Assembly: GCF_018219815.1 (NCBI RefSeq)
Contig: NZ_JADMKU010000019.1
Span: 1-64,000 of the forward strand
DNA: 64,000 nt
Origin: Thalassovita aquimarina
GTDB taxonomy: Bacteria > Pseudomonadota > Alphaproteobacteria > Rhodobacterales > Rhodobacteraceae
Direction of reading: 5' to 3'
The notes beneath the pieces are model-generated. The model saw only the letters and a list, made by a program, of their open reading frames with translations. It was not told where the DNA came from and made no database searches. Positions 1 to 64,000 of this stretch are shown here, piece by piece. Both the position numbers and the translations under genes were made by a program. Each line of letters starts with the position of its first letter. Position 1 is the stretch's first letter.

Positions 1-46
1 AGGTGCCCGAAGGTCTTCCTCTCCGCAATCGCGCTCGCTGCAACCG

Positions 47-637
47 TCATCTATTGGCTATGAGTCCTGACCCTAGCTGCTCTCTGTCAAAGGTCCCCCG
101 TTTCTTGCGATCCATCCCTTCAGCCTTAATCACCAACCGAGAAAACGGGTTTCGTTTATCTATGTCCAACTCAGCAAACCCGTAGTTTACGACAGCGGAC
201 ACACTGTCCACCCGCCTACGTATTGTCCCAGTGGAGTTCCCACGGGATGACAACAACTTCAGGAAAGCTTTTGCATCCTCTCGGGTGTAGGTCGATATCT
301 CACGATCCCCAGCAACAGAACAAAGAGCATCAACAGCCAATCGGGTTGGTTTGGGTTCGATAGCCTTCAGATCAAGGTATTCGTCAGCAACTTCTGACAA
401 CAGCAGCTTTCTAGGCTGCATCGCCTCCAAGACGTTCTGAAGATCAACCTTACGTCCAGAACGAAAGCTATCGTCCAGAAGGCTGGTCAAACGTACCGCC
501 ATCGTTTCGACTTGAGTCGCATCAAACCCGAGTTTCAGACGAATGGATGGACCATAGAATTCAGCCATGTTTTTGGGGGTTCTACGATTATAATAGAAGG
601 TCCCATTGCGACTGATTGTGTACAGAATGTGTGACAT
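47..637 (-). pseudogene. Tyrosine recombinase (phage-type integrase), N-terminal fragment
   Basis: The 196-residue product starts MSHILYTISRNGTFYYNRR, the usual opening of integrases found in roseobacter genomic islands, and continues through the arm-binding and core-binding (SAM-like) domain to about residue 190. It stops at a TGA just after the GTFDREQL segment, where the catalytic domain should begin, so the Arg-His-Arg-Tyr residues are absent. The ATG at 637 follows GAGAGG at good spacing; an upstream in-frame start at 724 would run into the tRNA. The gene reads away from the tRNA-Leu 3' end, the standard tRNA-integrase arrangement. The DNA is visibly lower in G+C than the rest of the window. 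A frameshift or nonsense change, or sequence beyond the left edge, could explain the truncation; inactivity is inferred. Confidence 0.75.
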
Positions 638-694
638 AAGCAGTGCCTCTCGCATTAAATTTACGAGGAAAGACAAAAGCTTAGACTGGTGATT

Positions 695-781
695 TGGTGC
701 GGTCGAGAAGACTCGAACTTCCACTCCGGTTAAGGAACAGCGACCTCAACGCTGCGCGTCTACCAATTCCGCCACGACCGC
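695..781 (-). tRNA. tRNA-Leu (anticodon GAG)
   Basis: On the minus strand a perfect 7-bp acceptor stem (GCGGTCG/CGACCGC) encloses a D-arm, an anticodon arm CAGCG-TTGAGGT-CGCTG giving anticodon GAG, a long class II variable arm, and a T-arm with GTTCGAGTC. Discriminator A and CCA are encoded (CCA at 695-697). The long variable arm and GAG anticodon identify leucine, reading CUC/CUU codons. An integrase fragment starts 57 bases beyond the 3' end, so this tRNA is the probable attachment site of an integrated element. Confidence 0.95.
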
Positions 782-929
782 ACGTGATCAGGTAGTGCCG
801 CGCGTATAGACTAGCCAAAGCGGGATGTGAAGAGGCAAATTCACCCCACGACAGGATTTCCCCATCCCATGGCGCCGTGACAAGGCGCGGCGCCGGGCGC
901 CGCCCCTTTTATCTTGCGTTCCGATGGGC

Positions 930-2543
930 TTATTCCATCGAAAAGCTGGGCAGGCCCGACGCGCCCCCGGCCGCAGGCATCGTCATCGCACCACCGCCAA
1001 GGCCGCTCGACGCGGCCTTGATCAGGCCGACTCTTTCCGGCTGTCCCGGTGCGAAGACCGGTTCGGAACCGGATTCCAGCGCCGATACCGCCAAACCGTA
1101 CCAGTCCTGCGCCTGCGGCACCGATTTCGCCACGCCGAAGCCCTGCGACAGGTGATGGCCAACCAGTTCGGCATAGGGAACCTGACCGATACCGACCATC
1201 AGCATCGCCGAGCCCAACGCGACCTCCATCTTGTCGCGGCGATACCCCGAGAACAGGCAAATCCGCGCCGTATTGGACAGCTGCGCCAGCGAAATGTTGG
1301 AATTCAGAACGAATTTCTGCACCTCGCCGGTGACGTCGGCGGCGCTGCCCGACCCCAGCTTGGCGATATAGGGCGCCAGCGCCGGGCCGAAAGCATCGCA
1401 CTGCGCGTCGACCTGCGCCGGGCTCAGCCCCTGCACCTTGGCGACCATGTCCTCGCCCGCGCCGATCGCATAGGTCCGGGCGAGGCAGAACTGTTCGCTG
1501 AGCGCCAGATCGGGATCGCGCAGAGAGGCCAGCGTGACGAAACCGCCATTGGAATTGGTCAGCAGGCTGACCTTGCTGCAATGGCTGGCCAGCGACGCGG
1601 TCGGCGGATTGTCCCCGGCCATGGCGAAGGGTTGAATGCCGCCCAGCGGCGCGGCGGGCTGCGTCGACGCCATCGTGGTCTGCGGCGCGCTCGGCTGTGG
1701 CACCGGAAGCGGAACCGGGTTCGGCGCGGCGGCCATCGTTGCCCCCTGTTCGACCAGCGAACAATCGCTCTGATGGCACCTGAAACTGGCCGGGGTCACG
1801 CCGCGGGCCTGGAAATCGATCCGGCGATAGCCCTGCGGCGAGGAGGCGAAGACCATCGCGGTGCAATGCGAGGCACCGCACCAGAAGGAACTGCCACTGA
1901 CCGAGGTATCGAGGATGTAATCGTTCTTGCCATCATTGTTCAGATCGGCCAGCTGCAGGAAACCCGAACGCTGCATCAGCTGTTCCGCGGTGGGTTCGGT
2001 GCTGCTGGCGATCTCGTCGATCGCCTGGCTGACCTCGACCGGCAAACCGCCATAGCCATAGCCGCCGGCGGACCGGGTGCCCGCCGCCTCGTCCCGCCAG
2101 GTTCTGAGCAGGCCGCGCACGCCTTGCGGGCCCTGCATCGCCTTGATCACCTGCGGCCCGCCAAGCTGGGCGCGATTGTAGGAGGAGACGAGGAAATCGC
2201 GCTCGTACTGGGCCAGTTGGCCGGTGGCCGGGAAGCCCATATGAGCCTGATATTGGGAAATCGCGCTGCGCGATCTGCTGCCCAGAACGCCGTCCGGGGT
2301 GCCGGCGGGAAAACCGAAATAGTTCAGCGACGCCTGAACTTCGCGGTTCTGCTGTCGGGTGGCCGAATTGCTGTGATAGGTGGTGGTGCGTTTCTTCTTG
2401 TTCTTGCTCGCCTCATTGACGATCACACCGCCGATGATGCCTCCAACGATTGCGGAACCAAGATTGTCGGCAAAGGCCGGGGCGGTCGTGGAACTTGCCA
2501 ATAGGGCGGCGACAATGGTGGTTTTTAGCGACTTGGAAAACAT
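930..2543 (-). CDS. Secreted protein with peptidoglycan-binding-like domain
   Basis: A 537-residue protein with a clear Sec signal peptide (residues 1-25, cleavage after APAFA). A glycine-rich hydrophobic stretch (about 29-45, GGIIGG) is followed by a PG_binding_1-like helical repeat at about 66-110 (NYFGFPAGTPDGVLGSRSR). The remaining ~400 residues, including a Pro/Ala-rich linker near 265-290, match nothing I can name. A periplasmic or cell-envelope role is inferred from the signal peptide and the binding domain. It is divergent from lipB, with a 90-base gap that must hold both promoters. The ATG at 2543 is preceded by GAGGAAC. Confidence 0.8.
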   Translation of the reverse strand: MFSKSLKTTIVAALLASSTTAPAFADNLGSAIVGGIIGGVIVNEASKNKKKRTTTYHSNSATRQQNREVQASLNYFGFPAGTPDGVLGSRSRSAISQYQAHMGFPATGQLAQYERDFLVSSYNRAQLGGPQVIKAMQGPQGVRGLLRTWRDEAAGTRSAGGYGYGGLPVEVSQAIDEIASSTEPTAEQLMQRSGFLQLADLNNDGKNDYILDTSVSGSSFWCGASHCTAMVFASSPQGYRRIDFQARGVTPASFRCHQSDCSLVEQGATMAAAPNPVPLPVPQPSAPQTTMASTQPAAPLGGIQPFAMAGDNPPTASLASHCSKVSLLTNSNGGFVTLASLRDPDLALSEQFCLARTYAIGAGEDMVAKVQGLSPAQVDAQCDAFGPALAPYIAKLGSGSAADVTGEVQKFVLNSNISLAQLSNTARICLFSGYRRDKMEVALGSAMLMVGIGQVPYAELVGHHLSQGFGVAKSVPQAQDWYGLAVSALESGSEPVFAPGQPERVGLIKAASSGLGGGAMTMPAAGGASGLPSFSME

Positions 2544-2633
2544 GTTCCTCGCTCCCTATAGATACAAAACAATGGAATCATGATAGCACATTCCTCCCGA
2601 AGCGGGGGAACGGCTACGGAAAGGACGGATTCA

Positions 2634-3299
2634 ATGGTCGAATGGATCGTCAGCGAAGGCTTGACCGAGTACGACGACGCGGTCGCCTTCATGGAAGACC
2701 GCGCCGCCAAGATTGCCGCCGGGGAGGCCGATGAATGCATCTGGCTAGTCGAACATCCGCCGCTTTACACCGCCGGCACCTCGGCCAAGCCGCAGGACCT
2801 GACCGATCCCGACCGTTTCCCGGTCCATGTCAGCAAGCGCGGCGGCCAGTACACCTATCACGGTCCGGGACAACGGGTGGCTTACGTGATGCTCGACGTG
2901 GGCAAGCGTGGCCGTGATGTGCGCCGTTTCGTGCAGCAATTGGAAAACTGGGTGATCGCGACGCTGGACGAATTCAACATCCGCGGCGAAATCCGCGAAG
3001 GCCGCGTCGGTGTCTGGATCGAACGGCAGGACAAGCCGCTGACCGCATCCGGCGCCGTGCCCGAGGACAAGATCGCCGCCATCGGTATCCGGCTGCGAAA
3101 GTGGATCAGCTTTCACGGGGTTTCGATCAATGTCGATCCCGACCTCGAGCATTTCAGCGGCATCGTGCCCTGCGGCATCACCGAACACGGGGTGACCAGC
3201 CTTGTCGACCTGGGCCTGCCGGTGACGATGGAAGACCTCGACGTGGCGCTGCGCCGATGCTTCGACGAGGTATTCGCGGAACTGCCGGCTGAAAGCTGA
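2634..3299 (+). CDS. lipB: Octanoyltransferase (lipoyl(octanoyl) transferase)
   Basis: LipB moves the octanoyl group from acyl carrier protein to lipoyl domains of 2-oxoacid dehydrogenases and the glycine cleavage system, the first step of endogenous lipoate synthesis in the cytoplasm. The 221-residue product carries the family signature [12 protein letters not shown] (69-80), the catalytic lysine region DKIAAIG (Lys146) and the acyl-cysteine in [10 protein letters not shown] (Cys180). Length is normal. The ATG at 2634 follows AAAGGACGG; an upstream in-frame ATG at 2580 adds a non-conserved stretch and was not used. lipA is not in this window. Confidence 0.95.
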
Positions 3300-3428
3300 A
3301 GCCCCCTTTTGATGCAGATCATGGCTCCGCCGCGCCCCGCGGCGGATGCTTGCCGGGCCGGACCGTTCCGCCCTGCCCCCCGGGCGGATCGCTGTGGCAA
3401 TCGCAACCATCCGGCACGGGAAACGATC

Positions 3429-4388
3429 ATGCCAGCACTCGCAATCGACACCGCGCATGCCATCGACGCGATTACCGGCTACCTTCAAGACATCGTCAGA
3501 ACCTCCGGTACCGATGGCGTGGTTCTGGGGCTGAGCGGCGGATTGGATTCCTCGGTCATGGCGGCGCTGGCGGTGCGCGCGCTTGGCCCCGGGGCGGTCA
3601 AGGTCGCGTATCTTTTCGACCATGACAGCGACAGGGATATCGCCGCCAACGCCCGCCTGATGGCCGATTTCCTCGGGTTGGAGCTCGAGGTGATGGATAT
3701 CTCGGAGGAGATGCGGCAACGCGGCGTCTACACGCCGCTGTTCATCAAGCTCCTGCGCCTGTCCCCGGTGGTGGCCAAGATCAGCACCGGCAGCTACCGG
3801 CTGATCTGCGGTGAATCACCGTTCAAATCCACCCTGCGAGACGGCGGCGGCGAAACGCTGCGGCCGTGGTACAAGCGGCTGATGTTCAACATGACGATGC
3901 ATCAGGTCGACATGGGCTTCGCCGAGCGTCACCGGTTCCGCCGCCAGGCGTTGGAAGCCATTGCCAAGCAGAGAAACCTGTTCCTGATCGGCGCGGCGAA
4001 TCTGTCGGAATACGAAGTAGGCTGGTTCGTGAAGGACGGGATCGACGATCTGCCGGTGCAGCCGATGACCGGTCTTTTCAAGACGCAGGTGCGTCAGCTG
4101 GCCCAGGCCCTCGACCTGCCCGAACCGGTCCGGGCGCAATTGCCGTCGCCGGACATGGCCAAGGGGGTGAGCGACGAATTCGGTATCGGCCACGACTACA
4201 GCGATATCGACCTGGTGATCGACGGGTTCGACCGCGGCCTGTCCGATCCGGAAATCGCGGCCTTGGGCATAGCGCAGCGGGAAATCGACGATATCCGCGA
4301 CCTGATGCGATTGTCCGTATGGAAACGGCAATCGCCGCACGAAGAACCGCCGGTCAGCGGCCGGTTCGGATCGTCGCTTCGGCGGTGA
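3429..4388 (+). CDS. NAD(+) synthase-family ATP pyrophosphatase (NadE-like)
   Basis: The 319-residue protein has the N-type ATP pyrophosphatase P-loop LGLSGGLDSSV (33-43) and the overall NadE layout, with QPMTGLFKTQVRQLA matching the NadE 'GDLYKTQVR' region. The ammonia-dependent reaction would convert deamido-NAD to NAD. The nucleotide-binding motif that is usually GTxNxSE is GAANLSE here and the C-terminal part is diverged, so the substrate may differ. There is no glutaminase (nitrilase) domain, so ammonia would be the nitrogen source. The ATG at 3429 is chosen because upstream codons are low-complexity Arg/Pro; only weak GGGAAA precedes it. It lies 129 bases after lipB and is convergent with argC. 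Confidence 0.75.
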   Translation: MPALAIDTAHAIDAITGYLQDIVRTSGTDGVVLGLSGGLDSSVMAALAVRALGPGAVKVAYLFDHDSDRDIAANARLMADFLGLELEVMDISEEMRQRGVYTPLFIKLLRLSPVVAKISTGSYRLICGESPFKSTLRDGGGETLRPWYKRLMFNMTMHQVDMGFAERHRFRRQALEAIAKQRNLFLIGAANLSEYEVGWFVKDGIDDLPVQPMTGLFKTQVRQLAQALDLPEPVRAQLPSPDMAKGVSDEFGIGHDYSDIDLVIDGFDRGLSDPEIAALGIAQREIDDIRDLMRLSVWKRQSPHEEPPVSGRFGSSLRR

Positions 4389-4419
4389 CGGCAGCAACAG
4401 TCAACGGGAAAACGCAACC

Positions 4420-4441
4420 GCGCCCCGGTGTCCCGGGGCGC
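4420..4441 (-). terminator. Possible bidirectional hairpin between nadE-like gene and argC
   Basis: GCGCCCCGG and CCGGGGCGC form a 9-bp stem around a 4-base loop in the short gap between two convergent genes. Neither strand has a strong T-tract directly after it (minus strand continues GGTTGCGTTTTC), so its efficiency is uncertain. Confidence 0.45.
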
Positions 4442-4449
4442 TGCCTGGT

Positions 4450-5379
4450 TCAGGCGGCGTCGCGATCCGCGAACGTGCCGATCATAAGGTCGAGGTTCTG
4501 CACCGCCGCGCCCGAGGCACCCTTGCCAAGGTTGTCCAGCACCGCGATCAGAACCACCCGGCCGGTTTCGGCGTCGCCGCGGACCGAGATTTCCAGATCG
4601 TTGCTGCCGTTCAGCGCGGTCGGGACGATGCGGCTGTCCTGATCCTCGATCGGGCAGACCCGGATATGGTCCGCGCCCTCGTAATGCCGCGCCAGTGCGG
4701 CGTGGATCTGCCCCATGCCGACATCGCCCGGCAGGTCCGACAGGTGCAGCGGGATCTGCACCGCCATGCCTTGCGCGAAATTGCCCACCGACGGCACGAA
4801 GATCGGCATCCGGTCAAGGCCGCAATATTCGACGATCTCGGGCAGGTGCTTGTGGGTTTGGCCGGTGGCATAGATGAACGCCGCCGGAGCTTCGCCGCTG
4901 TCGAAATCGGCGATCAATCCCTTGCCGCCGCCGGTGTAGCCGCTGATCGCGTTGATGCTGATCGGATGATCGGCGGGAACCAGCCCCGCCTTTACCAGCG
5001 GCGCCAGCAGCGCGATCGCACCGGTGGAATAGCAACCGGGATTGGCGACGTAGCGCGCGGTCTTGATCCGATCCGCCTGATCGGGCGACAGTTCGGGCAG
5101 ACCAAAGGCCCAGTCGGGGTTGACCCGATGCGCGGTCGAGGCGTCGATGATCCGCACGTCCAGATCGGCGGACAGCGCCACCGCTTCCTTCGCCGCCGCG
5201 TCGGGCAGGCACAGAATCGCCACGTCGGCGGCAGCGAAAGCCGCCTTGCGCGCGTCGGCATCCTTGCGCAGGTCGGGATCAATCTGCACCAGTTCGATAT
5301 CCGCGCGGCGGATCAGGCGATCGCGGATCTGAAGTCCCGTCGTGCCAGCCTCGCCGTCGATGAATACCTTGGTCGTCAT
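4450..5379 (-). CDS. argC: N-acetyl-gamma-glutamyl-phosphate reductase, type 2
   Basis: ArgC reduces N-acetyl-glutamyl phosphate to the semialdehyde with NADPH in arginine biosynthesis. The 309-residue length and the N-terminal FIDGEAGTTGLQIR (nucleotide-binding loop, 7-19) are typical of the shorter type 2 enzymes. The catalytic cysteine is Cys116 in NPGCYSTGA, and GYTGGGKG follows in the substrate-binding region. The ATG at 5379 is preceded by GAGGG at 7 bases, which favours it over the in-frame ATG at 5391. It stands alone, convergent with the NadE-like gene and divergent from the cytochrome c2 gene. Confidence 0.93.
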   Translation of the reverse strand: MTTKVFIDGEAGTTGLQIRDRLIRRADIELVQIDPDLRKDADARKAAFAAADVAILCLPDAAAKEAVALSADLDVRIIDASTAHRVNPDWAFGLPELSPDQADRIKTARYVANPGCYSTGAIALLAPLVKAGLVPADHPISINAISGYTGGGKGLIADFDSGEAPAAFIYATGQTHKHLPEIVEYCGLDRMPIFVPSVGNFAQGMAVQIPLHLSDLPGDVGMGQIHAALARHYEGADHIRVCPIEDQDSRIVPTALNGSNDLEISVRGDAETGRVVLIAVLDNLGKGASGAAVQNLDLMIGTFADRDAA

Positions 5380-5564
5380 GATTTCCCTCATATCTCTGGT
5401 ATCGCGGGGTTTTCCGCACGTGCCCGCTCCTACCCCGACAGCGGCAGAATCAGAAGCCTTTTCTGAACAAATCCCCGCGATTTCCGCCCCGACACCCGCA
5501 GAAAAACGTGCTCTGCGGCAATTTGCAAAGCCAGACTGCGACAATTCTTCTTGCTTTCATCCTG

Positions 5565-5592
5565 TTGATTGGGTGTCGATGTGCAGTATCTA
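5565..5592 (+). promoter_or_regulatory. Candidate sigma-70 promoter for the cytochrome c2 gene
   Basis: TTGATT (5565-5570) and TATCTA (5587-5592) are separated by 16 bases and lie about 40 bases upstream of the cytochrome start codon. This is pattern matching only. Confidence 0.35.
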
Positions 5593-5630
5593 GACGCAGG
5601 ACTCGAACCAACATTGAAGAGAGGCACGCA

Positions 5631-6044
5631 ATGAAAAAACTGCTGACCGCCACCCTGGCCATGGCGACCCTGGCCGCCCCCGCTTTCGCCGAAGGCGACG
5701 CCGCCAAGGGCGAAAAGGCTTTCAAGAAGTGCAAAGCCTGCCACACGATCGCCGCGGATGACGGCACTGTGATCTTCAAGGGCGGCAAGACCGGCCCGAA
5801 CCTCTATGGCGTGATCGGCCGCGTCGCCGGTTCGACCGATTTCAAATACGGCGACGGCCTGCAGGGTGCCGCCGAAGCCGGCTTCGTCTGGACCGAAGAG
5901 GCGCTGACCGAGTTCGTCACGGACCCCAAGGACTGGCTTGAGGAACAAGGCTTCGAAGAGAAGACGAAAATGACCTTCAAGCTGAAGAAGGGCGGCGAAG
6001 ACGTCGCGGCCTATCTGGCATCGGTTGCTCCCGCCGCCGAATAA
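5631..6044 (+). CDS. cycA: Cytochrome c2 (periplasmic c-type electron carrier)
   Basis: A 137-residue precursor with signal peptide 1-20 (cut after APAFA) and mature start EGDAAKGEKAF. The heme attachment site CKACH is at Cys34, Cys37 and His38, and the methionine ligand lies in KTKMTFKLKKG. The KGGKTGPNLYGV loop and TDPKDWL match Rhodobacter cytochrome c2. It would carry electrons from the bc1 complex to terminal oxidases in the periplasm. The oxidase subunit I gene lies ~380 bases downstream on the same strand, which fits a donor-acceptor pair. The ATG at 5631 follows AGAGAGG. A strong terminator separates it from ctaD, so the two are probably separate transcripts. Confidence 0.9.
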   Translation: MKKLLTATLAMATLAAPAFAEGDAAKGEKAFKKCKACHTIAADDGTVIFKGGKTGPNLYGVIGRVAGSTDFKYGDGLQGAAEAGFVWTEEALTEFVTDPKDWLEEQGFEEKTKMTFKLKKGGEDVAAYLASVAPAAE

Positions 6045-6068
6045 GCGCGCCACATCCCAAGACTTCGA

Positions 6069-6097
6069 CAGGCGCGCGGCTTCCGCGCGCCTGTTTT
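6069..6097 (+). terminator. Rho-independent terminator after cycA
   Basis: CAGGCGCGCGG and CCGCGCGCCTG form an 11-bp stem with a 3-base loop, followed by TTTTC. Confidence 0.9.
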
Positions 6098-6302
6098 CGT
6101 ATGACCGGCGGCGTTTCCCCGCCCCTGCCCCTTTCCCGCCCACTGCGTCGTGGCGAATCCCTTCATTGCGGATGCATCTTTAAAACTCCCCCGGCAGCGC
6201 CGTCGCCCGCCTCGTGGCCGCGAATTCCTGCCCGGCCTTCCATTCCGCCCCGATTTATCCCCCCGATTTCATCGACAAACCGGTGGGGTGCGACAAAATT
6301 AT
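6098..6302. other. Intergenic stretch upstream of the ctaD control region
   Basis: No convincing gene is seen between the cycA terminator and the FNR-type box. Small open frames here have neither a good start nor recognisable sequence. The stretch is C-rich with a pyrimidine bias and may be part of the ctaD regulatory region. Confidence 0.6.
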
Positions 6303-6316
6303 TTGATCTGCATCAA
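6303..6316 (+). promoter_or_regulatory. FNR/FnrL-type binding box upstream of ctaD
   Basis: TTGATCTGCATCAA is a perfect inverted repeat matching the FNR/CRP-family consensus TTGAT-N4-ATCAA. It lies about 105 bases before the ctaD start. In Rhodobacterales, FnrL is the oxygen-sensing factor that recognises this sequence; Dnr/Nnr-type regulators use near-identical sites. Whether it activates or represses cannot be decided from the sequence. Confidence 0.75.
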
Positions 6317-6325
6317 ATTCGGCAA

Positions 6326-6354
6326 TTGCCGCTGGGCCGCTGGCATTCTAAAAC
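6326..6354 (+). promoter_or_regulatory. Candidate ctaD promoter
   Basis: TTGCCG (6326-6331), a 17-base spacer and TAAAAC (6349-6354) form a plausible -35/-10 pair just downstream of the FNR-type box. If it is correct, the box would be centred roughly 50 bases before the transcription start. Confidence 0.4.
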
Positions 6355-6421
6355 GTGAAGTGATCGCGGGCGCTTGGAGACTCTCCTTGCGCCTTTCAAT
6401 ACACCAACAGGAGGCGAGAGC

Positions 6422-8095
6422 ATGGCAGACGCAGCCATCCACGGCCACGAACATGAAGATAACCGCGGTTTCTTCACGCGGTGGTTCATGTCCACCAACC
6501 ACAAGGATATTGGTATCCTATACCTGATCACGTCCGCCATTGTCGGTCTGATCTCGGTTTGTTTCACCGTTTTCATGCGCCTCGAGCTGATGGAGCCCGG
6601 CGTGCAGTACATGTGCCTGGAAGGCGCGCGCCTCTTCGCTGATGCGGGTAGCACCTGTACCCCGAACGGGCACCTCTGGAACGTTCTGATCACCTATCAC
6701 GGCGTTCTGATGATGTTCTTCGTCGTCATCCCGGCGCTGTTCGGCGGTTTCGGCAACTACTTCATGCCGCTGCAGATCGGCGCGCCGGACATGGCGTTCC
6801 CGCGGATGAACAACCTGTCGTTCTGGCTGTATTTCGCAGGCACCTCGCTGGGTGTCGCATCGATGCTCACCCCCGGCGGCAACGACCAGCTGGGGTCCGG
6901 CGTGGGCTGGGTTCTGTACCCCCCGCTGTCGACCAACGAAGGCGGCATGTCGATGGACCTGGCGATCTTCGCGGTTCACGTTTCGGGCGCCAGCTCGATC
7001 CTGGGCGCGATCAACATGATCACCACCTTCCTTAACATGCGTGCCCCGGGCATGACCCTGTTCAAGGTTCCGCTGTTTTCCTGGTCGATCTTCGTCACTT
7101 CGTGGCTGATTCTGCTGTCGCTGCCGGTTCTGGCAGGCGCCATCACCATGCTGCTGACCGACCGTAACTTCGGCACCACCTTCTTCGATCCCGCCGGCGG
7201 CGGCGACCCGATCCTGTATCAGCACATCCTGTGGTTCTTCGGCCACCCGGAAGTGTACATCGTGATCCTGCCCGGCTTCGGTCTGGTCAGCCACGTGATC
7301 GCCACCTTCTCGCGTAAGCCGGTCTTCGGTTACCTGCCGATGGTCTGGGCGCTGATCGCGATCGGCGGTCTGGGCTTCGTCGTGTGGGCGCACCACATGT
7401 ACACCGTCGGCATGTCGCTGACCCAGCAGAGCTACTTCATGCTGGCCACGATGGTCATCGCGGTTCCCACCGGGGTGAAGATCTTCTCGTGGATCGCCAC
7501 CATGTGGGGCGGATCGGTCGAGTTCAAGGCGCCGATGCTGTTCGCCTTCGGCTTCCTGATCCTGTTCACCATCGGCGGCGTCACCGGCATCGTCCTGAGC
7601 CAGGCCGGCGTGGACCGGGCCTATCACGACACCTACTACGTGGTTGCCCACTTCCACTACACCATGTCGATGGGTGCGGCCTTTACCATCTTCGCCGGGA
7701 TCTACTTCTACTTCGGCAAGATGACCGGGCGTCAGTATTCCGAACCGCTGGCAAAACTGCACTTCTGGCTGTTCTTCATCGGTGTGAACCTGACCTTCTT
7801 CCCGCAGCACTTCCTAGGCCGTCAGGGCATGCCGCGCCGTTACATCGACTATCCGGAAGCCTTCGCTTACTGGAACAAGATCTCGTCGATCGGCGCACTG
7901 ATCTCGTTCAGCTCCTTCATCCTGTTCTTCGGCATCGTCATCTACGCGCTGCTTAAGGGTAAGAAGGAAACCCGGGCGAACTACTGGAACGAATACGCGG
8001 ATACGCTGGAATGGACCCTGCCCAGCCCGCCGCCGGAACATACGTTCGAAACCCTGCCCAAGCAGGAAGAATGGGACAAGGGCCACGCCCACTGA
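6422..8095 (+). CDS. ctaD: aa3-type cytochrome c oxidase subunit I
   Basis: The 557-residue heme-copper oxidase subunit I is an integral membrane protein with about 12 transmembrane helices. It reduces oxygen to water at a heme a3-CuB centre and pumps protons. Visible landmarks are the CuB/heme region [27 protein letters not shown], the K-channel/HxxM region and the heme-ligand segment [15 protein letters not shown]. The ATG at 6422 follows AGGAGG. As in other Rhodobacterales, the subunit II/III and assembly genes are elsewhere. An FNR-type box and candidate promoter lie upstream, suggesting oxygen control, and a DUF2244 gene follows. Confidence 0.97.
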
Positions 8096-8115
8096 TCCCG
8101 GACTTGAGAGCCAGG

Positions 8116-8145
8116 AAAGGCCCCGCCATCGCGGGGCCTTTTTCT
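8116..8145 (+). terminator. Rho-independent terminator after ctaD
   Basis: AAAGGCCCCGC and GCGGGGCCTTT form an 11-bp stem with CATC loop, followed by TTTCTTT. Confidence 0.93.
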
Positions 8146-8261
8146 TTGGCAGGGTGCCGCGCACCCGGCACCGAACGGTCATTGAACAAACGCCCCGAGC
8201 GCGACAAAGAATCCCGCCCTTAGGACATCGACATTCCCGCCGCGCCGCTTATACCGGAACC

Positions 8262-8765
8262 ATGCCCTATCGCTGGACCGATACAGACGAAACCATATTG
8301 ACCCTGTGGCCGCACCGGTCGCTGCCCCGCAGGGGGTTCGCGGCGATGATCCTGCTGGCCTTCACCCTCGGCACGGTGCCGCTATACGGATTGCTGGGCA
8401 CGGTGTTCCTGTGGGGGTTGCTGCCGTTCATCCTGGCGATGGTGGCCGCGCTGTGGTGGGGGCTGGAACGCTCCTACCGCGACGGCGACATCCTCGAACA
8501 GTTGCGGCTGCAAGGCGATCAGCTTGTATTGAGCCACAAACCCGCCCGCGGCGCGGCGAAGGAATGGGCCTGCAACAGCTACTGGGTCCGCGCCGAAATG
8601 CATGTCAGCGGCGGCCCGGTGCCATTCTATGTCACGCTGACCGGAAACGGGCGCACGGTCGAAATCGGTGCCTTCCTGTCCGAAGACGAGCGCAAGGCGC
8701 TCTACGGCGAATTGCAGGACAAGCTGGCGGAGCTGCACGCACGGACCGGACCGGAGGGGCGCTGA
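8262..8765 (+). CDS. DUF2244 integral membrane protein
   Basis: A 167-residue protein with two hydrophobic segments (about residues 27-45 and 48-66) and a soluble C-terminal half containing EWACNSYWVR and FLSEDERKALYGEL, features of DUF2244 proteins. Function is unknown; in alphaproteobacteria this family often sits next to cytochrome oxidase genes, as here behind ctaD, so a link to respiratory complexes is possible but inferred. The ATG at 8262 gives the MPYRWT start; the ctaD terminator in between means it needs its own promoter or read-through. Confidence 0.8.
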   Translation: MPYRWTDTDETILTLWPHRSLPRRGFAAMILLAFTLGTVPLYGLLGTVFLWGLLPFILAMVAALWWGLERSYRDGDILEQLRLQGDQLVLSHKPARGAAKEWACNSYWVRAEMHVSGGPVPFYVTLTGNGRTVEIGAFLSEDERKALYGELQDKLAELHARTGPEGR

Positions 8766-8846
8766 GCTTCGATTTGCCGGGCGGCGGGATGTCATGCGCA
8801 GTCCGCGCAAAGGTTTTCCACCGAACGGACAGTTCGCCGAAACGGA

Positions 8847-8873
8847 AAAGGCCCCCGTCCAACGGAGGCCCTT
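8847..8873 (-). terminator. Rho-independent terminator of the YqeY gene
   Basis: On the minus strand AAGGGCCTCCG and CGGGGGCCTTT pair over 11 positions (two G-U), with TTGGA loop and TTTTCC following. Confidence 0.85.
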
Positions 8874-8896
8874 CCAAGGAATCGTCTTGCGTGCGA

Positions 8897-9367
8897 TCAG
8901 CCGTTCGCGGCGCTCAGCTGGTCCTTGACCTTGGGTCCGACCGCGCCGAAATCCATCTGGCCGGTATATTGCGCCTTCAAGGCGCCCATCACCTTGCCCA
9001 TATCGCGAATCGAACTGGCGCCCACTTCGGTTATCGCTTCCGAAATCGCCTCGGTCACCTCGTCATCGCTCAGCTTGCGCGGCAGGAAATCCTCGATGAT
9101 CTCGATTTCCGCCCGTTCCCGCTCGGCCAGGTCCAGCCGACCGGCTTCTTCGTACTGGCGGGCGCTTTCCTGGCGCTGCTTGACCATTTTCCCAAGGATT
9201 GCCAGCACTTCCGTGTCGCCGACGCCCTCATCGTTACCGTTGCCGCGTTCGGCGATATCGCGGTCCTTAATCGCGGCATTGATCAGGCGCAACGTCGCCA
9301 ACCGCGTCGTGGCCTTGTCCTTCATCGCCTGTTTCAAGGCCGCATTGACCTTTTCGCGCATTTCCAT
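8897..9367 (-). CDS. GatB/YqeY domain protein
   Basis: A 156-residue stand-alone YqeY protein, with the conserved MREKVNAALKQAMK start, RLINAAIKD, ERERAEIEIIEDFLP and the C-terminal GKVMGALKAQY. The YqeY fold is the tRNA-binding tail domain of amidotransferase GatB; free-standing copies are of uncertain role, with a tRNA-related function assumed. The ATG at 9367 lies 9 bases after AGGGG; an ATG three codons upstream is also possible. It is divergent from carA. Confidence 0.88.
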   Translation of the reverse strand: MEMREKVNAALKQAMKDKATTRLATLRLINAAIKDRDIAERGNGNDEGVGDTEVLAILGKMVKQRQESARQYEEAGRLDLAERERAEIEIIEDFLPRKLSDDEVTEAISEAITEVGASSIRDMGKVMGALKAQYTGQMDFGAVGPKVKDQLSAANG

Positions 9368-9562
9368 TGGTCCCATCCCCTAGGATTTCCGATAGCCGCC
9401 GAACCTACCCAATTGCAGCTCCGGTTACAACCTGTCCGTATGCTTCGCAGACTACGGCGCGAATGCGCTCTGCCCCGGGCAGATAGGTCCCTATGGCCCT
9501 TGACCCTACGACGCGCCAGCCGTAGATATCCGCCAATTTGCCGCCCACCCCGGAGACTCGAC

Positions 9563-10723
9563 ATGGCCCAGAAGCACGACACACGCCCGACCGCATGCCT
9601 CGCTCTTGCCGATGGTACGATCTTCTATGGCAAGGGGTTCGGCGCGACCGGGATCACCCAGGCCGAACTGTGCTTCAACACAGCGATGACCGGGTACCAG
9701 GAAATCATGACCGATCCGTCCTATGCCGGGCAGGTCGTCACCTTCACCTTCCCGCATGTGGGCAATGTGGGCGTCAATCCGGAAGACGACGAAACCGCCG
9801 AGCCGGTGGCGTCGGGCATGGTGGTGAAATGGGACCCGACCGAACCCAGCAACTGGCGTTCGGTGGAAACACTGGCCGACTGGCTGGCCAGCCGCGGCCG
9901 GATCGCGATCGGCGGCGTCGACACCCGCCGGCTGACCCGGGCGATCCGCCAGCAGGGCGCGCCGCATGTGGCGATGCAACACGATCCCGAAGGCAATTTC
10001 GATATCGAGGCGCTGGTCGCCAAGGCGCGTGACTTCGCCGGGCTGGAAGGCATGGACCTGGCCAAGGACGTGACCTGCGCGCAATCCTATCGCTGGGATG
10101 AAATGCGGTGGGCCTGGCCCGAAGGCTATACCCGCCAGACCGCGCCCAAGCACAAGGTCGTCGCGGTCGATTTCGGCGCCAAGCGCAATATCCTGCGCTG
10201 CCTGGCCAGCGCGGGCTGCGACGTGACCGTTCTGCCCGCCACCGCCACCGCCGAGGAAGTGCTGGCGCATGGTCCTGACGGGGTGTTTCTGTCGAACGGC
10301 CCCGGCGACCCGGCGGCCACCGGCGAATACGCGGTGCCGATGATCAAGGGCGTGCTGGATGCGGGCCTGCCCGTCTTCGGCATCTGCCTGGGCCACCAGA
10401 TGCTGGCGCTGGCGCTTGGCGCCAAGACCGTCAAGATGAACCACGGCCATCACGGCGCCAACCACCCGGTCAAGGAACACGAAACCGGCAAGGTGGAAAT
10501 CACCTCGATGAACCACGGTTTCGCGGTCGATAGCCAGACCCTGCCCGAGGGCGTGGTGGAAACCCATGTGTCGCTGTTCGACGGATCGAACTGCGGTATC
10601 CGCATGGCCGACCGCCCGGTCTTCTCGGTCCAGCACCACCCCGAGGCTAGCCCCGGACCGCAGGACAGCTTCTACCTGTTCGAACGCTTCGCGGCGTCGA
10701 TGGCGGAACGGGAAAAGGCCTGA
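9563..10723 (+). CDS. carA: Carbamoyl-phosphate synthase small (glutaminase) subunit
   Basis: CarA hydrolyses glutamine and passes ammonia to CarB for carbamoyl phosphate, the precursor of arginine and pyrimidines. The 386-residue protein has the N-terminal CPSase domain (TAMTGYQEIMTDPSY) and a C-terminal class I glutamine amidotransferase domain, with SNGPGDP, the nucleophile in FGICLGHQM and the His-Glu pair in QHHPEASPG. The ATG at 9563 is preceded by CGGAGA. carB is not in the window. A 195-base leader holds a partial inverted repeat (TACGGCGCG/CGCGCC..CCGTAG near 9440-9525) that might be regulatory but is unproven. Confidence 0.97.
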   Translation: MAQKHDTRPTACLALADGTIFYGKGFGATGITQAELCFNTAMTGYQEIMTDPSYAGQVVTFTFPHVGNVGVNPEDDETAEPVASGMVVKWDPTEPSNWRSVETLADWLASRGRIAIGGVDTRRLTRAIRQQGAPHVAMQHDPEGNFDIEALVAKARDFAGLEGMDLAKDVTCAQSYRWDEMRWAWPEGYTRQTAPKHKVVAVDFGAKRNILRCLASAGCDVTVLPATATAEEVLAHGPDGVFLSNGPGDPAATGEYAVPMIKGVLDAGLPVFGICLGHQMLALALGAKTVKMNHGHHGANHPVKEHETGKVEITSMNHGFAVDSQTLPEGVVETHVSLFDGSNCGIRMADRPVFSVQHHPEASPGPQDSFYLFERFAASMAEREKA

Positions 10724-10800
10724 CCAGGACACGGTTAATCCGGTTTTAACCAAGCCGCGCGATCCTGCCCGCTGGTGTTTTGCTTGCGGGGGCGCAGGTC

Positions 10801-12642
10801 ATGTATGTCGCGGAACGCATCGATTTCAGGGAACGACCCCGGAATTTTGGCCAGTTCCTGCTGGACTGGGGCGTTGTTTCGGCGGCGCAGTTGCTACACG
10901 CATACTCGGAAATGGCGAGGACGGATGTATCGCTCTGCGATGTGCTGGTATCTTGGGGGATTCTGATCCTGGACGATGCTTGCAGGCTGCAGGCAGATTG
11001 GCTCGATCTCGACTACATCGAATGCGACGACCTCATCCCCGATCCGGCGGTCCTGAACCGTTTCGATCCCCAGTTATGCCTGAAGCACGCGGCATTGCCG
11101 CTGTGGCAGCAGGACGGGTGCTACGTGATCGCCACCGGGCGCCCCGACCCGATCACCACTGCAGACCTGGGCCTGCCCGGCGATCCGCATGAGGCACGTT
11201 TCGTGTTTGCGCAGGAACCGTCGATCCAGGCGCAGCTGGCCGATCATTTCCGCGCCGAACTGACCCGCGCCGCCGCGACGCGGGTATCGGCAGGGGAAAG
11301 CTGCCGCGACTGGGCCCGAGATGGCAGGTACCGCATCGGAGTGACCTTGCTTGCCTCGGCGGGCGCAGGCGCCCTGCTGCTGCTGTTTCCAGACCCCATA
11401 CTCACCGCGCTGTTTCTCTGGGCCTGCATCACGCTGGCAATCGCGGTCACGATGAAATCAATATCGTTCCTGTCCTACCTGACCCGCCCTGACCCGGGCC
11501 GTCACGGGCCAACGCCGCCGACGACGCTGAACAAAAGGCCCAAAGTGTCCATCCTTGTGCCTCTTTTCAAGGAACGCGAAGTGGCGCGGGTGCTGGTCAA
11601 ACGGCTGCAGCGCCTGAACTACCCCAAGTCGGCGCTGGACGTGGTTCTGATCCTCGAGGAAACCGACCTGCTGACGCGGGCCGCACTGGATGGGGCTGCC
11701 CTGCCCGGCTGGATGCGGATCGTGACCGTGCCAGATGGCCAGCCCCGGACCAAGCCGCGGGCAATGAACTATGCGCTGGATTTCTGCCGCGGCGACATCA
11801 TCGGCATCTACGATGCCGAGGACGCGCCGGACCCCGACCAAATAGACCTCGTCGCGGCCCGCTTCGCGCAGGCGCCGGATGACCTGGTCTGCCTGCAGGG
11901 CATTCTGGATTACTACAACGCCGATCAAAACTGGCTGGCGCGCTGCTTCACCACGGAATATGCCACGTGGTTCCGGGTGATGATGCCCGGCATGGCGCGG
12001 CTGGGCTTCGCCATTCCGCTGGGCGGCACAACCTTGTTCTTCCGCCGCGACGTGCTGGAACGCTTGGGCGGCTGGGACGCCCATAACGTCACCGAGGATG
12101 CCGATCTGGGCTTCCGGCTCGCCCGGCATGGCTATCGCACCGAAATGCTGCCCACCACCACCGCGGAAGAAGCCAATTGCCGGATCATTCCCTGGATCAA
12201 GCAGCGGTCGCGCTGGCTCAAGGGTTACATGGTCACCTACCTGGTGCATATGCGGTCGCCGCTGCAATTATTGCGGCAGATGGGGCCGTGGAAATTCATC
12301 GGCTTCCAGCTGCATTTCGTCACCGCGCTGTCGCAGTTCCTGCTGGCGCCGCTGCTGTGGTCCTGCTGACTGATCGTGCTGGGCTTGCCGCACCCGCTGA
12401 GCGAGCTGGGATCGCCCGGGCTGATCCGCGGGCTGAGCACGCTGTTTTTCGGGGTCGAGATCTGCACCATGATCTTCGCGCTGCGCGCGGTATCCGGGCG
12501 CGCTCACCGGCACCTCATGCCTTGGGTGCCGACGCTGCATTTCTATTTCCCGCTCGGCGTCTTCGCCGCCTACAAGGCGCTGTTCGAACTGGTGTTCCAG
12601 CCGTTCTACTGGGACAAGACGCAACACGGGCTGTCGCTGTGA
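10801..12642 (+). pseudogene. Family 2 glycosyltransferase with MshEN-like N-terminus, interrupted by in-frame TGA
   Basis: Reading from the ATG at 10801, an N-terminal region (about 5-120) resembles the MshEN/GspE N-terminal domain. Two transmembrane helices follow (about 180-220), then a processive GT2 domain with KVSILVPLFKER, a DAEDAPDPDQ segment (DxD-type) and the acceptor/QxxRW-like KQRSRWLKGY. Membrane helices close the protein. Codon 523 is TGA (12367-12369) in LLWSC-*-LIVLGLPHP, and the same frame then continues for 90 conserved-looking codons (ending FYWDKTQHGLSL) to the stop at 12642. A one-base TGG-to-TGA change at a membrane-helix Trp is the simplest explanation. The truncated product would lack its last helices. 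Its role is probably surface polysaccharide or glycolipid synthesis. Confidence 0.8.
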
Positions 12643-12660
12643 CCGGGCACCGGCCGCAGA

Positions 12661-13287
12661 TCAGGCGTTGTTCTGCGAATCCCGTTTCAGCCGGGTCACG
12701 AAAGCGGTCGAGATGTGTTTCTTAAGCGCCTCGTACGCGCGGTCTTCATCGCGCTTTTCGATCGCGTCCACGATCGCGGCATGTTCCGCCAGCGCCCCTT
12801 CGCCGCGCCCTTCGGCCGCAAGCGAGGTCGTCGCCATCAACGCCATGGTCCGATACACAAGGTCGAGTTGCTGAACCAGATAGCGGTTGTGCGAGGCAAG
12901 GTGGATCTGCTTGTGGAACCGCCGGTTGGACCGCGACAGCGCCACTGGGTCGTTCATCAGCGCCCGGTCGTCGGCCACCATTTCCTTCAAGACGTCGATT
13001 TCTTCCTTGGTCGCATGGTTCGCCGCCAGCCGCGCCGCCAAGCCTTCCAGTTCCGAGCGCACCACGTAGAGTTCGCTCAGCTGGTTATGGTCCAGCGAGG
13101 CCACGATCAGGCTGCGCCCGTCGCGCGCCAGAAGCGATTGGGTTTCCAGCCGCTGCAACGCTTCGCGGATCGGGGTGCGCGATACGCCGAACCGTTCGGC
13201 CAGTTCGCTTTCCACCAGACGGTCGCCGGGGCGATAGATCCCTGTATCGATTGCATCGAGGATCAACGTATAGGCATCTTTCTGCAC
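12661..13287 (-). CDS. GntR-family transcriptional regulator, FCD (FadR) subfamily
   Basis: The 208-residue product has an N-terminal winged helix (DAIDTGIYRPGDRLVESELAERFGVS region, about 10-70) and a C-terminal all-helical FCD ligand-binding domain (about 80-200) with the RSELEG, RFH and EH metal/ligand positions typical of FadR-like regulators. I chose the GTG at 13287 because it is preceded by GGAGA and starts right before conserved sequence; upstream codons look non-coding. It is convergent with the disrupted glycosyltransferase and divergent from the HAD gene. Its ligand and targets cannot be read from the sequence. Confidence 0.88.
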   Translation of the reverse strand: MQKDAYTLILDAIDTGIYRPGDRLVESELAERFGVSRTPIREALQRLETQSLLARDGRSLIVASLDHNQLSELYVVRSELEGLAARLAANHATKEEIDVLKEMVADDRALMNDPVALSRSNRRFHKQIHLASHNRYLVQQLDLVYRTMALMATTSLAAEGRGEGALAEHAAIVDAIEKRDEDRAYEALKKHISTAFVTRLKRDSQNNA

Positions 13288-13412
13288 CGGGCGGTCTCCT
13301 TTGTTCCCTGCCGTACTGAATTGGCAACAATCAGCGCAAACTACGGCCCCCGGTACGGAACAATCAAGCCTATCATGTTGCGCCTTTCGTCGCGCCAGCC
13401 TAGCGTGCCGCC

Positions 13413-14057
13413 ATGCCCAAAGCCAATTTTTCCCATGTCGACCAATGGGTCTTCGACCTAGACAATACCCTGTACCCGCCGCAGGCGCGGCTGTTCGACC
13501 AGATCGAAAAGAACATGACCCGCTATGTGATGGACACGCTTGGCGTCGACCGGGCGCAGGCCGACCACCTGCGGCGCCATTACTGGGCAACCTATGGGAC
13601 CACGCTGGCCGGGCTGATGCGCGAACACGATGCAGATCCGGGCCCCTACCTGACCGAGGTGCACGAAATATCGCTCGACCATCTGGAACCGGATGCCGGG
13701 CTTGCCGCGTGCATCCGCGCCCTGCCCGGGCGGAAAATCGTCTATACCAACGGATCGGCCCCCTATGCCGAACGGGTGCTGGCGGCGCGCGGACTAACCG
13801 GGCTGTTCGATGCGGTCTATGGCGTCGAACATGCCGAATTCCGCCCGAAGCCCGAAATCGAAGCCTTCCGGACGATTTTCGAACGCGATGGCATCACCCC
13901 CGAACGCGCCGCGATGTTCGAAGACGACCCGCGCAACCTGGCCGCGCCGCATGCAATGGGGATGCGCACCATCCATGTCGCGCCCGAAGCGCAGGCGGCC
14001 GATCACATCCAGTTTCATACCGATGATCTGGCCGGATTCCTGTCCCGGCTGACGTGA
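13413..14057 (+). CDS. HAD-superfamily pyrimidine 5'-nucleotidase
   Basis: A 214-residue HAD subfamily IA hydrolase with motif I FDLDNTLYPP (catalytic Asp pair), motif II IVYTNGS, the motif III lysine in EFRPKPE and motif IV MFEDDPRNL. The FDLDNTLYP variant and length match the SDT1/pyrimidine 5'-nucleotidase group, which dephosphorylates UMP/CMP-type nucleotides or phosphorylated cofactors. It is cytoplasmic. Start MPKANFSHV is at 13413, and the gene is divergent from the GntR regulator. Confidence 0.88.
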   Translation: MPKANFSHVDQWVFDLDNTLYPPQARLFDQIEKNMTRYVMDTLGVDRAQADHLRRHYWATYGTTLAGLMREHDADPGPYLTEVHEISLDHLEPDAGLAACIRALPGRKIVYTNGSAPYAERVLAARGLTGLFDAVYGVEHAEFRPKPEIEAFRTIFERDGITPERAAMFEDDPRNLAAPHAMGMRTIHVAPEAQAADHIQFHTDDLAGFLSRLT

Positions 14058-14167
14058 CAAAATACCGGCGAGGCACAATGCCGCACTGCGGCAATGCTGC
14101 ACCTTAAATTCGCAAATACGAATGCTATCTAGTCGGTTCCCAGTCACTCAACAGGACACGACAACAG

Positions 14168-14383
14168 ATGACCCTCGCCGACGCCTCCAATGTCCACGCG
14201 CCGACCCCGACCGAAACCAAGGAAAAGAAATCCCCCGATGCGCTGATCCTGCTGGCCGCCCTGGTCGTGGTGGCGCTGTGGGGCCTGTCGTTTTTCACCT
14301 TTGGCATTCCCGGCCTCTACATTCCCGCCGTTGCCGCCGTGCCGGTGATCTGGGTGATCCTGATCATGATCACCCAAGGGTGA
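14168..14383 (+). CDS. Small two-helix membrane protein, unknown function
   Basis: A 71-residue protein with a charged N-terminus (TPTETKEKKSPD) and two hydrophobic helices (about residues 26-45 and 50-68). I do not recognise a family. Coding is supported by codon-position G/C bias and the clear membrane topology. The ATG at 14168 has AGGA about 11 bases upstream. It lies 61 bases before the UbiH-type gene on the same strand and may share its transcript. Confidence 0.65.
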   Translation: MTLADASNVHAPTPTETKEKKSPDALILLAALVVVALWGLSFFTFGIPGLYIPAVAAVPVIWVILIMITQG

Positions 14384-14444
14384 CAGGATGACGCTTGGAC
14401 TGCCCCGCGGATAGGTCTAGGTTGCCGCCGCAGGAGGCAGTCCG

Positions 14445-15647
14445 ATGCAAAACTTCGATGTCGATATTCTGGTCTCCGGCGGCGGTGTCGCCGGGTTGAC
14501 CGCAGCGGCCGTTTTCGGAACGGCCGGATTCCGCGTGCTCTGCGTGGATCCCGCCCCGCCCGTCACCGAACGGGACGCGGAAGGATCCGACCTGCGCACA
14601 ACCGCCTTTCTGCAACCGGCGCAGGCGCTTCTGGAAAAGGCAGGTCTCTGGGCCCGGGTCGCGGAGGACGCAGCACCGTTGCAAATCATGCGCATCGTCG
14701 ATGCCGGTGGCGATACCCCTACCCCCCGCATGGTCAAGGATTTCAACGCCGCCGACATTTCCGACCGCCCGTTCGGATGGAACCTGCCCAACTGGCTGCT
14801 GCGCCGCGAATTCATGGCGCGGCTGGACGAACTGCCCAATGTCGAGTTTCGCCCCGGCACCGGCACCAAGTCCGTCTTCACCCGCGAAGCGATGGCCCGC
14901 GTCGGGCTGAGCGACGGCACATCGGTGACCGCCCGCATGGTGATCGCCGCAGACGGGCGCAATTCCCCGGTACGCGAAGCCATCGGGATCAAGGTGAAAA
15001 CCACCCGCTACGGGCAGAAGGCGCTGGCTTTCGCCGTCACCCACCCGATCCCGCATGAAAACGTGTCGACCGAAATTCACCGCTCCGGCGGGCCGTTCAC
15101 GCTGGTGCCCCTGCCCGATTACCATGGCATGCCGTCCTCTGCCGTGGTCTGGATGGAACGGGGCCCCGAGGTGATGCGGCTGGCCGGACTGCCCGACGAC
15201 GAATTCGAGGCGGCGATGACCGAACGGTCCTGTTCGCTGTTCGGGCCGCTGAAACTGGCTTCGCGCCGCACCGTCTGGCCGATCATCAGCCAGTTGGCCG
15301 AGCGGATGAATGGCGAACGCGTCGCGCTGGTGGCCGAGGCCGCCCATGTGGTGCCCCCGATCGGTGCGCAGGGGCTGAACATGAGCCTGGGTGACATGCG
15401 GGTGCTGCTGGAACTGGCCGAGGCCGCGCCGGAGCGGCTGGGCGACCGGCAGATGCTGGACACCTATCACCGCCGCCGCCACACCGAAGTGCATGCCCGC
15501 GTCACCGGCATCGACCTGCTGAACCGCGCCTCGATGATCGAATCCCGCCCCTTGCGCAACCTGCGCGCGGCAGGGCTGAACGCGATCTATTCGCTGGCGC
15601 CGGTGCGCAAGACCATGATGCAGATGGGGCTGGGTGCGCGCGGTTAG
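14445..15647 (+). CDS. UbiH/UbiF/VisC-family FAD monooxygenase (ubiquinone biosynthesis)
   Basis: A 400-residue flavoprotein hydroxylase with the dinucleotide-binding fold VSGGGVAGLTAAAVF (about 10-25), the GD-type motif ADGRNSPVRE and the C-terminal FAD motif GAQGLNMSLGDMRVL. These enzymes hydroxylate the ubiquinone ring at the membrane. Which ring position is used cannot be assigned from sequence alone in alphaproteobacteria, where UbiL-type enzymes of mixed specificity occur. The ATG at 14445 follows an excellent AGGAGG. Confidence 0.88.
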   Translation: MQNFDVDILVSGGGVAGLTAAAVFGTAGFRVLCVDPAPPVTERDAEGSDLRTTAFLQPAQALLEKAGLWARVAEDAAPLQIMRIVDAGGDTPTPRMVKDFNAADISDRPFGWNLPNWLLRREFMARLDELPNVEFRPGTGTKSVFTREAMARVGLSDGTSVTARMVIAADGRNSPVREAIGIKVKTTRYGQKALAFAVTHPIPHENVSTEIHRSGGPFTLVPLPDYHGMPSSAVVWMERGPEVMRLAGLPDDEFEAAMTERSCSLFGPLKLASRRTVWPIISQLAERMNGERVALVAEAAHVVPPIGAQGLNMSLGDMRVLLELAEAAPERLGDRQMLDTYHRRRHTEVHARVTGIDLLNRASMIESRPLRNLRAAGLNAIYSLAPVRKTMMQMGLGARG

Positions 15648-15709
15648 CGCCCACGGGGCATGACGACAGCCAGGGCGCGCGATGAAGCGCACGTATACCG
15701 GTAATTCAG

Positions 15710-15739
15710 AAAGGGCAGCCGGTTTCCCGGCTGCCCTTT
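15710..15739. terminator. Bidirectional terminator between ubiH-type gene and chemoreceptor
   Basis: AAAGGGCAGCCGG and CCGGCTGCCCTTT form a perfect 13-bp stem with a TTTC loop between convergent genes; A- and T-rich arms allow use from both sides. Confidence 0.9.
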
Positions 15740-15827
15740 GAATTTGAAGCGGAACCGTTCACCCCGCACCGCGCGCTAGCTGCCCGCGCCGATGGGGATC
15801 GCGGGTCGGGGCATAACGCCCCTTCCC

Positions 15828-17900
15828 TCAGCCGTTCGCGGCACGGATGAAATCGGCTTCCGGTTCATCGTCGTCATTGGAAATGTCCAGCATGATGCCG
15901 CCTTCCGGGCCGGCGCTGCGCACGGTAGCCCCCGTCACTTCGACGCGTGCCCCAGCCTTATCAGCATCGGCAGACTGCGCAGTTGCGGCAGCCGCGCCAT
16001 CGAGCCGGAAGAAGCTGATGCTTTGTTGCAGCAGGTCGGCCTGTTCCGACAGGCGGATGGCGGTCGTGGACATTTCCTCGGCCCCCGAACTGTTCTGCTG
16101 GGTGACCGTGTCGAGCTGCTGGATGGCCGTGCTGATCTGGCCCGCGCCGGCATTCAGCTCGCTATTGGCAGCCGAAATGCCGCTGACGAGCTTCGCCGTC
16201 TGCTGGATGTCCGGAACGAGGTTGGAAAGAAGCTCGCCCGCCGAGCGCGCCGAGCGGACCGTTTCGCCCGAAAGCCCCGAAATTTCAGTCGCGGCCTCCT
16301 GCGACCGCTCGGCCAGCTTGCGCACTTCGGCGGCCACGACCGCGAATCCGCGGCCGTGATCGCCGGCACGCGCCGCTTCGACCGCGGCATTCAGCGCCAG
16401 AAGATCGGTCTGGCGGGCGATTTCCTGGATCACCATGATCTTGTCGGCGATCGTTTCCATCGCCTCGACAGCTTCGCCAACAGCCTGACCGCTGGTTTCA
16501 GCGTTCTGCGCCGCGACATTGGCGATGCGTTCGGTTTGGCTCGCGTTTTCGGCGTTCTGGTTGATGGTGGCGGCCATTTCTTCGATCGAGGCCGAGGTTT
16601 GCTCAGACGAAGCGGCTTGCTCGGCCGCCCCCTGGCTGAGCTGTTCGGAACTGGACGCCATTTCTTCGCTGCCCGACGCGACATTGCGCGCCGCCTTGGT
16701 CACATCGCCCACGACGGTTTTCAACCGCTCGGTCATGTTCGCCAGCGCGGCAAGCAGGCTTTGCTGGTCGCCGGAGCGAAGCTTGATGTCCAGGCCGAGA
16801 TCACCATCGGCGATCTGGCGCAATACGTCCTGCGCATAAGCGGGTTCACCGCCGAGCTGCCGGTAGATACCACGAACGATCAAGACCGCGGCCGACCCGG
16901 CGACGAGGATCATCGCAACGAGTGCTCCGATCTGCAGCTTCTTGCTGAGCTCATAGGTCGCGGCGACCTTGGCCTGAGCCTTGTTCATCCGCATTTCCAA
17001 ACGCTGCACCAGGTTCTTAAGCTGGGCATCCGCCGTCAGACGTGCGCTGGAAGCAGCGCCATTGCTGATTTTCAGCGCGGTGTAATCCCCGTTCTCGCGG
17101 GCTTTTTCCAACGCCTGTTCGACCAACGACAGCCAGATTGCACCCGATTTCGAAATCTCCGCCAGATCGGCCTGATAGATTTCGGGCAGGGTCTGTTCCG
17201 CCACTTTGATGGCCACCTTCAGGTCGGCGATCCTCTGCTTCGCGCGATCGGCAAACTTTTTCAGAACTTGGGGATCGGCGGATGACGCCATCGCGCTGTA
17301 AACGTTGACACGAACCCGCAGGATCGCAGTGTCGAGCCCAGCGATCGCGGCATATTCCTTGCTGCCGCCGCTGCCACCGAATGCGGCGGCCGCGCTTTCG
17401 TTGATGATCAGCTGATCTTTCAACTGCTGCATGGCCTCAGCCACCATCTGATACGCCTGCAGCCCTTCGTTCTGGAGAATTTCGCGCCCTTTCAGGATGG
17501 ATTGCAGCCCCGAAGCATCCTGAACCTTGAAGTTCGCCATAAGATACGAGTCCCAATCCTTCTCGAAGGCGGCAAGCAGCGCCTGGTCTGCAGGGGTCGA
17601 GATTTCGCGAAGCTCGGCGACGAGCTCTTCGATTTTCGCGATACGCTTATCCGTGTCGGCCGAGAGTTCGTCTTTCCTCTTCTTCTCCGGGACGAGGATC
17701 AGGGTCTTTTCGTTTCGTGCGATCCACACCGATTCAGTGCTGATCTGGTTGGCCAGCGCCACGCCGCGAACCTTGCTTTCCAGCACATCGTCGAATTCGG
17801 CCTTGAGCTCGCCCATTTTCATGAGGCCAAGCCCAATGCCAGCGGCCGCCAGCAACACCACCAGGGTGAAAACAGCTGTCAGTTTAAACTTAAGGGTCAT
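15828..17900 (-). CDS. Methyl-accepting chemotaxis protein
   Basis: The 690-residue receptor has a first transmembrane helix (about 8-28), a long helical periplasmic sensor (about 30-320), a second helix (about 323-344), HAMP (about 345-395) and a signalling domain whose conserved hairpin tip is [29 protein letters not shown] (in part, near 491-519). It would pass ligand signals to CheA/CheW. There is no C-terminal NWETF-type tether; instead the tail is acidic ([10 protein letters not shown]). MTLKFKLT at 17900 was taken as the start; in-frame ATG/GTG codons at 17915 and 17921 are alternatives with no better ribosome binding site. No other chemotaxis gene is nearby. Confidence 0.92.
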
Positions 17901-18600
17901 TTTCAGACGTCTCATTACCACGTTATTCTTTCACTTCAGAGGATTGGGGACCTGCCGCGAGCTCCTGGGTTACCGCCCGGTCTCGAAAAGACCGTGAACA
18001 GCGTGCCGTGTTTCGCGATGCCGTGCACGAATTCCGGCCGTCAACGCATCCCGCCCCGGAACGCGAGATGGCGATCGATTTCGATCACTTAGCGCGGCGC
18101 CGGGGGATCATGGATGCGGATTTGCGGCTTATCTTCACAGGGCCAAAGGCCAAGAGGTTTCAGCGCAGGCTTCTCGTTTCGATTACAGTCTGGGTTCGTT
18201 TAGATGCGTTTCCTCTTTGGACTGTCATCTTAGGAGACGGCATGAAACGGCGTGCTTTTAACCAAAACTGGAATTATATCGTTTTTGTGGGATATTATTT
18301 TCAGATTCAATTTTGACATGTGCTTTTAAATGGATTTGCGGCGTTCGAACCTGTTCGGAGCCAACGGCGGAACATCCCGGCGGCACATAAGGGTTTCACA
18401 CTGCCGCAGCCGTGCGGCACCGGCGACGGTCCCCGCGTCGCCTTTCCCATGAGTTGGTCGGTTCACAAGGTTGCGAAAACGCACGCCGCCCGTTCGGAAC
18501 CAGCGTCCCAAGGCGGTGAAGAAAACGGCAATGGCGCCCCGGTTTCAAAGGGCGCGGCCCCGCAATTTGCGGTGCCGCGACCGGTTTTACCATTCCCGGC
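17901..18600. other. Long intergenic region upstream of the chemoreceptor
   Basis: No gene can be supported here. An open frame at 18008-18316 (+) has no recognisable sequence and atypical codon use. Around 18245-18335 the DNA becomes AT-rich (TTTTAACC, ATTATATCG, ATATTATTTTCAG, TTTTGACATG), which could hold the chemoreceptor promoter or an unannotated small RNA. The rest is GC-rich without clear signals. Confidence 0.5.
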
Positions 18601-18625
18601 AGGGCAAGAGTGTAACGAAAGGGGC

Positions 18626-18697
18626 TCTGCCCCCTCTGCGTCGAAAATCAATGAGATTTTCAACGCATTCACCCCCGGGATATTTTCAAAAAGGAGA
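18626..18697 (-). repeat. Intergenic palindromic repeat, family R2, copy 1
   Basis: The segment shares CTGCCCCCTCTGCG and GCATTCACCCCCG-GGATATTTT-AAAAAG-AGAA with a second copy near 44.9 kb. Between the two shared blocks lies a hairpin (GAAAATC/GATTTTC). It begins ~12 bases after the stop of the minus-strand class V aminotransferase gene, so it would lie in its 3' untranslated region. Confidence 0.7.
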
Positions 18698-18708
18698 ATA
18701 GCCGGGGC

Positions 18709-19836
18709 TCAGAGCACCTTGTCGAGCGCCGCCTTCAGGCGGGCGAGAGTTGCATCCACATCGTAAAGCTTGTCGAGGCCAAAGAGCCCGAGCCGGAAGG
18801 TCATGAAGCCTTCGGGTTCGTCGCAGGCAAGCGGCACGCCGGCCGCGATCTGCATCCCCTCGGCGGCGAATTTCTTGCCGTTCTGGATGTCGGGATCGTC
18901 GGTATAGCTGACCACCACGCCGGGCGCGCCGAAGCCTTCGGCGGCGACCGAGGTCACGCCCTTGTCGGCCAGCATCCGGCGCACGCCGTTGCCAAGCGCC
19001 CATTGCGCCTCCTGCAGCTTGTCGAAGCCGTATTGCTGGGTTTCCAGCATGGTGTCGCGGAAGGCGCGCAGCGCATCGGTGGGCATGGTGGCGTGGTAGG
19101 CATGGCCGCCGTCTTCATAGGCCTGCATGATCGCGCGCCAGTTCTTCAGGTCGAGCGCGAAACTGTCCGAAGCTGTTTTGTCCAGCCGGTCCAGCGCGCG
19201 CTGCGACATCATCACCAACCCGGCCGAGGGCGAGGCCGACCAGCCCTTTTGCGGCGCCGAGATCAGCACGTCGACACCGGTCTTTTCCATGTCGACCCAG
19301 ACGCAGCCCGACGCGATGCAATCGAGAACCATCAGCGCACCGACCTCATGCGCGGCACCGGCCAGCGCGGTGATGTAGTCTTCGGGCAGGATCAGCCCGG
19401 CCGAGGTTTCCACATGCGGGGCGAAAACCACGTCCGGTTTCGCCTCGAGGATCGTCGCCACGACTTCCTCGATCGGGGCGGGCGCAAAGGGGGCCTGCAT
19501 GCCGTTGCCGGTCTGGCGCGCCTTGAACACGGTGGTTTTCGCGGCGAATCCGCCCGCTTCGAAAATCTGGCTCCAGCGATAGGAGAACCAGCCGTTGCGC
19601 ACGATCATCGCATGGGCGTCATGGCCGAACTGGCGGGCGACGGATTCCATGCCGTAGGTGCCGCCGCCGGGAACCAGCGCCACGCCTTGCGCGTTATAGA
19701 CCTCTTTCAGCATGCCGGAGATGTCGCGCATCACCTGCTGGAACGCCGCCGACATGTGATTGAGCGAGCGGTCAGTGAAGACGACGGAGAATTCCTGCAA
19801 TCCATCAGGATCTACGGTATCGAGCAAAGCGGTCAT
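18709..19836 (-). CDS. Class V pyridoxal-phosphate aminotransferase (alanine/serine-glyoxylate type)
   Basis: A 375-residue fold-type I PLP enzyme. It carries PGGGTYGMESVARQF near the N-terminus, FAPHVETSAGLILP and VLDCIASGCVWVDME for the cofactor aspartate region, and the Schiff-base lysine in ISAPQKGWSASPSAG. Closest in type to alanine/serine--glyoxylate or 2-aminoethylphosphonate-like aminotransferases; the substrate is not certain. The ATG at 19836 follows GGGAGG, better than the in-frame ATG at 19851. The two Lrp/AsnC genes just upstream on the same strand suggest amino-acid-responsive control. Confidence 0.88.
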   Translation of the reverse strand: MTALLDTVDPDGLQEFSVVFTDRSLNHMSAAFQQVMRDISGMLKEVYNAQGVALVPGGGTYGMESVARQFGHDAHAMIVRNGWFSYRWSQIFEAGGFAAKTTVFKARQTGNGMQAPFAPAPIEEVVATILEAKPDVVFAPHVETSAGLILPEDYITALAGAAHEVGALMVLDCIASGCVWVDMEKTGVDVLISAPQKGWSASPSAGLVMMSQRALDRLDKTASDSFALDLKNWRAIMQAYEDGGHAYHATMPTDALRAFRDTMLETQQYGFDKLQEAQWALGNGVRRMLADKGVTSVAAEGFGAPGVVVSYTDDPDIQNGKKFAAEGMQIAAGVPLACDEPEGFMTFRLGLFGLDKLYDVDATLARLKAALDKVL

Positions 19837-19913
19837 GTGCGGGCCTCCCAATTTCGGTTTTACGTTGGGTAGCGCGGTTTGGCGGGATTGTCCAAGTCTA
19901 TGACGGTATGCAA

Positions 19914-20368
19914 TCAGCCCAGCGGGCCGGGGCGGCGTTCCTCGCTCAGCAGCACGTTGGCTTCGACATCGCCCACCCCCGGCAGGGTCATGATCCGGCG
20001 CCGCAGCACCCGCTCGAAATCGGCGATATCGCGGGCGGTGACGCGCAGCCGGTAATCATAGAGCCCCAGAATGTGTTCGACCGTCTGCACCTCGGGGATG
20101 GCTGTCACGGCGCGTTCGAAATCTTCCAGGGAAACGCGGCCCTTGGTCGCCAGTTTCACGCCGAGGAAAACGGTGACGCCAAAGCCCAGTTTCTCGCGAT
20201 CGAGATCGAGCTTGCGCCCGGCGATCACGCCGCTGTCCTGCAGCCGCTTGATGCGCCGCCAGGTGGCGGGCTGGCTGAGGCCGAAGCGGCGGCCAAGGGC
20301 GCCGGCGTTCTGGGTCGCATCCTCGGCCAGCGCGCGTAGGATCTTGCGGTCGATGTCGTCCAGCTCCG

Positions 20369-20372
<4 letters not shown>
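19914..20372 (-). CDS. Lrp/AsnC-family transcriptional regulator
   Basis: A 152-residue regulator with N-terminal helix-turn-helix (LDDIDRKILRALAEDA, LGRRFGLSQPATWRRIKRL; residues 4-55) and C-terminal RAM ligand/oligomerisation domain (about 65-145, with GLYDYRLRVTARD). Its ATG overlaps the stop of the preceding Lrp/AsnC gene by 4 bases (ATGA), so the two are translationally coupled. Amino acids are the usual effectors. Confidence 0.93.
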
Positions 20373-21977
<1,605 letters not shown>

Positions 21978-21998
21978 GCGTCGTTGCAGATGCTTTAC

Positions 21999-22027
21999 AA
22001 AGCCCCCGGTTCGCCGGGGGCTTTTTT
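21999..22027 (+). terminator. Rho-independent terminator after ilvC
   Basis: AAAGCCCCCGG and CCGGGGGCTTT form an 11-bp stem with a TTCG tetraloop, followed by a T-tract. Confidence 0.95.
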
Positions 22028-22050
22028 CGTTGCGGATAGCGCAAGCCGGA

Positions 22051-22106
22051 CAAGCGCCAGTACGCGGACTGGCGCTGGCCCGGCGGCCTTCGGCCTTGTT
22101 CCGGGC
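22051..22106. repeat. Intergenic palindromic repeat, family R1, copy 1
   Basis: AGCGCCAGT and ACTGGCGCT form a perfect 9-bp hairpin, followed by a second one (GCCCGG..CCGGGC enclosing GGCCTTCGGCC). The last 43 bases (22064-22106) match 56018-56060 with three differences. It lies between the convergent ilvC and folP genes. Confidence 0.75.
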
Positions 22107-22126
22107 ATGGTTTTTTGCCGGTCAGG

Positions 22127-23128
22127 TTAGCCGCGCACCGCTTGCCAAAGGTTCAGCGCCGAGCGGGTCTCGAACACGTCGTGCACGCGCAGAACCTGCA
22201 CCCCCTGCGCAACCGCCGCCAAGGCCACCGCCACCGATCCGGCGGCGCGGTCGGCTGGTTCGGGCGCGTTGCCCAGCGTGCCGATGAATTTCTTGCGCGA
22301 CACGCCCAGAAGGATCGGACAGCCAAGCGCATGGAACAGAGCGATCCTTTTCAGCAGCGCCAGGTTATGCTCCACCGTCTTGCCGAAACCGATGCCGGGG
22401 TCGACCATGATCTGCGCCCGGTCGACACCTGCGGCCTCCAGCGCCGCGACCCGTTCGTCAAGGAAGTCATACACGTCCAGCAGCACGTCGTCATAGCGCG
22501 GGTCTTGTTGCATCGTTTCCGGGTCGCCCTGCGCATGCACGACACAGACCGGCAGGCCATGGGTGGCGCAATAGGGGGCGAGGCCAGGATCGAAGGTGAA
22601 ACCGGCCACGTCGTTGACCAAGTCGCCTCCGGCATTGACCGCCGCGCGCGCCACCGGTTCCTTGCGGGTGTCGATGGAGATCGGCACGGACATTTCGCCC
22701 CTGATCGCTTCGATCACCGGGGCGGTGCGGCGGATTTCCTCATCCACCGGCACTTCGGCAGCGCCGGGGCGGGTCGATTCCCCACCGATATCGATGATGT
22801 CGGCCCCCTGCCCCAACATCGCCCTTGCATGAAGCAGCGCCTTTTCCGGTGCGTCATGCTGCCCGCCGTCGGAAAAACTGTCGGGAGTGACGTTCAGGAT
22901 GCCCATGATCTGCGGCCGATCCATCGACAGGCCCGCGATATTCGGGCGCGACATGGTCAGGCGCTCCAGAACCTCTGCCGGGGCCTGCCGCGCCGATACT
23001 CTTTGCGGCGCGCTGTCGCGCGACAACACTTCGACCTCGTTGAACCAGGCCCAGCCCCCGGCCAGCGGCAGGGCGTCCGTGGGACGGTTGGGATCGGTTT
23101 GGACGAGCGGGCGATAATAATGTGTCAT
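22127..23128 (-). CDS. folP: Dihydropteroate synthase
   Basis: FolP joins 4-aminobenzoate to dihydropterin pyrophosphate in folate synthesis and is the sulfonamide target. The 333-residue protein has signature 1 IMGILNVTPDSFSDGG, signature 2 DIIDIGGESTRPGA, and the C-terminal ILLGVSRKKFIG and LRVHDVFE. About 70 extra residues precede the TIM barrel, which is common in Rhodobacterales. The ATG at 23128 is in the only frame that fits. It follows folB by 38 bases, forming a two-gene folate unit. Confidence 0.96.
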   Translation of the reverse strand: MTHYYRPLVQTDPNRPTDALPLAGGWAWFNEVEVLSRDSAPQRVSARQAPAEVLERLTMSRPNIAGLSMDRPQIMGILNVTPDSFSDGGQHDAPEKALLHARAMLGQGADIIDIGGESTRPGAAEVPVDEEIRRTAPVIEAIRGEMSVPISIDTRKEPVARAAVNAGGDLVNDVAGFTFDPGLAPYCATHGLPVCVVHAQGDPETMQQDPRYDDVLLDVYDFLDERVAALEAAGVDRAQIMVDPGIGFGKTVEHNLALLKRIALFHALGCPILLGVSRKKFIGTLGNAPEPADRAAGSVAVALAAVAQGVQVLRVHDVFETRSALNLWQAVRG

Positions 23129-23166
23129 GGCCCTGACATGCGCAAAAGAGCGGTGAAAAACAAGCC

Positions 23167-24087
23167 TCAGAGCACGCGAACATCCGCCGCCACCGCGCGC
23201 AGCGGCAGGTCGGGCGCGTCGGGCAGGTCTTCGCCGATCACCAGCATGTCGGCAGCCTGCATTTCGCGCGCGAACCACAGCACCAGCGCTAAACCATCCC
23301 CCGGCTGCGCCGAGGGGCCGTCGACGGCGTCCAGCACGATCTTCGAGGGCGCCCAGACGCTGATCTGGTCGTTCTTCATCGACCAGTCCAGTTCGGTGCG
23401 CGAATTCACCACCACGCAACGCTTGTCCCGCGCCGCCAGCACCCAGGCGTTTTGCTCGATCGCCAACAGGTCGATCCGCCGCTGCGCCAACGGATGTTCC
23501 GCGGCGGGGGCGGGCATATCGGGCGCGCCGACACACAGGATCGTGGGACGGTGTTCATCATGCAGCTGGTCGATCCAATTGGTCAGCAGCGGCGACTGGA
23601 TCGCCGCATTCGACAGATAGACGACCTGGGGATGCGGGTTTTCTTCCTCCACCGGCGCGACGGTTTCGGGCGCGCGGGAGCGGACGATTTCCACGCCCAA
23701 GGCCCCTGGGCCGCGATCGAGCTTTTCGATCCGCACGAAAACCCGTTCCGCCTGCGGTTCGGCCAGAATACGCTGGGCAATCCGGTCGGCCAGCGTTTCC
23801 AGCAGGTTCAGCCGCTCGGCGGCCAGTTCATGGGCAATCGCCTCGGTCACCTTGTCATAGGACAGGATGCGATCGACATCGTCGTCCACCGGCCCGGTCA
23901 GGGGGCGCACTTCGACCACGACGTTGAAACAGACCCGCTGGGTGGTGCCGCGTTCGGCCTGGAAGGCGCCGATTTCCACGTCGACGATGTGGTCGCGCAA
24001 CGAAATCCGGTCCAGCGGCCCTTCGGGCGCGGTGCCTTCGGAACGCTCCGACGGGTGGGCGAAGGCCCATTTGATTTCATTGCTCAT
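23167..24087 (-). CDS. folB: Dihydroneopterin aldolase with C-terminal extension
   Basis: FolB converts dihydroneopterin to 6-hydroxymethyl-dihydropterin. Residues ~25-135 show the FolB fold: RISLRDHIVDVEIGAFQAE, the active-site lysine/tyrosine region ILSYDKVTEAI, and LLETLADRIAQRIL. FolB proteins are normally ~120 residues, but this one has 306. The last ~165 residues (VVYLSNAAIQSPLLTNWID onward) belong to nothing I can name and are not an obvious HPPK (FolK). The start MSNEIKW at 24087 follows GGAGA. folP follows directly. Confidence 0.85.
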   Translation of the reverse strand: MSNEIKWAFAHPSERSEGTAPEGPLDRISLRDHIVDVEIGAFQAERGTTQRVCFNVVVEVRPLTGPVDDDVDRILSYDKVTEAIAHELAAERLNLLETLADRIAQRILAEPQAERVFVRIEKLDRGPGALGVEIVRSRAPETVAPVEEENPHPQVVYLSNAAIQSPLLTNWIDQLHDEHRPTILCVGAPDMPAPAAEHPLAQRRIDLLAIEQNAWVLAARDKRCVVVNSRTELDWSMKNDQISVWAPSKIVLDAVDGPSAQPGDGLALVLWFAREMQAADMLVIGEDLPDAPDLPLRAVAADVRVL

Positions 24088-24202
24088 CGCGGTCTCCGGT
24101 CAACGTGCGGGTCAGGGGACAAGCCTAACCGGCCCTTTCCCTAGACCACATACGACATGCGGCACAAGACCGGCAAAATCCGTCACCGGAAACGAAAACC
24201 GA

Positions 24203-24820
24203 TCAGTTCTGCGAAATCTCGGTGGGGGGACGGTAGAAATGATGCACACCGATCGTCGTGGTCCGGTCGAACTTGCGCGACCAGCGCGGGCTGACCGCCT
24301 TGGTGTGGTAATAGGTGGCGCCATCGGTCAGTTCGCGCGGCGCGCCGTTCACCATCAGCTTGGCCACCTTGGCGACCCGGTCGAAAGCATCGTGTTCGGC
24401 AACGACTTCTTTGTAGCCGTCACAGGTATAGGTGAACTGGCACTGATACTTGCGCCCGGTGCCCTGATGGACGACGCCGCAGACGGTGTTGGGAAACAGC
24501 GGGCTGTCGACCCGGTTCATGATCACCTCGGCCACGGCGAACTGGCCCTTGACGCTTTCGCCACGCGCTTCGAAATAAAGCGCCTCGGACAGGCACTGCC
24601 ATTCCTCGCCGCCCTTGGCTTCGGGCAGCCCGTCAATGAAGCCGCGGGTATAGGCGATCTTGGTCTTTTTCTTCGAGGGGCTGAACAGATTCCCCAGCTT
24701 CGCCCCGCGCAAGCCGAACAGACCACGCTTTTCCTGCTTCAGCACCTGATCGACCTGAGTGTCTGCCATGGCCGGAACCGCCAGAGCGGCAGCCATGATG
24801 AATGCCAAAATTTTGTGCAT
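24203..24820 (-). CDS. SleB-type cell wall hydrolase
   Basis: A 205-residue secreted protein with signal peptide 1-19 (cut after VPAMA) and a Hydrolase_2/SleB domain (about 72-195): CLSEALYFEARGE with the catalytic Glu, AEVIMNRVDSPLFPNTVCGVV, and GATYYHTKAVSPRWSRKF. Such enzymes cleave peptidoglycan, probably as lytic transglycosylases. In non-sporulating alphaproteobacteria the role is wall remodelling. The ATG at 24820 follows AAGGAG. It stands alone between folB and ppdK. Confidence 0.9.
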   Translation of the reverse strand: MHKILAFIMAAALAVPAMADTQVDQVLKQEKRGLFGLRGAKLGNLFSPSKKKTKIAYTRGFIDGLPEAKGGEEWQCLSEALYFEARGESVKGQFAVAEVIMNRVDSPLFPNTVCGVVHQGTGRKYQCQFTYTCDGYKEVVAEHDAFDRVAKVAKLMVNGAPRELTDGATYYHTKAVSPRWSRKFDRTTTIGVHHFYRPPTEISQN

Positions 24821-24970
24821 AGTCCTGTTCTCCTTGCGGCGAAAACCCGTCTGGGCCCGTGAACAGGCGGTCACATATTAAAAAAACATACTTTAGTCTA
24901 GACACCGGCAAGAAAGACGCAACGTTAAAGAAACGGCTTTCACAAAACAAGTCTAAAAATTATGAATTAT

Positions 24971-27538
<2,568 letters not shown>

Positions 27539-27605
27539 TGCGGCACCTTCTGTTGGTTGCCGCAGAATACCCCTGAACCGGGCCTTGGCAAGCCCGACAT
27601 GCACA

Positions 27606-27632
27606 AAGGCGGCCGGGAACCGGCCGCCTTTC
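27606..27632 (-). terminator. Hairpin terminator after glyS
   Basis: AAAGGCGGCCGG and CCGGCCGCCTTT form a perfect 12-bp stem with a 3-base loop directly after glyS. The T-run on the minus strand is only the CCTTT of the arm. Confidence 0.75.
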
Positions 27633-27655
27633 CGAATGACTTCACGTCAGAAAAT

Positions 27656-29911
27656 TCAGCCCTCGATCCGGGTCAGGTCGGCCACGCCAAGGCAAATCTG
27701 CCTGATCCGCGCCAGCAGATTCAGCCGGTTGCGGCGCACGACGTCGTTATCGGAATTGACCTGCACCGCTTCGAAGAACGCATCGATCGGCGCGCGCAGG
27801 GCCGCCATTGCGCTCATCGCGGCTTCGAAATCTTCCGACTGCATCGCCGGAGTGATGTCGGCCTGGGCCCGGTCCAGCGCCGCGAACAGCGCCTTTTCCT
27901 CGTCGGTTTCGGCGAATTTCACATCCGCCCCGAAACTGTATTCGACGCCGTCTTTTTCTTCCGCCTGGGTCAGAATGTTGTTGGCCCGCTTGAACCCCTG
28001 CAGCAGGTTTTCGCCGTCATCGGTTTTCAGGAACCCACCCAGGGCATGGGCGCGCTTGACCAGAAGCGTCAGGTCGTCGCCGCCCGGCATGCCGAGGCAG
28101 GCGTCGATCACGTCGTGCCGCACGCCTTCATCACGCAGGTGGACCTTCAGCCGGTCATGTAGGAAGGCCAGCAGATCTGTGGACAGGTCCGGAACCGCGT
28201 CGCCCACGGTGCGCAGCAGCGATCCGTCACCGGTATCGGGCGCGCCGTCCTTGCCTTCGAGCCGTTCGATCACGGCATGGAAGGCGGCGCCGAACACGCC
28301 GTGTTCGGCGATTTCGTCCAGCGTTTCCTCCAGCGCCTCGATCTCGCCCTCGCTGGCACCGAGATGGTTCAGGTTGATCTTGTGCTTCAGCAACTGGCTG
28401 TCGATGAACCGGTCCAGGTGGACACGAATGTCACCGGCCAGAACGATGCGGATCACGCCCAATGCGGCGCGGCGCAGCGCGAAGGGGTCCTTCGACCCTG
28501 TGGGCTTCTCGTCGATCGCCCAGAACCCGGTCAGCGTATCCAGCTTGTCGGCCAGCGCCACGACCTTGGACACGTCCCCCGCCGGCACGTCGTCGGACGG
28601 CCCCAGCGGCGAATAGTGTTCTTCGCAGGCCGCGGCCACTTCGGCCGGAAGCCCCGCCGCTTCGGCGTAATAACGGCCCATCAGCCCCTGCAGTTCGGGG
28701 AATTCGTACACCATTTCCGAACTGAGATCGGCCTTGGCCACCTTTGCCGCCTGTTCGGCCAGGTCGGGTTCCACGCCCAGCACCGGCGCGATTTCGCGCG
28801 ACAGCGCGGCAATCCGGTCGATCCGCGCGGCCTGCGTGCCCAGCTTGTTGTGGAAGGTGACGTTGGTCAGCTGGTCGGTCCACTGATGCATCCCCGACTT
28901 GGCGACGCGCAGATCGTTTTCCCAGAAGAATTTCGCATCCGACAGGCGCGCCGACAGCACTTTCTGGTTGCCCGCCAGAATGGTCGCACCGTGGTCCGCG
29001 GTTTCGCGGTTCGCCACGGTGATGAAGCGTTCGATCCGGCCCGTCTTCGGGTTCTTCACGCTGAAAAACTTCTGGTGTTCCTTCATCGAGGTCTGCAGCA
29101 CCTCGGGCGGCAGGTCGAGGAATTCGGCCCCGATCTCGCCCATCAGCACCACCGGCCATTCGACCAGCCCGGCGACCTCGGTCAGCAATCCGCGATCCTC
29201 GACCACTTCCAAGCCGCAGGCGAAGGCCTGATTGGTGGCGTCCTGCCAGATGTGATCGGCGCGTTCGGCCGGATCGAGGATCACCCGGTCGCGCTTGAGC
29301 TTGGCAACATAATCGTCGAACCCGCTGACCGGGAAACGGCCGGCGCCCATGAAACGGTGGCCTTCGGTCATGTTGCCCGATTTGATGCCGTCGATATCCA
29401 TCGGCACCACTTCGGCCTCGCCGGCATCATTGGTCAGGATGCACAGGATCGAATGCAGCGGCCGCACCCACCGCAGGGACCCGGCGCCCCACCGCATGGA
29501 TTTCGGCCAGGGGAAGTTGCGGATGGTGTTTTCCAGCACCTCCGCCACGATTTCCGAAGCGGGGCGGCCCGGGCGTTCGATCACGGCGAAGAACACCTTG
29601 CCCTTCTTGTCGTCGCGTTCCTCCAGCTGGTCGCGGCTGACGCCCGCGCCACGCAGGAAGCCCTCGATCGCCTTTTCCGGCGCATCAACGCGCGGCCCCT
29701 TGCGTTCCTCGCGCACGGTCGGGCTTTTGTCCAACAGCCCTTCCAGCGCCAGCGTCAGACGGCGCGGCGTCGAAAAGGCGGCAGCGCCGGCATAGGTCAG
29801 GCCGGCCTCGACCAATCCGTCGGTGACGCGTTTCTTCAGGTCCTCGGCCGCCCGCGCCTGCATACGGGCGGGGATTTCTTCCGAAAAGAGTTCGATCAGC
29901 AAATCGGGCAT
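27656..29911 (-). CDS. glyS: Glycyl-tRNA synthetase beta subunit
   Basis: The beta subunit of the bacterial alpha2beta2 glycyl-tRNA synthetase is responsible mainly for tRNA recognition. The 751-residue protein starts with the conserved MPDLLIELFSEEIPARMQ. It contains SMRWGAGSLRWVRPLHSI, the HD-like domain (KADLSSEMVYEFPELQG, RYYAEAAG) and a C-terminal anticodon-binding region. The ATG at 29911 follows GGAAGG. It begins one base after the stop of the small gene that separates it from glyQ, so the three genes form one tightly coupled operon. Confidence 0.97.
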   Translation of the reverse strand: MPDLLIELFSEEIPARMQARAAEDLKKRVTDGLVEAGLTYAGAAAFSTPRRLTLALEGLLDKSPTVREERKGPRVDAPEKAIEGFLRGAGVSRDQLEERDDKKGKVFFAVIERPGRPASEIVAEVLENTIRNFPWPKSMRWGAGSLRWVRPLHSILCILTNDAGEAEVVPMDIDGIKSGNMTEGHRFMGAGRFPVSGFDDYVAKLKRDRVILDPAERADHIWQDATNQAFACGLEVVEDRGLLTEVAGLVEWPVVLMGEIGAEFLDLPPEVLQTSMKEHQKFFSVKNPKTGRIERFITVANRETADHGATILAGNQKVLSARLSDAKFFWENDLRVAKSGMHQWTDQLTNVTFHNKLGTQAARIDRIAALSREIAPVLGVEPDLAEQAAKVAKADLSSEMVYEFPELQGLMGRYYAEAAGLPAEVAAACEEHYSPLGPSDDVPAGDVSKVVALADKLDTLTGFWAIDEKPTGSKDPFALRRAALGVIRIVLAGDIRVHLDRFIDSQLLKHKINLNHLGASEGEIEALEETLDEIAEHGVFGAAFHAVIERLEGKDGAPDTGDGSLLRTVGDAVPDLSTDLLAFLHDRLKVHLRDEGVRHDVIDACLGMPGGDDLTLLVKRAHALGGFLKTDDGENLLQGFKRANNILTQAEEKDGVEYSFGADVKFAETDEEKALFAALDRAQADITPAMQSEDFEAAMSAMAALRAPIDAFFEAVQVNSDNDVVRRNRLNLLARIRQICLGVADLTRIEG

Positions 29912-29912
29912 G

Positions 29913-30440
29913 TCAGTAGCCTTCCGGGGGAGTGGGGCAATCTTCGGGGGCGGGTTTGCCGTCAAACACGACCTCGCCACAGTGGTTGATCTGGTGCCAG
30001 ACATAGCCGCGGCCGTCTGCGGTCACGGCGACCACGCGGTCGACACCGTATTGAATGTTGCGCTGACCGGCAAAAGCCAGCGCCGTTCCGTTTTCCAGCT
30101 CCGCGCCCAACGCCTTGGCATCGAAACAGTCGAACCAACCGGGCGCGACAAGAGGGACGGCCCCGTCGTAGAGTTCATAGGTTTCGGTCAGCATCGCCTG
30201 GCTCATCCGGGTGGTGAAACAGGCGCGGTAGCGAATGGGCGAACTGTCGGAATCGATCGCCTTGAAACCGTCATAGAGGATCGGTTCGGGCAGGCCGCTG
30301 ACCAGCGAGGTCATCTGCACGTCATTCGTTCCCGAGGCCGCGACCTCGTCATAATAGGCGTAGACCTGAAGGTAATACATGGCCACGCCGGCCAGTAATG
30401 CCGTCACAACGATAAACCCCGCGAGCAGTTTGCCGATCAT
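29913..30440 (-). CDS. Membrane-anchored protein of unknown function between glyQ and glyS
   Basis: A 175-residue protein with an N-terminal hydrophobic anchor (about 3-25) followed by an exported-looking domain containing three or four Cys ([24 protein letters not shown]). I do not recognise a functional family. Its start overlaps the glyQ stop by 4 bases (ATGA) and its stop is one base from glyS, with GGAGGA before its ATG, so it is clearly translated as part of the operon. An envelope protein inside a tRNA-synthetase operon is odd. Confidence 0.82.
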
Positions 30441-31369
30441 TCCTCCGAATATCCCCCTGCCTCGGTCTGCACGAAGGCATCGGCGCATTTCTTGGCCAGA
30501 GCCCTGACCCGGCCGATATAGGCCTGCCGTTCGGTGACCGAAATCACCCCGCGCGCATCCAGAAGGTTGAACAGGTGGGACGCCTTGATGCACTGGTCAT
30601 AGGCCGGGTGCGCCATCACGATGCGCTTGCCGGTCTTGGGATCGACGTACGGATGATCGAGGATCGATTCGCATTCTTCCTCGGCCTCTTCGAAATGCTT
30701 CAGCAGCACATCGGTATTGGCGACGTCGAAATTCCAGCGGCTGTATTCCTCTTCGGTCTGGCGGAAGATGTCGCCATAGCTCAGAGGAATTTCCGTCTGC
30801 GGATCATTGTAAGGCATGTCCATCACGTGATCGATGCCCAGCACATACATCGCCAGCCGCTCCAGACCATAGGTCAGTTCGCCCGAAACCGGGTGGCAGT
30901 CATGGCCGCCGACCTGCTGGAAGTAGGTGAACTGGCTGACTTCCATCCCGTCGCACCAGACTTCCCAGCCCAGGCCCCAGGCGCCCAGCGTCGGGGATTC
31001 CCAGTCATCCTCGACGAAGCGGATATCGTGCATGTCCATGTCGATGCCGATCGCTTCCAGCGACCCCAGATAGAGGTCCTGCAGGTCCGGCGGGCTGGGT
31101 TTGATCAGCACCTGGTACTGGTAATAGTGCTGCAACCGGTTGGGGTTTTCGCCATAGCGCCCGTCGGTCGGGCGGCGCGACGGCTGCACGTAGGCCGCGG
31201 CCCACGATTTCGTCCCCAGCGACCGCAGCGTCGTGGCCGGGTGGAAGGTGCCCGCGCCGACTTCCATGTCATAGGGCTGCATCACGGCGCAGCCCTTGCC
31301 GGCCCAGTAATTCTGAAGCCTCAGGATGATCTCCTGGAAACTGCGCGGTTTGCTGATCTGTTCTGCCAT
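30437..31369 (-). CDS. glyQ: Glycyl-tRNA synthetase alpha subunit
   Basis: The catalytic class II subunit of glycyl-tRNA synthetase, charging tRNA-Gly. The 310-residue protein has [18 protein letters not shown] near the start, [18 protein letters not shown], the [19 protein letters not shown] motif 2 region, and [19 protein letters not shown]. Length and sequence are standard. The ATG at 31369 has only a weak ribosome binding site. It is the first gene of the glyQ-unknown-glyS operon and is divergent from the pseudo-protease gene. Confidence 0.97.
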
Positions 31370-31555
31370 GATCGCTGCCCTGCCGGCCCTTTTGGTGTCG
31401 CTTTGGTGTCGCTAGAAATCGCTGGCCCTAACTACGGCCCACATGCGGCGGGGTCAATTGCACGCGGGCGCATATTTTGGATGCAAGCCCGTGTGAGTTT
31501 GATAAAACGAAGCCATGATATGTGGATACCGCGACAGGCAAGGATTGTACCGCTT

Positions 31556-33298
31556 ATGATGAAATTATTGGTTTCTCTGTTTTTGGCAGTGACGATGATG
31601 GCCCGGGCGGCCGCCGCCCAGCAGGATCTGGTCTGGGTCCAGATCGAAGCCCAGCCGAACTTGACCGCCGCACAGGACCGGATCCGCGATTACGCCTCCT
31701 CCCTGGAGGACGTGAACGGTTTCTCGATGCCCGGCGGCTGGTACGCGATTTCGCTTGGGCCCTACGGGCGCGCCGATGCCGAACAGGTTCTCGACGTGCT
31801 GCGCGCCGAGGGCAAGATCCCGCAGGACGCCTATATCGCGTTCTCGTCGGCTTACCAGCGGCAATTCTGGCCGGTGGGCAGCGAAACGCTGGCCCGCGAC
31901 GACGCGGCCACCCCGCCCCAGCCGCAGACCGGCGCAGGCAGCGCGGCCGAAACCCAGCCGACACAGGTCCTGCTGCCCGATGAATCCCCGGCCGAGGCAC
32001 GGCGCAGCGAAGCCGCGCTGTCCAAGGACGAACGCATGGAACTGCAGGTGATGCTGAAATGGGCCGGATTTTACGATTCGGCCATCGACGGCGCTTTCGG
32101 CCGCGGCACCCGCCGGTCCATGTCTGCCTGGCAGGAAACCCGCGGCTATGAAGCCACCGGCGTCCTGACCACCCGCCAGCGCGCCGAACTGGCCCGCGAA
32201 TACAACGCTGTGCTGGAGGGCATGGACCTGCAACTGGTGCATGACGCGGAAGCGGGCATCGAAATGCAACTGCCGCTCGGCGTGGTGGCGTTCAACCGCT
32301 ACGAAGCCCCGTTCGCCCATTACGACGCCACCGGCGACATCCCCGCCAAGGTGGTGCTGATCAGCCAGGCGGGCGACCAGAAGACCCTGTTCGGGCTGTA
32401 TGACATCATGCAGACGCTGGAAATCGTGCCGCTGGACGGCCCGCGCCAGCGCAAGAAGGACAGCTTCGTGTTGATCGGCGAAAGCGCCAGCACGGTATCG
32501 CACACCCAGGCCAGCCTGAAAGATGGCCAGATCAAGGGGTTCACCCTTATGTGGCCCGCCGGCGATGAAGAACGCCGCAAGCGCATCCTGGGCCTGATGC
32601 AGGAAAGCTTTGCCCGCACCGAAGGCGTCATGAGCCCCGCCGCGGGCGGCGACGCCGAGCAAAGCATCGACCTCTTGTCGGGCCTGGAGATCCGCAAGCC
32701 GCGGGTGTCGCGCTCAGGCTTCTTCGTCGACAGCCGCGGTACCGTGGTGACCACCGTCGAGGCGGTGCAACAATGCGCCCGGATCACGCTGGAAGATGGC
32801 ATCGAGGCCGAAGTCATTGGCCAGAACGACGCGCTTGGCATCGCGGTTCTGAAACCCGTGACGGCGCTGGCGCCGGTACAGGTGGCCGAACTGCAACTGG
32901 CTGCGCCGCGGCTGCAATCGGACGTGGCCGTGTCCGGCTATTCCTATGGCGGCATCCTCGGCGCGCCGACGCTGACCTACGGCACGCTGGCCGATCTGCG
33001 CGGACTGTCGGGCGAAGAGGAACTGGCGCGGTTGACGCTGAGCACCCTGCCCGGTGATGTCGGCGGCCCGGTCTTCGACGCCGGCGGCGCGGTGATGGGG
33101 ATGCTGCTGCCCAAGGCGACGGACGGCAAGCAGTTGCCCGGCGATGTCAGCTTCGCGCTGGACGCGGACAGGATCGGAAGGTTGCTGTCCGATCTGGGTC
33201 TGACCCCCACCGCTACCGACAGCCTGAACCAGATGGCGCCCGAGGATCTGACCGACAAGGCCAACGGCATGACCGTTCTGGTCAATTGCTGGGAATGA
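31556..33298 (+). CDS. SPOR-like / peptidoglycan-binding / catalytically degenerate trypsin-fold protein
   Basis: A 580-residue exported protein. The signal peptide spans about 1-21. A SPOR-like region (about 25-95: LVWVQIEAQPN, GGWYAISLGPYG) and a PG_binding_1 repeat (about 160-210: MLKWAGFYDSAIDGAFGRGTRRS) come next, followed by an unassigned middle and a trypsin-like domain (about 375-550). In that domain the His position is Glu (TTVEAV, residue 402), the Asp position is Gly (LGIAVLK, residue 428) and the Ser position is Val (GDVGGP, residue 502), so no triad remains. A non-catalytic envelope binding or regulatory role is inferred. The ATG at 31556 begins the signal peptide. A terminator follows. 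Confidence 0.82.
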   Translation: MMKLLVSLFLAVTMMARAAAAQQDLVWVQIEAQPNLTAAQDRIRDYASSLEDVNGFSMPGGWYAISLGPYGRADAEQVLDVLRAEGKIPQDAYIAFSSAYQRQFWPVGSETLARDDAATPPQPQTGAGSAAETQPTQVLLPDESPAEARRSEAALSKDERMELQVMLKWAGFYDSAIDGAFGRGTRRSMSAWQETRGYEATGVLTTRQRAELAREYNAVLEGMDLQLVHDAEAGIEMQLPLGVVAFNRYEAPFAHYDATGDIPAKVVLISQAGDQKTLFGLYDIMQTLEIVPLDGPRQRKKDSFVLIGESASTVSHTQASLKDGQIKGFTLMWPAGDEERRKRILGLMQESFARTEGVMSPAAGGDAEQSIDLLSGLEIRKPRVSRSGFFVDSRGTVVTTVEAVQQCARITLEDGIEAEVIGQNDALGIAVLKPVTALAPVQVAELQLAAPRLQSDVAVSGYSYGGILGAPTLTYGTLADLRGLSGEEELARLTLSTLPGDVGGPVFDAGGAVMGMLLPKATDGKQLPGDVSFALDADRIGRLLSDLGLTPTATDSLNQMAPEDLTDKANGMTVLVNCWE

Positions 33299-33323
33299 CC
33301 GGCACGCGGAACCTAACAGATGG

Positions 33324-33348
33324 AACCGGCGCTTCGGCGCCGGTTTTT
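33324..33348 (+). terminator. Rho-independent terminator after the pseudo-protease gene
   Basis: AACCGGCGC and GCGCCGGTT pair over 9 bp around a TTCG loop, followed by TTT. Confidence 0.9.
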
Positions 33349-33379
33349 GTTTGCGGCACAGCCTGAATTCCTGCCCCGA

Positions 33380-34828
33380 TCACGCCCGCCAGAAGGCCAC
33401 GGTCAGCATTGCATAGACCGCCAGCAGTTCCAGCCGGCCGATCAGCATCGCCCCCGACAGCAGCCATTTCGCGGTATCGTTCAGGCCGGAAAAGTTACCC
33501 GCCGGCCCGATCATGTCGCCCAGTCCCGGCCCGATATTCGCCAGCGCCGAGGCCGCGCCGGACACCGAGGTGATGAAATCCAGCCCCGTCATCGCCAGAG
33601 CCACCGACATCAGCCCCAGGGTGACCACGAAAAACACGAAGAACGACATCACAGAGTTCAGCACGTCGTCGTCGATCTTGCGCCCCGCATAGCGCGGCAC
33701 GAACAGCCCGCTGGGCGAGCGGGTCTTGCGCAGCTGCGCCTTGATCGAGGCGAGCAGGATCTGGTAGCGGAAAATCTTCACCGAACAGGCGGTCGATCCG
33801 GCGCAGCCCCCGATCAGCCCGGTGAAGAAGAACAGCGTGATCAGAAGGTTTCCCCAGCCCATGTAATCGGCGCTGGCATAACCGGTGCCGGTGATGATCG
33901 ACGTGATGTTGAACACGGCCTCGCGGAAGGATTTTTCCCAGTGATGCGGGAAAACCGCCAGCAGCACAAAGGTGGTGAAGGCGATCAGCACCGCCATCGT
34001 CAGCACGAAGCCATAGACCTGCCGGTCCTTCAAAAGCGCAGTGCGGTGGCCGTTGACCATCTGCACGTAGCGCACGAAAGGCAGCGCGGCCAGCACCATG
34101 AACACGGCGGCGACATATTCCAACGGCCCCGAAAACGCTGCAAAAGACGCGTCACGCGTCGAAAAGCCCCCCGTCGAAATCGTGGTCAGCGCGTGCACCG
34201 TGGCGTCGAACGCCTCCATCCCCAGCACCATGTAGGTGAACAGGCACACCATCGTCAGCGCCACGTAGATCACCGAGATCTGCGATGCGATCTCGGTGGC
34301 GCGGGGCAGGATCTTGCCCATCGTGTCGAAGCTTTCGGAGCGGAAAATCTGCATCCCCCCCACCCGCAGCTCCGGCAGGAAGACCATCGCCACCACGATG
34401 ATGCCGATCCCGCCCAGCCATTGCAGGATGCCGCGCCAGAGCAGCAACCCCTTGGGCAGGGTATCGAGCCCGGTGAAAACGGTGGCCCCGGTCGTGGTCA
34501 GCCCCGACATCGCCTCGAAAAACGCATCCACCGGGCGCGCATCCGTTTCGCCCAGCATGAAAGGCAGCGCGCCGAACATCGGCAGCGCCAGCCAGACGCC
34601 GGTGGTCAGCAGGAAGGTTTGCTGGATCGACAGGCCTTCGCGGGTACCGTTCTGGCAGGCCAGCGCGATCAGGCCACCGGTCAGCACCGTCAGCAATGCG
34701 CTTTCGGCGAAGCTGCGCCAGTGATCGCGGCCTTCGGCGATGTCGACCAGCATCGGCGGCAGCATGGTCAGCCCAAGCGCCGCCACCAGAAGGCCAATCA
34801 CGTATCCGACGGGTCTCAGATCAAACAT
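33380..34828 (-). CDS. trkH: Trk-type potassium uptake transmembrane protein
   Basis: TrkH/KtrB-family K+ transporter of the inner membrane, working with a cytoplasmic TrkA regulator. The 482-residue protein has four pore-loop repeats with the filter glycines: MSGLTTTGATVF, LTTISTGGFSTR, ITSIITGTGYAS and SALANIGPGLGDM. FGALPFMLGE and LQWLGGIGIIV are also typical. The start MFDLRPVGYVIG at 34828 is the family start; an ATG 12 codons upstream is possible. trkA is not in the window. Confidence 0.93.
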   Translation of the reverse strand: MFDLRPVGYVIGLLVAALGLTMLPPMLVDIAEGRDHWRSFAESALLTVLTGGLIALACQNGTREGLSIQQTFLLTTGVWLALPMFGALPFMLGETDARPVDAFFEAMSGLTTTGATVFTGLDTLPKGLLLWRGILQWLGGIGIIVVAMVFLPELRVGGMQIFRSESFDTMGKILPRATEIASQISVIYVALTMVCLFTYMVLGMEAFDATVHALTTISTGGFSTRDASFAAFSGPLEYVAAVFMVLAALPFVRYVQMVNGHRTALLKDRQVYGFVLTMAVLIAFTTFVLLAVFPHHWEKSFREAVFNITSIITGTGYASADYMGWGNLLITLFFFTGLIGGCAGSTACSVKIFRYQILLASIKAQLRKTRSPSGLFVPRYAGRKIDDDVLNSVMSFFVFFVVTLGLMSVALAMTGLDFITSVSGAASALANIGPGLGDMIGPAGNFSGLNDTAKWLLSGAMLIGRLELLAVYAMLTVAFWRA

Positions 34829-34887
34829 AACCGCAGCGATGGCGCGACCGGCCCGATGTGTCAAGCACCTTGACCGAGAACAAAAAG

Positions 34888-34922
34888 AAAGCCCCGCGCC
34901 GGATGATCCAGCGTGGGGCCTT
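34888..34922 (-). terminator. Rho-independent terminator of the DUF1127 gene
   Basis: On the minus strand AAGGCCCCACGC and GCGCGGGGCTTT pair (one mismatch, one G-U) around an 11-base loop, followed by TTTCTTTTTG. Confidence 0.85.
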
Positions 34923-34951
34923 AAAACTTGGATTTCTGGTCTGCAGCGAGA

Positions 34952-35179
34952 TCAGAGATAGAACATGTCGCGGAACACGTAACGCGGAATTTCTTCGCGC
35001 TTCAGGCCCAGTGCGGCCAGTTCTGCGTCGGACTTTGCGTCCAGTTTCTGAACCTGGTCGATGCGCGACCGGCGCGTCATGTAATCGTTCAGGCCGGCGC
35101 TGAGGCCTGCCAGGATGCTGCCGACGCGGTCGCGAAGACCATTTTTCGCGATCGATACGTTAACTGCTTGCGTTGCCAT
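34952..35179 (-). CDS. DUF1127 small protein
   Basis: A 75-residue protein with the DUF1127 core at the C-terminus: RIDQVQKLDAKSDAELAALGLKREEI followed by PRYVFRDMFYL (about 40-75). Members are small, basic, highly expressed alphaproteobacterial proteins. In some species they affect RNA turnover and phosphate/C1 metabolism, but the role here is unknown. The ATG at 35179 follows GAGGG. It has its own terminator, consistent with a short abundant transcript. Confidence 0.87.
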   Translation of the reverse strand: MATQAVNVSIAKNGLRDRVGSILAGLSAGLNDYMTRRSRIDQVQKLDAKSDAELAALGLKREEIPRYVFRDMFYL

Positions 35180-35333
35180 TTCGGAACCCTCGGTTGCTTC
35201 TTTGGTTCCCCCCTTGGCAATCAACATAGGTAAGTGTGACTGACTTTACTAATTCCGTTTCAGAATATCGGCCCTGCGTCCGCTGCAACGCAGAAAAATT
35301 CGCGGACGCAGGCACGCAACGAAGAAAATCGGT

Positions 35334-35696
35334 TCAGACCGGCATGTTTTCCGCCGCATCGTCATCGTCGGCCGAAACCAAGCTGCCGGCAGGTTCCGGC
35401 ATAGCCGGCGGCGCCGAGGGTTTACGCGTCTTGCGCGTCGCTGCCGTTGCCGCTTTCCGCGCCCCGCGCGACGGGGCGGCGGATTTCACGGGCTGCCTTG
35501 CGGTGGCCGATCTGCGCCTGACCGGCCTCTTCTCCGGCTCGGCGCCGGCCTCTTCCTCGTCCTGCGTCACACCGGCCAGTGGTCCCATCGCCATCTTGGT
35601 CAATGCCTGCATCATCTGCGACTGGTATTCGAAACCGAACGACGTCAGGCGCAGCATCGCCAGCGTCATTTGATATGGATTCATGACATGGATCAT
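35334..35696 (-). CDS. Small basic protein, unknown function
   Basis: A 120-residue protein. Its N-terminal part (about 1-45: MNPYQMTLAMLRLTSFGFEY, QSQMMQALTKMAMG) is helical and amphipathic. The middle is rich in Arg, Lys and Ala (RRRSATARQP, RGARKAATAATRKTRK), and the tail is acidic. I do not recognise a family; the amphipathic helix plus basic Ala-rich segment is reminiscent of phasin- or nucleoid-associated proteins, but this is a guess. The ATG at 35696 is chosen for the preceding AAGGA. Confidence 0.6.
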   Translation of the reverse strand: MIHVMNPYQMTLAMLRLTSFGFEYQSQMMQALTKMAMGPLAGVTQDEEEAGAEPEKRPVRRRSATARQPVKSAAPSRGARKAATAATRKTRKPSAPPAMPEPAGSLVSADDDDAAENMPV

Positions 35697-35891
35697 CGTC
35701 TATCCTTTCCGGGAAACATCCCTGTGAACGGGTCATTGCCTAACAGGCCTACGCAACGACAAGATGAAGGCCGTCCTACCCGTCAGTCTGGGGAGGAAAT
35801 GCATCCCGACCAAACATTTCCGCCGCCCCAGCGCACCGAACGTCGGTTTCGGCAATTTTCTGCACAAAATCCGGGCAACGCGGCGGCGGGG

Positions 35892-36992
35892 TCAGCCGAC
35901 GTGGTAAAGCGTATTGAACAGCTTGGGATCGATGCTTTCGCAGGCAAACGTGCCGCCCTCGGTCAGGATGCTGACCGCGTCATGACTGTGCAGGCTTTCC
36001 TGATGGCTCGCCACGATGCGGAAATCGCCGACGCGCGGATCGTCTTCCAGCGCTTGCGCGAACAGCCGGGTGGCGTCTTCGACGAAAATCGGATTGGCCG
36101 CGTTCAGTTCGGCAAAGGCCTGTTCGTCCTCGCGCTTGACCATCACCTGGGTTTCGGTCGGTATCGCCTTGCGCGCCATGTCGATCAGATCCTCGAACCA
36201 CAGGCAATCGCCTTCGCGCGCGACCACCGATATCCGCGCAACCGAGCGCTGCGAATGCGGCGTCGCCAGCTGGCCGCGAAATTGCCGCGCATGTTCGCTG
36301 AGTTCCAGCGAACAGGGGCAGGTCGAGGAATAGACGTAATCGAGATGGATGATCTTTTTCCGCGTCCCGGCCGTTTCGATCAGTTCCAGCGCGATATCGT
36401 AATACTGGAACCCTTCCAGCCCCGAGCGCAATGATGCCAGCTTCATCGGGTAGGAAAAGCGCATCTGAATACGCGCGTCGAAGCTTTCCAGATCGGATTT
36501 GTAATCTTCCAGCGCCGCTTCGATCACCTCGAAGCTGAAGGTCTTTTCGGCGTGCCTGTAGAAGGACCGCATGATGCGGGACATGTTGATGCCCTTCTTT
36601 TCCGCCTCGAGGCTGACAGTGCCGGTAACGCTGGTTTCCAATGTCAGGTCGCCATCATCACGGGTATGAAAGCTGATCGGCAGGCGGAAATTGGAAATGC
36701 CGACATGCTGGATGACCCGCTTGACGCCGCGGATCAGGCTGGCCGGGCCATTCTGCAGGTCGGGCAGGCTGTCCTTGTAATCGCCGTCGACCTCGAATTC
36801 CTCGGGGTATTCACGCCGCAGCGCCGGGTAATTGGCCAATGCCGTATCGGGCAGCAGCCGCGCCACCGCCGGATCGAGATCGGCGATTTCCTCGGGCGTG
36901 GCCCCGGCAGCCCAGTCGCGCAGCCGGGCCAAGGCCTCTTCGGCCTCTTTCCGGCGGGTCAGGGCATCGATTTCAGCGGTGTGGACGTTCAT
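35892..36992 (-). CDS. folE2: GTP cyclohydrolase FolE2 (type IB)
   Basis: FolE2 makes dihydroneopterin triphosphate from GTP, the entry to folate (and queuosine-type deazapurine) synthesis. The 366-residue protein shows the COG1469 features: ISNFRLPISFHTRDDG, the conserved VYSSTCPCSLELSEHARQ with catalytic Cys/Glu/His, and ESLHSHDAVS. FolE2 can use metals other than zinc and often replaces FolE under zinc limitation. No Zur-type box is obvious upstream. It supplies the same pathway as folB and folP at 22-24 kb. Confidence 0.96.
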   Translation of the reverse strand: MNVHTAEIDALTRRKEAEEALARLRDWAAGATPEEIADLDPAVARLLPDTALANYPALRREYPEEFEVDGDYKDSLPDLQNGPASLIRGVKRVIQHVGISNFRLPISFHTRDDGDLTLETSVTGTVSLEAEKKGINMSRIMRSFYRHAEKTFSFEVIEAALEDYKSDLESFDARIQMRFSYPMKLASLRSGLEGFQYYDIALELIETAGTRKKIIHLDYVYSSTCPCSLELSEHARQFRGQLATPHSQRSVARISVVAREGDCLWFEDLIDMARKAIPTETQVMVKREDEQAFAELNAANPIFVEDATRLFAQALEDDPRVGDFRIVASHQESLHSHDAVSILTEGGTFACESIDPKLFNTLYHVG

Positions 36993-37074
36993 GTTGCCGC
37001 TCCTGCGCAGTCTGGTCGCTATGATAACTTAGGACCGAAACCGGTGATTTCCAAATCCCGCCGCTTTTTTCCAC

Positions 37075-37112
37075 AAAAACGCGCCCGGGGGCGCGGTGCC
37101 CCGGCGCGCGAA
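37075..37112 (-). terminator. Rho-independent terminator after metZ
   Basis: On the minus strand CGCGCCGGGG pairs with CCCCGGGCGCG (one bulge), followed by TTTTTGTGG. Confidence 0.8.
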
Positions 37113-37121
37113 TTGCAGTGC

Positions 37122-38303
37122 TTACGACTTGTCCAGCGCCTGTTCCAGATCGGCGATCAGATCCTCGGGATCTTCCAGCCCGGCCGAGAACCGCACCAAT
37201 CCGTCGGAAATACCCAAGATATCCTTCTGATCCTGCGGCAGACGCTGATGCGTCGTGGTGGCAGGGTGGGTGGCGATCGACTTGGCGTCGGCGAAGTTGT
37301 TCGAAATCGTGACGAGTTTCAGCGCGTTGAGGAACCGGAAACAGGCTTCCTTGCCGCCCTTGACCTCGAAAGCCAGAACGGTACCGCCCGCCGGCGCCTG
37401 ACTGCGCGCCAAGTCGTGCTGCGGATGGTCCGCATGGGTCGGATAGCGCACCGCGCTGAGCTTGGAATGGCCCGACAGCGCCTCGGCGATCCGTTCCGCC
37501 GTCGCGGCCTGCGCCCGCACCCTGAGTTCCATCGTTTCCAGCGATTTCAGATGGGTCCAGGCGGTAAACGGGTTCATCGCCCCACCGGTGTGCTTGACGT
37601 AGGTTTCAATCGGGCCGCGGATCAGGTCCTTGGGGCCGCAGATCACGCCGCCCAGCATCCGCCCCTGCCCGTCCACGTGCTTGGTGGTCGACACGATGGA
37701 AATATCGGCGCCGCAGGCCTTGGCATAGGAAAAGACCGGCGTCGCCATCGCGTCATCGACCAGCACCAGCGCATCCACCGCATGGGCCAGGTCGCAGACA
37801 TGTTTCAGGTCGATCACTTCCAGCGTCGGGTTGGAAATCGATTCCAGGAACACCAGCGTCGTGTCGGGCCGGATCGCTGCCGCCCAGGCCTCGTTATCGG
37901 TACCGTCAACCAGCGTCACCTCGACCCCGAACCGGCCAAGGATATCCTGCAGCACATACAGACAGGAACCGAACAAGGCGCGCGAGGCCACCACGTGATC
38001 GCCCGCCTTCAAGAGAGCCGTCAGCGCCGCGTTCACCGCCGCCATGCCAGAAGCGCAGGCGAAGGCGTCTTCATAGCCGAGATAACCGGAAATCCGATCC
38101 TCGAACATCGCCATGGTCGGGTTGCCGTAGCGGGCATAGATGAATTCATCCTCGCCCGCCTTCTGGAACCGCGCCTCGGCCTGTTCCGCCGTGTCGTAGA
38201 CGAAACCCTGCGTCAGGAAGATCGCCTCGCTCACCTCGTTGTATTGGCTGCGGCGCGTACCGCCATGAACCAGCTTGGTGCGGTTTTTCCAGTTCTCGCT
38301 CAT
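37122..38303 (-). CDS. metZ: O-succinylhomoserine sulfhydrylase
   Basis: A 393-residue Cys/Met-metabolism PLP enzyme that adds sulfide to O-succinylhomoserine to give homocysteine. YARYGNPTMAMFEDR, ACASGMAAV and the PLP lysine in IVSTTKHVDGQGRMLGG (Lys208) are visible. MetZ rather than MetB is favoured by the SENWKNRTKLVHGGTRRSQY start, common in alphaproteobacteria, and by the riboswitch. Start 38303 has GGAGG 8 bases upstream. Expression is probably controlled by the SAM-II riboswitch in the leader, shutting synthesis down when SAM is plentiful. Confidence 0.93.
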   Translation of the reverse strand: MSENWKNRTKLVHGGTRRSQYNEVSEAIFLTQGFVYDTAEQAEARFQKAGEDEFIYARYGNPTMAMFEDRISGYLGYEDAFACASGMAAVNAALTALLKAGDHVVASRALFGSCLYVLQDILGRFGVEVTLVDGTDNEAWAAAIRPDTTLVFLESISNPTLEVIDLKHVCDLAHAVDALVLVDDAMATPVFSYAKACGADISIVSTTKHVDGQGRMLGGVICGPKDLIRGPIETYVKHTGGAMNPFTAWTHLKSLETMELRVRAQAATAERIAEALSGHSKLSAVRYPTHADHPQHDLARSQAPAGGTVLAFEVKGGKEACFRFLNALKLVTISNNFADAKSIATHPATTTHQRLPQDQKDILGISDGLVRFSAGLEDPEDLIADLEQALDKS

Positions 38304-38334
38304 CTTTCATCCTCCGGCGCCTGTCGCGCCAAAT

Positions 38335-38372
38335 AAAAAAACCCCGACGCGGTCAAGCGAAAGGGATTCTTT
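38335..38372 (-). terminator. Candidate attenuator hairpin in the metZ leader
   Basis: On the minus strand AATCCC pairs with GGGGTT (one G-U) around an inner CGC/GCG stem, directly followed by a run of T (38341-38335). An alternative hairpin GGTCA-GGAT/ATCC..TGACC (38382-38351) uses both the last bases of the SAM-II aptamer and part of this terminator, so the structures exclude each other. Confidence 0.55.
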
Positions 38373-38378
38373 CATCCT

Positions 38379-38432
38379 GACCTTTTAGCGGAATGTTTAG
38401 CGTGGCCCGCAATCCGGTAACAAATCGCCACG
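38379..38432 (-). ncRNA. SAM-II riboswitch upstream of metZ
   Basis: The minus strand reads CGTGGCGATTTG, TTACCGGATTGCGG, GCCACGCTAAACATTCC, GCTAAAAGGTC in order. P1 is CGTGGC/GCCACG, the pseudoknot can pair ACC with GGT, and the conserved GATTT, ATTGC, TAAA and GCTAAAA elements are all present, matching the metA/metX-type SAM-II motif of alphaproteobacteria. It lies 76 bases upstream of the metZ start. Confidence 0.92.
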
Positions 38433-38626
38433 TGCTGCGCTGATACGCCGCTGTGCGCTATCCGTCAACTGCCTCTCGGCGTCGCCAAGACCAGCCCGGC
38501 CGCCGAACCGGCGCCATCCCCGCCGATCGCGCTGTTCACGCTTGTTTGTCCCGATCTGGGCCGGCCTGCCCTTGTCCCCGGCGGCAAAAGTCTCATCATG
38601 AGGCCAATGTGAGAGGAACGCGCGAC

Positions 38627-39334
38627 ATGACCAAACCGATCGAGCTTTATTACTGGCCAACGCCGAACGGCTGGAAAATCACCATCGCCCTGGAAGAGAT
38701 GGGACTGCCCTACAACCTGAATCTGGTGAATATCGGCGCGGGCGAACAGTTCGACCCCGATTTCCTCAAGATCGCCCCGAACAACCGGATGCCCGCGATC
38801 ATCGATCCCGAAGGTCCTGACGGCGATCCGATATCGATCTTCGAATCCGGCGCGATCCTGCAATACCTTGCGCGCAAGACCGGCAAATTCTACGGCGAAA
38901 CCGAACGCGAAAGGATCGCAATCGAGCAATGGCTGATGTGGCAGATGGGCGGGGTCGGCCCGATGGCCGGACAGGCGCATCACTTCCTGAAATACGCCCC
39001 CGCGATGGATCCGCCCAACGACCTGCCCTATGCCAAGGACCGCTACCGCAACGAGGTCGGCCGGCTCTACCGGGTACTGGACACCCAGCTGGGCCGGCAT
39101 GAATACGTGGCGGGCGATTTCTATTCCATCGCCGACATGGCGATCTGGCCCTGGGCCTCGCTGTGGGAAGGACAGGAACAAACGCTGGACGACAAGCCCA
39201 ACATGAAACGCTGGCTCGACCAGCTGGGCAACCGCACCGGCGTTCAGAAGGGCCGCGCCGTGGCCGCCGACAAACGCGCAAGGCTGCAGGACAACAAGGA
39301 CGCGCAGAAGGTTCTGTTCGGACAGAAGGGCTAA
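38627..39334 (+). CDS. Glutathione S-transferase family protein (YghU/YfcG-like)
   Basis: A 235-residue cytoplasmic GST. The N-terminal thioredoxin-fold half (1-88) has YYWPTPNGWKITIALEEMGL, NNRMPAI and the glutathione gamma-Glu site FESGAILQYLA. The helical C-terminal half has WQMGGVGPMAGQAHHF and SIADMAIWPW. The TPNGWK active-site segment and GVGPM motif fit the Nu-class YghU/YfcG group, which act as disulfide oxidoreductases/peroxidases. The ATG at 38627 follows GAGAGGA. It is divergent from metZ. Confidence 0.9.
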   Translation: MTKPIELYYWPTPNGWKITIALEEMGLPYNLNLVNIGAGEQFDPDFLKIAPNNRMPAIIDPEGPDGDPISIFESGAILQYLARKTGKFYGETERERIAIEQWLMWQMGGVGPMAGQAHHFLKYAPAMDPPNDLPYAKDRYRNEVGRLYRVLDTQLGRHEYVAGDFYSIADMAIWPWASLWEGQEQTLDDKPNMKRWLDQLGNRTGVQKGRAVAADKRARLQDNKDAQKVLFGQKG

Positions 39335-39393
39335 GGCAAAAGGACGGGGAGCGACAGGCTCAGCGCCGCGAAGTCCACCGCGGACTTCGCCCT

Positions 39394-40002
39394 CTAGCCT
39401 TGGTCGCCCTCTTTCGTGATCCCGTATTTGCGGAACACCGCGCCTTGGCTCATGAAGAACAGGAACACCGCGGCGGTCAGCCCGAAGGTCTTGAAGTAGA
39501 CCCAGGCCTCGGTGCTCTGGGTGCGCCAGATCAGCTCGTTCAGCGCCGCCAGCCCGAAGAAGAACGCGGTCAGCCGCTTGGTCAGCACCATCCAGCCTTG
39601 CTTGTTCAACGGCAGATGCGCCTCCATCAGCGGTTCAAGGTAGCTCTGGCCGCGCAAGAGCCCGATCCCCAAGGCCCCGCCGAACAGCAGGTAAATCAGC
39701 GTCGGCTTCATCTTGAAGAACCGGTCGTCGTTCAGCCAGACCGACAAGCCGCCGAATACCACCACCAGCACCAGCGTCACCACCTGCATCTTCGACAGGT
39801 GCCCGGTCAGCCGCCACAGCGCTAGCGTGCTGAGCACCAGTAGCGGGACGAACCCGGCGGTCACCGCGATGAAGCCCTCGTATTCGGCGCCGCCAAAGGT
39901 GAACACCCGGTCCTTCAGCAGCAGGTAGGCCGCGAAGAACGCCACGATGGGGCCGTATTCCAACCCCGATTTCAGCAGCGGATTGATCGTCTTTTCAGCC
40001 AT
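39394..40002 (-). CDS. yciB: YciB/IspZ inner-membrane protein (septation protein A family)
   Basis: A 202-residue protein with about five or six transmembrane helices. Family features are the N-terminal LLKSGLEYGPIVAFFAAYL, the DDRFFKMKPTLIYLLFGG segment and WRTQSTEAWVYFKTFG. YciB proteins interact with division and elongation factors in enterobacteria and influence envelope integrity. Start MAEKTINP follows AGGAGGC. The downstream end faces the GST gene. It follows the DMT transporter gene by 11 bases and probably shares its operon. Confidence 0.93.
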   Translation of the reverse strand: MAEKTINPLLKSGLEYGPIVAFFAAYLLLKDRVFTFGGAEYEGFIAVTAGFVPLLVLSTLALWRLTGHLSKMQVVTLVLVVVFGGLSVWLNDDRFFKMKPTLIYLLFGGALGIGLLRGQSYLEPLMEAHLPLNKQGWMVLTKRLTAFFFGLAALNELIWRTQSTEAWVYFKTFGLTAAVFLFFMSQGAVFRKYGITKEGDQG

Positions 40003-40013
40003 GGTGCCTCCTG

Positions 40014-40916
40014 TCAGCCTCCTATCTCAACTATGACCGCGCCCGCCGCAATCAAGCTCATGAGCGCAATCCGGCGCGGGCCCACGGTTTCCTTCAGCAC
40101 CAGCCAGCCGATCAGCGCCGCAAAGACGGTTGAGGTTTCTCTCAGAACAGCAGCCTCGCCCACCTTGTCAAGCCGCGTCGCCAACATGATAGACCCGAAG
40201 CTGAGAAAGGCCACCACCGCCCCCACGACCCCGCGCGCCATCAGGGGAGCCAGTGTCGGCCGGCTGATCATGCCGCGCCAGCGCAGCACGGCGATCGGCG
40301 GCATCACCAGCCCGTCGAACAAGAAGAACCAGGCCAGGAAGGTGAACGGATCGGCGGTGGCGCGGATGCCATAGGCGTCATAGGTGGTGTAACAGGCCAC
40401 GAACAGCCCCGTCGCCACCGCCAGCATCAGCGCGATGCCCAGCGTGTCGCGGTTCAGCTGCAGAAAGATCAGGTTGTAGACCGCCAGCCCGAAAATCCCG
40501 GCCAACAGCACCGCCACGCCCAGCCATTGCACGCCCGTGAAGGTTTCCCCGAACAACATATAGGCGCCGATCACGGCGAAAAGCGGCCCCGTCCCGCGCA
40601 CCACCGGGTAGACGACCGTGTAGGCGCCCTTGCTATAGGCGAAGGCCTGCAGGAACTTGTACGCGGTGTGGATGACGAAGGCGGTGGCGAAGATCGGCCA
40701 CATGTGCGGTTCGGGAAACGGCACCATGAACAGCGCGAAGGGCGCCGCCATCACCCCGTAACTGAAATCGATCGCGCCGCGCGACAGCCAGGGATCATGA
40801 CGCCCCTTCTGCAGCGCCCCGAACACCGCATGCAGCAACGCCGCCGACAGGGCGAGGATCAAGGCCAGTTGATGCCCGGCCTCGGTGCCTTCCAGCCCGG
40901 TCAGCCAAGCGCTCAT
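40014..40916 (-). CDS. EamA/DMT-family transporter
   Basis: A 300-residue membrane protein with ten predicted helices in two EamA repeats. Each ends in the typical motif: FAVIGAYMLFGETFTGVQWLG (in part) and FAALIGWLVLKETVGPRRIAL (in part). It would export or import a small metabolite; the substrate is unknown. Its ATG overlaps the preceding gene's stop by 4 bases and yciB follows 11 bases later, so ftsY, the small gene, this transporter and yciB look like one transcription unit. Confidence 0.88.
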   Translation of the reverse strand: MSAWLTGLEGTEAGHQLALILALSAALLHAVFGALQKGRHDPWLSRGAIDFSYGVMAAPFALFMVPFPEPHMWPIFATAFVIHTAYKFLQAFAYSKGAYTVVYPVVRGTGPLFAVIGAYMLFGETFTGVQWLGVAVLLAGIFGLAVYNLIFLQLNRDTLGIALMLAVATGLFVACYTTYDAYGIRATADPFTFLAWFFLFDGLVMPPIAVLRWRGMISRPTLAPLMARGVVGAVVAFLSFGSIMLATRLDKVGEAAVLRETSTVFAALIGWLVLKETVGPRRIALMSLIAAGAVIVEIGG

Positions 40917-41350
40917 ATAACGCGGGGTTCGAACTGACCCATGGCGATGTCGCGCAACCTTTCAACCCGCTCGGAAATGTCGATTTCGCTGCCGTCATGG
41001 GCCAGGACGGTGGTCCCGCCCGAAGCGTCCTCGGCATAGCCGTCGATCAGGACCGAAATCATCGAATTGATCACGAAGGGGCTGCGATAGGCGCGCAGCA
41101 GGCAGAAATCCTGAATTCGCGGCAGGGCGTTTTCGCGCTCCGCGTCCCAAATCAGCCGCCCGGCGCCGACCACTTCGTCGCCGTCGGTGACGATGCATTC
41201 CGAATACAGGATACGGCCATCATCCCATTTGTCATCGCCCAGGTAGGGATAGCTCAGCCGCGAGGTTTCCATCACCTCGTCGACAGCGGTGTGGATCGCT
41301 ACGATATCCCAACCGTATTCGTTTCTCAGTGTATCGTGAATCTCAAGCAT
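40913..41350 (-). CDS. Acyltransferase-like small protein, unknown function
   Basis: A 145-residue protein. The central stretch ECIVTDGDEVVGAGRLIWD followed by IQDFCLLRAYRSPFVINSMI resembles the beta4/alpha3 core of GNAT acetyltransferases, but the canonical Q/RxxGxG/A acetyl-CoA loop is not present, so this is only fold-level similarity. The ATG at 41350 overlaps the end of ftsY by 8 bases and the stop overlaps the DMT transporter start by 4, so it is translated with its neighbours. Confidence 0.72.
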   Translation of the reverse strand: MLEIHDTLRNEYGWDIVAIHTAVDEVMETSRLSYPYLGDDKWDDGRILYSECIVTDGDEVVGAGRLIWDAERENALPRIQDFCLLRAYRSPFVINSMISVLIDGYAEDASGGTTVLAHDGSEIDISERVERLRDIAMGQFEPRVI

Positions 41351-42542
41351 CAAGACCAGTCAGCGCCTTTGCAAATTCTTCGGGGTCAAAGGCTTGCAGA
41401 TCGTCGATCTGCTCGCCCACGCCGATCGCATGGATCGGCAGGCCGAACTTGTCGGCCAGCGCCACCAGCACGCCGCCCTTGGCGGTTCCGTCGAGCTTGG
41501 TCATCACAAGTCCCGACACGTCGGCCAGTTTCTGGAACGTCTCGACCTGGCTCAGCGCGTTCTGCCCGGTGGTCGCGTCCAGGACCAGCAGCGTGTTGTG
41601 CGGCGCGGTTTCGTCCTTCTTGCGGATCACCCGCACGATCTTGGCGAGTTCCTCCATCAGGTCGGCGCGGTTCTGCAGCCGCCCGGCGGTGTCGATCAGA
41701 AGCAGGTCGGCGCCCTCGGCCTCGGCCTTGGTCATCGCGTCGAAGGCGAGGCTGGCCGGATCCGATCCTTCCGGCGCGGTCAGCACCGGAACCCCGGCGC
41801 GGTCGCCCCAGACCTGCAATTGCTCGACAGCGGCGGCGCGGAAGGTGTCACCGGCGGCGATCACCACCGACTTACCCGCCGCCTTGAACTGGCTGGCCAG
41901 CTTGCCGATGGTCGTGGTCTTGCCCGACCCGTTCACGCCGACGACCAGAACCACCTGCGGCTTCTTGGGGAACAGCGGCAGCGGTTTCGCCACCGGGTCC
42001 ATGATACGGGCGATTTCGTCCGACAGCAGCCGCTTGATTTCCTCGACCGACAATTTGCGGCCGAAACGGCCTTCGGCGATATTGGCGGTGACGCGCAGTG
42101 CGGTGTCGACCCCCATGTCCGAGGCGATGAGCAACTCTTCGAGGCTCTCCAGCATGTCGTCGTCGAGCACCCGGCGGACGACCGGCTTGGCCTCTTTCCG
42201 CCCCATGATCCGGCCCAGCAGGCCGGGCTTGGCCGCCGGTTGCGGTTTTTCCGCGACCGGTTCGGGCTTGGTGGGTTCGGGTGTGGGTTCAGGCTCCACC
42301 GGCTCAGGCGCGGCGGGGGCCGCTTCCGGTTCCGGCTCGGCTTCCGCCTCGGGGACAAGCTCCGGCTCAGCCCCAGGCTCGGGTGCCGGTTCCGGCGCGG
42401 CAGGCTCGGGCGCGGTGACCTCTTCGGGTTCCGCGAGCGCCTCTTCGACCTCGCCACCCTCCTCGATGATGGAATCCAGCCCCTCCTCGATCCGGGACGA
42501 GGATTTCATCAGCCGCTGTTTGAGTTTTCCAAAGAAGGACAT
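41343..42542 (-). CDS. ftsY: Signal recognition particle receptor FtsY
   Basis: FtsY docks SRP-ribosome complexes at the inner membrane. The 399-residue protein has a basic/amphipathic start (MSFFGKLKQRLMKSS) and a long acidic Glu/Pro-rich A domain (about 15-100). An N domain and an SRP-type GTPase G domain follow, with GVNGSGKTTTIGKLA (P-loop), DTFRAAAVEQLQVW, DTAGR and TKLDGTAKGG. Length and order are standard. It leads the overlapping group running to yciB. Confidence 0.97.
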   Translation of the reverse strand: MSFFGKLKQRLMKSSSRIEEGLDSIIEEGGEVEEALAEPEEVTAPEPAAPEPAPEPGAEPELVPEAEAEPEPEAAPAAPEPVEPEPTPEPTKPEPVAEKPQPAAKPGLLGRIMGRKEAKPVVRRVLDDDMLESLEELLIASDMGVDTALRVTANIAEGRFGRKLSVEEIKRLLSDEIARIMDPVAKPLPLFPKKPQVVLVVGVNGSGKTTTIGKLASQFKAAGKSVVIAAGDTFRAAAVEQLQVWGDRAGVPVLTAPEGSDPASLAFDAMTKAEAEGADLLLIDTAGRLQNRADLMEELAKIVRVIRKKDETAPHNTLLVLDATTGQNALSQVETFQKLADVSGLVMTKLDGTAKGGVLVALADKFGLPIHAIGVGEQIDDLQAFDPEEFAKALTGLDA

Positions 42543-42660
42543 GAAGGGGATTCCGTAAGTCTTTCGAATGACCTAGCCACTCTGCCACGCCATTGGAAGC
42601 CCTACCCCTTATTTCCTTGGGGATGGGGCTGTGGAAAACCCTGTGGGAGGGCATGTATTT

Positions 42661-43308
42661 TCAGCCAAGGAATCCCATGAATAAAAGGGCTTGCGCGGCG
42701 TAGTAAAAGAACCAGATCAGGAACGGCGCAATTCGGCCGAAGATGCCGCCCGAAACCACGAAAAGTTCCACCGAAAGGATCAAATCGGACAGGATGAAGC
42801 TCAATGCGCCGGCCAGGATGGTGGCGCGGGGAATCGGCAACTGCGCCGCCGTGGCCCCCATCGCCATGATCAGCAACACGTAGAATCGCACCGGAATCTT
42901 CAGCCCGCCGGTCCGTGGCGCAAGCCAGAACTCCGTCGACAGGCCCAGCCCGATCAGCGCCACCGGCACCGCCCAGGCCAGCGCATCGCCACCGAACTGC
43001 GGGGCAAACTGCACCCAGAAGGCGATGACATAGAGGATGTGACCGATGGCGAAGGCGCCGATTCCGGCCTTGAGCCAGCTTTCCCCCGGCCGCGACAACA
43101 GGAAATCGCCCGCCGCACAGGCCCAGAGCCCCGCCAACGCCCATCCCGGCGCCCCCGCCAGGCTGATTCCCACCGCTGGCACCGCCACCGCGCCGGTCTT
43201 GACCAGCGTTTTCGCAACGCTTGGCCCCCGCTGGCAAAACCACGACAGGTAAGCGGCGGAAAGCGCCGCGCCGATCAGCAAAAAGGCTGGTCCGATACCG
43301 TAGATCAT
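42661..43308 (-). CDS. Lysoplasmalogenase family (YhhN) membrane protein
   Basis: A 215-residue protein with about eight transmembrane helices. It carries YhhN landmarks KTLVKTGAV, CAAGDFLLSRPGESWLKAG, FAIGHILYVIAF and GALSFILSDLILSVELF, including the acidic residues (GD, SD) thought to be catalytic in this hydrolase group. Eukaryotic members cleave the vinyl-ether bond of lysoplasmalogen; the bacterial substrate is unclear. It has no operon partner. Confidence 0.88.
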   Translation of the reverse strand: MIYGIGPAFLLIGAALSAAYLSWFCQRGPSVAKTLVKTGAVAVPAVGISLAGAPGWALAGLWACAAGDFLLSRPGESWLKAGIGAFAIGHILYVIAFWVQFAPQFGGDALAWAVPVALIGLGLSTEFWLAPRTGGLKIPVRFYVLLIMAMGATAAQLPIPRATILAGALSFILSDLILSVELFVVSGGIFGRIAPFLIWFFYYAAQALLFMGFLG

Positions 43309-43422
43309 TCTTCCCCCGTTGGTTCGCCCGCACCGGCGCCGCCCGGTGGCGACGAAATACCAAATCGCCGTGTTGCGGAATTGTGACTTGGCCTGCGGGT
43401 ATTTGTTCCGCAGGATGGCGGC

Positions 43423-43812
43423 ATGAAATGGATTGTTCCACTGCTTTTTTGCGCCACGGCGGCACAGGCCGATACCGCGATGTCAGGTCCGGAATTCGAC
43501 GCCTATACGCGTGGTAAGACCTTTTATTACGCCGAAAACGGCGCGCCTTACGGCGGCGAGGAACACCTCGACGATCAGCGGGTGCGCTGGTCGTTCCTAG
43601 ACGGCGATTGCAAGGAGGGCCGCTGGCATCAGGACGGCGCGCTGATCTGCTTTGTCTATGACGACAGTCCCGAACCGCATTGCTGGAGCTTCTTTCAAAG
43701 CCCGGACGGGCTGGTGGCGCGGTTCGAGGGCGATCCGGGCCAGACGGTTTTGTACGAGGTGAACAAATCCGACGAACCGATGCTGTGCCTCGGCCCCAAG
43801 ACCGGGGTCTGA
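43423..43812 (+). CDS. Exported protein of unknown function
   Basis: A 129-residue protein with a short signal peptide (about 1-16, cut near AAQA-D). The mature part has FDAYTRGKTFYYAENG, a YGGEEHLDDQRVRWSF segment and three conserved-looking Cys after the signal peptide (GDCKEG, LICFVYDD, HCWSFF). The pattern (short beta-rich domain, Trp and Cys) is common among small periplasmic roseobacter proteins, but I do not recognise a family. The ATG at 43423 follows AGGATGG. The AlkB-like gene follows 80 bases later. Confidence 0.7.
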   Translation: MKWIVPLLFCATAAQADTAMSGPEFDAYTRGKTFYYAENGAPYGGEEHLDDQRVRWSFLDGDCKEGRWHQDGALICFVYDDSPEPHCWSFFQSPDGLVARFEGDPGQTVLYEVNKSDEPMLCLGPKTGV

Positions 43813-43892
43813 CCGGGCATGGTCATGATGATTGCCGCCCCCCGGTCGCGGCGATAGGCTGGGCGCGCAACACCCCCCACCCGGATCGCAAG

Positions 43893-44909
43893 ATGTTCCT
43901 GTTCACCATTGCAACGCTGACGCCGGCCCTGCTGCTGATCCTGTCGGCGTTTCTGGGCGGCATCTGGGTGCTGATCGCTGTGTGTTTCATCACGCTCTTC
44001 ACCTTCCTGATGGACCGCCTATGCCGCGCGGCCGCCGAACCCCGTCCAGATGCCGAGTTTCCCGCCGGCGACGGGTTGTCCGCTTTCCTGGCGCAGGTGC
44101 ACCTGCCGATGCTGGCGCTGGCGGTCTGGGCCGTGGGCGGCGGCAGCGGCATGACCGGCTGGGAACGTGCCGGGCTGCTGGTCGGCTTCGGGCTGTTTTT
44201 CGGCCAGATCGCGCATCCCAACGCGCATGAACTGATCCATCGCGGCAACCGCTGGCTCGGCGAGCTGGGCAAGATGGTCTATGTCAGCTTGCTGATCGGC
44301 CATCACGTGTCGGCCCACCGGCTGGTGCATCATGTCCATGTCGGAACCGATGCCGATCCCAGTTCCGCGCGCAGGGGCGAAGGGTTCTGGCGCTTTGCGA
44401 AACGTGGCTGGACCGGTGCCTTCCGCGCCGGACTGCGGGCGGAAAACGAACGGCGCGCGCGCGCCGGGCACATGTCCCCGCTGTCGCATCCCTACCTGCA
44501 CTATGCCGGCGGGGCGCTGGTGGCGATGGCGCTGGCGGGCCTCGCCCTGGGGCCGGGGGGCCTCGCCGCGCTGATCGGGGTGGCGGGCTATGCCCAGATC
44601 CAGATGCTTCTATCCGACTACGTGCAGCATTACGGGTTGCGGCGTGTCTTGCGCCCGGACGGAAAGCCGGTGCCGGTCGGCCCCGAGCACAGCTGGAACA
44701 CCCCGCATCGGTATTCCAGCGCGATGATGCTGAACGCGCCGCGCCATTCCGATCACCACATGCACCCGTCCCGGCATTACCCGGCGCTGCGGCTTTCCCC
44801 GGAGATGCCAGTACTGCCGCATTCGCTGCCAGTGATGGCGGTTATCGCATTGTGGCCGGGGCTGTGGCAGCGGGTGATGGACCCGCGCTTGGCGGCGTTG
44901 GGATTATAG
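43893..44909 (+). CDS. AlkB-like membrane di-iron monooxygenase (alkane 1-monooxygenase family)
   Basis: A 338-residue integral membrane protein with the eight-plus histidine pattern of the AlkB/fatty-acid-desaturase family: NAHELIHR, HRLVHHVHVGTDADPSSAR and NTPHRYSSAMMLNAPRHSDHHMHPSRHYPAL (in part). These bind two irons and hydroxylate or desaturate alkyl chains. AlkB proteins of hydrocarbon degraders are usually ~400 residues, so this shorter form may act on another lipid; no rubredoxin gene is adjacent. The ATG at 43893 is the first consistent with the membrane start MFLFTIATLTP; its ribosome binding site is weak. Confidence 0.85.
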   Translation: MFLFTIATLTPALLLILSAFLGGIWVLIAVCFITLFTFLMDRLCRAAAEPRPDAEFPAGDGLSAFLAQVHLPMLALAVWAVGGGSGMTGWERAGLLVGFGLFFGQIAHPNAHELIHRGNRWLGELGKMVYVSLLIGHHVSAHRLVHHVHVGTDADPSSARRGEGFWRFAKRGWTGAFRAGLRAENERRARAGHMSPLSHPYLHYAGGALVAMALAGLALGPGGLAALIGVAGYAQIQMLLSDYVQHYGLRRVLRPDGKPVPVGPEHSWNTPHRYSSAMMLNAPRHSDHHMHPSRHYPALRLSPEMPVLPHSLPVMAVIALWPGLWQRVMDPRLAALGL

Positions 44910-44914
44910 GAGGC

Positions 44915-44970
44915 TGTCTGCCCCCTCTGCGCCTTCGGCGCATTCACCCCCGAGGATATTTTGAAAAAGA
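44915..44970 (-). repeat. Intergenic palindromic repeat, family R2, copy 2
   Basis: CTGCCCCCTCTGCG, a hairpin GCGCC-TTC-GGCGC, then GCATTCACCCCCG-GGATATTTT-AAAAAG-AGAA, matching the copy at 18.6 kb in both conserved blocks while the hairpin sequence differs. It lies between the convergent AlkB-like and xseA genes, just behind the xseA stop. Confidence 0.75.
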
Positions 44971-44976
44971 AGAAGC

Positions 44977-46527
44977 TCAGAACAGGCTGCCCTGTTCGGG
45001 GGGCTTCGGCTTGGATTTGGGCTGCGGTTTCGAGGGCTTGGCGCCGAGTGTGAGGCGACCGTCGGCGAATTCGATTTCCAGCATTTCGGCCTTGGCGGCC
45101 GCTTTCTTGCTGGTCACCACATCGCCATCGCCACGCACCACGGCGTAGCCGCGTTTCAGAGTCGCCTTGTAACCCAGCGTTTCGCGCAGCCGGTCGAGCG
45201 CCTCGACCTGTCCTTGCCAATCGGTGACCTGCCGCTGGCCTGCATCGGACAGGCGCTTTGACAGGCGATCGAAATCGTTGCGCTTGCGCCTGATGTCTTG
45301 TTCCAGCGGCTGGATCTTGAGCCGGTCGGCGCGGCGCCCGAGCGCTTCGCGCTTGGTATCGATGACGCGGTGAAGCCCCGCCGGAAGGCGGGGCGAGAGC
45401 CCGCCCAGGGTGCGCTTTTCGGCCTCGATCCGGCGGGAGAGGCTGGACGGGCGCAGGCCGCCGCGAATGTCGGACAGTTTCACCTGGCGCAGCTGCACCG
45501 AGCGGATCAGCGCCTGCGGCAGCCGTTCGCCCCAACTGTCGAGCCGCTGGCGCGGGCTTTCCAGCAGCGTGTCGGCGCGCGGCAGGGCACGTGATAGATC
45601 GCGCAGCCGCTGGCCGCGCTGGCCGACGCCCTGGGTCAGCGCCCGGGTCAGCCGCGATCCCTGCTGATCGAGCCAGCCCATGAGTTCCAGCCGCACCGGC
45701 ACCGCCAGTTCGGCCGCCGCCGTGGGGGTGGGCGCGCGCATGTCGGACACGAAATCGATCAGCGTGGTGTCGGTTTCATGCCCCACCGCGGAAATCAGCG
45801 GAATCTCCGACGCAGCCGCGGCGCGGGCGACGATTTCCTCGTTGAAGCCCCAGAGGTCCTCGATCGAGCCGCCGCCGCGCGCCACGATCAGAAGGTCGGG
45901 CCGGGGCATCGCGCCACCCGGGCTGAGCGCGTTGAACCCAGCGATGGCGCGGGCCACTTCGGGGGCGCATCTTTCGCCCTGCACCGCCACCGGCCAGATC
46001 AGCACCTTGCGCGGGAACCGGTCGCGCAGCCGGTGCAGGATATCGCGGATCACCGCGCCCGAGGGCGAGGTCACGACGCCGATCACTTCCGGCAGGTAAG
46101 GCAGTTCCTTTTTGCGTTCTGGCGCGAACAGGCCTTCGGCGGCGAACATCTGCTTGCGCTTTTCCAGCATCGCCATCAGCGCGCCCATGCCCGCCGGTTT
46201 GATATCCTCGATCACGATCTGGTACTTGGACTGTCCCGGGAAGGTGGTCAGGCGGCCGGTCGCGATGACCTCCATGCCTTCTTCCGGCGCCGTGGCGAGC
46301 CGTGACGCAACCCCTTTCCAGATCACCCCGGCGATCACCGCGCGATCGTCTTTCAGGTCGAGATAGACATGCCCCGAGCGCGGCCGCGACACCCGGCCGA
46401 CTTCGCCGCGCACCCGGACATGGGCGAATTCCCCCTCGATCAGGCGCTTCACCGCGCCGGAGAGTTCGGTGACGCTGAATTCGGGCGCGTTTTCGCCTTC
46501 GCGGGGTTCGTCGATCAGATCGGACAT
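44977..46527 (-). CDS. xseA: Exodeoxyribonuclease VII large subunit
   Basis: XseA with XseB degrades single-stranded DNA in both directions in repair. The 516-residue protein has an N-terminal OB-fold (FSVTELSGAVKRLIEGEF, VRVRGEVGRVSRPRSGHVYLDL), the catalytic domain (VIGVVTSPSGAVIRDILHRL, RPDLLIVARGGGSIEDLWGFNEE, ISAVGHETDTTLIDF) and a coiled-coil C-terminus with KRGYAVVRGDGDVV. The ATG at 46527 starts the conserved region. It is divergent from purD; xseB is not adjacent. Confidence 0.96.
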   Translation of the reverse strand: MSDLIDEPREGENAPEFSVTELSGAVKRLIEGEFAHVRVRGEVGRVSRPRSGHVYLDLKDDRAVIAGVIWKGVASRLATAPEEGMEVIATGRLTTFPGQSKYQIVIEDIKPAGMGALMAMLEKRKQMFAAEGLFAPERKKELPYLPEVIGVVTSPSGAVIRDILHRLRDRFPRKVLIWPVAVQGERCAPEVARAIAGFNALSPGGAMPRPDLLIVARGGGSIEDLWGFNEEIVARAAAASEIPLISAVGHETDTTLIDFVSDMRAPTPTAAAELAVPVRLELMGWLDQQGSRLTRALTQGVGQRGQRLRDLSRALPRADTLLESPRQRLDSWGERLPQALIRSVQLRQVKLSDIRGGLRPSSLSRRIEAEKRTLGGLSPRLPAGLHRVIDTKREALGRRADRLKIQPLEQDIRRKRNDFDRLSKRLSDAGQRQVTDWQGQVEALDRLRETLGYKATLKRGYAVVRGDGDVVTSKKAAAKAEMLEIEFADGRLTLGAKPSKPQPKSKPKPPEQGSLF

Positions 46528-46609
46528 GATGGATCGGCCTGCTTCACTTGTTTCCTGCCTCAACGCACCTTAGAACGCCGCCAACGGAAGGCCAAGCGGA
46601 GTCAGGCTC

Positions 46610-47872
46610 ATGAACATTCTCATCCTCGGCGGCGGCGGGCGCGAACATGCGTTGGCCTGGGCGGTTCTGCAGAACCCCAAATGCGACAAGCTGATCGTTG
46701 CGCCGGGCAATGCCGGCATCGCCGCGATCGCCGATTGCGCCAGCCTCGACATCCTGAACGGCGCGGCGGTGGTGAATTTCTGCGAAGAAAACGCCATCGA
46801 TTTCGTCATCGTCGGCCCCGAGGCACCGCTGGCCGAGGGCGTCGCCGACCGGCTGCGCGATGCCGGTTTCCTGGTTTTCGGCCCGTCCGAGGAAGCGGCC
46901 CGGCTGGAAGCCTCGAAAAGCTTCACCAAGGAGATTTGCGACGCCGCCAAGGCACCGACCGCAGGCTACGGCCATTTCACCGATCCGCAGGCCGCCAAGG
47001 CCTATATCCGTGAACAGGGCGCGCCGATCGTGGTCAAGGCCGACGGTCTGGCCGCCGGCAAGGGCGTGATCGTGGCAATGGACGAAGACACCGCGCTGGC
47101 CGCCATCGACGACATGTTCGGCGGTGAATTCGGATCGGCCGGCGCCGAGGTGGTGATCGAGGAATTCATGGACGGCGAAGAGGCCTCCTATTTCGTCCTC
47201 GTGGATGGCGAAACTTGCCTGCCCATCGGCACCGCGCAGGATCACAAGCGCGTCGGCGAAGGCGATACCGGGCTGAACACCGGCGGCATGGGCGCCTATT
47301 CCCCGGCCCCCGTCCTGTCCGACGAGATCGCCGAGAAGGCGATGGAGGAAATCATCAAGCCCACGATGAAGGCGATGGCCGATCGCGGCACGCCGTATCA
47401 GGGCGTTCTTTACGCCGGGCTGATGATCAAGGACGGCCAGCCGCGGCTGGTGGAATACAACGTGCGTTTCGGCGATCCCGAATGCCAGGTACTGATGCTG
47501 CGGCTGGGCGCGCAGGCGCTCGACCTGATGCAGGCCTGCGCCGAGGGCCGTCTGGACGAGGCACAGGTCAACTGGGCCGACGATCACGCGATGACCGTCG
47601 TGATGGCCGCCAAGGGGTATCCCGGCGCCTATGAGAAGGGCAGCGTGATCAAGGGGCTGGATGCCCTGCCGGAAACCAGTTCGGAAATGTGCTTCCACGC
47701 CGGTACCGGCGAAAAGGACGGCCAGATCGTGGCCACCGGCGGCCGGGTGCTGAACGTCACCGCGCGCGGCGCGACGCTGCAGGAAGCGGCCGACCGCGCC
47801 TACGCGATGGTCGACAAGATCGACTGGCCCGAAGGCTTCTGCCGCCGCGATATCGGCTGGCGCGCGCTCTGA
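46610..47872 (+). CDS. purD: Phosphoribosylamine--glycine ligase (GAR synthetase)
   Basis: PurD ligates glycine to phosphoribosylamine with ATP, the second step of purine synthesis. The 420-residue ATP-grasp enzyme has ILILGGGGREHALAWA at the start, VGPEAPLAEG, KADGLAAGKGVIVA, EEFMDGEEASYFVLVDG and the signature YNVRFGDPECQVLM. The start at 46610 follows a stretch with GGAGTCAGG. It appears to be a single-gene unit. Confidence 0.97.
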   Translation: MNILILGGGGREHALAWAVLQNPKCDKLIVAPGNAGIAAIADCASLDILNGAAVVNFCEENAIDFVIVGPEAPLAEGVADRLRDAGFLVFGPSEEAARLEASKSFTKEICDAAKAPTAGYGHFTDPQAAKAYIREQGAPIVVKADGLAAGKGVIVAMDEDTALAAIDDMFGGEFGSAGAEVVIEEFMDGEEASYFVLVDGETCLPIGTAQDHKRVGEGDTGLNTGGMGAYSPAPVLSDEIAEKAMEEIIKPTMKAMADRGTPYQGVLYAGLMIKDGQPRLVEYNVRFGDPECQVLMLRLGAQALDLMQACAEGRLDEAQVNWADDHAMTVVMAAKGYPGAYEKGSVIKGLDALPETSSEMCFHAGTGEKDGQIVATGGRVLNVTARGATLQEAADRAYAMVDKIDWPEGFCRRDIGWRAL

Positions 47873-47981
47873 CCCTGCCCGTTCGGGCCGGTCCGGCGCG
47901 ACAGAACGTTTGCGCCGGACCATTCGCGCCCCTATCATGACTGGGCCTGCAATCCCTAATCACCCGGAGCAGTTCGAAAAA

Positions 47982-48584
47982 ATGTCAGACCTGGAAACCG
48001 AGGCTTACGAAAGCGGCGATTTCACCCAACTGATCTTCGAATATGCGCCGATCGGGCTGGTCGTCACCGAAAGCCGGGTGATCCGCGAATGCAACCCGGC
48101 CTTCGCGCAGATGTTCGGTTACGAACAGGACGAATTGCGCGACACCAGCTTCGCGCGACTTTATCCCACCCAGGAAGAATTCGTGAATATCCGCAATCGC
48201 GGCGCGAAGGAGCTGAGCGAGCAAAGCCCCTATTGGGACGAACGGGTTATGATGCGACGGAACGGCGATTTGTTCTGGTGCCGCGTGCGCGGCCACAGTT
48301 TCACCCCCGACGAACCGCTGCGCCGGGCGGTTTGGACGCTGGCCGATCTGTCCGACTCACGCCCTTATCAGCCACTGACCCGGCGCGAACGCGAAGTGTT
48401 TTCGCTGATCAGCGAAGGCAAGACGAGCAAGGAAATCGCCATCACGCTGGGCATGTCGCACCGCACGGTCGAGGTGCACCGGTCGCGGCTTCTGAAGAAA
48501 TTCCGCGCCGCCAATACCGCCGGGCTGTTCCAGTCCCTGGGCGCGATCAATGGCGATCACGTGGTCAGCGGCACCCGCGCCTGA
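47982..48584 (+). CDS. PAS-LuxR (NarL-type HTH) transcriptional regulator
   Basis: A 200-residue regulator. The PAS domain (about 15-125: FEYAPIGLVVTESRVIRECN, FGYEQDELRDTS, RNGDLFWCRVRG) is followed by a LuxR-type helix-turn-helix (about 135-190: LTRREREVFSLISEGKTSKE, HRTVEVHRSRLLKKF). It lacks a receiver domain, so the signal would be sensed directly by PAS; no cofactor-binding residue is obvious. The ATG at 47982 is close to the conserved region though its GGAG is 13 bases away; an ATG at 47937 is possible. It is convergent with the FG-GAP gene. Confidence 0.88.
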   Translation: MSDLETEAYESGDFTQLIFEYAPIGLVVTESRVIRECNPAFAQMFGYEQDELRDTSFARLYPTQEEFVNIRNRGAKELSEQSPYWDERVMMRRNGDLFWCRVRGHSFTPDEPLRRAVWTLADLSDSRPYQPLTRREREVFSLISEGKTSKEIAITLGMSHRTVEVHRSRLLKKFRAANTAGLFQSLGAINGDHVVSGTRA

Positions 48585-48590
48585 AACCGG

Positions 48591-49342
48591 TCAGTCCCGG
48601 CAATTCAGCGCGCGATCAAAGCTTTCGGGCCCCTCGAACCGGCCGATTTCGCGGCCATACAGACGCCCGTTTTCCAGCCGCACCGCCATCACCCGATGCC
48701 AGTCGGCATCGGCGGTGACGATCTCGGGGCCCCGTCCGCAATCGCGGATGCCGCCGCCGATACCTGGATCGCCCAATAGGTGATTTGTCAGCCCCTTCAG
48801 GGCCGCGACTTCGCTCAAGCCGCCATCGCGGAACCGCCAGACCCGTAATGTCCGGGCCAGATGCGGGCGGTCGATATAGGCCAGTTCGACAAAACCGTCG
48901 CCATCCAGATCGGCCCCGCCCAGCGGTGCCAGCCAACGGTGGGTGCGGCCGATATGAGGCGTTTGGGCGACCTTGCCGGTCTCGTCGTAGATGGCCAGCG
49001 CCGCGCCGCGCGCGATGTCGGTTTCGACAACGACCACTTCGGCATCGCCGTCGCCATCAACGTCGATCAGCCGCGGCGACAGGTCTTCGAAGACGCGGTT
49101 CTCGGGCAATCGCACAATCAGTTTGCGCCCGTCCGACAGCCGCATCCGCAATGCGCCCCATTCTTCCGGATCGCCGAACACGCCATGGGCATAGCGCGTG
49201 GTCGGGTCGGCGAACCGGGCCGATTGGATTTCGGCAGCGACCGGCCCCGCCAGAAACGCGGCACACAGGCCCAAGGCCAGCCCCGCGCGCCGGGCCATGT
49301 GGCGCCACGGGCGCGCCGGGTATCGCCGCGCCCTGCCCCGCA

Positions 49343-49343
<1 letters not shown>
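48591..49343 (-). CDS. Exported FG-GAP/VCBS repeat protein
   Basis: A 250-residue protein with an Arg-rich N-terminus, a hydrophobic signal segment (about 20-37, ending GPVAAE) and two FG-GAP-like calcium-type loops, LIDVDGDGDAEVVVV and GADLDGDGFVELAYI, suggesting a partial beta-propeller in the periplasm. Function is unknown. The ATG at 49343 shares its A with the TGA of the ferredoxin gene (TGATG), which supports coupled translation. An internal ATG at 49298 directly before the signal peptide is an alternative start. Confidence 0.78.
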
Positions 49344-49705
<362 letters not shown>

Positions 49706-49859
49706 TCACAGTTCCTAGCCAAGCACGCTGCCGCTGGCCAGTCCCTTTTGCGTGATCGCGCCCCGAACCGGTGCCTGGTCCGCGCGCGCAAGCGGCTTTC
49801 GCGAAAGGTTCAAACAGGCTACAGTCGGGCAAACAATATTGGCACGAGATATCGAGCAA

Positions 49860-50396
49860 ATGCATTTCCTGCCCCTGACACTGGGCCTTGCCGGGGCCTG
49901 CGGCCTGCTTGCGGGATGCGCGGCTCCTTTGCCCGTGCCGGGGCTCGCCTCCGAACCGCAGGTCACGCGGCAGATCGACAGCGCGCCGCCCGGGGCAGAA
50001 CCGGGGACCTGCTGGGGCAAGCACGCGGTGCCCGCGATCTATGAGACGGTGACCCAACAGGTGATGCTGCAACCGGCGGAAATTCTGGCCGACGGCACCG
50101 TTGTCCGCCCGGCGATCTACAAGACCGAAACGCATCAGGCGGTGGTGCGCGAACGCAAGGAAACCTGGTTCGAGGTGCCCTGCGACGCGGTGCTGACGCC
50201 GGATTTCATCGCCTCGCTGCAACGGGCGCTGAAAGTGCGTGGGCTGTATCGTGGCACCCCGAACGGCGCCATGGATGGCCGCACCCGTGCCGCCATTCGC
50301 AGGTACCAGAAACCTCAGGGGCTGGATTCCGGCATCCTGTCGATCGCCGCCGCGCGCAAGCTGGGCCTGATCGCGGTGGCAAACCCGAAAGAGTAA
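49860..50396 (+). CDS. Lipoprotein with peptidoglycan-binding domain
   Basis: A 178-residue precursor with lipobox LLAGC (lipidated Cys20), then a region with two repeats of the kind VPAIYETVTQQVMLQPAE and VRPAIYKTETHQAVVRER, and a C-terminal PG_binding_1 domain (about 118-172: ALKVRGLYRGTPNGAMDGRTRAAI, in part). It is probably anchored in the outer membrane and attached to peptidoglycan. Start MHFLPL at 49860 gives a typical lipoprotein signal; the ribosome binding site is weak. Confidence 0.85.
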   Translation: MHFLPLTLGLAGACGLLAGCAAPLPVPGLASEPQVTRQIDSAPPGAEPGTCWGKHAVPAIYETVTQQVMLQPAEILADGTVVRPAIYKTETHQAVVRERKETWFEVPCDAVLTPDFIASLQRALKVRGLYRGTPNGAMDGRTRAAIRRYQKPQGLDSGILSIAAARKLGLIAVANPKE

Positions 50397-50442
50397 CGGC
50401 CATCCGGCCAACGCGCGACCAACCCAATGTCCGTTCCAAGTA

Positions 50443-50470
50443 GAAAGGCCGCCCCGAAAGGCGGCCTTTC
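50443..50470. terminator. Bidirectional terminator between lipoprotein gene and degQ
   Basis: GAAAGGCCGCC and GGCGGCCTTTC form an 11-bp stem with a CCGAAA loop between convergent genes. Confidence 0.85.
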
Positions 50471-50498
50471 TCGTTCTGTTGCGTGAGCAGTGCGGTCT

Positions 50499-51956
50499 TC
50501 AGTCTTCGATGATCGACAGCGCCACGAAACGCGGCTCTCCGGCGCGGCGTACCAGCAGCAGCAGCGATTTGCGCCCTGCGTCGCGGGCCTCATCCACCCG
50601 GTCCTGCAGATCCTTGGCCGAGCTCAGCTTCTGCTGGCCGGCTTCGGTGATCACGTCACCGGCGCGCAGGCCCTTTTCATAGGCTTCGGTGGTTTCGTCG
50701 ACATCCATCACCACCAGACCCTGCGTGTTGGGCTTGAGGTTCAGTTCCTCGCGCAGCTGATCGGTCACCGGGCTCAGCGTCAGTCCCAGCATCTCGGTCG
50801 GCTCGTCCGGGGCGGCATCTTCGCGCGATTGCGCGGCCGGGATCGCCTCGGCTTCTTCGCGCCGGCCCAGGGTGACTTTCAGCGTCACGGTCTTGCCATC
50901 GCGGAACACGGTGACGCGCACCGCCTTGCCGACCTCGGTATTGCCCACCTTGCGCACCAGCGAGCGGGTATCGATCACGTCGGTGCCGTCGAAGTTGACG
51001 ATCACGTCACCCTGCAGGATGCCCGCGTCCTTTGCCGGGCCATCGGGCACATCGGTGACCAGCGCGCCGCTGGTTTTCTCCAGCCCCATCGCCTCGGCCA
51101 TGTCGGGAGTGACGTCCTGGATCCGCACGCCCAGCCAGCCGCGGCGGGTTTCGCCGTATTCCTTCAACTGGCCGACCACGTTCTTGACCACGTTCGAGGC
51201 CATCGAGAACCCGATCCCGATCGACCCGCCATTGGGGCTGAGGATCGCGGTATTCACGCCGATCACTTTGCCATCCATGTTGAAAAGCGGCCCGCCCGAG
51301 TTGCCCCGGTTGATCGCCGCATCGGTCTGGATGTAATCGTCGTAGCTGCCCGACAGCGCCCGGTTGCGCGCCGACACGATGCCGGCCGAGACCGAAAAGC
51401 CCTGCCCCAGCGGATTACCCATCGCCATCACCCAGTCGCCGACACGGGCGGTGTCGCTGTCGCCGAAGCTGACGTAAGGAAGCGGCTTGTCCGCCTCGAC
51501 CTTCAGCAGCGCGATATCCGTGTTGGGATCGGTGCCCACGACGGTTGCTTCCAATTCGTCGCCGCCGAAGAATTCGATCACGATCTCGTCGGCGCTTTCG
51601 ATGACGTGGTTGTTGGTGACGATGTACCCATCTTCGGAGATCACGAAACCCGATCCCAGGGCCGAAGACCGGCGCGGCCGGTCACCGTTGCGGTCCTGGA
51701 ATTCGCGGAAGAAATCCTCGAACGGGCTGCCCTCGGGGACGATGGGATTCGGCCCCCGGCTGCCCGCGACAACGGTCGATGTGGTGATGTTGACCACTGC
51801 ATCGCTGATTTCCTCGGCCAGATCGGCCAAACTGTCGGGACGCGCTGCAGCTTGCAGCGATTGCGACAGCACCAGCACCGCGGCCATCAGGCCGAGCCAG
51901 AAAACCCTGAAATAACCAGTGTTTGGTCGGGGAATTGAAACGACAGAACTGTTCAC
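50499..51956 (-). CDS. degQ: Do/DegQ-type periplasmic serine protease
   Basis: The 485-residue HtrA-family protease/chaperone degrades misfolded envelope proteins. It has a signal/anchor segment (about 17-37), a trypsin domain with His117 (TNNHVIE), Asp147 (NTDIALL) and Ser220 (GNSGGPL), and two PDZ domains (about 270-365 and 385-480). All catalytic residues are present, in contrast to the degenerate homologue at 31.6 kb. It closes the hflK-hflC-DUF2065 cluster, linking it to membrane protein quality control. degP versus degQ naming is not decidable from sequence alone. Confidence 0.95.
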   Translation of the reverse strand: MNSSVVSIPRPNTGYFRVFWLGLMAAVLVLSQSLQAAARPDSLADLAEEISDAVVNITTSTVVAGSRGPNPIVPEGSPFEDFFREFQDRNGDRPRRSSALGSGFVISEDGYIVTNNHVIESADEIVIEFFGGDELEATVVGTDPNTDIALLKVEADKPLPYVSFGDSDTARVGDWVMAMGNPLGQGFSVSAGIVSARNRALSGSYDDYIQTDAAINRGNSGGPLFNMDGKVIGVNTAILSPNGGSIGIGFSMASNVVKNVVGQLKEYGETRRGWLGVRIQDVTPDMAEAMGLEKTSGALVTDVPDGPAKDAGILQGDVIVNFDGTDVIDTRSLVRKVGNTEVGKAVRVTVFRDGKTVTLKVTLGRREEAEAIPAAQSREDAAPDEPTEMLGLTLSPVTDQLREELNLKPNTQGLVVMDVDETTEAYEKGLRAGDVITEAGQQKLSSAKDLQDRVDEARDAGRKSLLLLVRRAGEPRFVALSIIED

Positions 51957-52081
51957 TCCCTTAACTCCTCTTTTCTGAGTGGTGACGCCACCATCCCCGT
52001 TGCCGTTGTGATGTGCAACTCAATCCGGCTCTCACTGCCTCAATAGAGCGTGAAGACGCGTTGAGGCACGCCGTTGTCTCA

Positions 52082-52276
52082 TTATGCACCCAAAGACTTT
52101 GCAATCCAAACCAGCAGCAAACCGATCGTCAAAGCCGCCAGCCCGACGGTGCGGCGGCTGGCCTCGGGCAGTGCGCGCAGCATCTCCAGAATCTGTTCCA
52201 CAAGCGAAGGGGCCAGCGCATAGGCCAGCCCCTCCACAATCAGCACCAGCCCAAGAGCCAGAAGCGCGGTTTCCAT
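52082..52276 (-). CDS. DUF2065 small membrane protein
   Basis: A 64-residue protein with two hydrophobic helices (about 3-22 and 42-60) separated by EQILEMLRALPEASRRTVGL, typical of DUF2065 (YjeT-like). These small proteins are regularly encoded next to hflKC. The ATG overlaps the hflC stop by one base, so expression is coupled. Function is unknown. Confidence 0.9.
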   Translation of the reverse strand: METALLALGLVLIVEGLAYALAPSLVEQILEMLRALPEASRRTVGLAALTIGLLLVWIAKSLGA

Positions 52277-53154
52277 TACTGCGCGACCTTGTCCGACTTC
52301 AGGTAGTCGAAGAATTCGCTGTCCGGCGTCATCACCATCGACGAATTCGACCCCTGCAGCGCTTTCTCATAGGCCTGCAGCGACCGGTAGAAGGCGAAAA
52401 ATTCCGGGTCCGCGCCGAAGGCTTCGGCGAAGATGCCGTTGCGCTCCGCATCGGCCTCACCGCGGATCACCTGCGCTTCGCGCTCGGCTTCCGACAGGGT
52501 TTCGACCACGGTCCGGTCGGCCAGCGCCCGCACCCGCTGCGCGGCTTCGTTACCGCGAGCGATTTCGTCGGCCGCTTCGCGTTCACGCTCCGCCCGCATC
52601 CGGGCGAAGGTTGCGTTGAGGTTCTGTTCCGGCAGGTTGGTCTGCTTCAGACGCACGTCGACCACATCGATCCCCAGCGACAGGGCGCTGTTGCGGGCCT
52701 GATTGCGGATACGGTTCATCAATTCACGGCGATCTTCGGACAGGATCGTGTCCGAGGTCACCTGATCGGCGCCCAGGACTTCCCGGATCTGGGAATTCAG
52801 GATCGAGCTGAGGCGATCCTCGGCCAGCCGCACACCGCCGACACCGACGGCCTGACGGAACCGCACCACGTCGCTGATGCGGTAGCGGGCGAAGGCGTCG
52901 ACCACCAGACGGCGATCATCCGACGGCGTGACCTCGATGGTTTCGGTGTCGAGCGACAGGATACGGTCGTCGTATTTGACCACTTCCTGAATCAGCGGGA
53001 TTTTGAAGCTGAGCCCGGGGTCTTCCTTGACGGCCTTGATCTGGCCGAATTGCAGCACAAGCGCCTTTTCGCGTTCGTCCACGACGAAAACCGAAGACAG
53101 CACACCGATCAGGGCGATTACCAGCACCGGGATAAGAATGGCAGTTTTCCGCAT
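52276..53154 (-). CDS. hflC: HflC, membrane protease modulator
   Basis: A 292-residue SPFH/stomatin-family protein with an N-terminal transmembrane helix (about 4-24), followed by the SPFH domain (VVDEREKALVLQFGQIK, SLDTETIEVTPSDDRRLVVD) and a long helical segment (RMRAEREREAADEIARGNEAA, in part). With HflK it forms a cage around FtsH and regulates its proteolysis. It begins 3 bases after hflK ends. Confidence 0.96.
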   Translation of the reverse strand: MRKTAILIPVLVIALIGVLSSVFVVDEREKALVLQFGQIKAVKEDPGLSFKIPLIQEVVKYDDRILSLDTETIEVTPSDDRRLVVDAFARYRISDVVRFRQAVGVGGVRLAEDRLSSILNSQIREVLGADQVTSDTILSEDRRELMNRIRNQARNSALSLGIDVVDVRLKQTNLPEQNLNATFARMRAEREREAADEIARGNEAAQRVRALADRTVVETLSEAEREAQVIRGEADAERNGIFAEAFGADPEFFAFYRSLQAYEKALQGSNSSMVMTPDSEFFDYLKSDKVAQ

Positions 53155-53157
53155 CGC

Positions 53158-54312
53158 TTAGTTCCCCCCGTCCGTATTGCTACGGCGCAATTCGTTTAGC
53201 GGCAGATAGGGCACCACGCCCTGGCCACCGCCGGCACCGGTCAGGGCGCTGTCAAGGATGGTCTTGTCGACGCTACCCAGCACCTTTTCCATGGTTTCCA
53301 GATACAGACGCTTGCGGGTCACGTCCGGCGCCTTCTTGTATTCTTCCAGAACCGCGCTGAAGCGACTGGCTTCACCCAATGCATCATTGACCACCTGGGC
53401 ACGATAAGCTTCGGATTCTTCCAATGTCTGCGCCGCTTCACCGCGGGCTTCGGCAAGCACCCGGTTGGCATAGGCATCGGCCTGACGCTGCAGCCGGTCA
53501 CGTTCCTGTTCGGCGGCCTGCACTTCGCGGAAGCTGTCGATCACTTCGCGCGGCGGGTCGGCCTTTTCAAGGTTCACCCGCACAATGTTGATGCCGCTTT
53601 CGTATTCGTCGAGCGTGGCCTGGATGTTTTCCTTGACGCTGTCGGCGATGATACCACGATCGCGGTTCAAGATCGGCGCCAGGTTCGACGCGGCGATGAT
53701 TTCGCGCATCACGGATTCAGACACCGCCTGAACGGTCAGCCTCGGATCGGCGATGTTGAACAGCAGCCGCGCCGGATCGTTGATGTTCCACACGACTTGG
53801 AAATCGATATCGACGATATTGGCATCCGTGGTCAGCATCAGCCCGGCATCCTGCCCGCCGCGCGACAGGCCGATATTTTCGGTCCGTTCCGAGGTCACGT
53901 TGACCACCTCGGCCGACACGATCGGCCAGGGGGCGAAGTTCAGGCCGGGATTGCCGGTCTTGTAATATTCACCCAACAGCAGTTCGACAGACTGTTCCTC
54001 GGGCTTCACGGTATAGAAGCTGGAAAAGGCCCAGAGACCAACCGCGACCAGAACGCCCAGTCCGATCGTGCCCTTGTTGAAGCCCAGACCGCCCGGACCG
54101 CCAACGCCGCCGGGGCCCCGGCCGCCGCCCGCACCGCCACGGCCGCCCATCAGGACGCGCAGCTGTTCCTGGCCCTTCTTCATCAACTCGTCGATTTCGG
54201 GAATTTGCGGCCCGTCATCCTGGGGACGGCGGCCGCCCCCGTTGTTGCGACGGTCGTCGTCGCCCCTGTTTCCTCCGCCGCCGCCCCAAGGGCCGCCCGA
54301 ATTGCCTGACAT
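53158..54312 (-). CDS. hflK: HflK, membrane protease modulator
   Basis: The 384-residue partner of HflC. The N-terminal ~75 residues are Gly/Asn/Asp/Arg-rich (SGGPWGGGGGNRGDDDRRNN), then a transmembrane helix (about 78-98), SPFH domain (YTVKPEEQSVELLLGEYY) and a helical region (EQERDRLQRQADAYANRVLAEARGEA, in part). First gene of the hflK-hflC-DUF2065-degQ cluster. Confidence 0.96.
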   Translation of the reverse strand: MSGNSGGPWGGGGGNRGDDDRRNNGGGRRPQDDGPQIPEIDELMKKGQEQLRVLMGGRGGAGGGRGPGGVGGPGGLGFNKGTIGLGVLVAVGLWAFSSFYTVKPEEQSVELLLGEYYKTGNPGLNFAPWPIVSAEVVNVTSERTENIGLSRGGQDAGLMLTTDANIVDIDFQVVWNINDPARLLFNIADPRLTVQAVSESVMREIIAASNLAPILNRDRGIIADSVKENIQATLDEYESGINIVRVNLEKADPPREVIDSFREVQAAEQERDRLQRQADAYANRVLAEARGEAAQTLEESEAYRAQVVNDALGEASRFSAVLEEYKKAPDVTRKRLYLETMEKVLGSVDKTILDSALTGAGGGQGVVPYLPLNELRRSNTDGGN

Positions 54313-54403
54313 TGGCTTATGATCCTCTTCTTGTTGTGCCCGACACCGGGTCAGTTCACATCGTCGTGTAACAACCTGTGCAATCGGGCAGAAATTTCAA
54401 GCT

Positions 54404-55765
54404 TTATGCGGTGCGAACCGGCGTTTTCATTGTGACGATTTCTTCCGACATCGTCGGATGAACCGCCACGGTGCGGTCGAAATCTTCCTTGGTCGCGCCC
54501 ATTTTCACCGCGATCCCGGCAAGCTGGATCATCTCGCCCGCGCCGGGTGCAACGATGTGACAGCCCAGAACCTTGCGGGTTTCGGCGCAGACGATCAGTT
54601 TCATCAGCACCCGCGCTTCGCTGCCCGCGAACAGGCTGCGCATGGGACGGAAGGAGGAACAATAGACCTCGATCGGGCCCTGGTCGCGCGCGTCTTCCTC
54701 GCTTAGCCCCACGGTGCCCATTTCCGGCTGGGTGAAGATGGCGGTCGGGATCAGGTCGTGATCGACCGGCGTCGGATTGCCCTTGAACACTGTTTCGACG
54801 AAGGCCATGCCCTCGCGGATCGCCACCGGCGTCAGGTTGACCCGGTCGGTGACGTCACCGATGGCATAGATCGACGGCACGGCGGTCTGGCTGTATTCAT
54901 CCACTAGGACCTTGCCGTTGCGGCCCAGCTTCACGCCGGCCTCTTCCAGCCCCATGTCATCGGTATTGGGGGCGCGGCCCGTCGCGAACATCACCTGGTC
55001 GAACACCCGTTCAGTCCCGTTGGTGGCCTTGACCCGGATACCGCCCGACGCGTCGCGTTCCATCGACAGGATATTGGTGCCGAGGTGCAGATCGATACCG
55101 TTCTGGATCATTTCCTCGGATACCAGCCCGCGCGCTTCGCCGTCGAAGCCGCGCAGGATCTGCGCGCCGCGGTAAAATTGCGTGACCTCGACACCCAGCC
55201 CGTTCAGCACGCCGGCGAATTCGCAGGCGATGTAACCGCCACCCAGGATCAGGATCGATCCCGGCAGCTTGTCGAGGTGGAAGATATCGTTCGAGGTGAT
55301 GCCAAGTTCCTCGCCTGGGATGCCGGGCTTGATCGGACGGCCGCCCATCGCCAGCAGGATATGCTTTGCGGTCTTGCGTTCACCTGTGGAGAGCTCAACC
55401 GTATGCGCATCGACCACCTTGGCGCGCGCATCGAAGCTTTCCACGCCGGACCCCGCCAGCAGCTTGCGGTAGATGCCTTCCAGCCGGTCCAGTTCCGCGT
55501 GCAGCTTGCCCTTGAAGCTGTCCCAGCTGAAATCGCCGGTGGGCATGTCCCAGCCATAGGCCCGGGCCTCTTCCGCCATTGCGGGGAATTCGCTGGCGAA
55601 GACCATCAGTTTCTTGGGCACGCAGCCACGGATCACGCAGGTGCCGCCATAGCGGTCTTCCTCGGCCAGCGCCACCTTGGCGCCGGTTTCGCCCGCCGCC
55701 ACCCGGGCCGCGCGCACGCCGCCCGATCCGCCGCCGATCACGAAGAGGTCATAATCGAAACTCAT
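54404..55765 (-). CDS. gor: Glutathione-disulfide reductase
   Basis: A 453-residue FAD/NADPH disulfide reductase that keeps glutathione reduced. FAD-binding IGGGSGGVRAARVAA is at about 10-24, the redox pair in GGTCVIRGCVPKKLM is Cys43 and Cys48, NADPH-binding ILGGGYIACEFAGVLNGLG follows, and the C-terminal active-site His-Glu is in VHPTMSEE. Length and motifs match plant/alphaproteobacterial glutathione reductases rather than thioredoxin or lipoamide reductases. It lies downstream of rpiA on the same strand, with a repeat-bearing gap between. Confidence 0.95.
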   Translation of the reverse strand: MSFDYDLFVIGGGSGGVRAARVAAGETGAKVALAEEDRYGGTCVIRGCVPKKLMVFASEFPAMAEEARAYGWDMPTGDFSWDSFKGKLHAELDRLEGIYRKLLAGSGVESFDARAKVVDAHTVELSTGERKTAKHILLAMGGRPIKPGIPGEELGITSNDIFHLDKLPGSILILGGGYIACEFAGVLNGLGVEVTQFYRGAQILRGFDGEARGLVSEEMIQNGIDLHLGTNILSMERDASGGIRVKATNGTERVFDQVMFATGRAPNTDDMGLEEAGVKLGRNGKVLVDEYSQTAVPSIYAIGDVTDRVNLTPVAIREGMAFVETVFKGNPTPVDHDLIPTAIFTQPEMGTVGLSEEDARDQGPIEVYCSSFRPMRSLFAGSEARVLMKLIVCAETRKVLGCHIVAPGAGEMIQLAGIAVKMGATKEDFDRTVAVHPTMSEEIVTMKTPVRTA

Positions 55766-56017
55766 GAGAAGCTATCTTTCGTTTTGAAGACGTCAGTTGC
55801 GACCACATCTATGTCGTCGGCGGAAAAGTTCCAACCCGCAACCCACAGCTATTTGACCACCTCGTGGTCTGAGCGGGATCGAGGCAAAGAACGAATCCGG
55901 GCCAGCGCCAGTCCGCGGAATGGCGCTGAGACGCGGTGGCAAAGCAGTTTATGCCGGATGCAACCGCACCTCCCACCGACGACAGAGCACACCTTTCCAA
56001 AGCGCCGGCCCGGCCGG
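55766..56017. other. Intergenic region between rpiA and gor
   Basis: No gene is supported. The stretch includes a hairpin AGCGCCA..TGGCGCT (55903-55926), the inverted counterpart of the stem in repeat family R1, and leads into the R1 copy at 56018-56060. A small open frame here (+) is low-complexity and has no start signal. Confidence 0.6.
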
Positions 56018-56060
56018 GCGGACTGGCGCCGGCCCGGCGGCTTTCGGCCTTGCTCCGGGC
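56018..56060. repeat. Intergenic palindromic repeat, family R1, copy 2
   Basis: GCGGACTGGCGC-GGCCCGGCGGC-TTCGGCCTTG-TCCGGGC matches 22064-22106 over 43 bases with three transitions. Together with the AGCGCCAGTCCGCGG at 55903-55917 it forms a composite palindromic unit. It lies just behind the rpiA stop. Confidence 0.75.
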
Positions 56061-56094
56061 TTGATCTGCCCTGAAGGAATACTGACCTGGCGGC

Positions 56095-56883
56095 TCAGTC
56101 GCTCAGATCGGTGAACAGGTTGTCGCTGTCGACAAACTCCAGCTTGTCCTCTTGCACCGACTCGTCATTGATGTCGCGCACCTGCACCCGGCCGTCGCCA
56201 TAGCCCACGATCACCGTGTCGCAGATGTCGATGAACAGCCCGTTTTCCACCACGCCGGGGATCTGGTTCAGCACCATCGCCAATTGGCGCGGGTTGCCGA
56301 TTCGGTTCAGGTGCAGGTCGATGATGTGATTGCCCTCGTCGGTGAAGAACGGGGTATCGCCGTTCATCCGCAGGGTCGAGGACTGGCCGAGCACGTCCAT
56401 GCTGTCGAGCATTTCCTCGACCAGCGCCTTGGTGGTCTGCCAGCCGAATGGGATCACCTCGACCGGCAGCGGGAAGGCGCCCAGGGTTTCGACCTCTTTG
56501 CTGACATCGGAAATCACGATCATCCGGTCGCTGGCCGTGGCGACGATCTTTTCCTGCAGCAACGCACCGCCGCCGCCCTTGATCAGATTGAATTCGGCGT
56601 CGAATTCATCCGCCCCATCGATGGTGACGTCGAGCCAGCGCGCCTCGTCCAGGCTGATCACCTCGATGCCGACTTCGCGGGCCAAGGCGGCGGTCCGGGT
56701 CGAGGTCGGAACGCCGCGGATCTTCAACCCGTCCTCGCGCACCATTTCGCCCAGGCAGCGCACCATCCAGGCGGCGGTCGATCCCGTCCCCAGGCCGACG
56801 CGCATCCCGTCTTCCACGAATTCCACCGATTTCTTGGCAGCAACGAATTTGGCTTTGTCAATGGGCGACAAATCTCCGGTCAT
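56095..56883 (-). CDS. rpiA: Ribose-5-phosphate isomerase A
   Basis: RpiA interconverts ribose 5-phosphate and ribulose 5-phosphate in the pentose phosphate and Calvin pathways. The 262-residue protein has VGLGTGSTAAWMVR, the active-site VTIDGADEFD and LIKGGGGALLQEKIVA with the catalytic acid/lysine. About 30 extra C-terminal residues (ESVQEDKLEFVDSDNLF) extend beyond the usual ~225. The ATG at 56883 follows TGGAG; the 56-codon upstream extension was rejected as non-conserved. It is divergent from sdaA. Confidence 0.96.
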   Translation of the reverse strand: MTGDLSPIDKAKFVAAKKSVEFVEDGMRVGLGTGSTAAWMVRCLGEMVREDGLKIRGVPTSTRTAALAREVGIEVISLDEARWLDVTIDGADEFDAEFNLIKGGGGALLQEKIVATASDRMIVISDVSKEVETLGAFPLPVEVIPFGWQTTKALVEEMLDSMDVLGQSSTLRMNGDTPFFTDEGNHIIDLHLNRIGNPRQLAMVLNQIPGVVENGLFIDICDTVIVGYGDGRVQVRDINDESVQEDKLEFVDSDNLFTDLSD

Positions 56884-57152
56884 GGCAGTGACTCCATTGT
56901 TTTCTGGACCGCTTATAGAAAAGATACCCTGAAGGCGCGAGGGGCAATGAGGGAATTTGCTCCATTCAGGCTGGAAAGGTCGTTTTTTCGGTCGACAATC
57001 CTGCCTCCGCCCGGTTGCGCGGCCATGCAAGACCGCGGCCCGGCGCGGCATTGCGCGAATGTATCCGAAATTGTCGCTTTCCGGTCTTGATGCCCGGACG
57101 GCGGGCTATAGGGTGGCGCGAAACGCAACCGCCATCGAAAGGGCGTCCGGAA

Positions 57153-58526
57153 ATGTTCCTGTCGGTATTCGAGATGTTCAAGATCGGGATCGGCCCGTCC
57201 TCGTCGCACACGATGGGGCCGATGGTGGCAGCGGCGCGCTTCCTTGGCATGATGCGCGCCTCGCCGTTCGATTTCCACGGGCTGCGCGCGTCGCTGCACG
57301 GATCGCTGGCCTTCACCGGAATCGGGCACGCAACCGACCGGGCCACCATCCTGGGGCTCGCCGGGATCGAACCCGAAAGCTACGATCACGAGGCTGGCGA
57401 GGCCGCGCTGGACGAAATCCGCCGCACCAAAACCGTCACCCCGCCGGACCTGCCCGCGCTGGCCTTCGACCCCGAAACCGACCTGGTCTTCGATTACGAC
57501 GCGCCGCTGCCCGGCCATGCCAACGGCATGGTGCTGATGGCCACCGATGCCCAGGGCGACGTGATCCTGCGCGAAGTGTTCTATTCCATCGGCGGCGGCT
57601 TCGTGATGACCGAGGCGGAACTGGCCGCGGGCAAGAACACCTACGAAGGCGCGCCGGTGCCCTACCCGTTCAAGACCGCGGTCGAGATGCTGGAAATGGC
57701 GCAGAGTTCGGGCAAGACGATCGCCGAGATGAAGACCGCCAACGAAGTGTCGCGCTGCGGTCATCAGAACCTGAAAACAGGGCTGACCCGGATTTGGGAG
57801 GTGATGAACGGCTGCCTCGAACGCGGATTGACGTCCGAGGGCGAATTGCCCGGTGGGCTGCACGTCAAACGCCGCGCCAAGGATATCCACGAAGCATTGC
57901 TGGCCGAACGCGGCATGAACCTGAACGCGCCGCACACGATCAACGACTGGATCAGCACCTACGCGATGGCGGTGAACGAAGAAAACGCCGCCGGCGGGCA
58001 GGTCGTCACCGCGCCCACCAACGGTGCCGCCGGAGTGTTGCCCGCGGTGATCCGCTACTGGCTCGACCACGTGCCGGGCGCCAGCCTGTCGCGGATCGAC
58101 GATTTTCTGCTGACCGCCGCCGCAATCGGCGGGCTGATCAAGCACAACGCCTCGATCTCGGGCGCCGAAGCAGGCTGCCAGGCCGAGGTCGGCAGCGCTG
58201 CCGCGATGGCTGCTGCCGGGATGTGCGCGGTGATGGGAGGCACGCCCGAGCAGATCGAAAACGCCGCCGAGATCGCGCTGGAACATCACCTCGGGATGAC
58301 CTGCGATCCGGTGAAGGGGCTGGTGCAGGTGCCCTGCATCGAACGCAACGGGCTGGGCGCGATCAAGGCGGTCAGCGCCGCGTCGCTGGCGCTGCGCGGG
58401 ACCGGGGATCATTTCGTGCCGCTCGATGCCGCGATCGAGACCATGCGCCAGACCGGGCGCGACATGCACGAGCACTACAAGGAAACCTCGCTCGGCGGAT
58501 TGGCGGTGAATATTCCGAATTGCTGA
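57153..58526 (+). CDS. sdaA: L-serine ammonia-lyase (Fe-S dependent)
   Basis: SdaA deaminates L-serine to pyruvate with a [4Fe-4S] cluster. The 457-residue single-chain enzyme has [19 protein letters not shown] near the start (beta domain), and in the alpha domain [30 protein letters not shown] and [18 protein letters not shown] carrying cluster-type cysteines. The ATG at 57153 begins the conserved [12 protein letters not shown]; longer upstream reading was rejected. A DMT transporter follows 72 bases later. Confidence 0.96.
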
Positions 58527-58597
58527 TCGGCGCGACCCGACGTCAATCAGCACCTTCCAGGATTGCCCCCGCCCCGCCGCCTTCCTAACCTGCGCCC

Positions 58598-59524
58598 ATG
58601 ACGCAGGATCGCCCCCTTTTCGGCATCGCCTTGATGCTCGCCTTTTCCGCCATGGCGCCGTTTGCCGACGCCATCGCGAAGATATTGGGCCAGACCCTGC
58701 CGATCAGCCTGATCGTGCTGTTCCGCTTCGTCGCGCAGCTGGCAATCCTGCTGCCGCTGGTGATGCTGAGCCGCCGCACCTGGTCTTTCACCCCGCGGGT
58801 GCTGAAACTGTCGCTGATCCGCACCGTGCTGCATATCCTCGGCATCGGGCTGATGGTGGCCGCGCTCAGGGTGCTGCCGCTGGCCGATGCCATCGCCATC
58901 GCCTTCGTGCTGCCCTTCCTGATGCTGCTGCTGGGCAAGGTCTTCTTGAATGAGGAAGTCGGCCCGCGCCGCCTGGCCGCCTGCGCGGTAGGATTTGCCG
59001 GGACGCTGCTGATCGTGCAGCCCAGTTTCCAGCAGGTCGGCTGGCAGGCGCTGCTGCCGCTGGCCGTGGCTGTCAACTTCGCCTTTTTCATCCTGGTCAC
59101 CCGCTCGGTATCCAAGGAAATCGACCCGATGGCGTTGCAGGTGGTGTCGGGCGGCATGGCCGTCGTGATCCTGCTGCCGCTGCTGGCGGGCTATTACCTC
59201 TGGGCCGGACAGGCCAGCATGCCCGCCGCGCCAGACGGCACCGAATGGGCGCTGCTGGGGGCGATGGGGGCGATCGGCACGGTGGCGCATCTGCTGATGA
59301 CCTGGTCGCTGCGCTACGCGCCCTCGACCACCCTGGCGCCGATCCAATATGTCGAATTGCCGATGACCACCTTCGTCGGCTGGCTGATCTTTTCCGACCT
59401 GCCCAACTGGTTGGCCGCGCTTGGCATCACGATTTCAGTCAGCGCCGGGATCTATATCATCCTGCGTGAACGGGCCATGCTGGCGCCTGCGAAAGCGCCG
59501 CCGCCGCCGGCTCCAGCTCCGTAA
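58598..59524 (+). CDS. EamA/DMT-family transporter
   Basis: A 308-residue protein with ten transmembrane helices in two EamA repeats; the first ends near LLGKVFLNEEVGPRRLAACA and the second has APIQYVELPMTTFVGWLIF. It ends in a proline-rich tail (PPPPAPAP). Substrate is unknown; in this family amino-acid and metabolite exporters are common, and following sdaA may point to amino acids. Its 3' end overlaps the convergent thiamine pyrophosphokinase gene by 68 bases. Confidence 0.88.
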   Translation: MTQDRPLFGIALMLAFSAMAPFADAIAKILGQTLPISLIVLFRFVAQLAILLPLVMLSRRTWSFTPRVLKLSLIRTVLHILGIGLMVAALRVLPLADAIAIAFVLPFLMLLLGKVFLNEEVGPRRLAACAVGFAGTLLIVQPSFQQVGWQALLPLAVAVNFAFFILVTRSVSKEIDPMALQVVSGGMAVVILLPLLAGYYLWAGQASMPAAPDGTEWALLGAMGAIGTVAHLLMTWSLRYAPSTTLAPIQYVELPMTTFVGWLIFSDLPNWLAALGITISVSAGIYIILRERAMLAPAKAPPPPAPAP

Positions 59525-60143
59525 GCGGCAGCATCATCAGCATCGCGGGCGAATCGAACCACAGATGCAAAGGCCCACTGATTTCGTTCGAGGTGCCGAC
59601 CCGCCCGTCGGGGGCGAAATGCAGCCCCTCGATCGGCCAGCGCAGCCCCGCCGAGCGCCCGGTGACAGCCGCCATCGGGAACAGCGACACCAGGGTGCCG
59701 ACGGCCAGGTCCAGCCGCAATTCGGGCGGCGCGACGAAGCTGATCAGTTCCGGCCCCAGCAGGATGCAGCGCCTCTCGGGGCGGCGCACCATCGCGTTGA
59801 ACGCGGCCATCTGGTGATCCACCCGGCTGCCGTCGAATCCGGCGCCCAGCACCAGCGGCGCATCGATATGGCGCAGGCATTTGTCGAAATCGGTACTGTC
59901 TTGTTCGGCGATGGGATGCAGACGGTCTTCGGGAATCGCGACCCGCGCCGCCTCAGACAGGCTGTCGAAATCGCCGATCACCGCGACCGGATCCAGCCCC
60001 AGTTGCAGGGCCACGTTGGCACCGCCATCGGCACAGACCACGTCGGGCGCCAAGGCCAGCGCCGCCTCGATCGCCTGTTCCGGAACGGTTCCCGCACCGA
60101 TCAGAGTCACCGGAGAGGTGGAAAAAACAATTGCGTCATTCAT
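59457..60143 (-). CDS. Thiamine pyrophosphokinase (thiamine diphosphokinase)
   Basis: A 228-residue enzyme transferring pyrophosphate from ATP to thiamine. Motifs VCADGGANVALQLG, VIGDFDSL, EQDSTDFDKCLRH and GAGFDGSRVDHQMAAFNA are the nucleotide and metal sites of the TPK fold. The ATG at 60143 precedes MNDAIVF; the ribosome binding site is poor, and a start at 60188 is an alternative. The 3' end overlaps the oppositely oriented transporter gene, so convergent transcription would produce antisense overlap. Confidence 0.9.
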   Translation of the reverse strand: MNDAIVFSTSPVTLIGAGTVPEQAIEAALALAPDVVCADGGANVALQLGLDPVAVIGDFDSLSEAARVAIPEDRLHPIAEQDSTDFDKCLRHIDAPLVLGAGFDGSRVDHQMAAFNAMVRRPERRCILLGPELISFVAPPELRLDLAVGTLVSLFPMAAVTGRSAGLRWPIEGLHFAPDGRVGTSNEISGPLHLWFDSPAMLMMLPLTELEPAAAALSQAPAWPVHAG

Positions 60144-60280
60144 AGGGGGATTACTGCCCGGTTTGGAAACAGACCACAATATGGTCACAAAATGATACGG
60201 TAAAAATCCAAGATTCGGTCAGCTTTCGGCGGGATACGAATGGTATTCAATTAAGCCAGAGGCAGAAAAAGGCGAGTTCA

Positions 60281-62248
60281 ATGGTTTCGAACAGCAAAGT
60301 TTTGACGGTTTCCTACGGCACGTTTTCGTGCACCTTGGAAGGGTTCGACGATTCCTTCGAGACGATGAAGGCGATCGCGGAATATTTCCGCGACCTGGCC
60401 GCGGATGATCGTTATTTCGGGGCCGAACCGCCGACGCCAGATGCCGACATGCTTGCCCGGATCGCCGAACGCGAAATCGAACGCCGTGTGCAGGCCCGCG
60501 CGGAAAGCGGTGCAATCGTTCTGACCGCCGCAGCCAGCGCCCCTGCCCCTGCCGAACAAGCCCCTGCAGAAGAAGAACCGGAAACCGCCGAAACCGCGCC
60601 TGAACCGGTTGCCGAGGAAGCCCCCCTCGCGCCCGAAATCGAAGAACCCGCTGCCCCCGCTGCCGGGGAACCGGCAGAAACCGTTTCCGGACCGGAAACC
60701 GCCGAGGCCGGGGAATCCGCCGCCGAAGATCTGCCCGTGGTGGAAACCCAGCCTGACGCCGTGGCCGAACCGGAAATTGAAACCCAGGCCGCGCCGGCCC
60801 CCGATGCTGCCGTCAGTCTGCTCGATGACAGCAGTGTCGCGGCCAAGCTCGACCGCATCCGCGCGGTCGTTTCGCGCGGCAGGCCAGCATCGGAGGAACC
60901 GGATTACACCGAAGATGAGCATGCCGAGGATTTCCTGTCCGAAGCCGTCGAACAGATCGAGGACGTGATCGAAGCCGACGATCAGGCCGAACTGGACGCC
61001 GAGGAGGTGGAGGAAGAAAACTTCTCCTCGATCATCGCAACCGTGCAGAAAGCCAAGGCGGAACCCGCCGAAAAGGCTTCGGAAGAGGCAGAGGACAGCC
61101 TGAACGGCGCTTTGGAGCAAGCCGCCGAACTGGAGACCAGCGAGGAAGCCGAAGCCGAAGCCGAAGCCGAAGCCGAAGCCGAAGCCGAAGCCGAAGCCGA
61201 AGCCGAAGCCGAAGCCGAAGCCGAAGCCGAAGAAGCGCGTGTCGAGACCGAAGAAGAGGTCAAGCCCGTGGTGGAACCGGTGCGCCCGGTCCGTCCTGTC
61301 CGTCCGGTGCGCGTGCTGAAGATGAAGCGTGCCGATTTCGAAGCGGCGCTGGAAACCGGCCAGCTGGAAGAGGAACAGGGCGAAGCCCCCGAAACCTCGC
61401 TGAGCCCCGAAGACGAGGCCGACCTGCTGCGCGAACTGGCCGAGGTCGAAGCGGAATTCGCCAAGGATGCGGAAGCGGACGAAAATGAGGACGAGCTTCG
61501 CTCGATCTTCGACGCGGGCGAAGAAGAAACCGTCTCGCAGGAACCGGGCCGCGCCCAGCTGGAAGAACCCGATCTGTCGCGCCTCATGGCCAAGACCCAG
61601 TCCGAAATGGACAGCCCCGAAGGCGCCAACCGGCGCAAGGCCATCGCCCATCTACGCGCCGCGGTCGAGGCGACCCGCGCCGAAACAGAAGCGGGCGGCG
61701 GTCTGAAGCGGGTTGCAGATAATGCTGACGCGTTCCGCGACGACCTCAACAGCGTGGTGCGCCCGCACCACCCGACCGGGTCGAAGAAAACCTCGGTTCG
61801 CCCCGACCCGGTCCGTCCGGCGCCTCTCAAGCTGGTGGCGTCGCAGCGGATCGATACCGCGCCCGAAACCGCCGCGCCGCAACCCGCCATTCAGGTGAAA
61901 CCCCGCCGGGTGCATCTGAACCGGGACACCAGGCATTCCACGCGGGATGCTGCGGATCAGTACAGCAACTTCCCCGAATTCGCCGAAGCGAAAGGCGCCG
62001 AAACGCTGTCCGATCTTCTGGAAGCGGCGGCGGCTTACCTGTCCTATGTGGAAGGCCATGAACAGTTTTCGCGGCCGCAGCTGATGAACAAGGCGCGCCA
62101 GGTCGAGGACCTGAGCTTCAGCCGCGAAGACGGGCTGCGCTCCTTCGGGCAGCTGCTGCGCGAAGGCAAGATCGAGAAACTGCAGGGCGGTCGCTTCACG
62201 GTGTCCGATCAGATCGGCTTCAAGCCCGAAAACCGCGCTGCCGGCTAA
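60281..62248 (+). CDS. Long acidic protein with Glu-Ala repeat, unknown function
   Basis: A 655-residue protein with no signal peptide. A conserved-looking N-terminal block (about 1-65: KVLTVSYGTFSCTLEGFDDS, AIAEYFRDLAADDRYFG) is followed by ~500 residues of acidic, Pro/Ala/Glu-rich, presumably disordered sequence. This includes a Glu-Ala tract from residue 289 encoded by tandem GAAGCC, and a PVRPVRPVRP stretch near 340. A compact C-terminal domain (about 575-650: LLEAAAAYLSYVEGHEQFSR, FSREDGLRSFGQLLREGKIE) closes it. Two folded ends joined by a long charged linker suggest a scaffold; I know no function. The start is preceded by AAAGGCG. Confidence 0.85.
   Translation: MVSNSKVLTVSYGTFSCTLEGFDDSFETMKAIAEYFRDLAADDRYFGAEPPTPDADMLARIAEREIERRVQARAESGAIVLTAAASAPAPAEQAPAEEEPETAETAPEPVAEEAPLAPEIEEPAAPAAGEPAETVSGPETAEAGESAAEDLPVVETQPDAVAEPEIETQAAPAPDAAVSLLDDSSVAAKLDRIRAVVSRGRPASEEPDYTEDEHAEDFLSEAVEQIEDVIEADDQAELDAEEVEEENFSSIIATVQKAKAEPAEKASEEAEDSLNGALEQAAELETSEEAEAEAEAEAEAEAEAEAEAEAEAEAEAEEARVETEEEVKPVVEPVRPVRPVRPVRVLKMKRADFEAALETGQLEEEQGEAPETSLSPEDEADLLRELAEVEAEFAKDAEADENEDELRSIFDAGEEETVSQEPGRAQLEEPDLSRLMAKTQSEMDSPEGANRRKAIAHLRAAVEATRAETEAGGGLKRVADNADAFRDDLNSVVRPHHPTGSKKTSVRPDPVRPAPLKLVASQRIDTAPETAAPQPAIQVKPRRVHLNRDTRHSTRDAADQYSNFPEFAEAKGAETLSDLLEAAAAYLSYVEGHEQFSRPQLMNKARQVEDLSFSREDGLRSFGQLLREGKIEKLQGGRFTVSDQIGFKPENRAAG
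61145..61228 (+). repeat. (GAAGCC)14 tandem hexanucleotide repeat
   Basis: Fourteen perfect copies of GAAGCC (84 bases) lie in frame in the long acidic protein gene and encode a Glu-Ala repeat. Copy-number change by slippage would lengthen or shorten the product by two residues per unit without shifting the frame. Confidence 0.97.
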
Positions 62249-62249
62249 G

Positions 62250-62289
62250 CCCGCCAGACGCCCCACCCGCCCGGTCGCTTTCTGGCGGG
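62250..62289. terminator. Possible hairpin between convergent genes
   Basis: CCCGCCAGA and TCTGGCGGG form a 9-bp stem with a 22-base loop between the acidic-protein gene and the cyclase gene. No clear T-tract follows. Confidence 0.35.
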
Positions 62290-62290
62290 G

Positions 62291-63271
62291 TCAGCCTGCC
62301 GCGTGGAAATGCAATCGCGCGCGTCCGCTGCGCTTGGAAAAATAGAGCGCCGCATCGGCATCCGCCATCATCCTGGCCGGATCCGGCTTGCCGTAATCCA
62401 CCGATCGCGCAATCCCGATGCTGGCCGAGACATGACAGGGCTTGCCCTTGAACCGGATCGGCTGTTCCAGCCGGGACAACAGGCGACCGGCCACCGACTG
62501 TAATTTCCCCCTGTCCGTCATGCCCTGGAAAATCAGCAGGAATTCGTCGCCACCGATGCGGAACGCCGTGTCCTCCTCGCGCGTCAGACCGGCCATGATC
62601 CGCGCCACCTCTTGCAGCACATGATCGCCAGCGGCATGGCCCATCGTGTCGTTGATGGCCTTGAAGTGATCCAGGTCCAGGTGCATCAGTGAAAATTCGA
62701 TCCCGTTTTCGACCAAGCGGGGCAGGATGTTGTTCATCGCGCGGCGGTTCTTCAGCCCGGTCAACGTATCGGTGAATGCCCGTTCCTCCGCCGCGATCTT
62801 GGCCCCCTGCAGCCGCGAATTCAGACGTTGGCTGGCATCCATCGCGGCGGTTTTCGCCTCGATCAGATAAAGCATGTCGACGGTCAGGTCGGTCGCGGCA
62901 AAATCTTTCGCGCTGAGTGCGTAATCGCTCACCCCATCCTGAACCGGCATGCGGAAGGACAGGTTCAGGACCGACGCCGCCCCCAACGGGGCCAGAACGC
63001 CATTCAGCGCCGTTTTCGGCGGTTGGGCAAACCGCAACTGCAGCTTGCCCCCCGCCTGCGCCCGGAGCGCCGACACCCGATCGATAGCGCGCGGCCGCAG
63101 CACTTCGAACAGGTCGAAAAGGCAAACACCACGAAGGTCGCGGTCTGGCCGCAGCTTGGCCAGGGTGGGGCCGGCATGGGTGATCCGGCCCTTGTGATCG
63201 ATCTGCAGATGCATCGGCATCAACGTGTCCAACAGGGGCGTCACGTCCGTCCCTTGCGCGATACAGGTCAT
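62291..63271 (-). CDS. HNOBA-GGDEF diguanylate cyclase
   Basis: A 326-residue cytoplasmic cyclase making c-di-GMP. The N-terminal ~110 residues (LMPMHLQIDHKGRITHAGPT, FDLFEVLRPRAI) match the HNOBA (H-NOX-associated, PAS-like) domain. A helical linker (about 130-165) leads to a GGDEF domain with TLTGLKNRRAM and the intact RIGGDEF signature (240-244). An RxxD inhibitory site (REED, 231-234) lies five residues before GGDEF, so product inhibition is likely. The ATG overlaps the stop of the H-NOX-like gene by 4 bases, indicating that the two proteins act as a sensor-output pair. Confidence 0.93.
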   Translation of the reverse strand: MTCIAQGTDVTPLLDTLMPMHLQIDHKGRITHAGPTLAKLRPDRDLRGVCLFDLFEVLRPRAIDRVSALRAQAGGKLQLRFAQPPKTALNGVLAPLGAASVLNLSFRMPVQDGVSDYALSAKDFAATDLTVDMLYLIEAKTAAMDASQRLNSRLQGAKIAAEERAFTDTLTGLKNRRAMNNILPRLVENGIEFSLMHLDLDHFKAINDTMGHAAGDHVLQEVARIMAGLTREEDTAFRIGGDEFLLIFQGMTDRGKLQSVAGRLLSRLEQPIRFKGKPCHVSASIGIARSVDYGKPDPARMMADADAALYFSKRSGRARLHFHAAG

Positions 63272-63852
63272 AGCCCGGCGCCCAGTTCGAAACTGCGCCC
63301 CTCGGCGAAGGTGCCTTCCACCAAGGAGATTTTGATCAGGTCGCGGCCCGGGCCTTTTTCCACGAAATCCAGACACACCAGCGCCCCGTAATCATCGGCC
63401 ATGGTGCGCAGTATCCCCAGCAAGGCACAGGCGAAACAGGGATGGTCGGCCTTGCACATTAGACAGAACAGATCCCGCCCGCACTCCCGCAGCTCCAGTT
63501 GCGGAAGTTCCAGGTCGGGCACCGCCATGCGCGCCCGATCCGGCAGATCCTCGAGCGATTGCAGGAATTCCTCGAACGTCGCGCCGCCGAAACGCAACAG
63601 GCGACGTACTGCCTCGGTATTGGGGTGGGACACCAGATAGGTGCCGATATCTTCACACAGTTCTTCCTGCGGTTTCGACAGGGACGCGCCGAGCGCGGCC
63701 AGCACATCGTCGGTCAGCGTATCGTCATAGGTCAGCATTGCCTCGAACCGGGGCGGATCAATCCCGGCGTCGCGGGCGACCGCCAGCCAACAGTCCTCGC
63801 CATAGGTATCGCGCACAAAACACTGGATCGCGCGGTTGATGAGTCCGTGCAT
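63268..63852 (-). CDS. H-NOX (HNOB)-like protein lacking the heme ligand
   Basis: A 194-residue soluble protein starting MHGLINRAIQCFVRDTYG, the typical H-NOX N-terminus, with LRFGGATFEEFLQSLEDL before the proximal-ligand site. Where H-NOX proteins have the heme-binding His (in an L-H-D/E-like context), this one has Pro104 (LPDRAR). The YxSxR propionate motif is not recognisable; instead C124, C130, C133, H137, C139 and C142 cluster within 19 residues. Classic H-NOX proteins sense NO or O2 through heme and control partner cyclases or kinases. Here heme binding is doubtful and a metal or redox cysteine site is inferred. It is coupled to the HNOBA-GGDEF gene by a 4-base overlap. Confidence 0.85.
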   Translation of the reverse strand: MHGLINRAIQCFVRDTYGEDCWLAVARDAGIDPPRFEAMLTYDDTLTDDVLAALGASLSKPQEELCEDIGTYLVSHPNTEAVRRLLRFGGATFEEFLQSLEDLPDRARMAVPDLELPQLELRECGRDLFCLMCKADHPCFACALLGILRTMADDYGALVCLDFVEKGPGRDLIKISLVEGTFAEGRSFELGAGL

Positions 63853-63971
63853 TCGCCAAACATCCCACATCTTCGTTGCGACAGTCTGGTCGATGAGGGG
63901 TTAACAAAGCAAAAACGCCGTCTGGGCATCGCTGTTGGTTGCAACCGGGGCACGCCGCCGCGGCGAAGGCT

Positions 63972-64000
63972 TCAGGCCGCGCCTCGGTCCAGCCAGGCCG
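63972..64000 (-). CDS. Possible 3' end of a gene running off the right edge
   Basis: On the minus strand the last bases can be read as ...AWLDRGAA followed by TGA at 63972-63974. This would be the C-terminus of a gene located to the right of the window. Only nine codons are visible, so the call is tentative. Confidence 0.25.

Follow-up and report, generated by a model that had tools for sequence, protein, structure and literature searches.

The locus described here raises the question of what an H-NOX protein does for its partner diguanylate cyclase when the place of the heme-ligating His is occupied by Pro. The gene lies in a 64,000-nucleotide stretch of DNA from Thalassovita aquimarina (family Rhodobacteraceae), called the window below. 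In the initial annotation, the protein was read as an H-NOX fold that had exchanged heme for a metal or thiol-based sensor, made of a cluster of Cys and His residues, driving c-di-GMP synthesis. The features of the locus are summarized in Table 1.

Table 1. Features of the H-NOX/diguanylate cyclase locus, in window positions
Feature	Position	Strand	Basis or remark
H-NOX (HNOB) protein, probable Group 5 type, 194 amino acids	63268..63852 (stop included)	-	PF07700, phmmer, AlphaFold2/Foldseek
Pro104 codon, where canonical H-NOX has the heme-ligating proximal His	63541..63543	-	gap-free alignment to Nostoc H-NOX
Cys/His-rich stretch C124-C130-C133-H137-C139-C142	63427..63483	-	sequence, alignment, conservation counts
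Partner diguanylate cyclase, 326 amino acids, weak N-terminal HNOBA and GGDEF	62291..63271	-	PF00990, PF07701
GGDEF active-site motif of the partner	62540..62554	-	sequence
RxxD inhibitory-site motif (REED) of the partner	62570-62581	-	sequence
CtrA-like box region, about 50 to 60 bases before the start codon	63900..63915	-	TTTT-N7-TTAAC, only the TTAAC half kept

The open reading frame of the H-NOX gene begins with the conserved start MHGLIN, and a second in-frame ATG is located 18 bases upstream (63870). The family assignment was borne out by the profile search (PF07700 (HNOB), 77.3 bits; cut-off 25.5), and the protein is the sole HNOB match in its own genome at E 0.001. The best sequence and structure matches were the Nostoc H-NOX (Alr2278) and the H-NOX domain of the sGC beta subunit, the Nostoc protein being the closest sequence match in the PDB (phmmer; E 1.4e-18, 28% identity). 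An AlphaFold2 model (pLDDT 84.1, pTM 0.80) was predicted from an input alignment of 44 rows, namely the window protein and 43 of the 47 related named loci. When this model was searched with Foldseek, the top matches were Nostoc H-NOX structures (TM 0.81, E 4.8e-13), and all of the 50 PDB matches listed were H-NOX or guanylate cyclase chains. The predicted model and the alignment indicate that the window protein has the H-NOX fold (helical distal half, four-stranded sheet), as had been proposed.

The reading of the missing heme residues was also confirmed. In the phmmer alignment, no gap interrupts the region of the proximal ligand (NLDNLHARVGLSFPQLRPP in the window protein over SLEDLPDRARMAVPDLELP in Nostoc H-NOX), and the His stands opposite Pro104. 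Because there is no gap, a His elsewhere on the proximal helix was ruled out as the ligand. Opposite Y, S and R of the YxSxR motif of Nostoc H-NOX stand C133, A135 and H137. In the comparison set of 29 canonical H-NOX proteins, the proximal position is His in 29/29, and the residues of the motif are nearly invariant (Y in 29/29, S in 28/29, R in 28/29). Note that a joint alignment with the relatives of the window protein has a gap inside the motif, leaving only three canonical proteins complete by column.

The initial annotation had taken a version with no heme ligand and with this cluster to be new. As regards the ligand, this is not the case, since its absence has already been published for an entire group. 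The H-NOX of P. denitrificans, like that of R. sphaeroides, is described as being without the proximal His (PMC5588039), an observation credited there to Iyer 2003 and to Plate & Marletta 2013. The large 'Group 5' of Lee-Lopez & Yukl 2022, built from the P. denitrificans protein, is characterized as having the proximal His in <10% of its members, mostly Pro in its place, and no conserved Cys (PMC8738867); the same paper likewise asks how Group 5 proteins sense anything. The window protein appears to be of the Group 5 (Pden_3719) type by shared features and gene order, having Pro104 at the proximal position and an adjoining GGDEF gene, the latter being taken as typical of Group 5 from the case of P. 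denitrificans, in which the H-NOX gene overlaps the GGDEF gene. It differs from the published group in its Cys residues, five of which fall within residues 118-146 as a set unique among the 191 proteins described below.

To place these features in the family, we searched genomes at several taxonomic levels. Of 295 genomes searched within the family, 221 had an HNOB match, and the H-NOX/cyclase gene pair occurs in most of the Rhodobacteraceae genomes sampled. Among the matches listed, 28 exceeded 100 bits: 26 were canonical (His and YxSxR), L028 was of the window's class, and L029 was left out because it matched neither query. The weaker matches were mostly of the window's class; the two weaker matches examined as L033 and L198 were canonical or nearly so. 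At the level of the order, 163/196 genomes contained a match to the window protein (E 0.001), in a few cases a weak one of canonical type. When 289 genomes sampled from the class were searched with a profile of the clade, seven matched. Three of the matches were clade members from the same family; the remaining four, one of which also came from this family, showed His and YxSxR in the printed alignments. Because the clade members found at class level all belong to the same family, the clade looks like a derived branch of a single family.

The counts given below refer to 191 distinct Group 5-type proteins, which comprise the window protein, 44 proteins from named loci and 146 obtained by searching the family, the genus and the order. 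This set was counted after removal of 19 duplicates and 4 partial proteins, and 10 further low scorers were assigned to the canonical set. Three intermediate scorers (L002, L003 and L009) were placed in the canonical set partly for their His and YxSxR, so that the trait itself had some part in dividing the classes. The sample is non-random, as the first 41 loci were mostly better HNOB scorers and only part of the 221 positive genomes was taken in.

No complete YxSxR was found in the 191 proteins. Position 104 is Pro in 147, His in 15 and another residue in 29 (A5, R5, Q5, S4, N3, G3, T2, E1 and K1); examples of the His-bearing members are L119, L057, L086 and L038. Pro104 is the commonest residue at a position that varies across the clade, so that it is probably not a new ligand. 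When columns 104 and 130-142 were left out of a quick tree, 12 changes between His and non-His were needed, three of them forced by supported branches; the state has switched at least three times on such branches within one clade. Since the His/Pro state changes several times while the partner remains the same, paired proteins from this clade offer a direct test of the need for heme. Trp at position 135, the place of Ser in YxSxR, is present in 8/15 His104 members versus 2/147 Pro members (Fisher p 3e-8). We dropped this association, because the tree yields only three independent pairs on supported branches, with no trend.

It is unlikely that the window protein works as an ordinary heme sensor with a His ligand. 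The protein could still bind heme through another axial ligand, for example H76 or a Cys, and sense NO as the D. shibae protein does. This reading would have to hold in a clade in which 176/191 proteins have a non-His residue at position 104, the proximal region is gap-free, and the conserved neighbors of position 104 are L103 and R106. Leu and Arg are not usual heme ligands. As for H76, the position is His in 148/191. An H103G mutant of H-NOX has been solved in the Fe(II)CO state (2kil, according to its title), which favors heme retention, as does the D. shibae H-NOX (Dshi_2815, with the GGDEF partner Dgc1, Dshi_2814). The latter belongs to the clade by sequence and gene order, has no YxSxR and appears as a heme NO sensor in a table of PMC8846402, so that loss of YxSxR alone does not exclude heme. 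However, it keeps the proximal His (DDLHDRAR) and has W135. It is the one member with reported heme/NO biochemistry that we found, and it is among the 8% keeping His; its mechanism should therefore not simply be transferred to the Pro majority. Taking both sides together, we regard heme binding through a substitute ligand as unlikely.

What the clade has in common is found elsewhere in the protein. Eight residues (E67, D68, R83, R84, A110, R149, D154 and Y155) are conserved in at least 90% of the 191 proteins and differ from the residues of all three references, namely Nostoc H-NOX, L002 and L003, the last two being the nearest canonical proteins. S99 behaves likewise but is Ser in 11/26 of the other canonical proteins, and D153, R87 and R106 are equally conserved, each being common to one of the three references. 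At position 73, the Trp of these references is replaced by Leu in 188/191, and G70 and G146 are present in 191/191. The C-terminal G-R-x-F-x-L is also kept in the clade, whereas almost every canonical row has a gap there; the Nostoc row ended before this region and is uninformative. This signature spans window protein positions 67-68, 83-84, 149, 153-156 and 185-190 in members with or without His. Because 14 or all 15 of the His-bearing members retain the named clade-specific residues and position 104 is variable, the clade is, as judged from these alignments, better defined by its charged signature than by Pro104.

These conserved positions also bear on whether the H-NOX is merely decaying, that is, relaxed, with no sensory role and retained only through its coupling to the cyclase gene. 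Such a history would fit the variability of residue 104. It would also fit the three of nine genus genomes (the window's own counted) that gave no H-NOX match, G295, G299 and G300, from which it follows that the gene pair may be lost. A few relatives are partial or frame-broken: in L216 (G036:C34:227479-227944), the HNOB match consists of two overlapping pieces, perhaps from a broken gene, and in G271 there is one stop inside the match. Against decay, many positions are at least 95% conserved across the 191 proteins, and dN/dS of the H-NOX gene among congeners is 0.16-0.28 (dS 1.15-1.36), showing that purifying selection acts on it between these species. In P. denitrificans, moreover, an hnoX mutant is reported to be biofilm-deficient (PMC5588039), a defect repeated in PMC12582929. 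By analogy with this phenotype, which is seen despite the missing His, function without the His seems possible. We consider decay very improbable.

The partner gene was confirmed to be retained, as had been noted. Its GGDEF domain scored 139.6 bits (PF00990), with both the GGDEF and the RxxD motif intact. The start codon of the partner gene and the stop codon of the H-NOX gene overlap as ATGA. The N-terminal HNOBA part is weak (PF07701, 21.9 bits; below the 23.4 cut-off); among five homologous partners tested, three passed this cut-off and two missed it. A homologous cyclase lies directly downstream in 190/190 loci other than the window, with a median implied gap of -3 bases. Of these partners, 189/190 have an intact GGDEF motif, and RxxD is present in 186/189.

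The gene pair is treated as a nitric oxide sensor in the literature on D. shibae, R. capsulatus and P. denitrificans (PMC7232146, PMC5588039). In D. shibae, inhibition of Dgc1 by NO-bound H-NOX is reported (PMC8846402, PMC7232146). In P. denitrificans, a dgcAB mutant overproduces biofilm, the opposite of the hnoX phenotype, and Kumar & Spiro suggest that DgcA is inhibited by H-NOX, still modelling the His-less protein as NO-responsive (PMC5588039). The reading that we favor, with moderate confidence, is that the window protein, an H-NOX in which canonical heme binding is absent, regulates the diguanylate cyclase of its operon by contact, most likely as an inhibitor. It would represent a widespread H-NOX-fold regulator of Rhodobacteraceae with neither proximal His nor YxSxR, presumably heme-free. 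Direct contact would be made with the cyclase, whose gene overlaps that of the H-NOX in one operon, and the sign of the effect, most likely inhibition, is borrowed from the other species. The conserved charged set (E67, D68, R83, R84, R87, R106, R149, D153 and D154) with Y155, the hinge glycines G70 and G146 and the GRxFxL tail would probably form the interface with the cyclase or a pocket for another ligand.

The remaining question is the Cys/His-rich stretch, whose residues (C124, C130, C133, H137, C139 and C142) are present as first described. The window protein has nine Cys, the highest number among the 191 including itself (mean 2.1; next 7). In 100,000 shuffles of its sequence with the nine Cys kept, five Cys fell within 19 residues in 2.1%, and two CxxC motifs started 4-12 residues apart in 0.35%. 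The shuffling result marks an oddity in Cys density, not a function.

Conservation in the clade had been set beforehand as the test of the cluster as a sensor replacing heme. The counts by position (again including the window) are 4 for C124, 6 for C130, 114 for C133, 2 for C139 and 2 for C142 among the 191 proteins; His137 is found in 20, C160 in 2, and C66 in the window protein alone. C130 and C133 occur together in 4/191, C124, C130 and C133 together only in the window protein and the congener L124, and C139 with C142 only in the window protein. Within residues 118-146, no Cys is found in 60 proteins, one in 103, two in 26, three in one (L124) and five in one (the window protein). As a feature of the clade, the cluster was rejected by these counts, the full set being present in the window protein alone, and because it is not conserved in the clade, its reading as a sensor is unsupported.

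The congeners give the same picture, the window species itself being represented by one genome. L124, the nearest relative (73% identical), keeps C124, C130 and C133 and has Q137, G139 and H142, while C66, C139, C142 and C160 of the window protein correspond to M, G, H and I. None of C124, C130, C133, C139 and C142 is present in the congeners L125-L127 (two of the three have H137), and the most distant congener, L128, has only C133 of the five. What is new here is a set of Cys nearly private to one species, the complete cluster being found in one genome; no description of a Cys cluster in Group 5 was found in the literature searched, mostly at listing level. On the reading favored above, this set is a lineage-specific addition, perhaps without function, and it carries a caution, being striking in one sequence and incomplete in the nearest relative.

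There are nevertheless known H-NOX proteins that respond through Cys. In V. cholerae, C149 acts at the start of helix G, five residues before the hinge Gly (PMC7108781), and the Caulobacter H-NOX is reported to be activated by oxidation of a zinc-ligand Cys (PMC12329717). These proteins share with the window protein the H-NOX family and Cys near the start of helix G, and they respond to oxidants in vitro, that of V. cholerae in the heme-free form. By analogy, the cluster in this species could be a zinc, Fe-S or disulfide redox site replacing heme, in which C130-x2-C133, C139-x2-C142 and H137 would sense oxidants and shift the Gly hinge. Besides the unusual density of Cys, the placement of C139-x2-C142 at the start of helix G in the predicted model, near the invariant Gly146 and in the region where V. 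cholerae C149 acts, would agree with this, and the unique C66 aligns with Nostoc L67, which is Trp in the mutant chain 3tff.

However, the positions appear to be unlike those of the known zinc site: the zinc-ligating residues in S. oneidensis are Cys139, Cys164 and Cys172 (PMC7108781), apparently at places differing from the window Cys, and C139, C142 and C160, when simply counted from the hinge Gly, are off the V. cholerae offsets given in the same paper. C130 and C133 are three apart on one predicted strand (strand 2), so that their side chains should face opposite sides. The zinc/Cys groups are also described as conserving the proximal His (PMC8738867) and acting on a histidine kinase. Together with the absence of C139 and C142 from the 73% identical congener and of most or all of the five Cys from the other four, these points make a redox site in place of heme unlikely.

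A combined history is also conceivable, in which Rhodobacteraceae re-purposed a heme gas sensor for another input, a change visible in the charged signature of the clade, and the window species then gained a thiol or metal centre in the vacated propionate/hinge region (C130, C133, C139, C142, H137, perhaps C66 and C160). We hold this to be unlikely; if true, an H-NOX without a heme ligand would control c-di-GMP by sensing redox state or a metal.

The upstream regions gave information on the control of the gene pair. We examined 120 bases before the start codon in 190 loci, the window included (one of the 191 was too short). TTRR-N7-TTAA was found in 77/190 regions, compared with 1.4 in shuffles, and the boxes, of the TTGG-N7-TTAA type, mostly begin 56-65 bases before the start codon. 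The same pattern occurred in 1/190 on the other strand, and other spacings were rare (N6 in 8, with a shuffle maximum of 6; N8 in 2; N9 in 1). A perfect TTAA-N7-TTAA was found in none of these 190 regions, and a separate search for an FNR-type site upstream gave 0/190. D. shibae is among the 77 and the window is not: its TTAAC half is at 63900-63904, with TTTT in place of the first half-site. The CtrA consensus for D. shibae is given as TTAA-N7-TTAAC (PMC4046655), and the box in the relatives, including D. shibae, is in line with the reported control of D. shibae hnox by CtrA and quorum sensing (PMC7232146, PMC6473078). The lack of a perfect box in all regions and of the first half-site in the window speaks against CtrA control; on balance, the gene probably belongs to the CtrA regulon.

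We also surveyed NO-making nitrite reductases in 54 genomes (NirS, PF02239 cytochrome d1 matches at E <1e-90; NirK, TIGR02376 above the cut-off). In the window genome, there was no PF02239 match and no NirK above the cut-off. With one Gln104 genome (G131) excluded and the Pro genomes hand-picked, not random, a nitrite reductase was present in 8/13 His genomes versus 16/40 Pro genomes (Fisher p 0.21), or 17/40 (p 0.34) when a short cytochrome d1 fragment in G256 was counted. These genes do not distinguish His from Pro genomes and speak neither for nor against a loss of NO sensing. Separately, GCCGAA repeats near 61160-61232 of the window encode a long Ala-Glu run in a 655-amino acid acidic protein (60281-62248), whose gene adjoins that of the cyclase.
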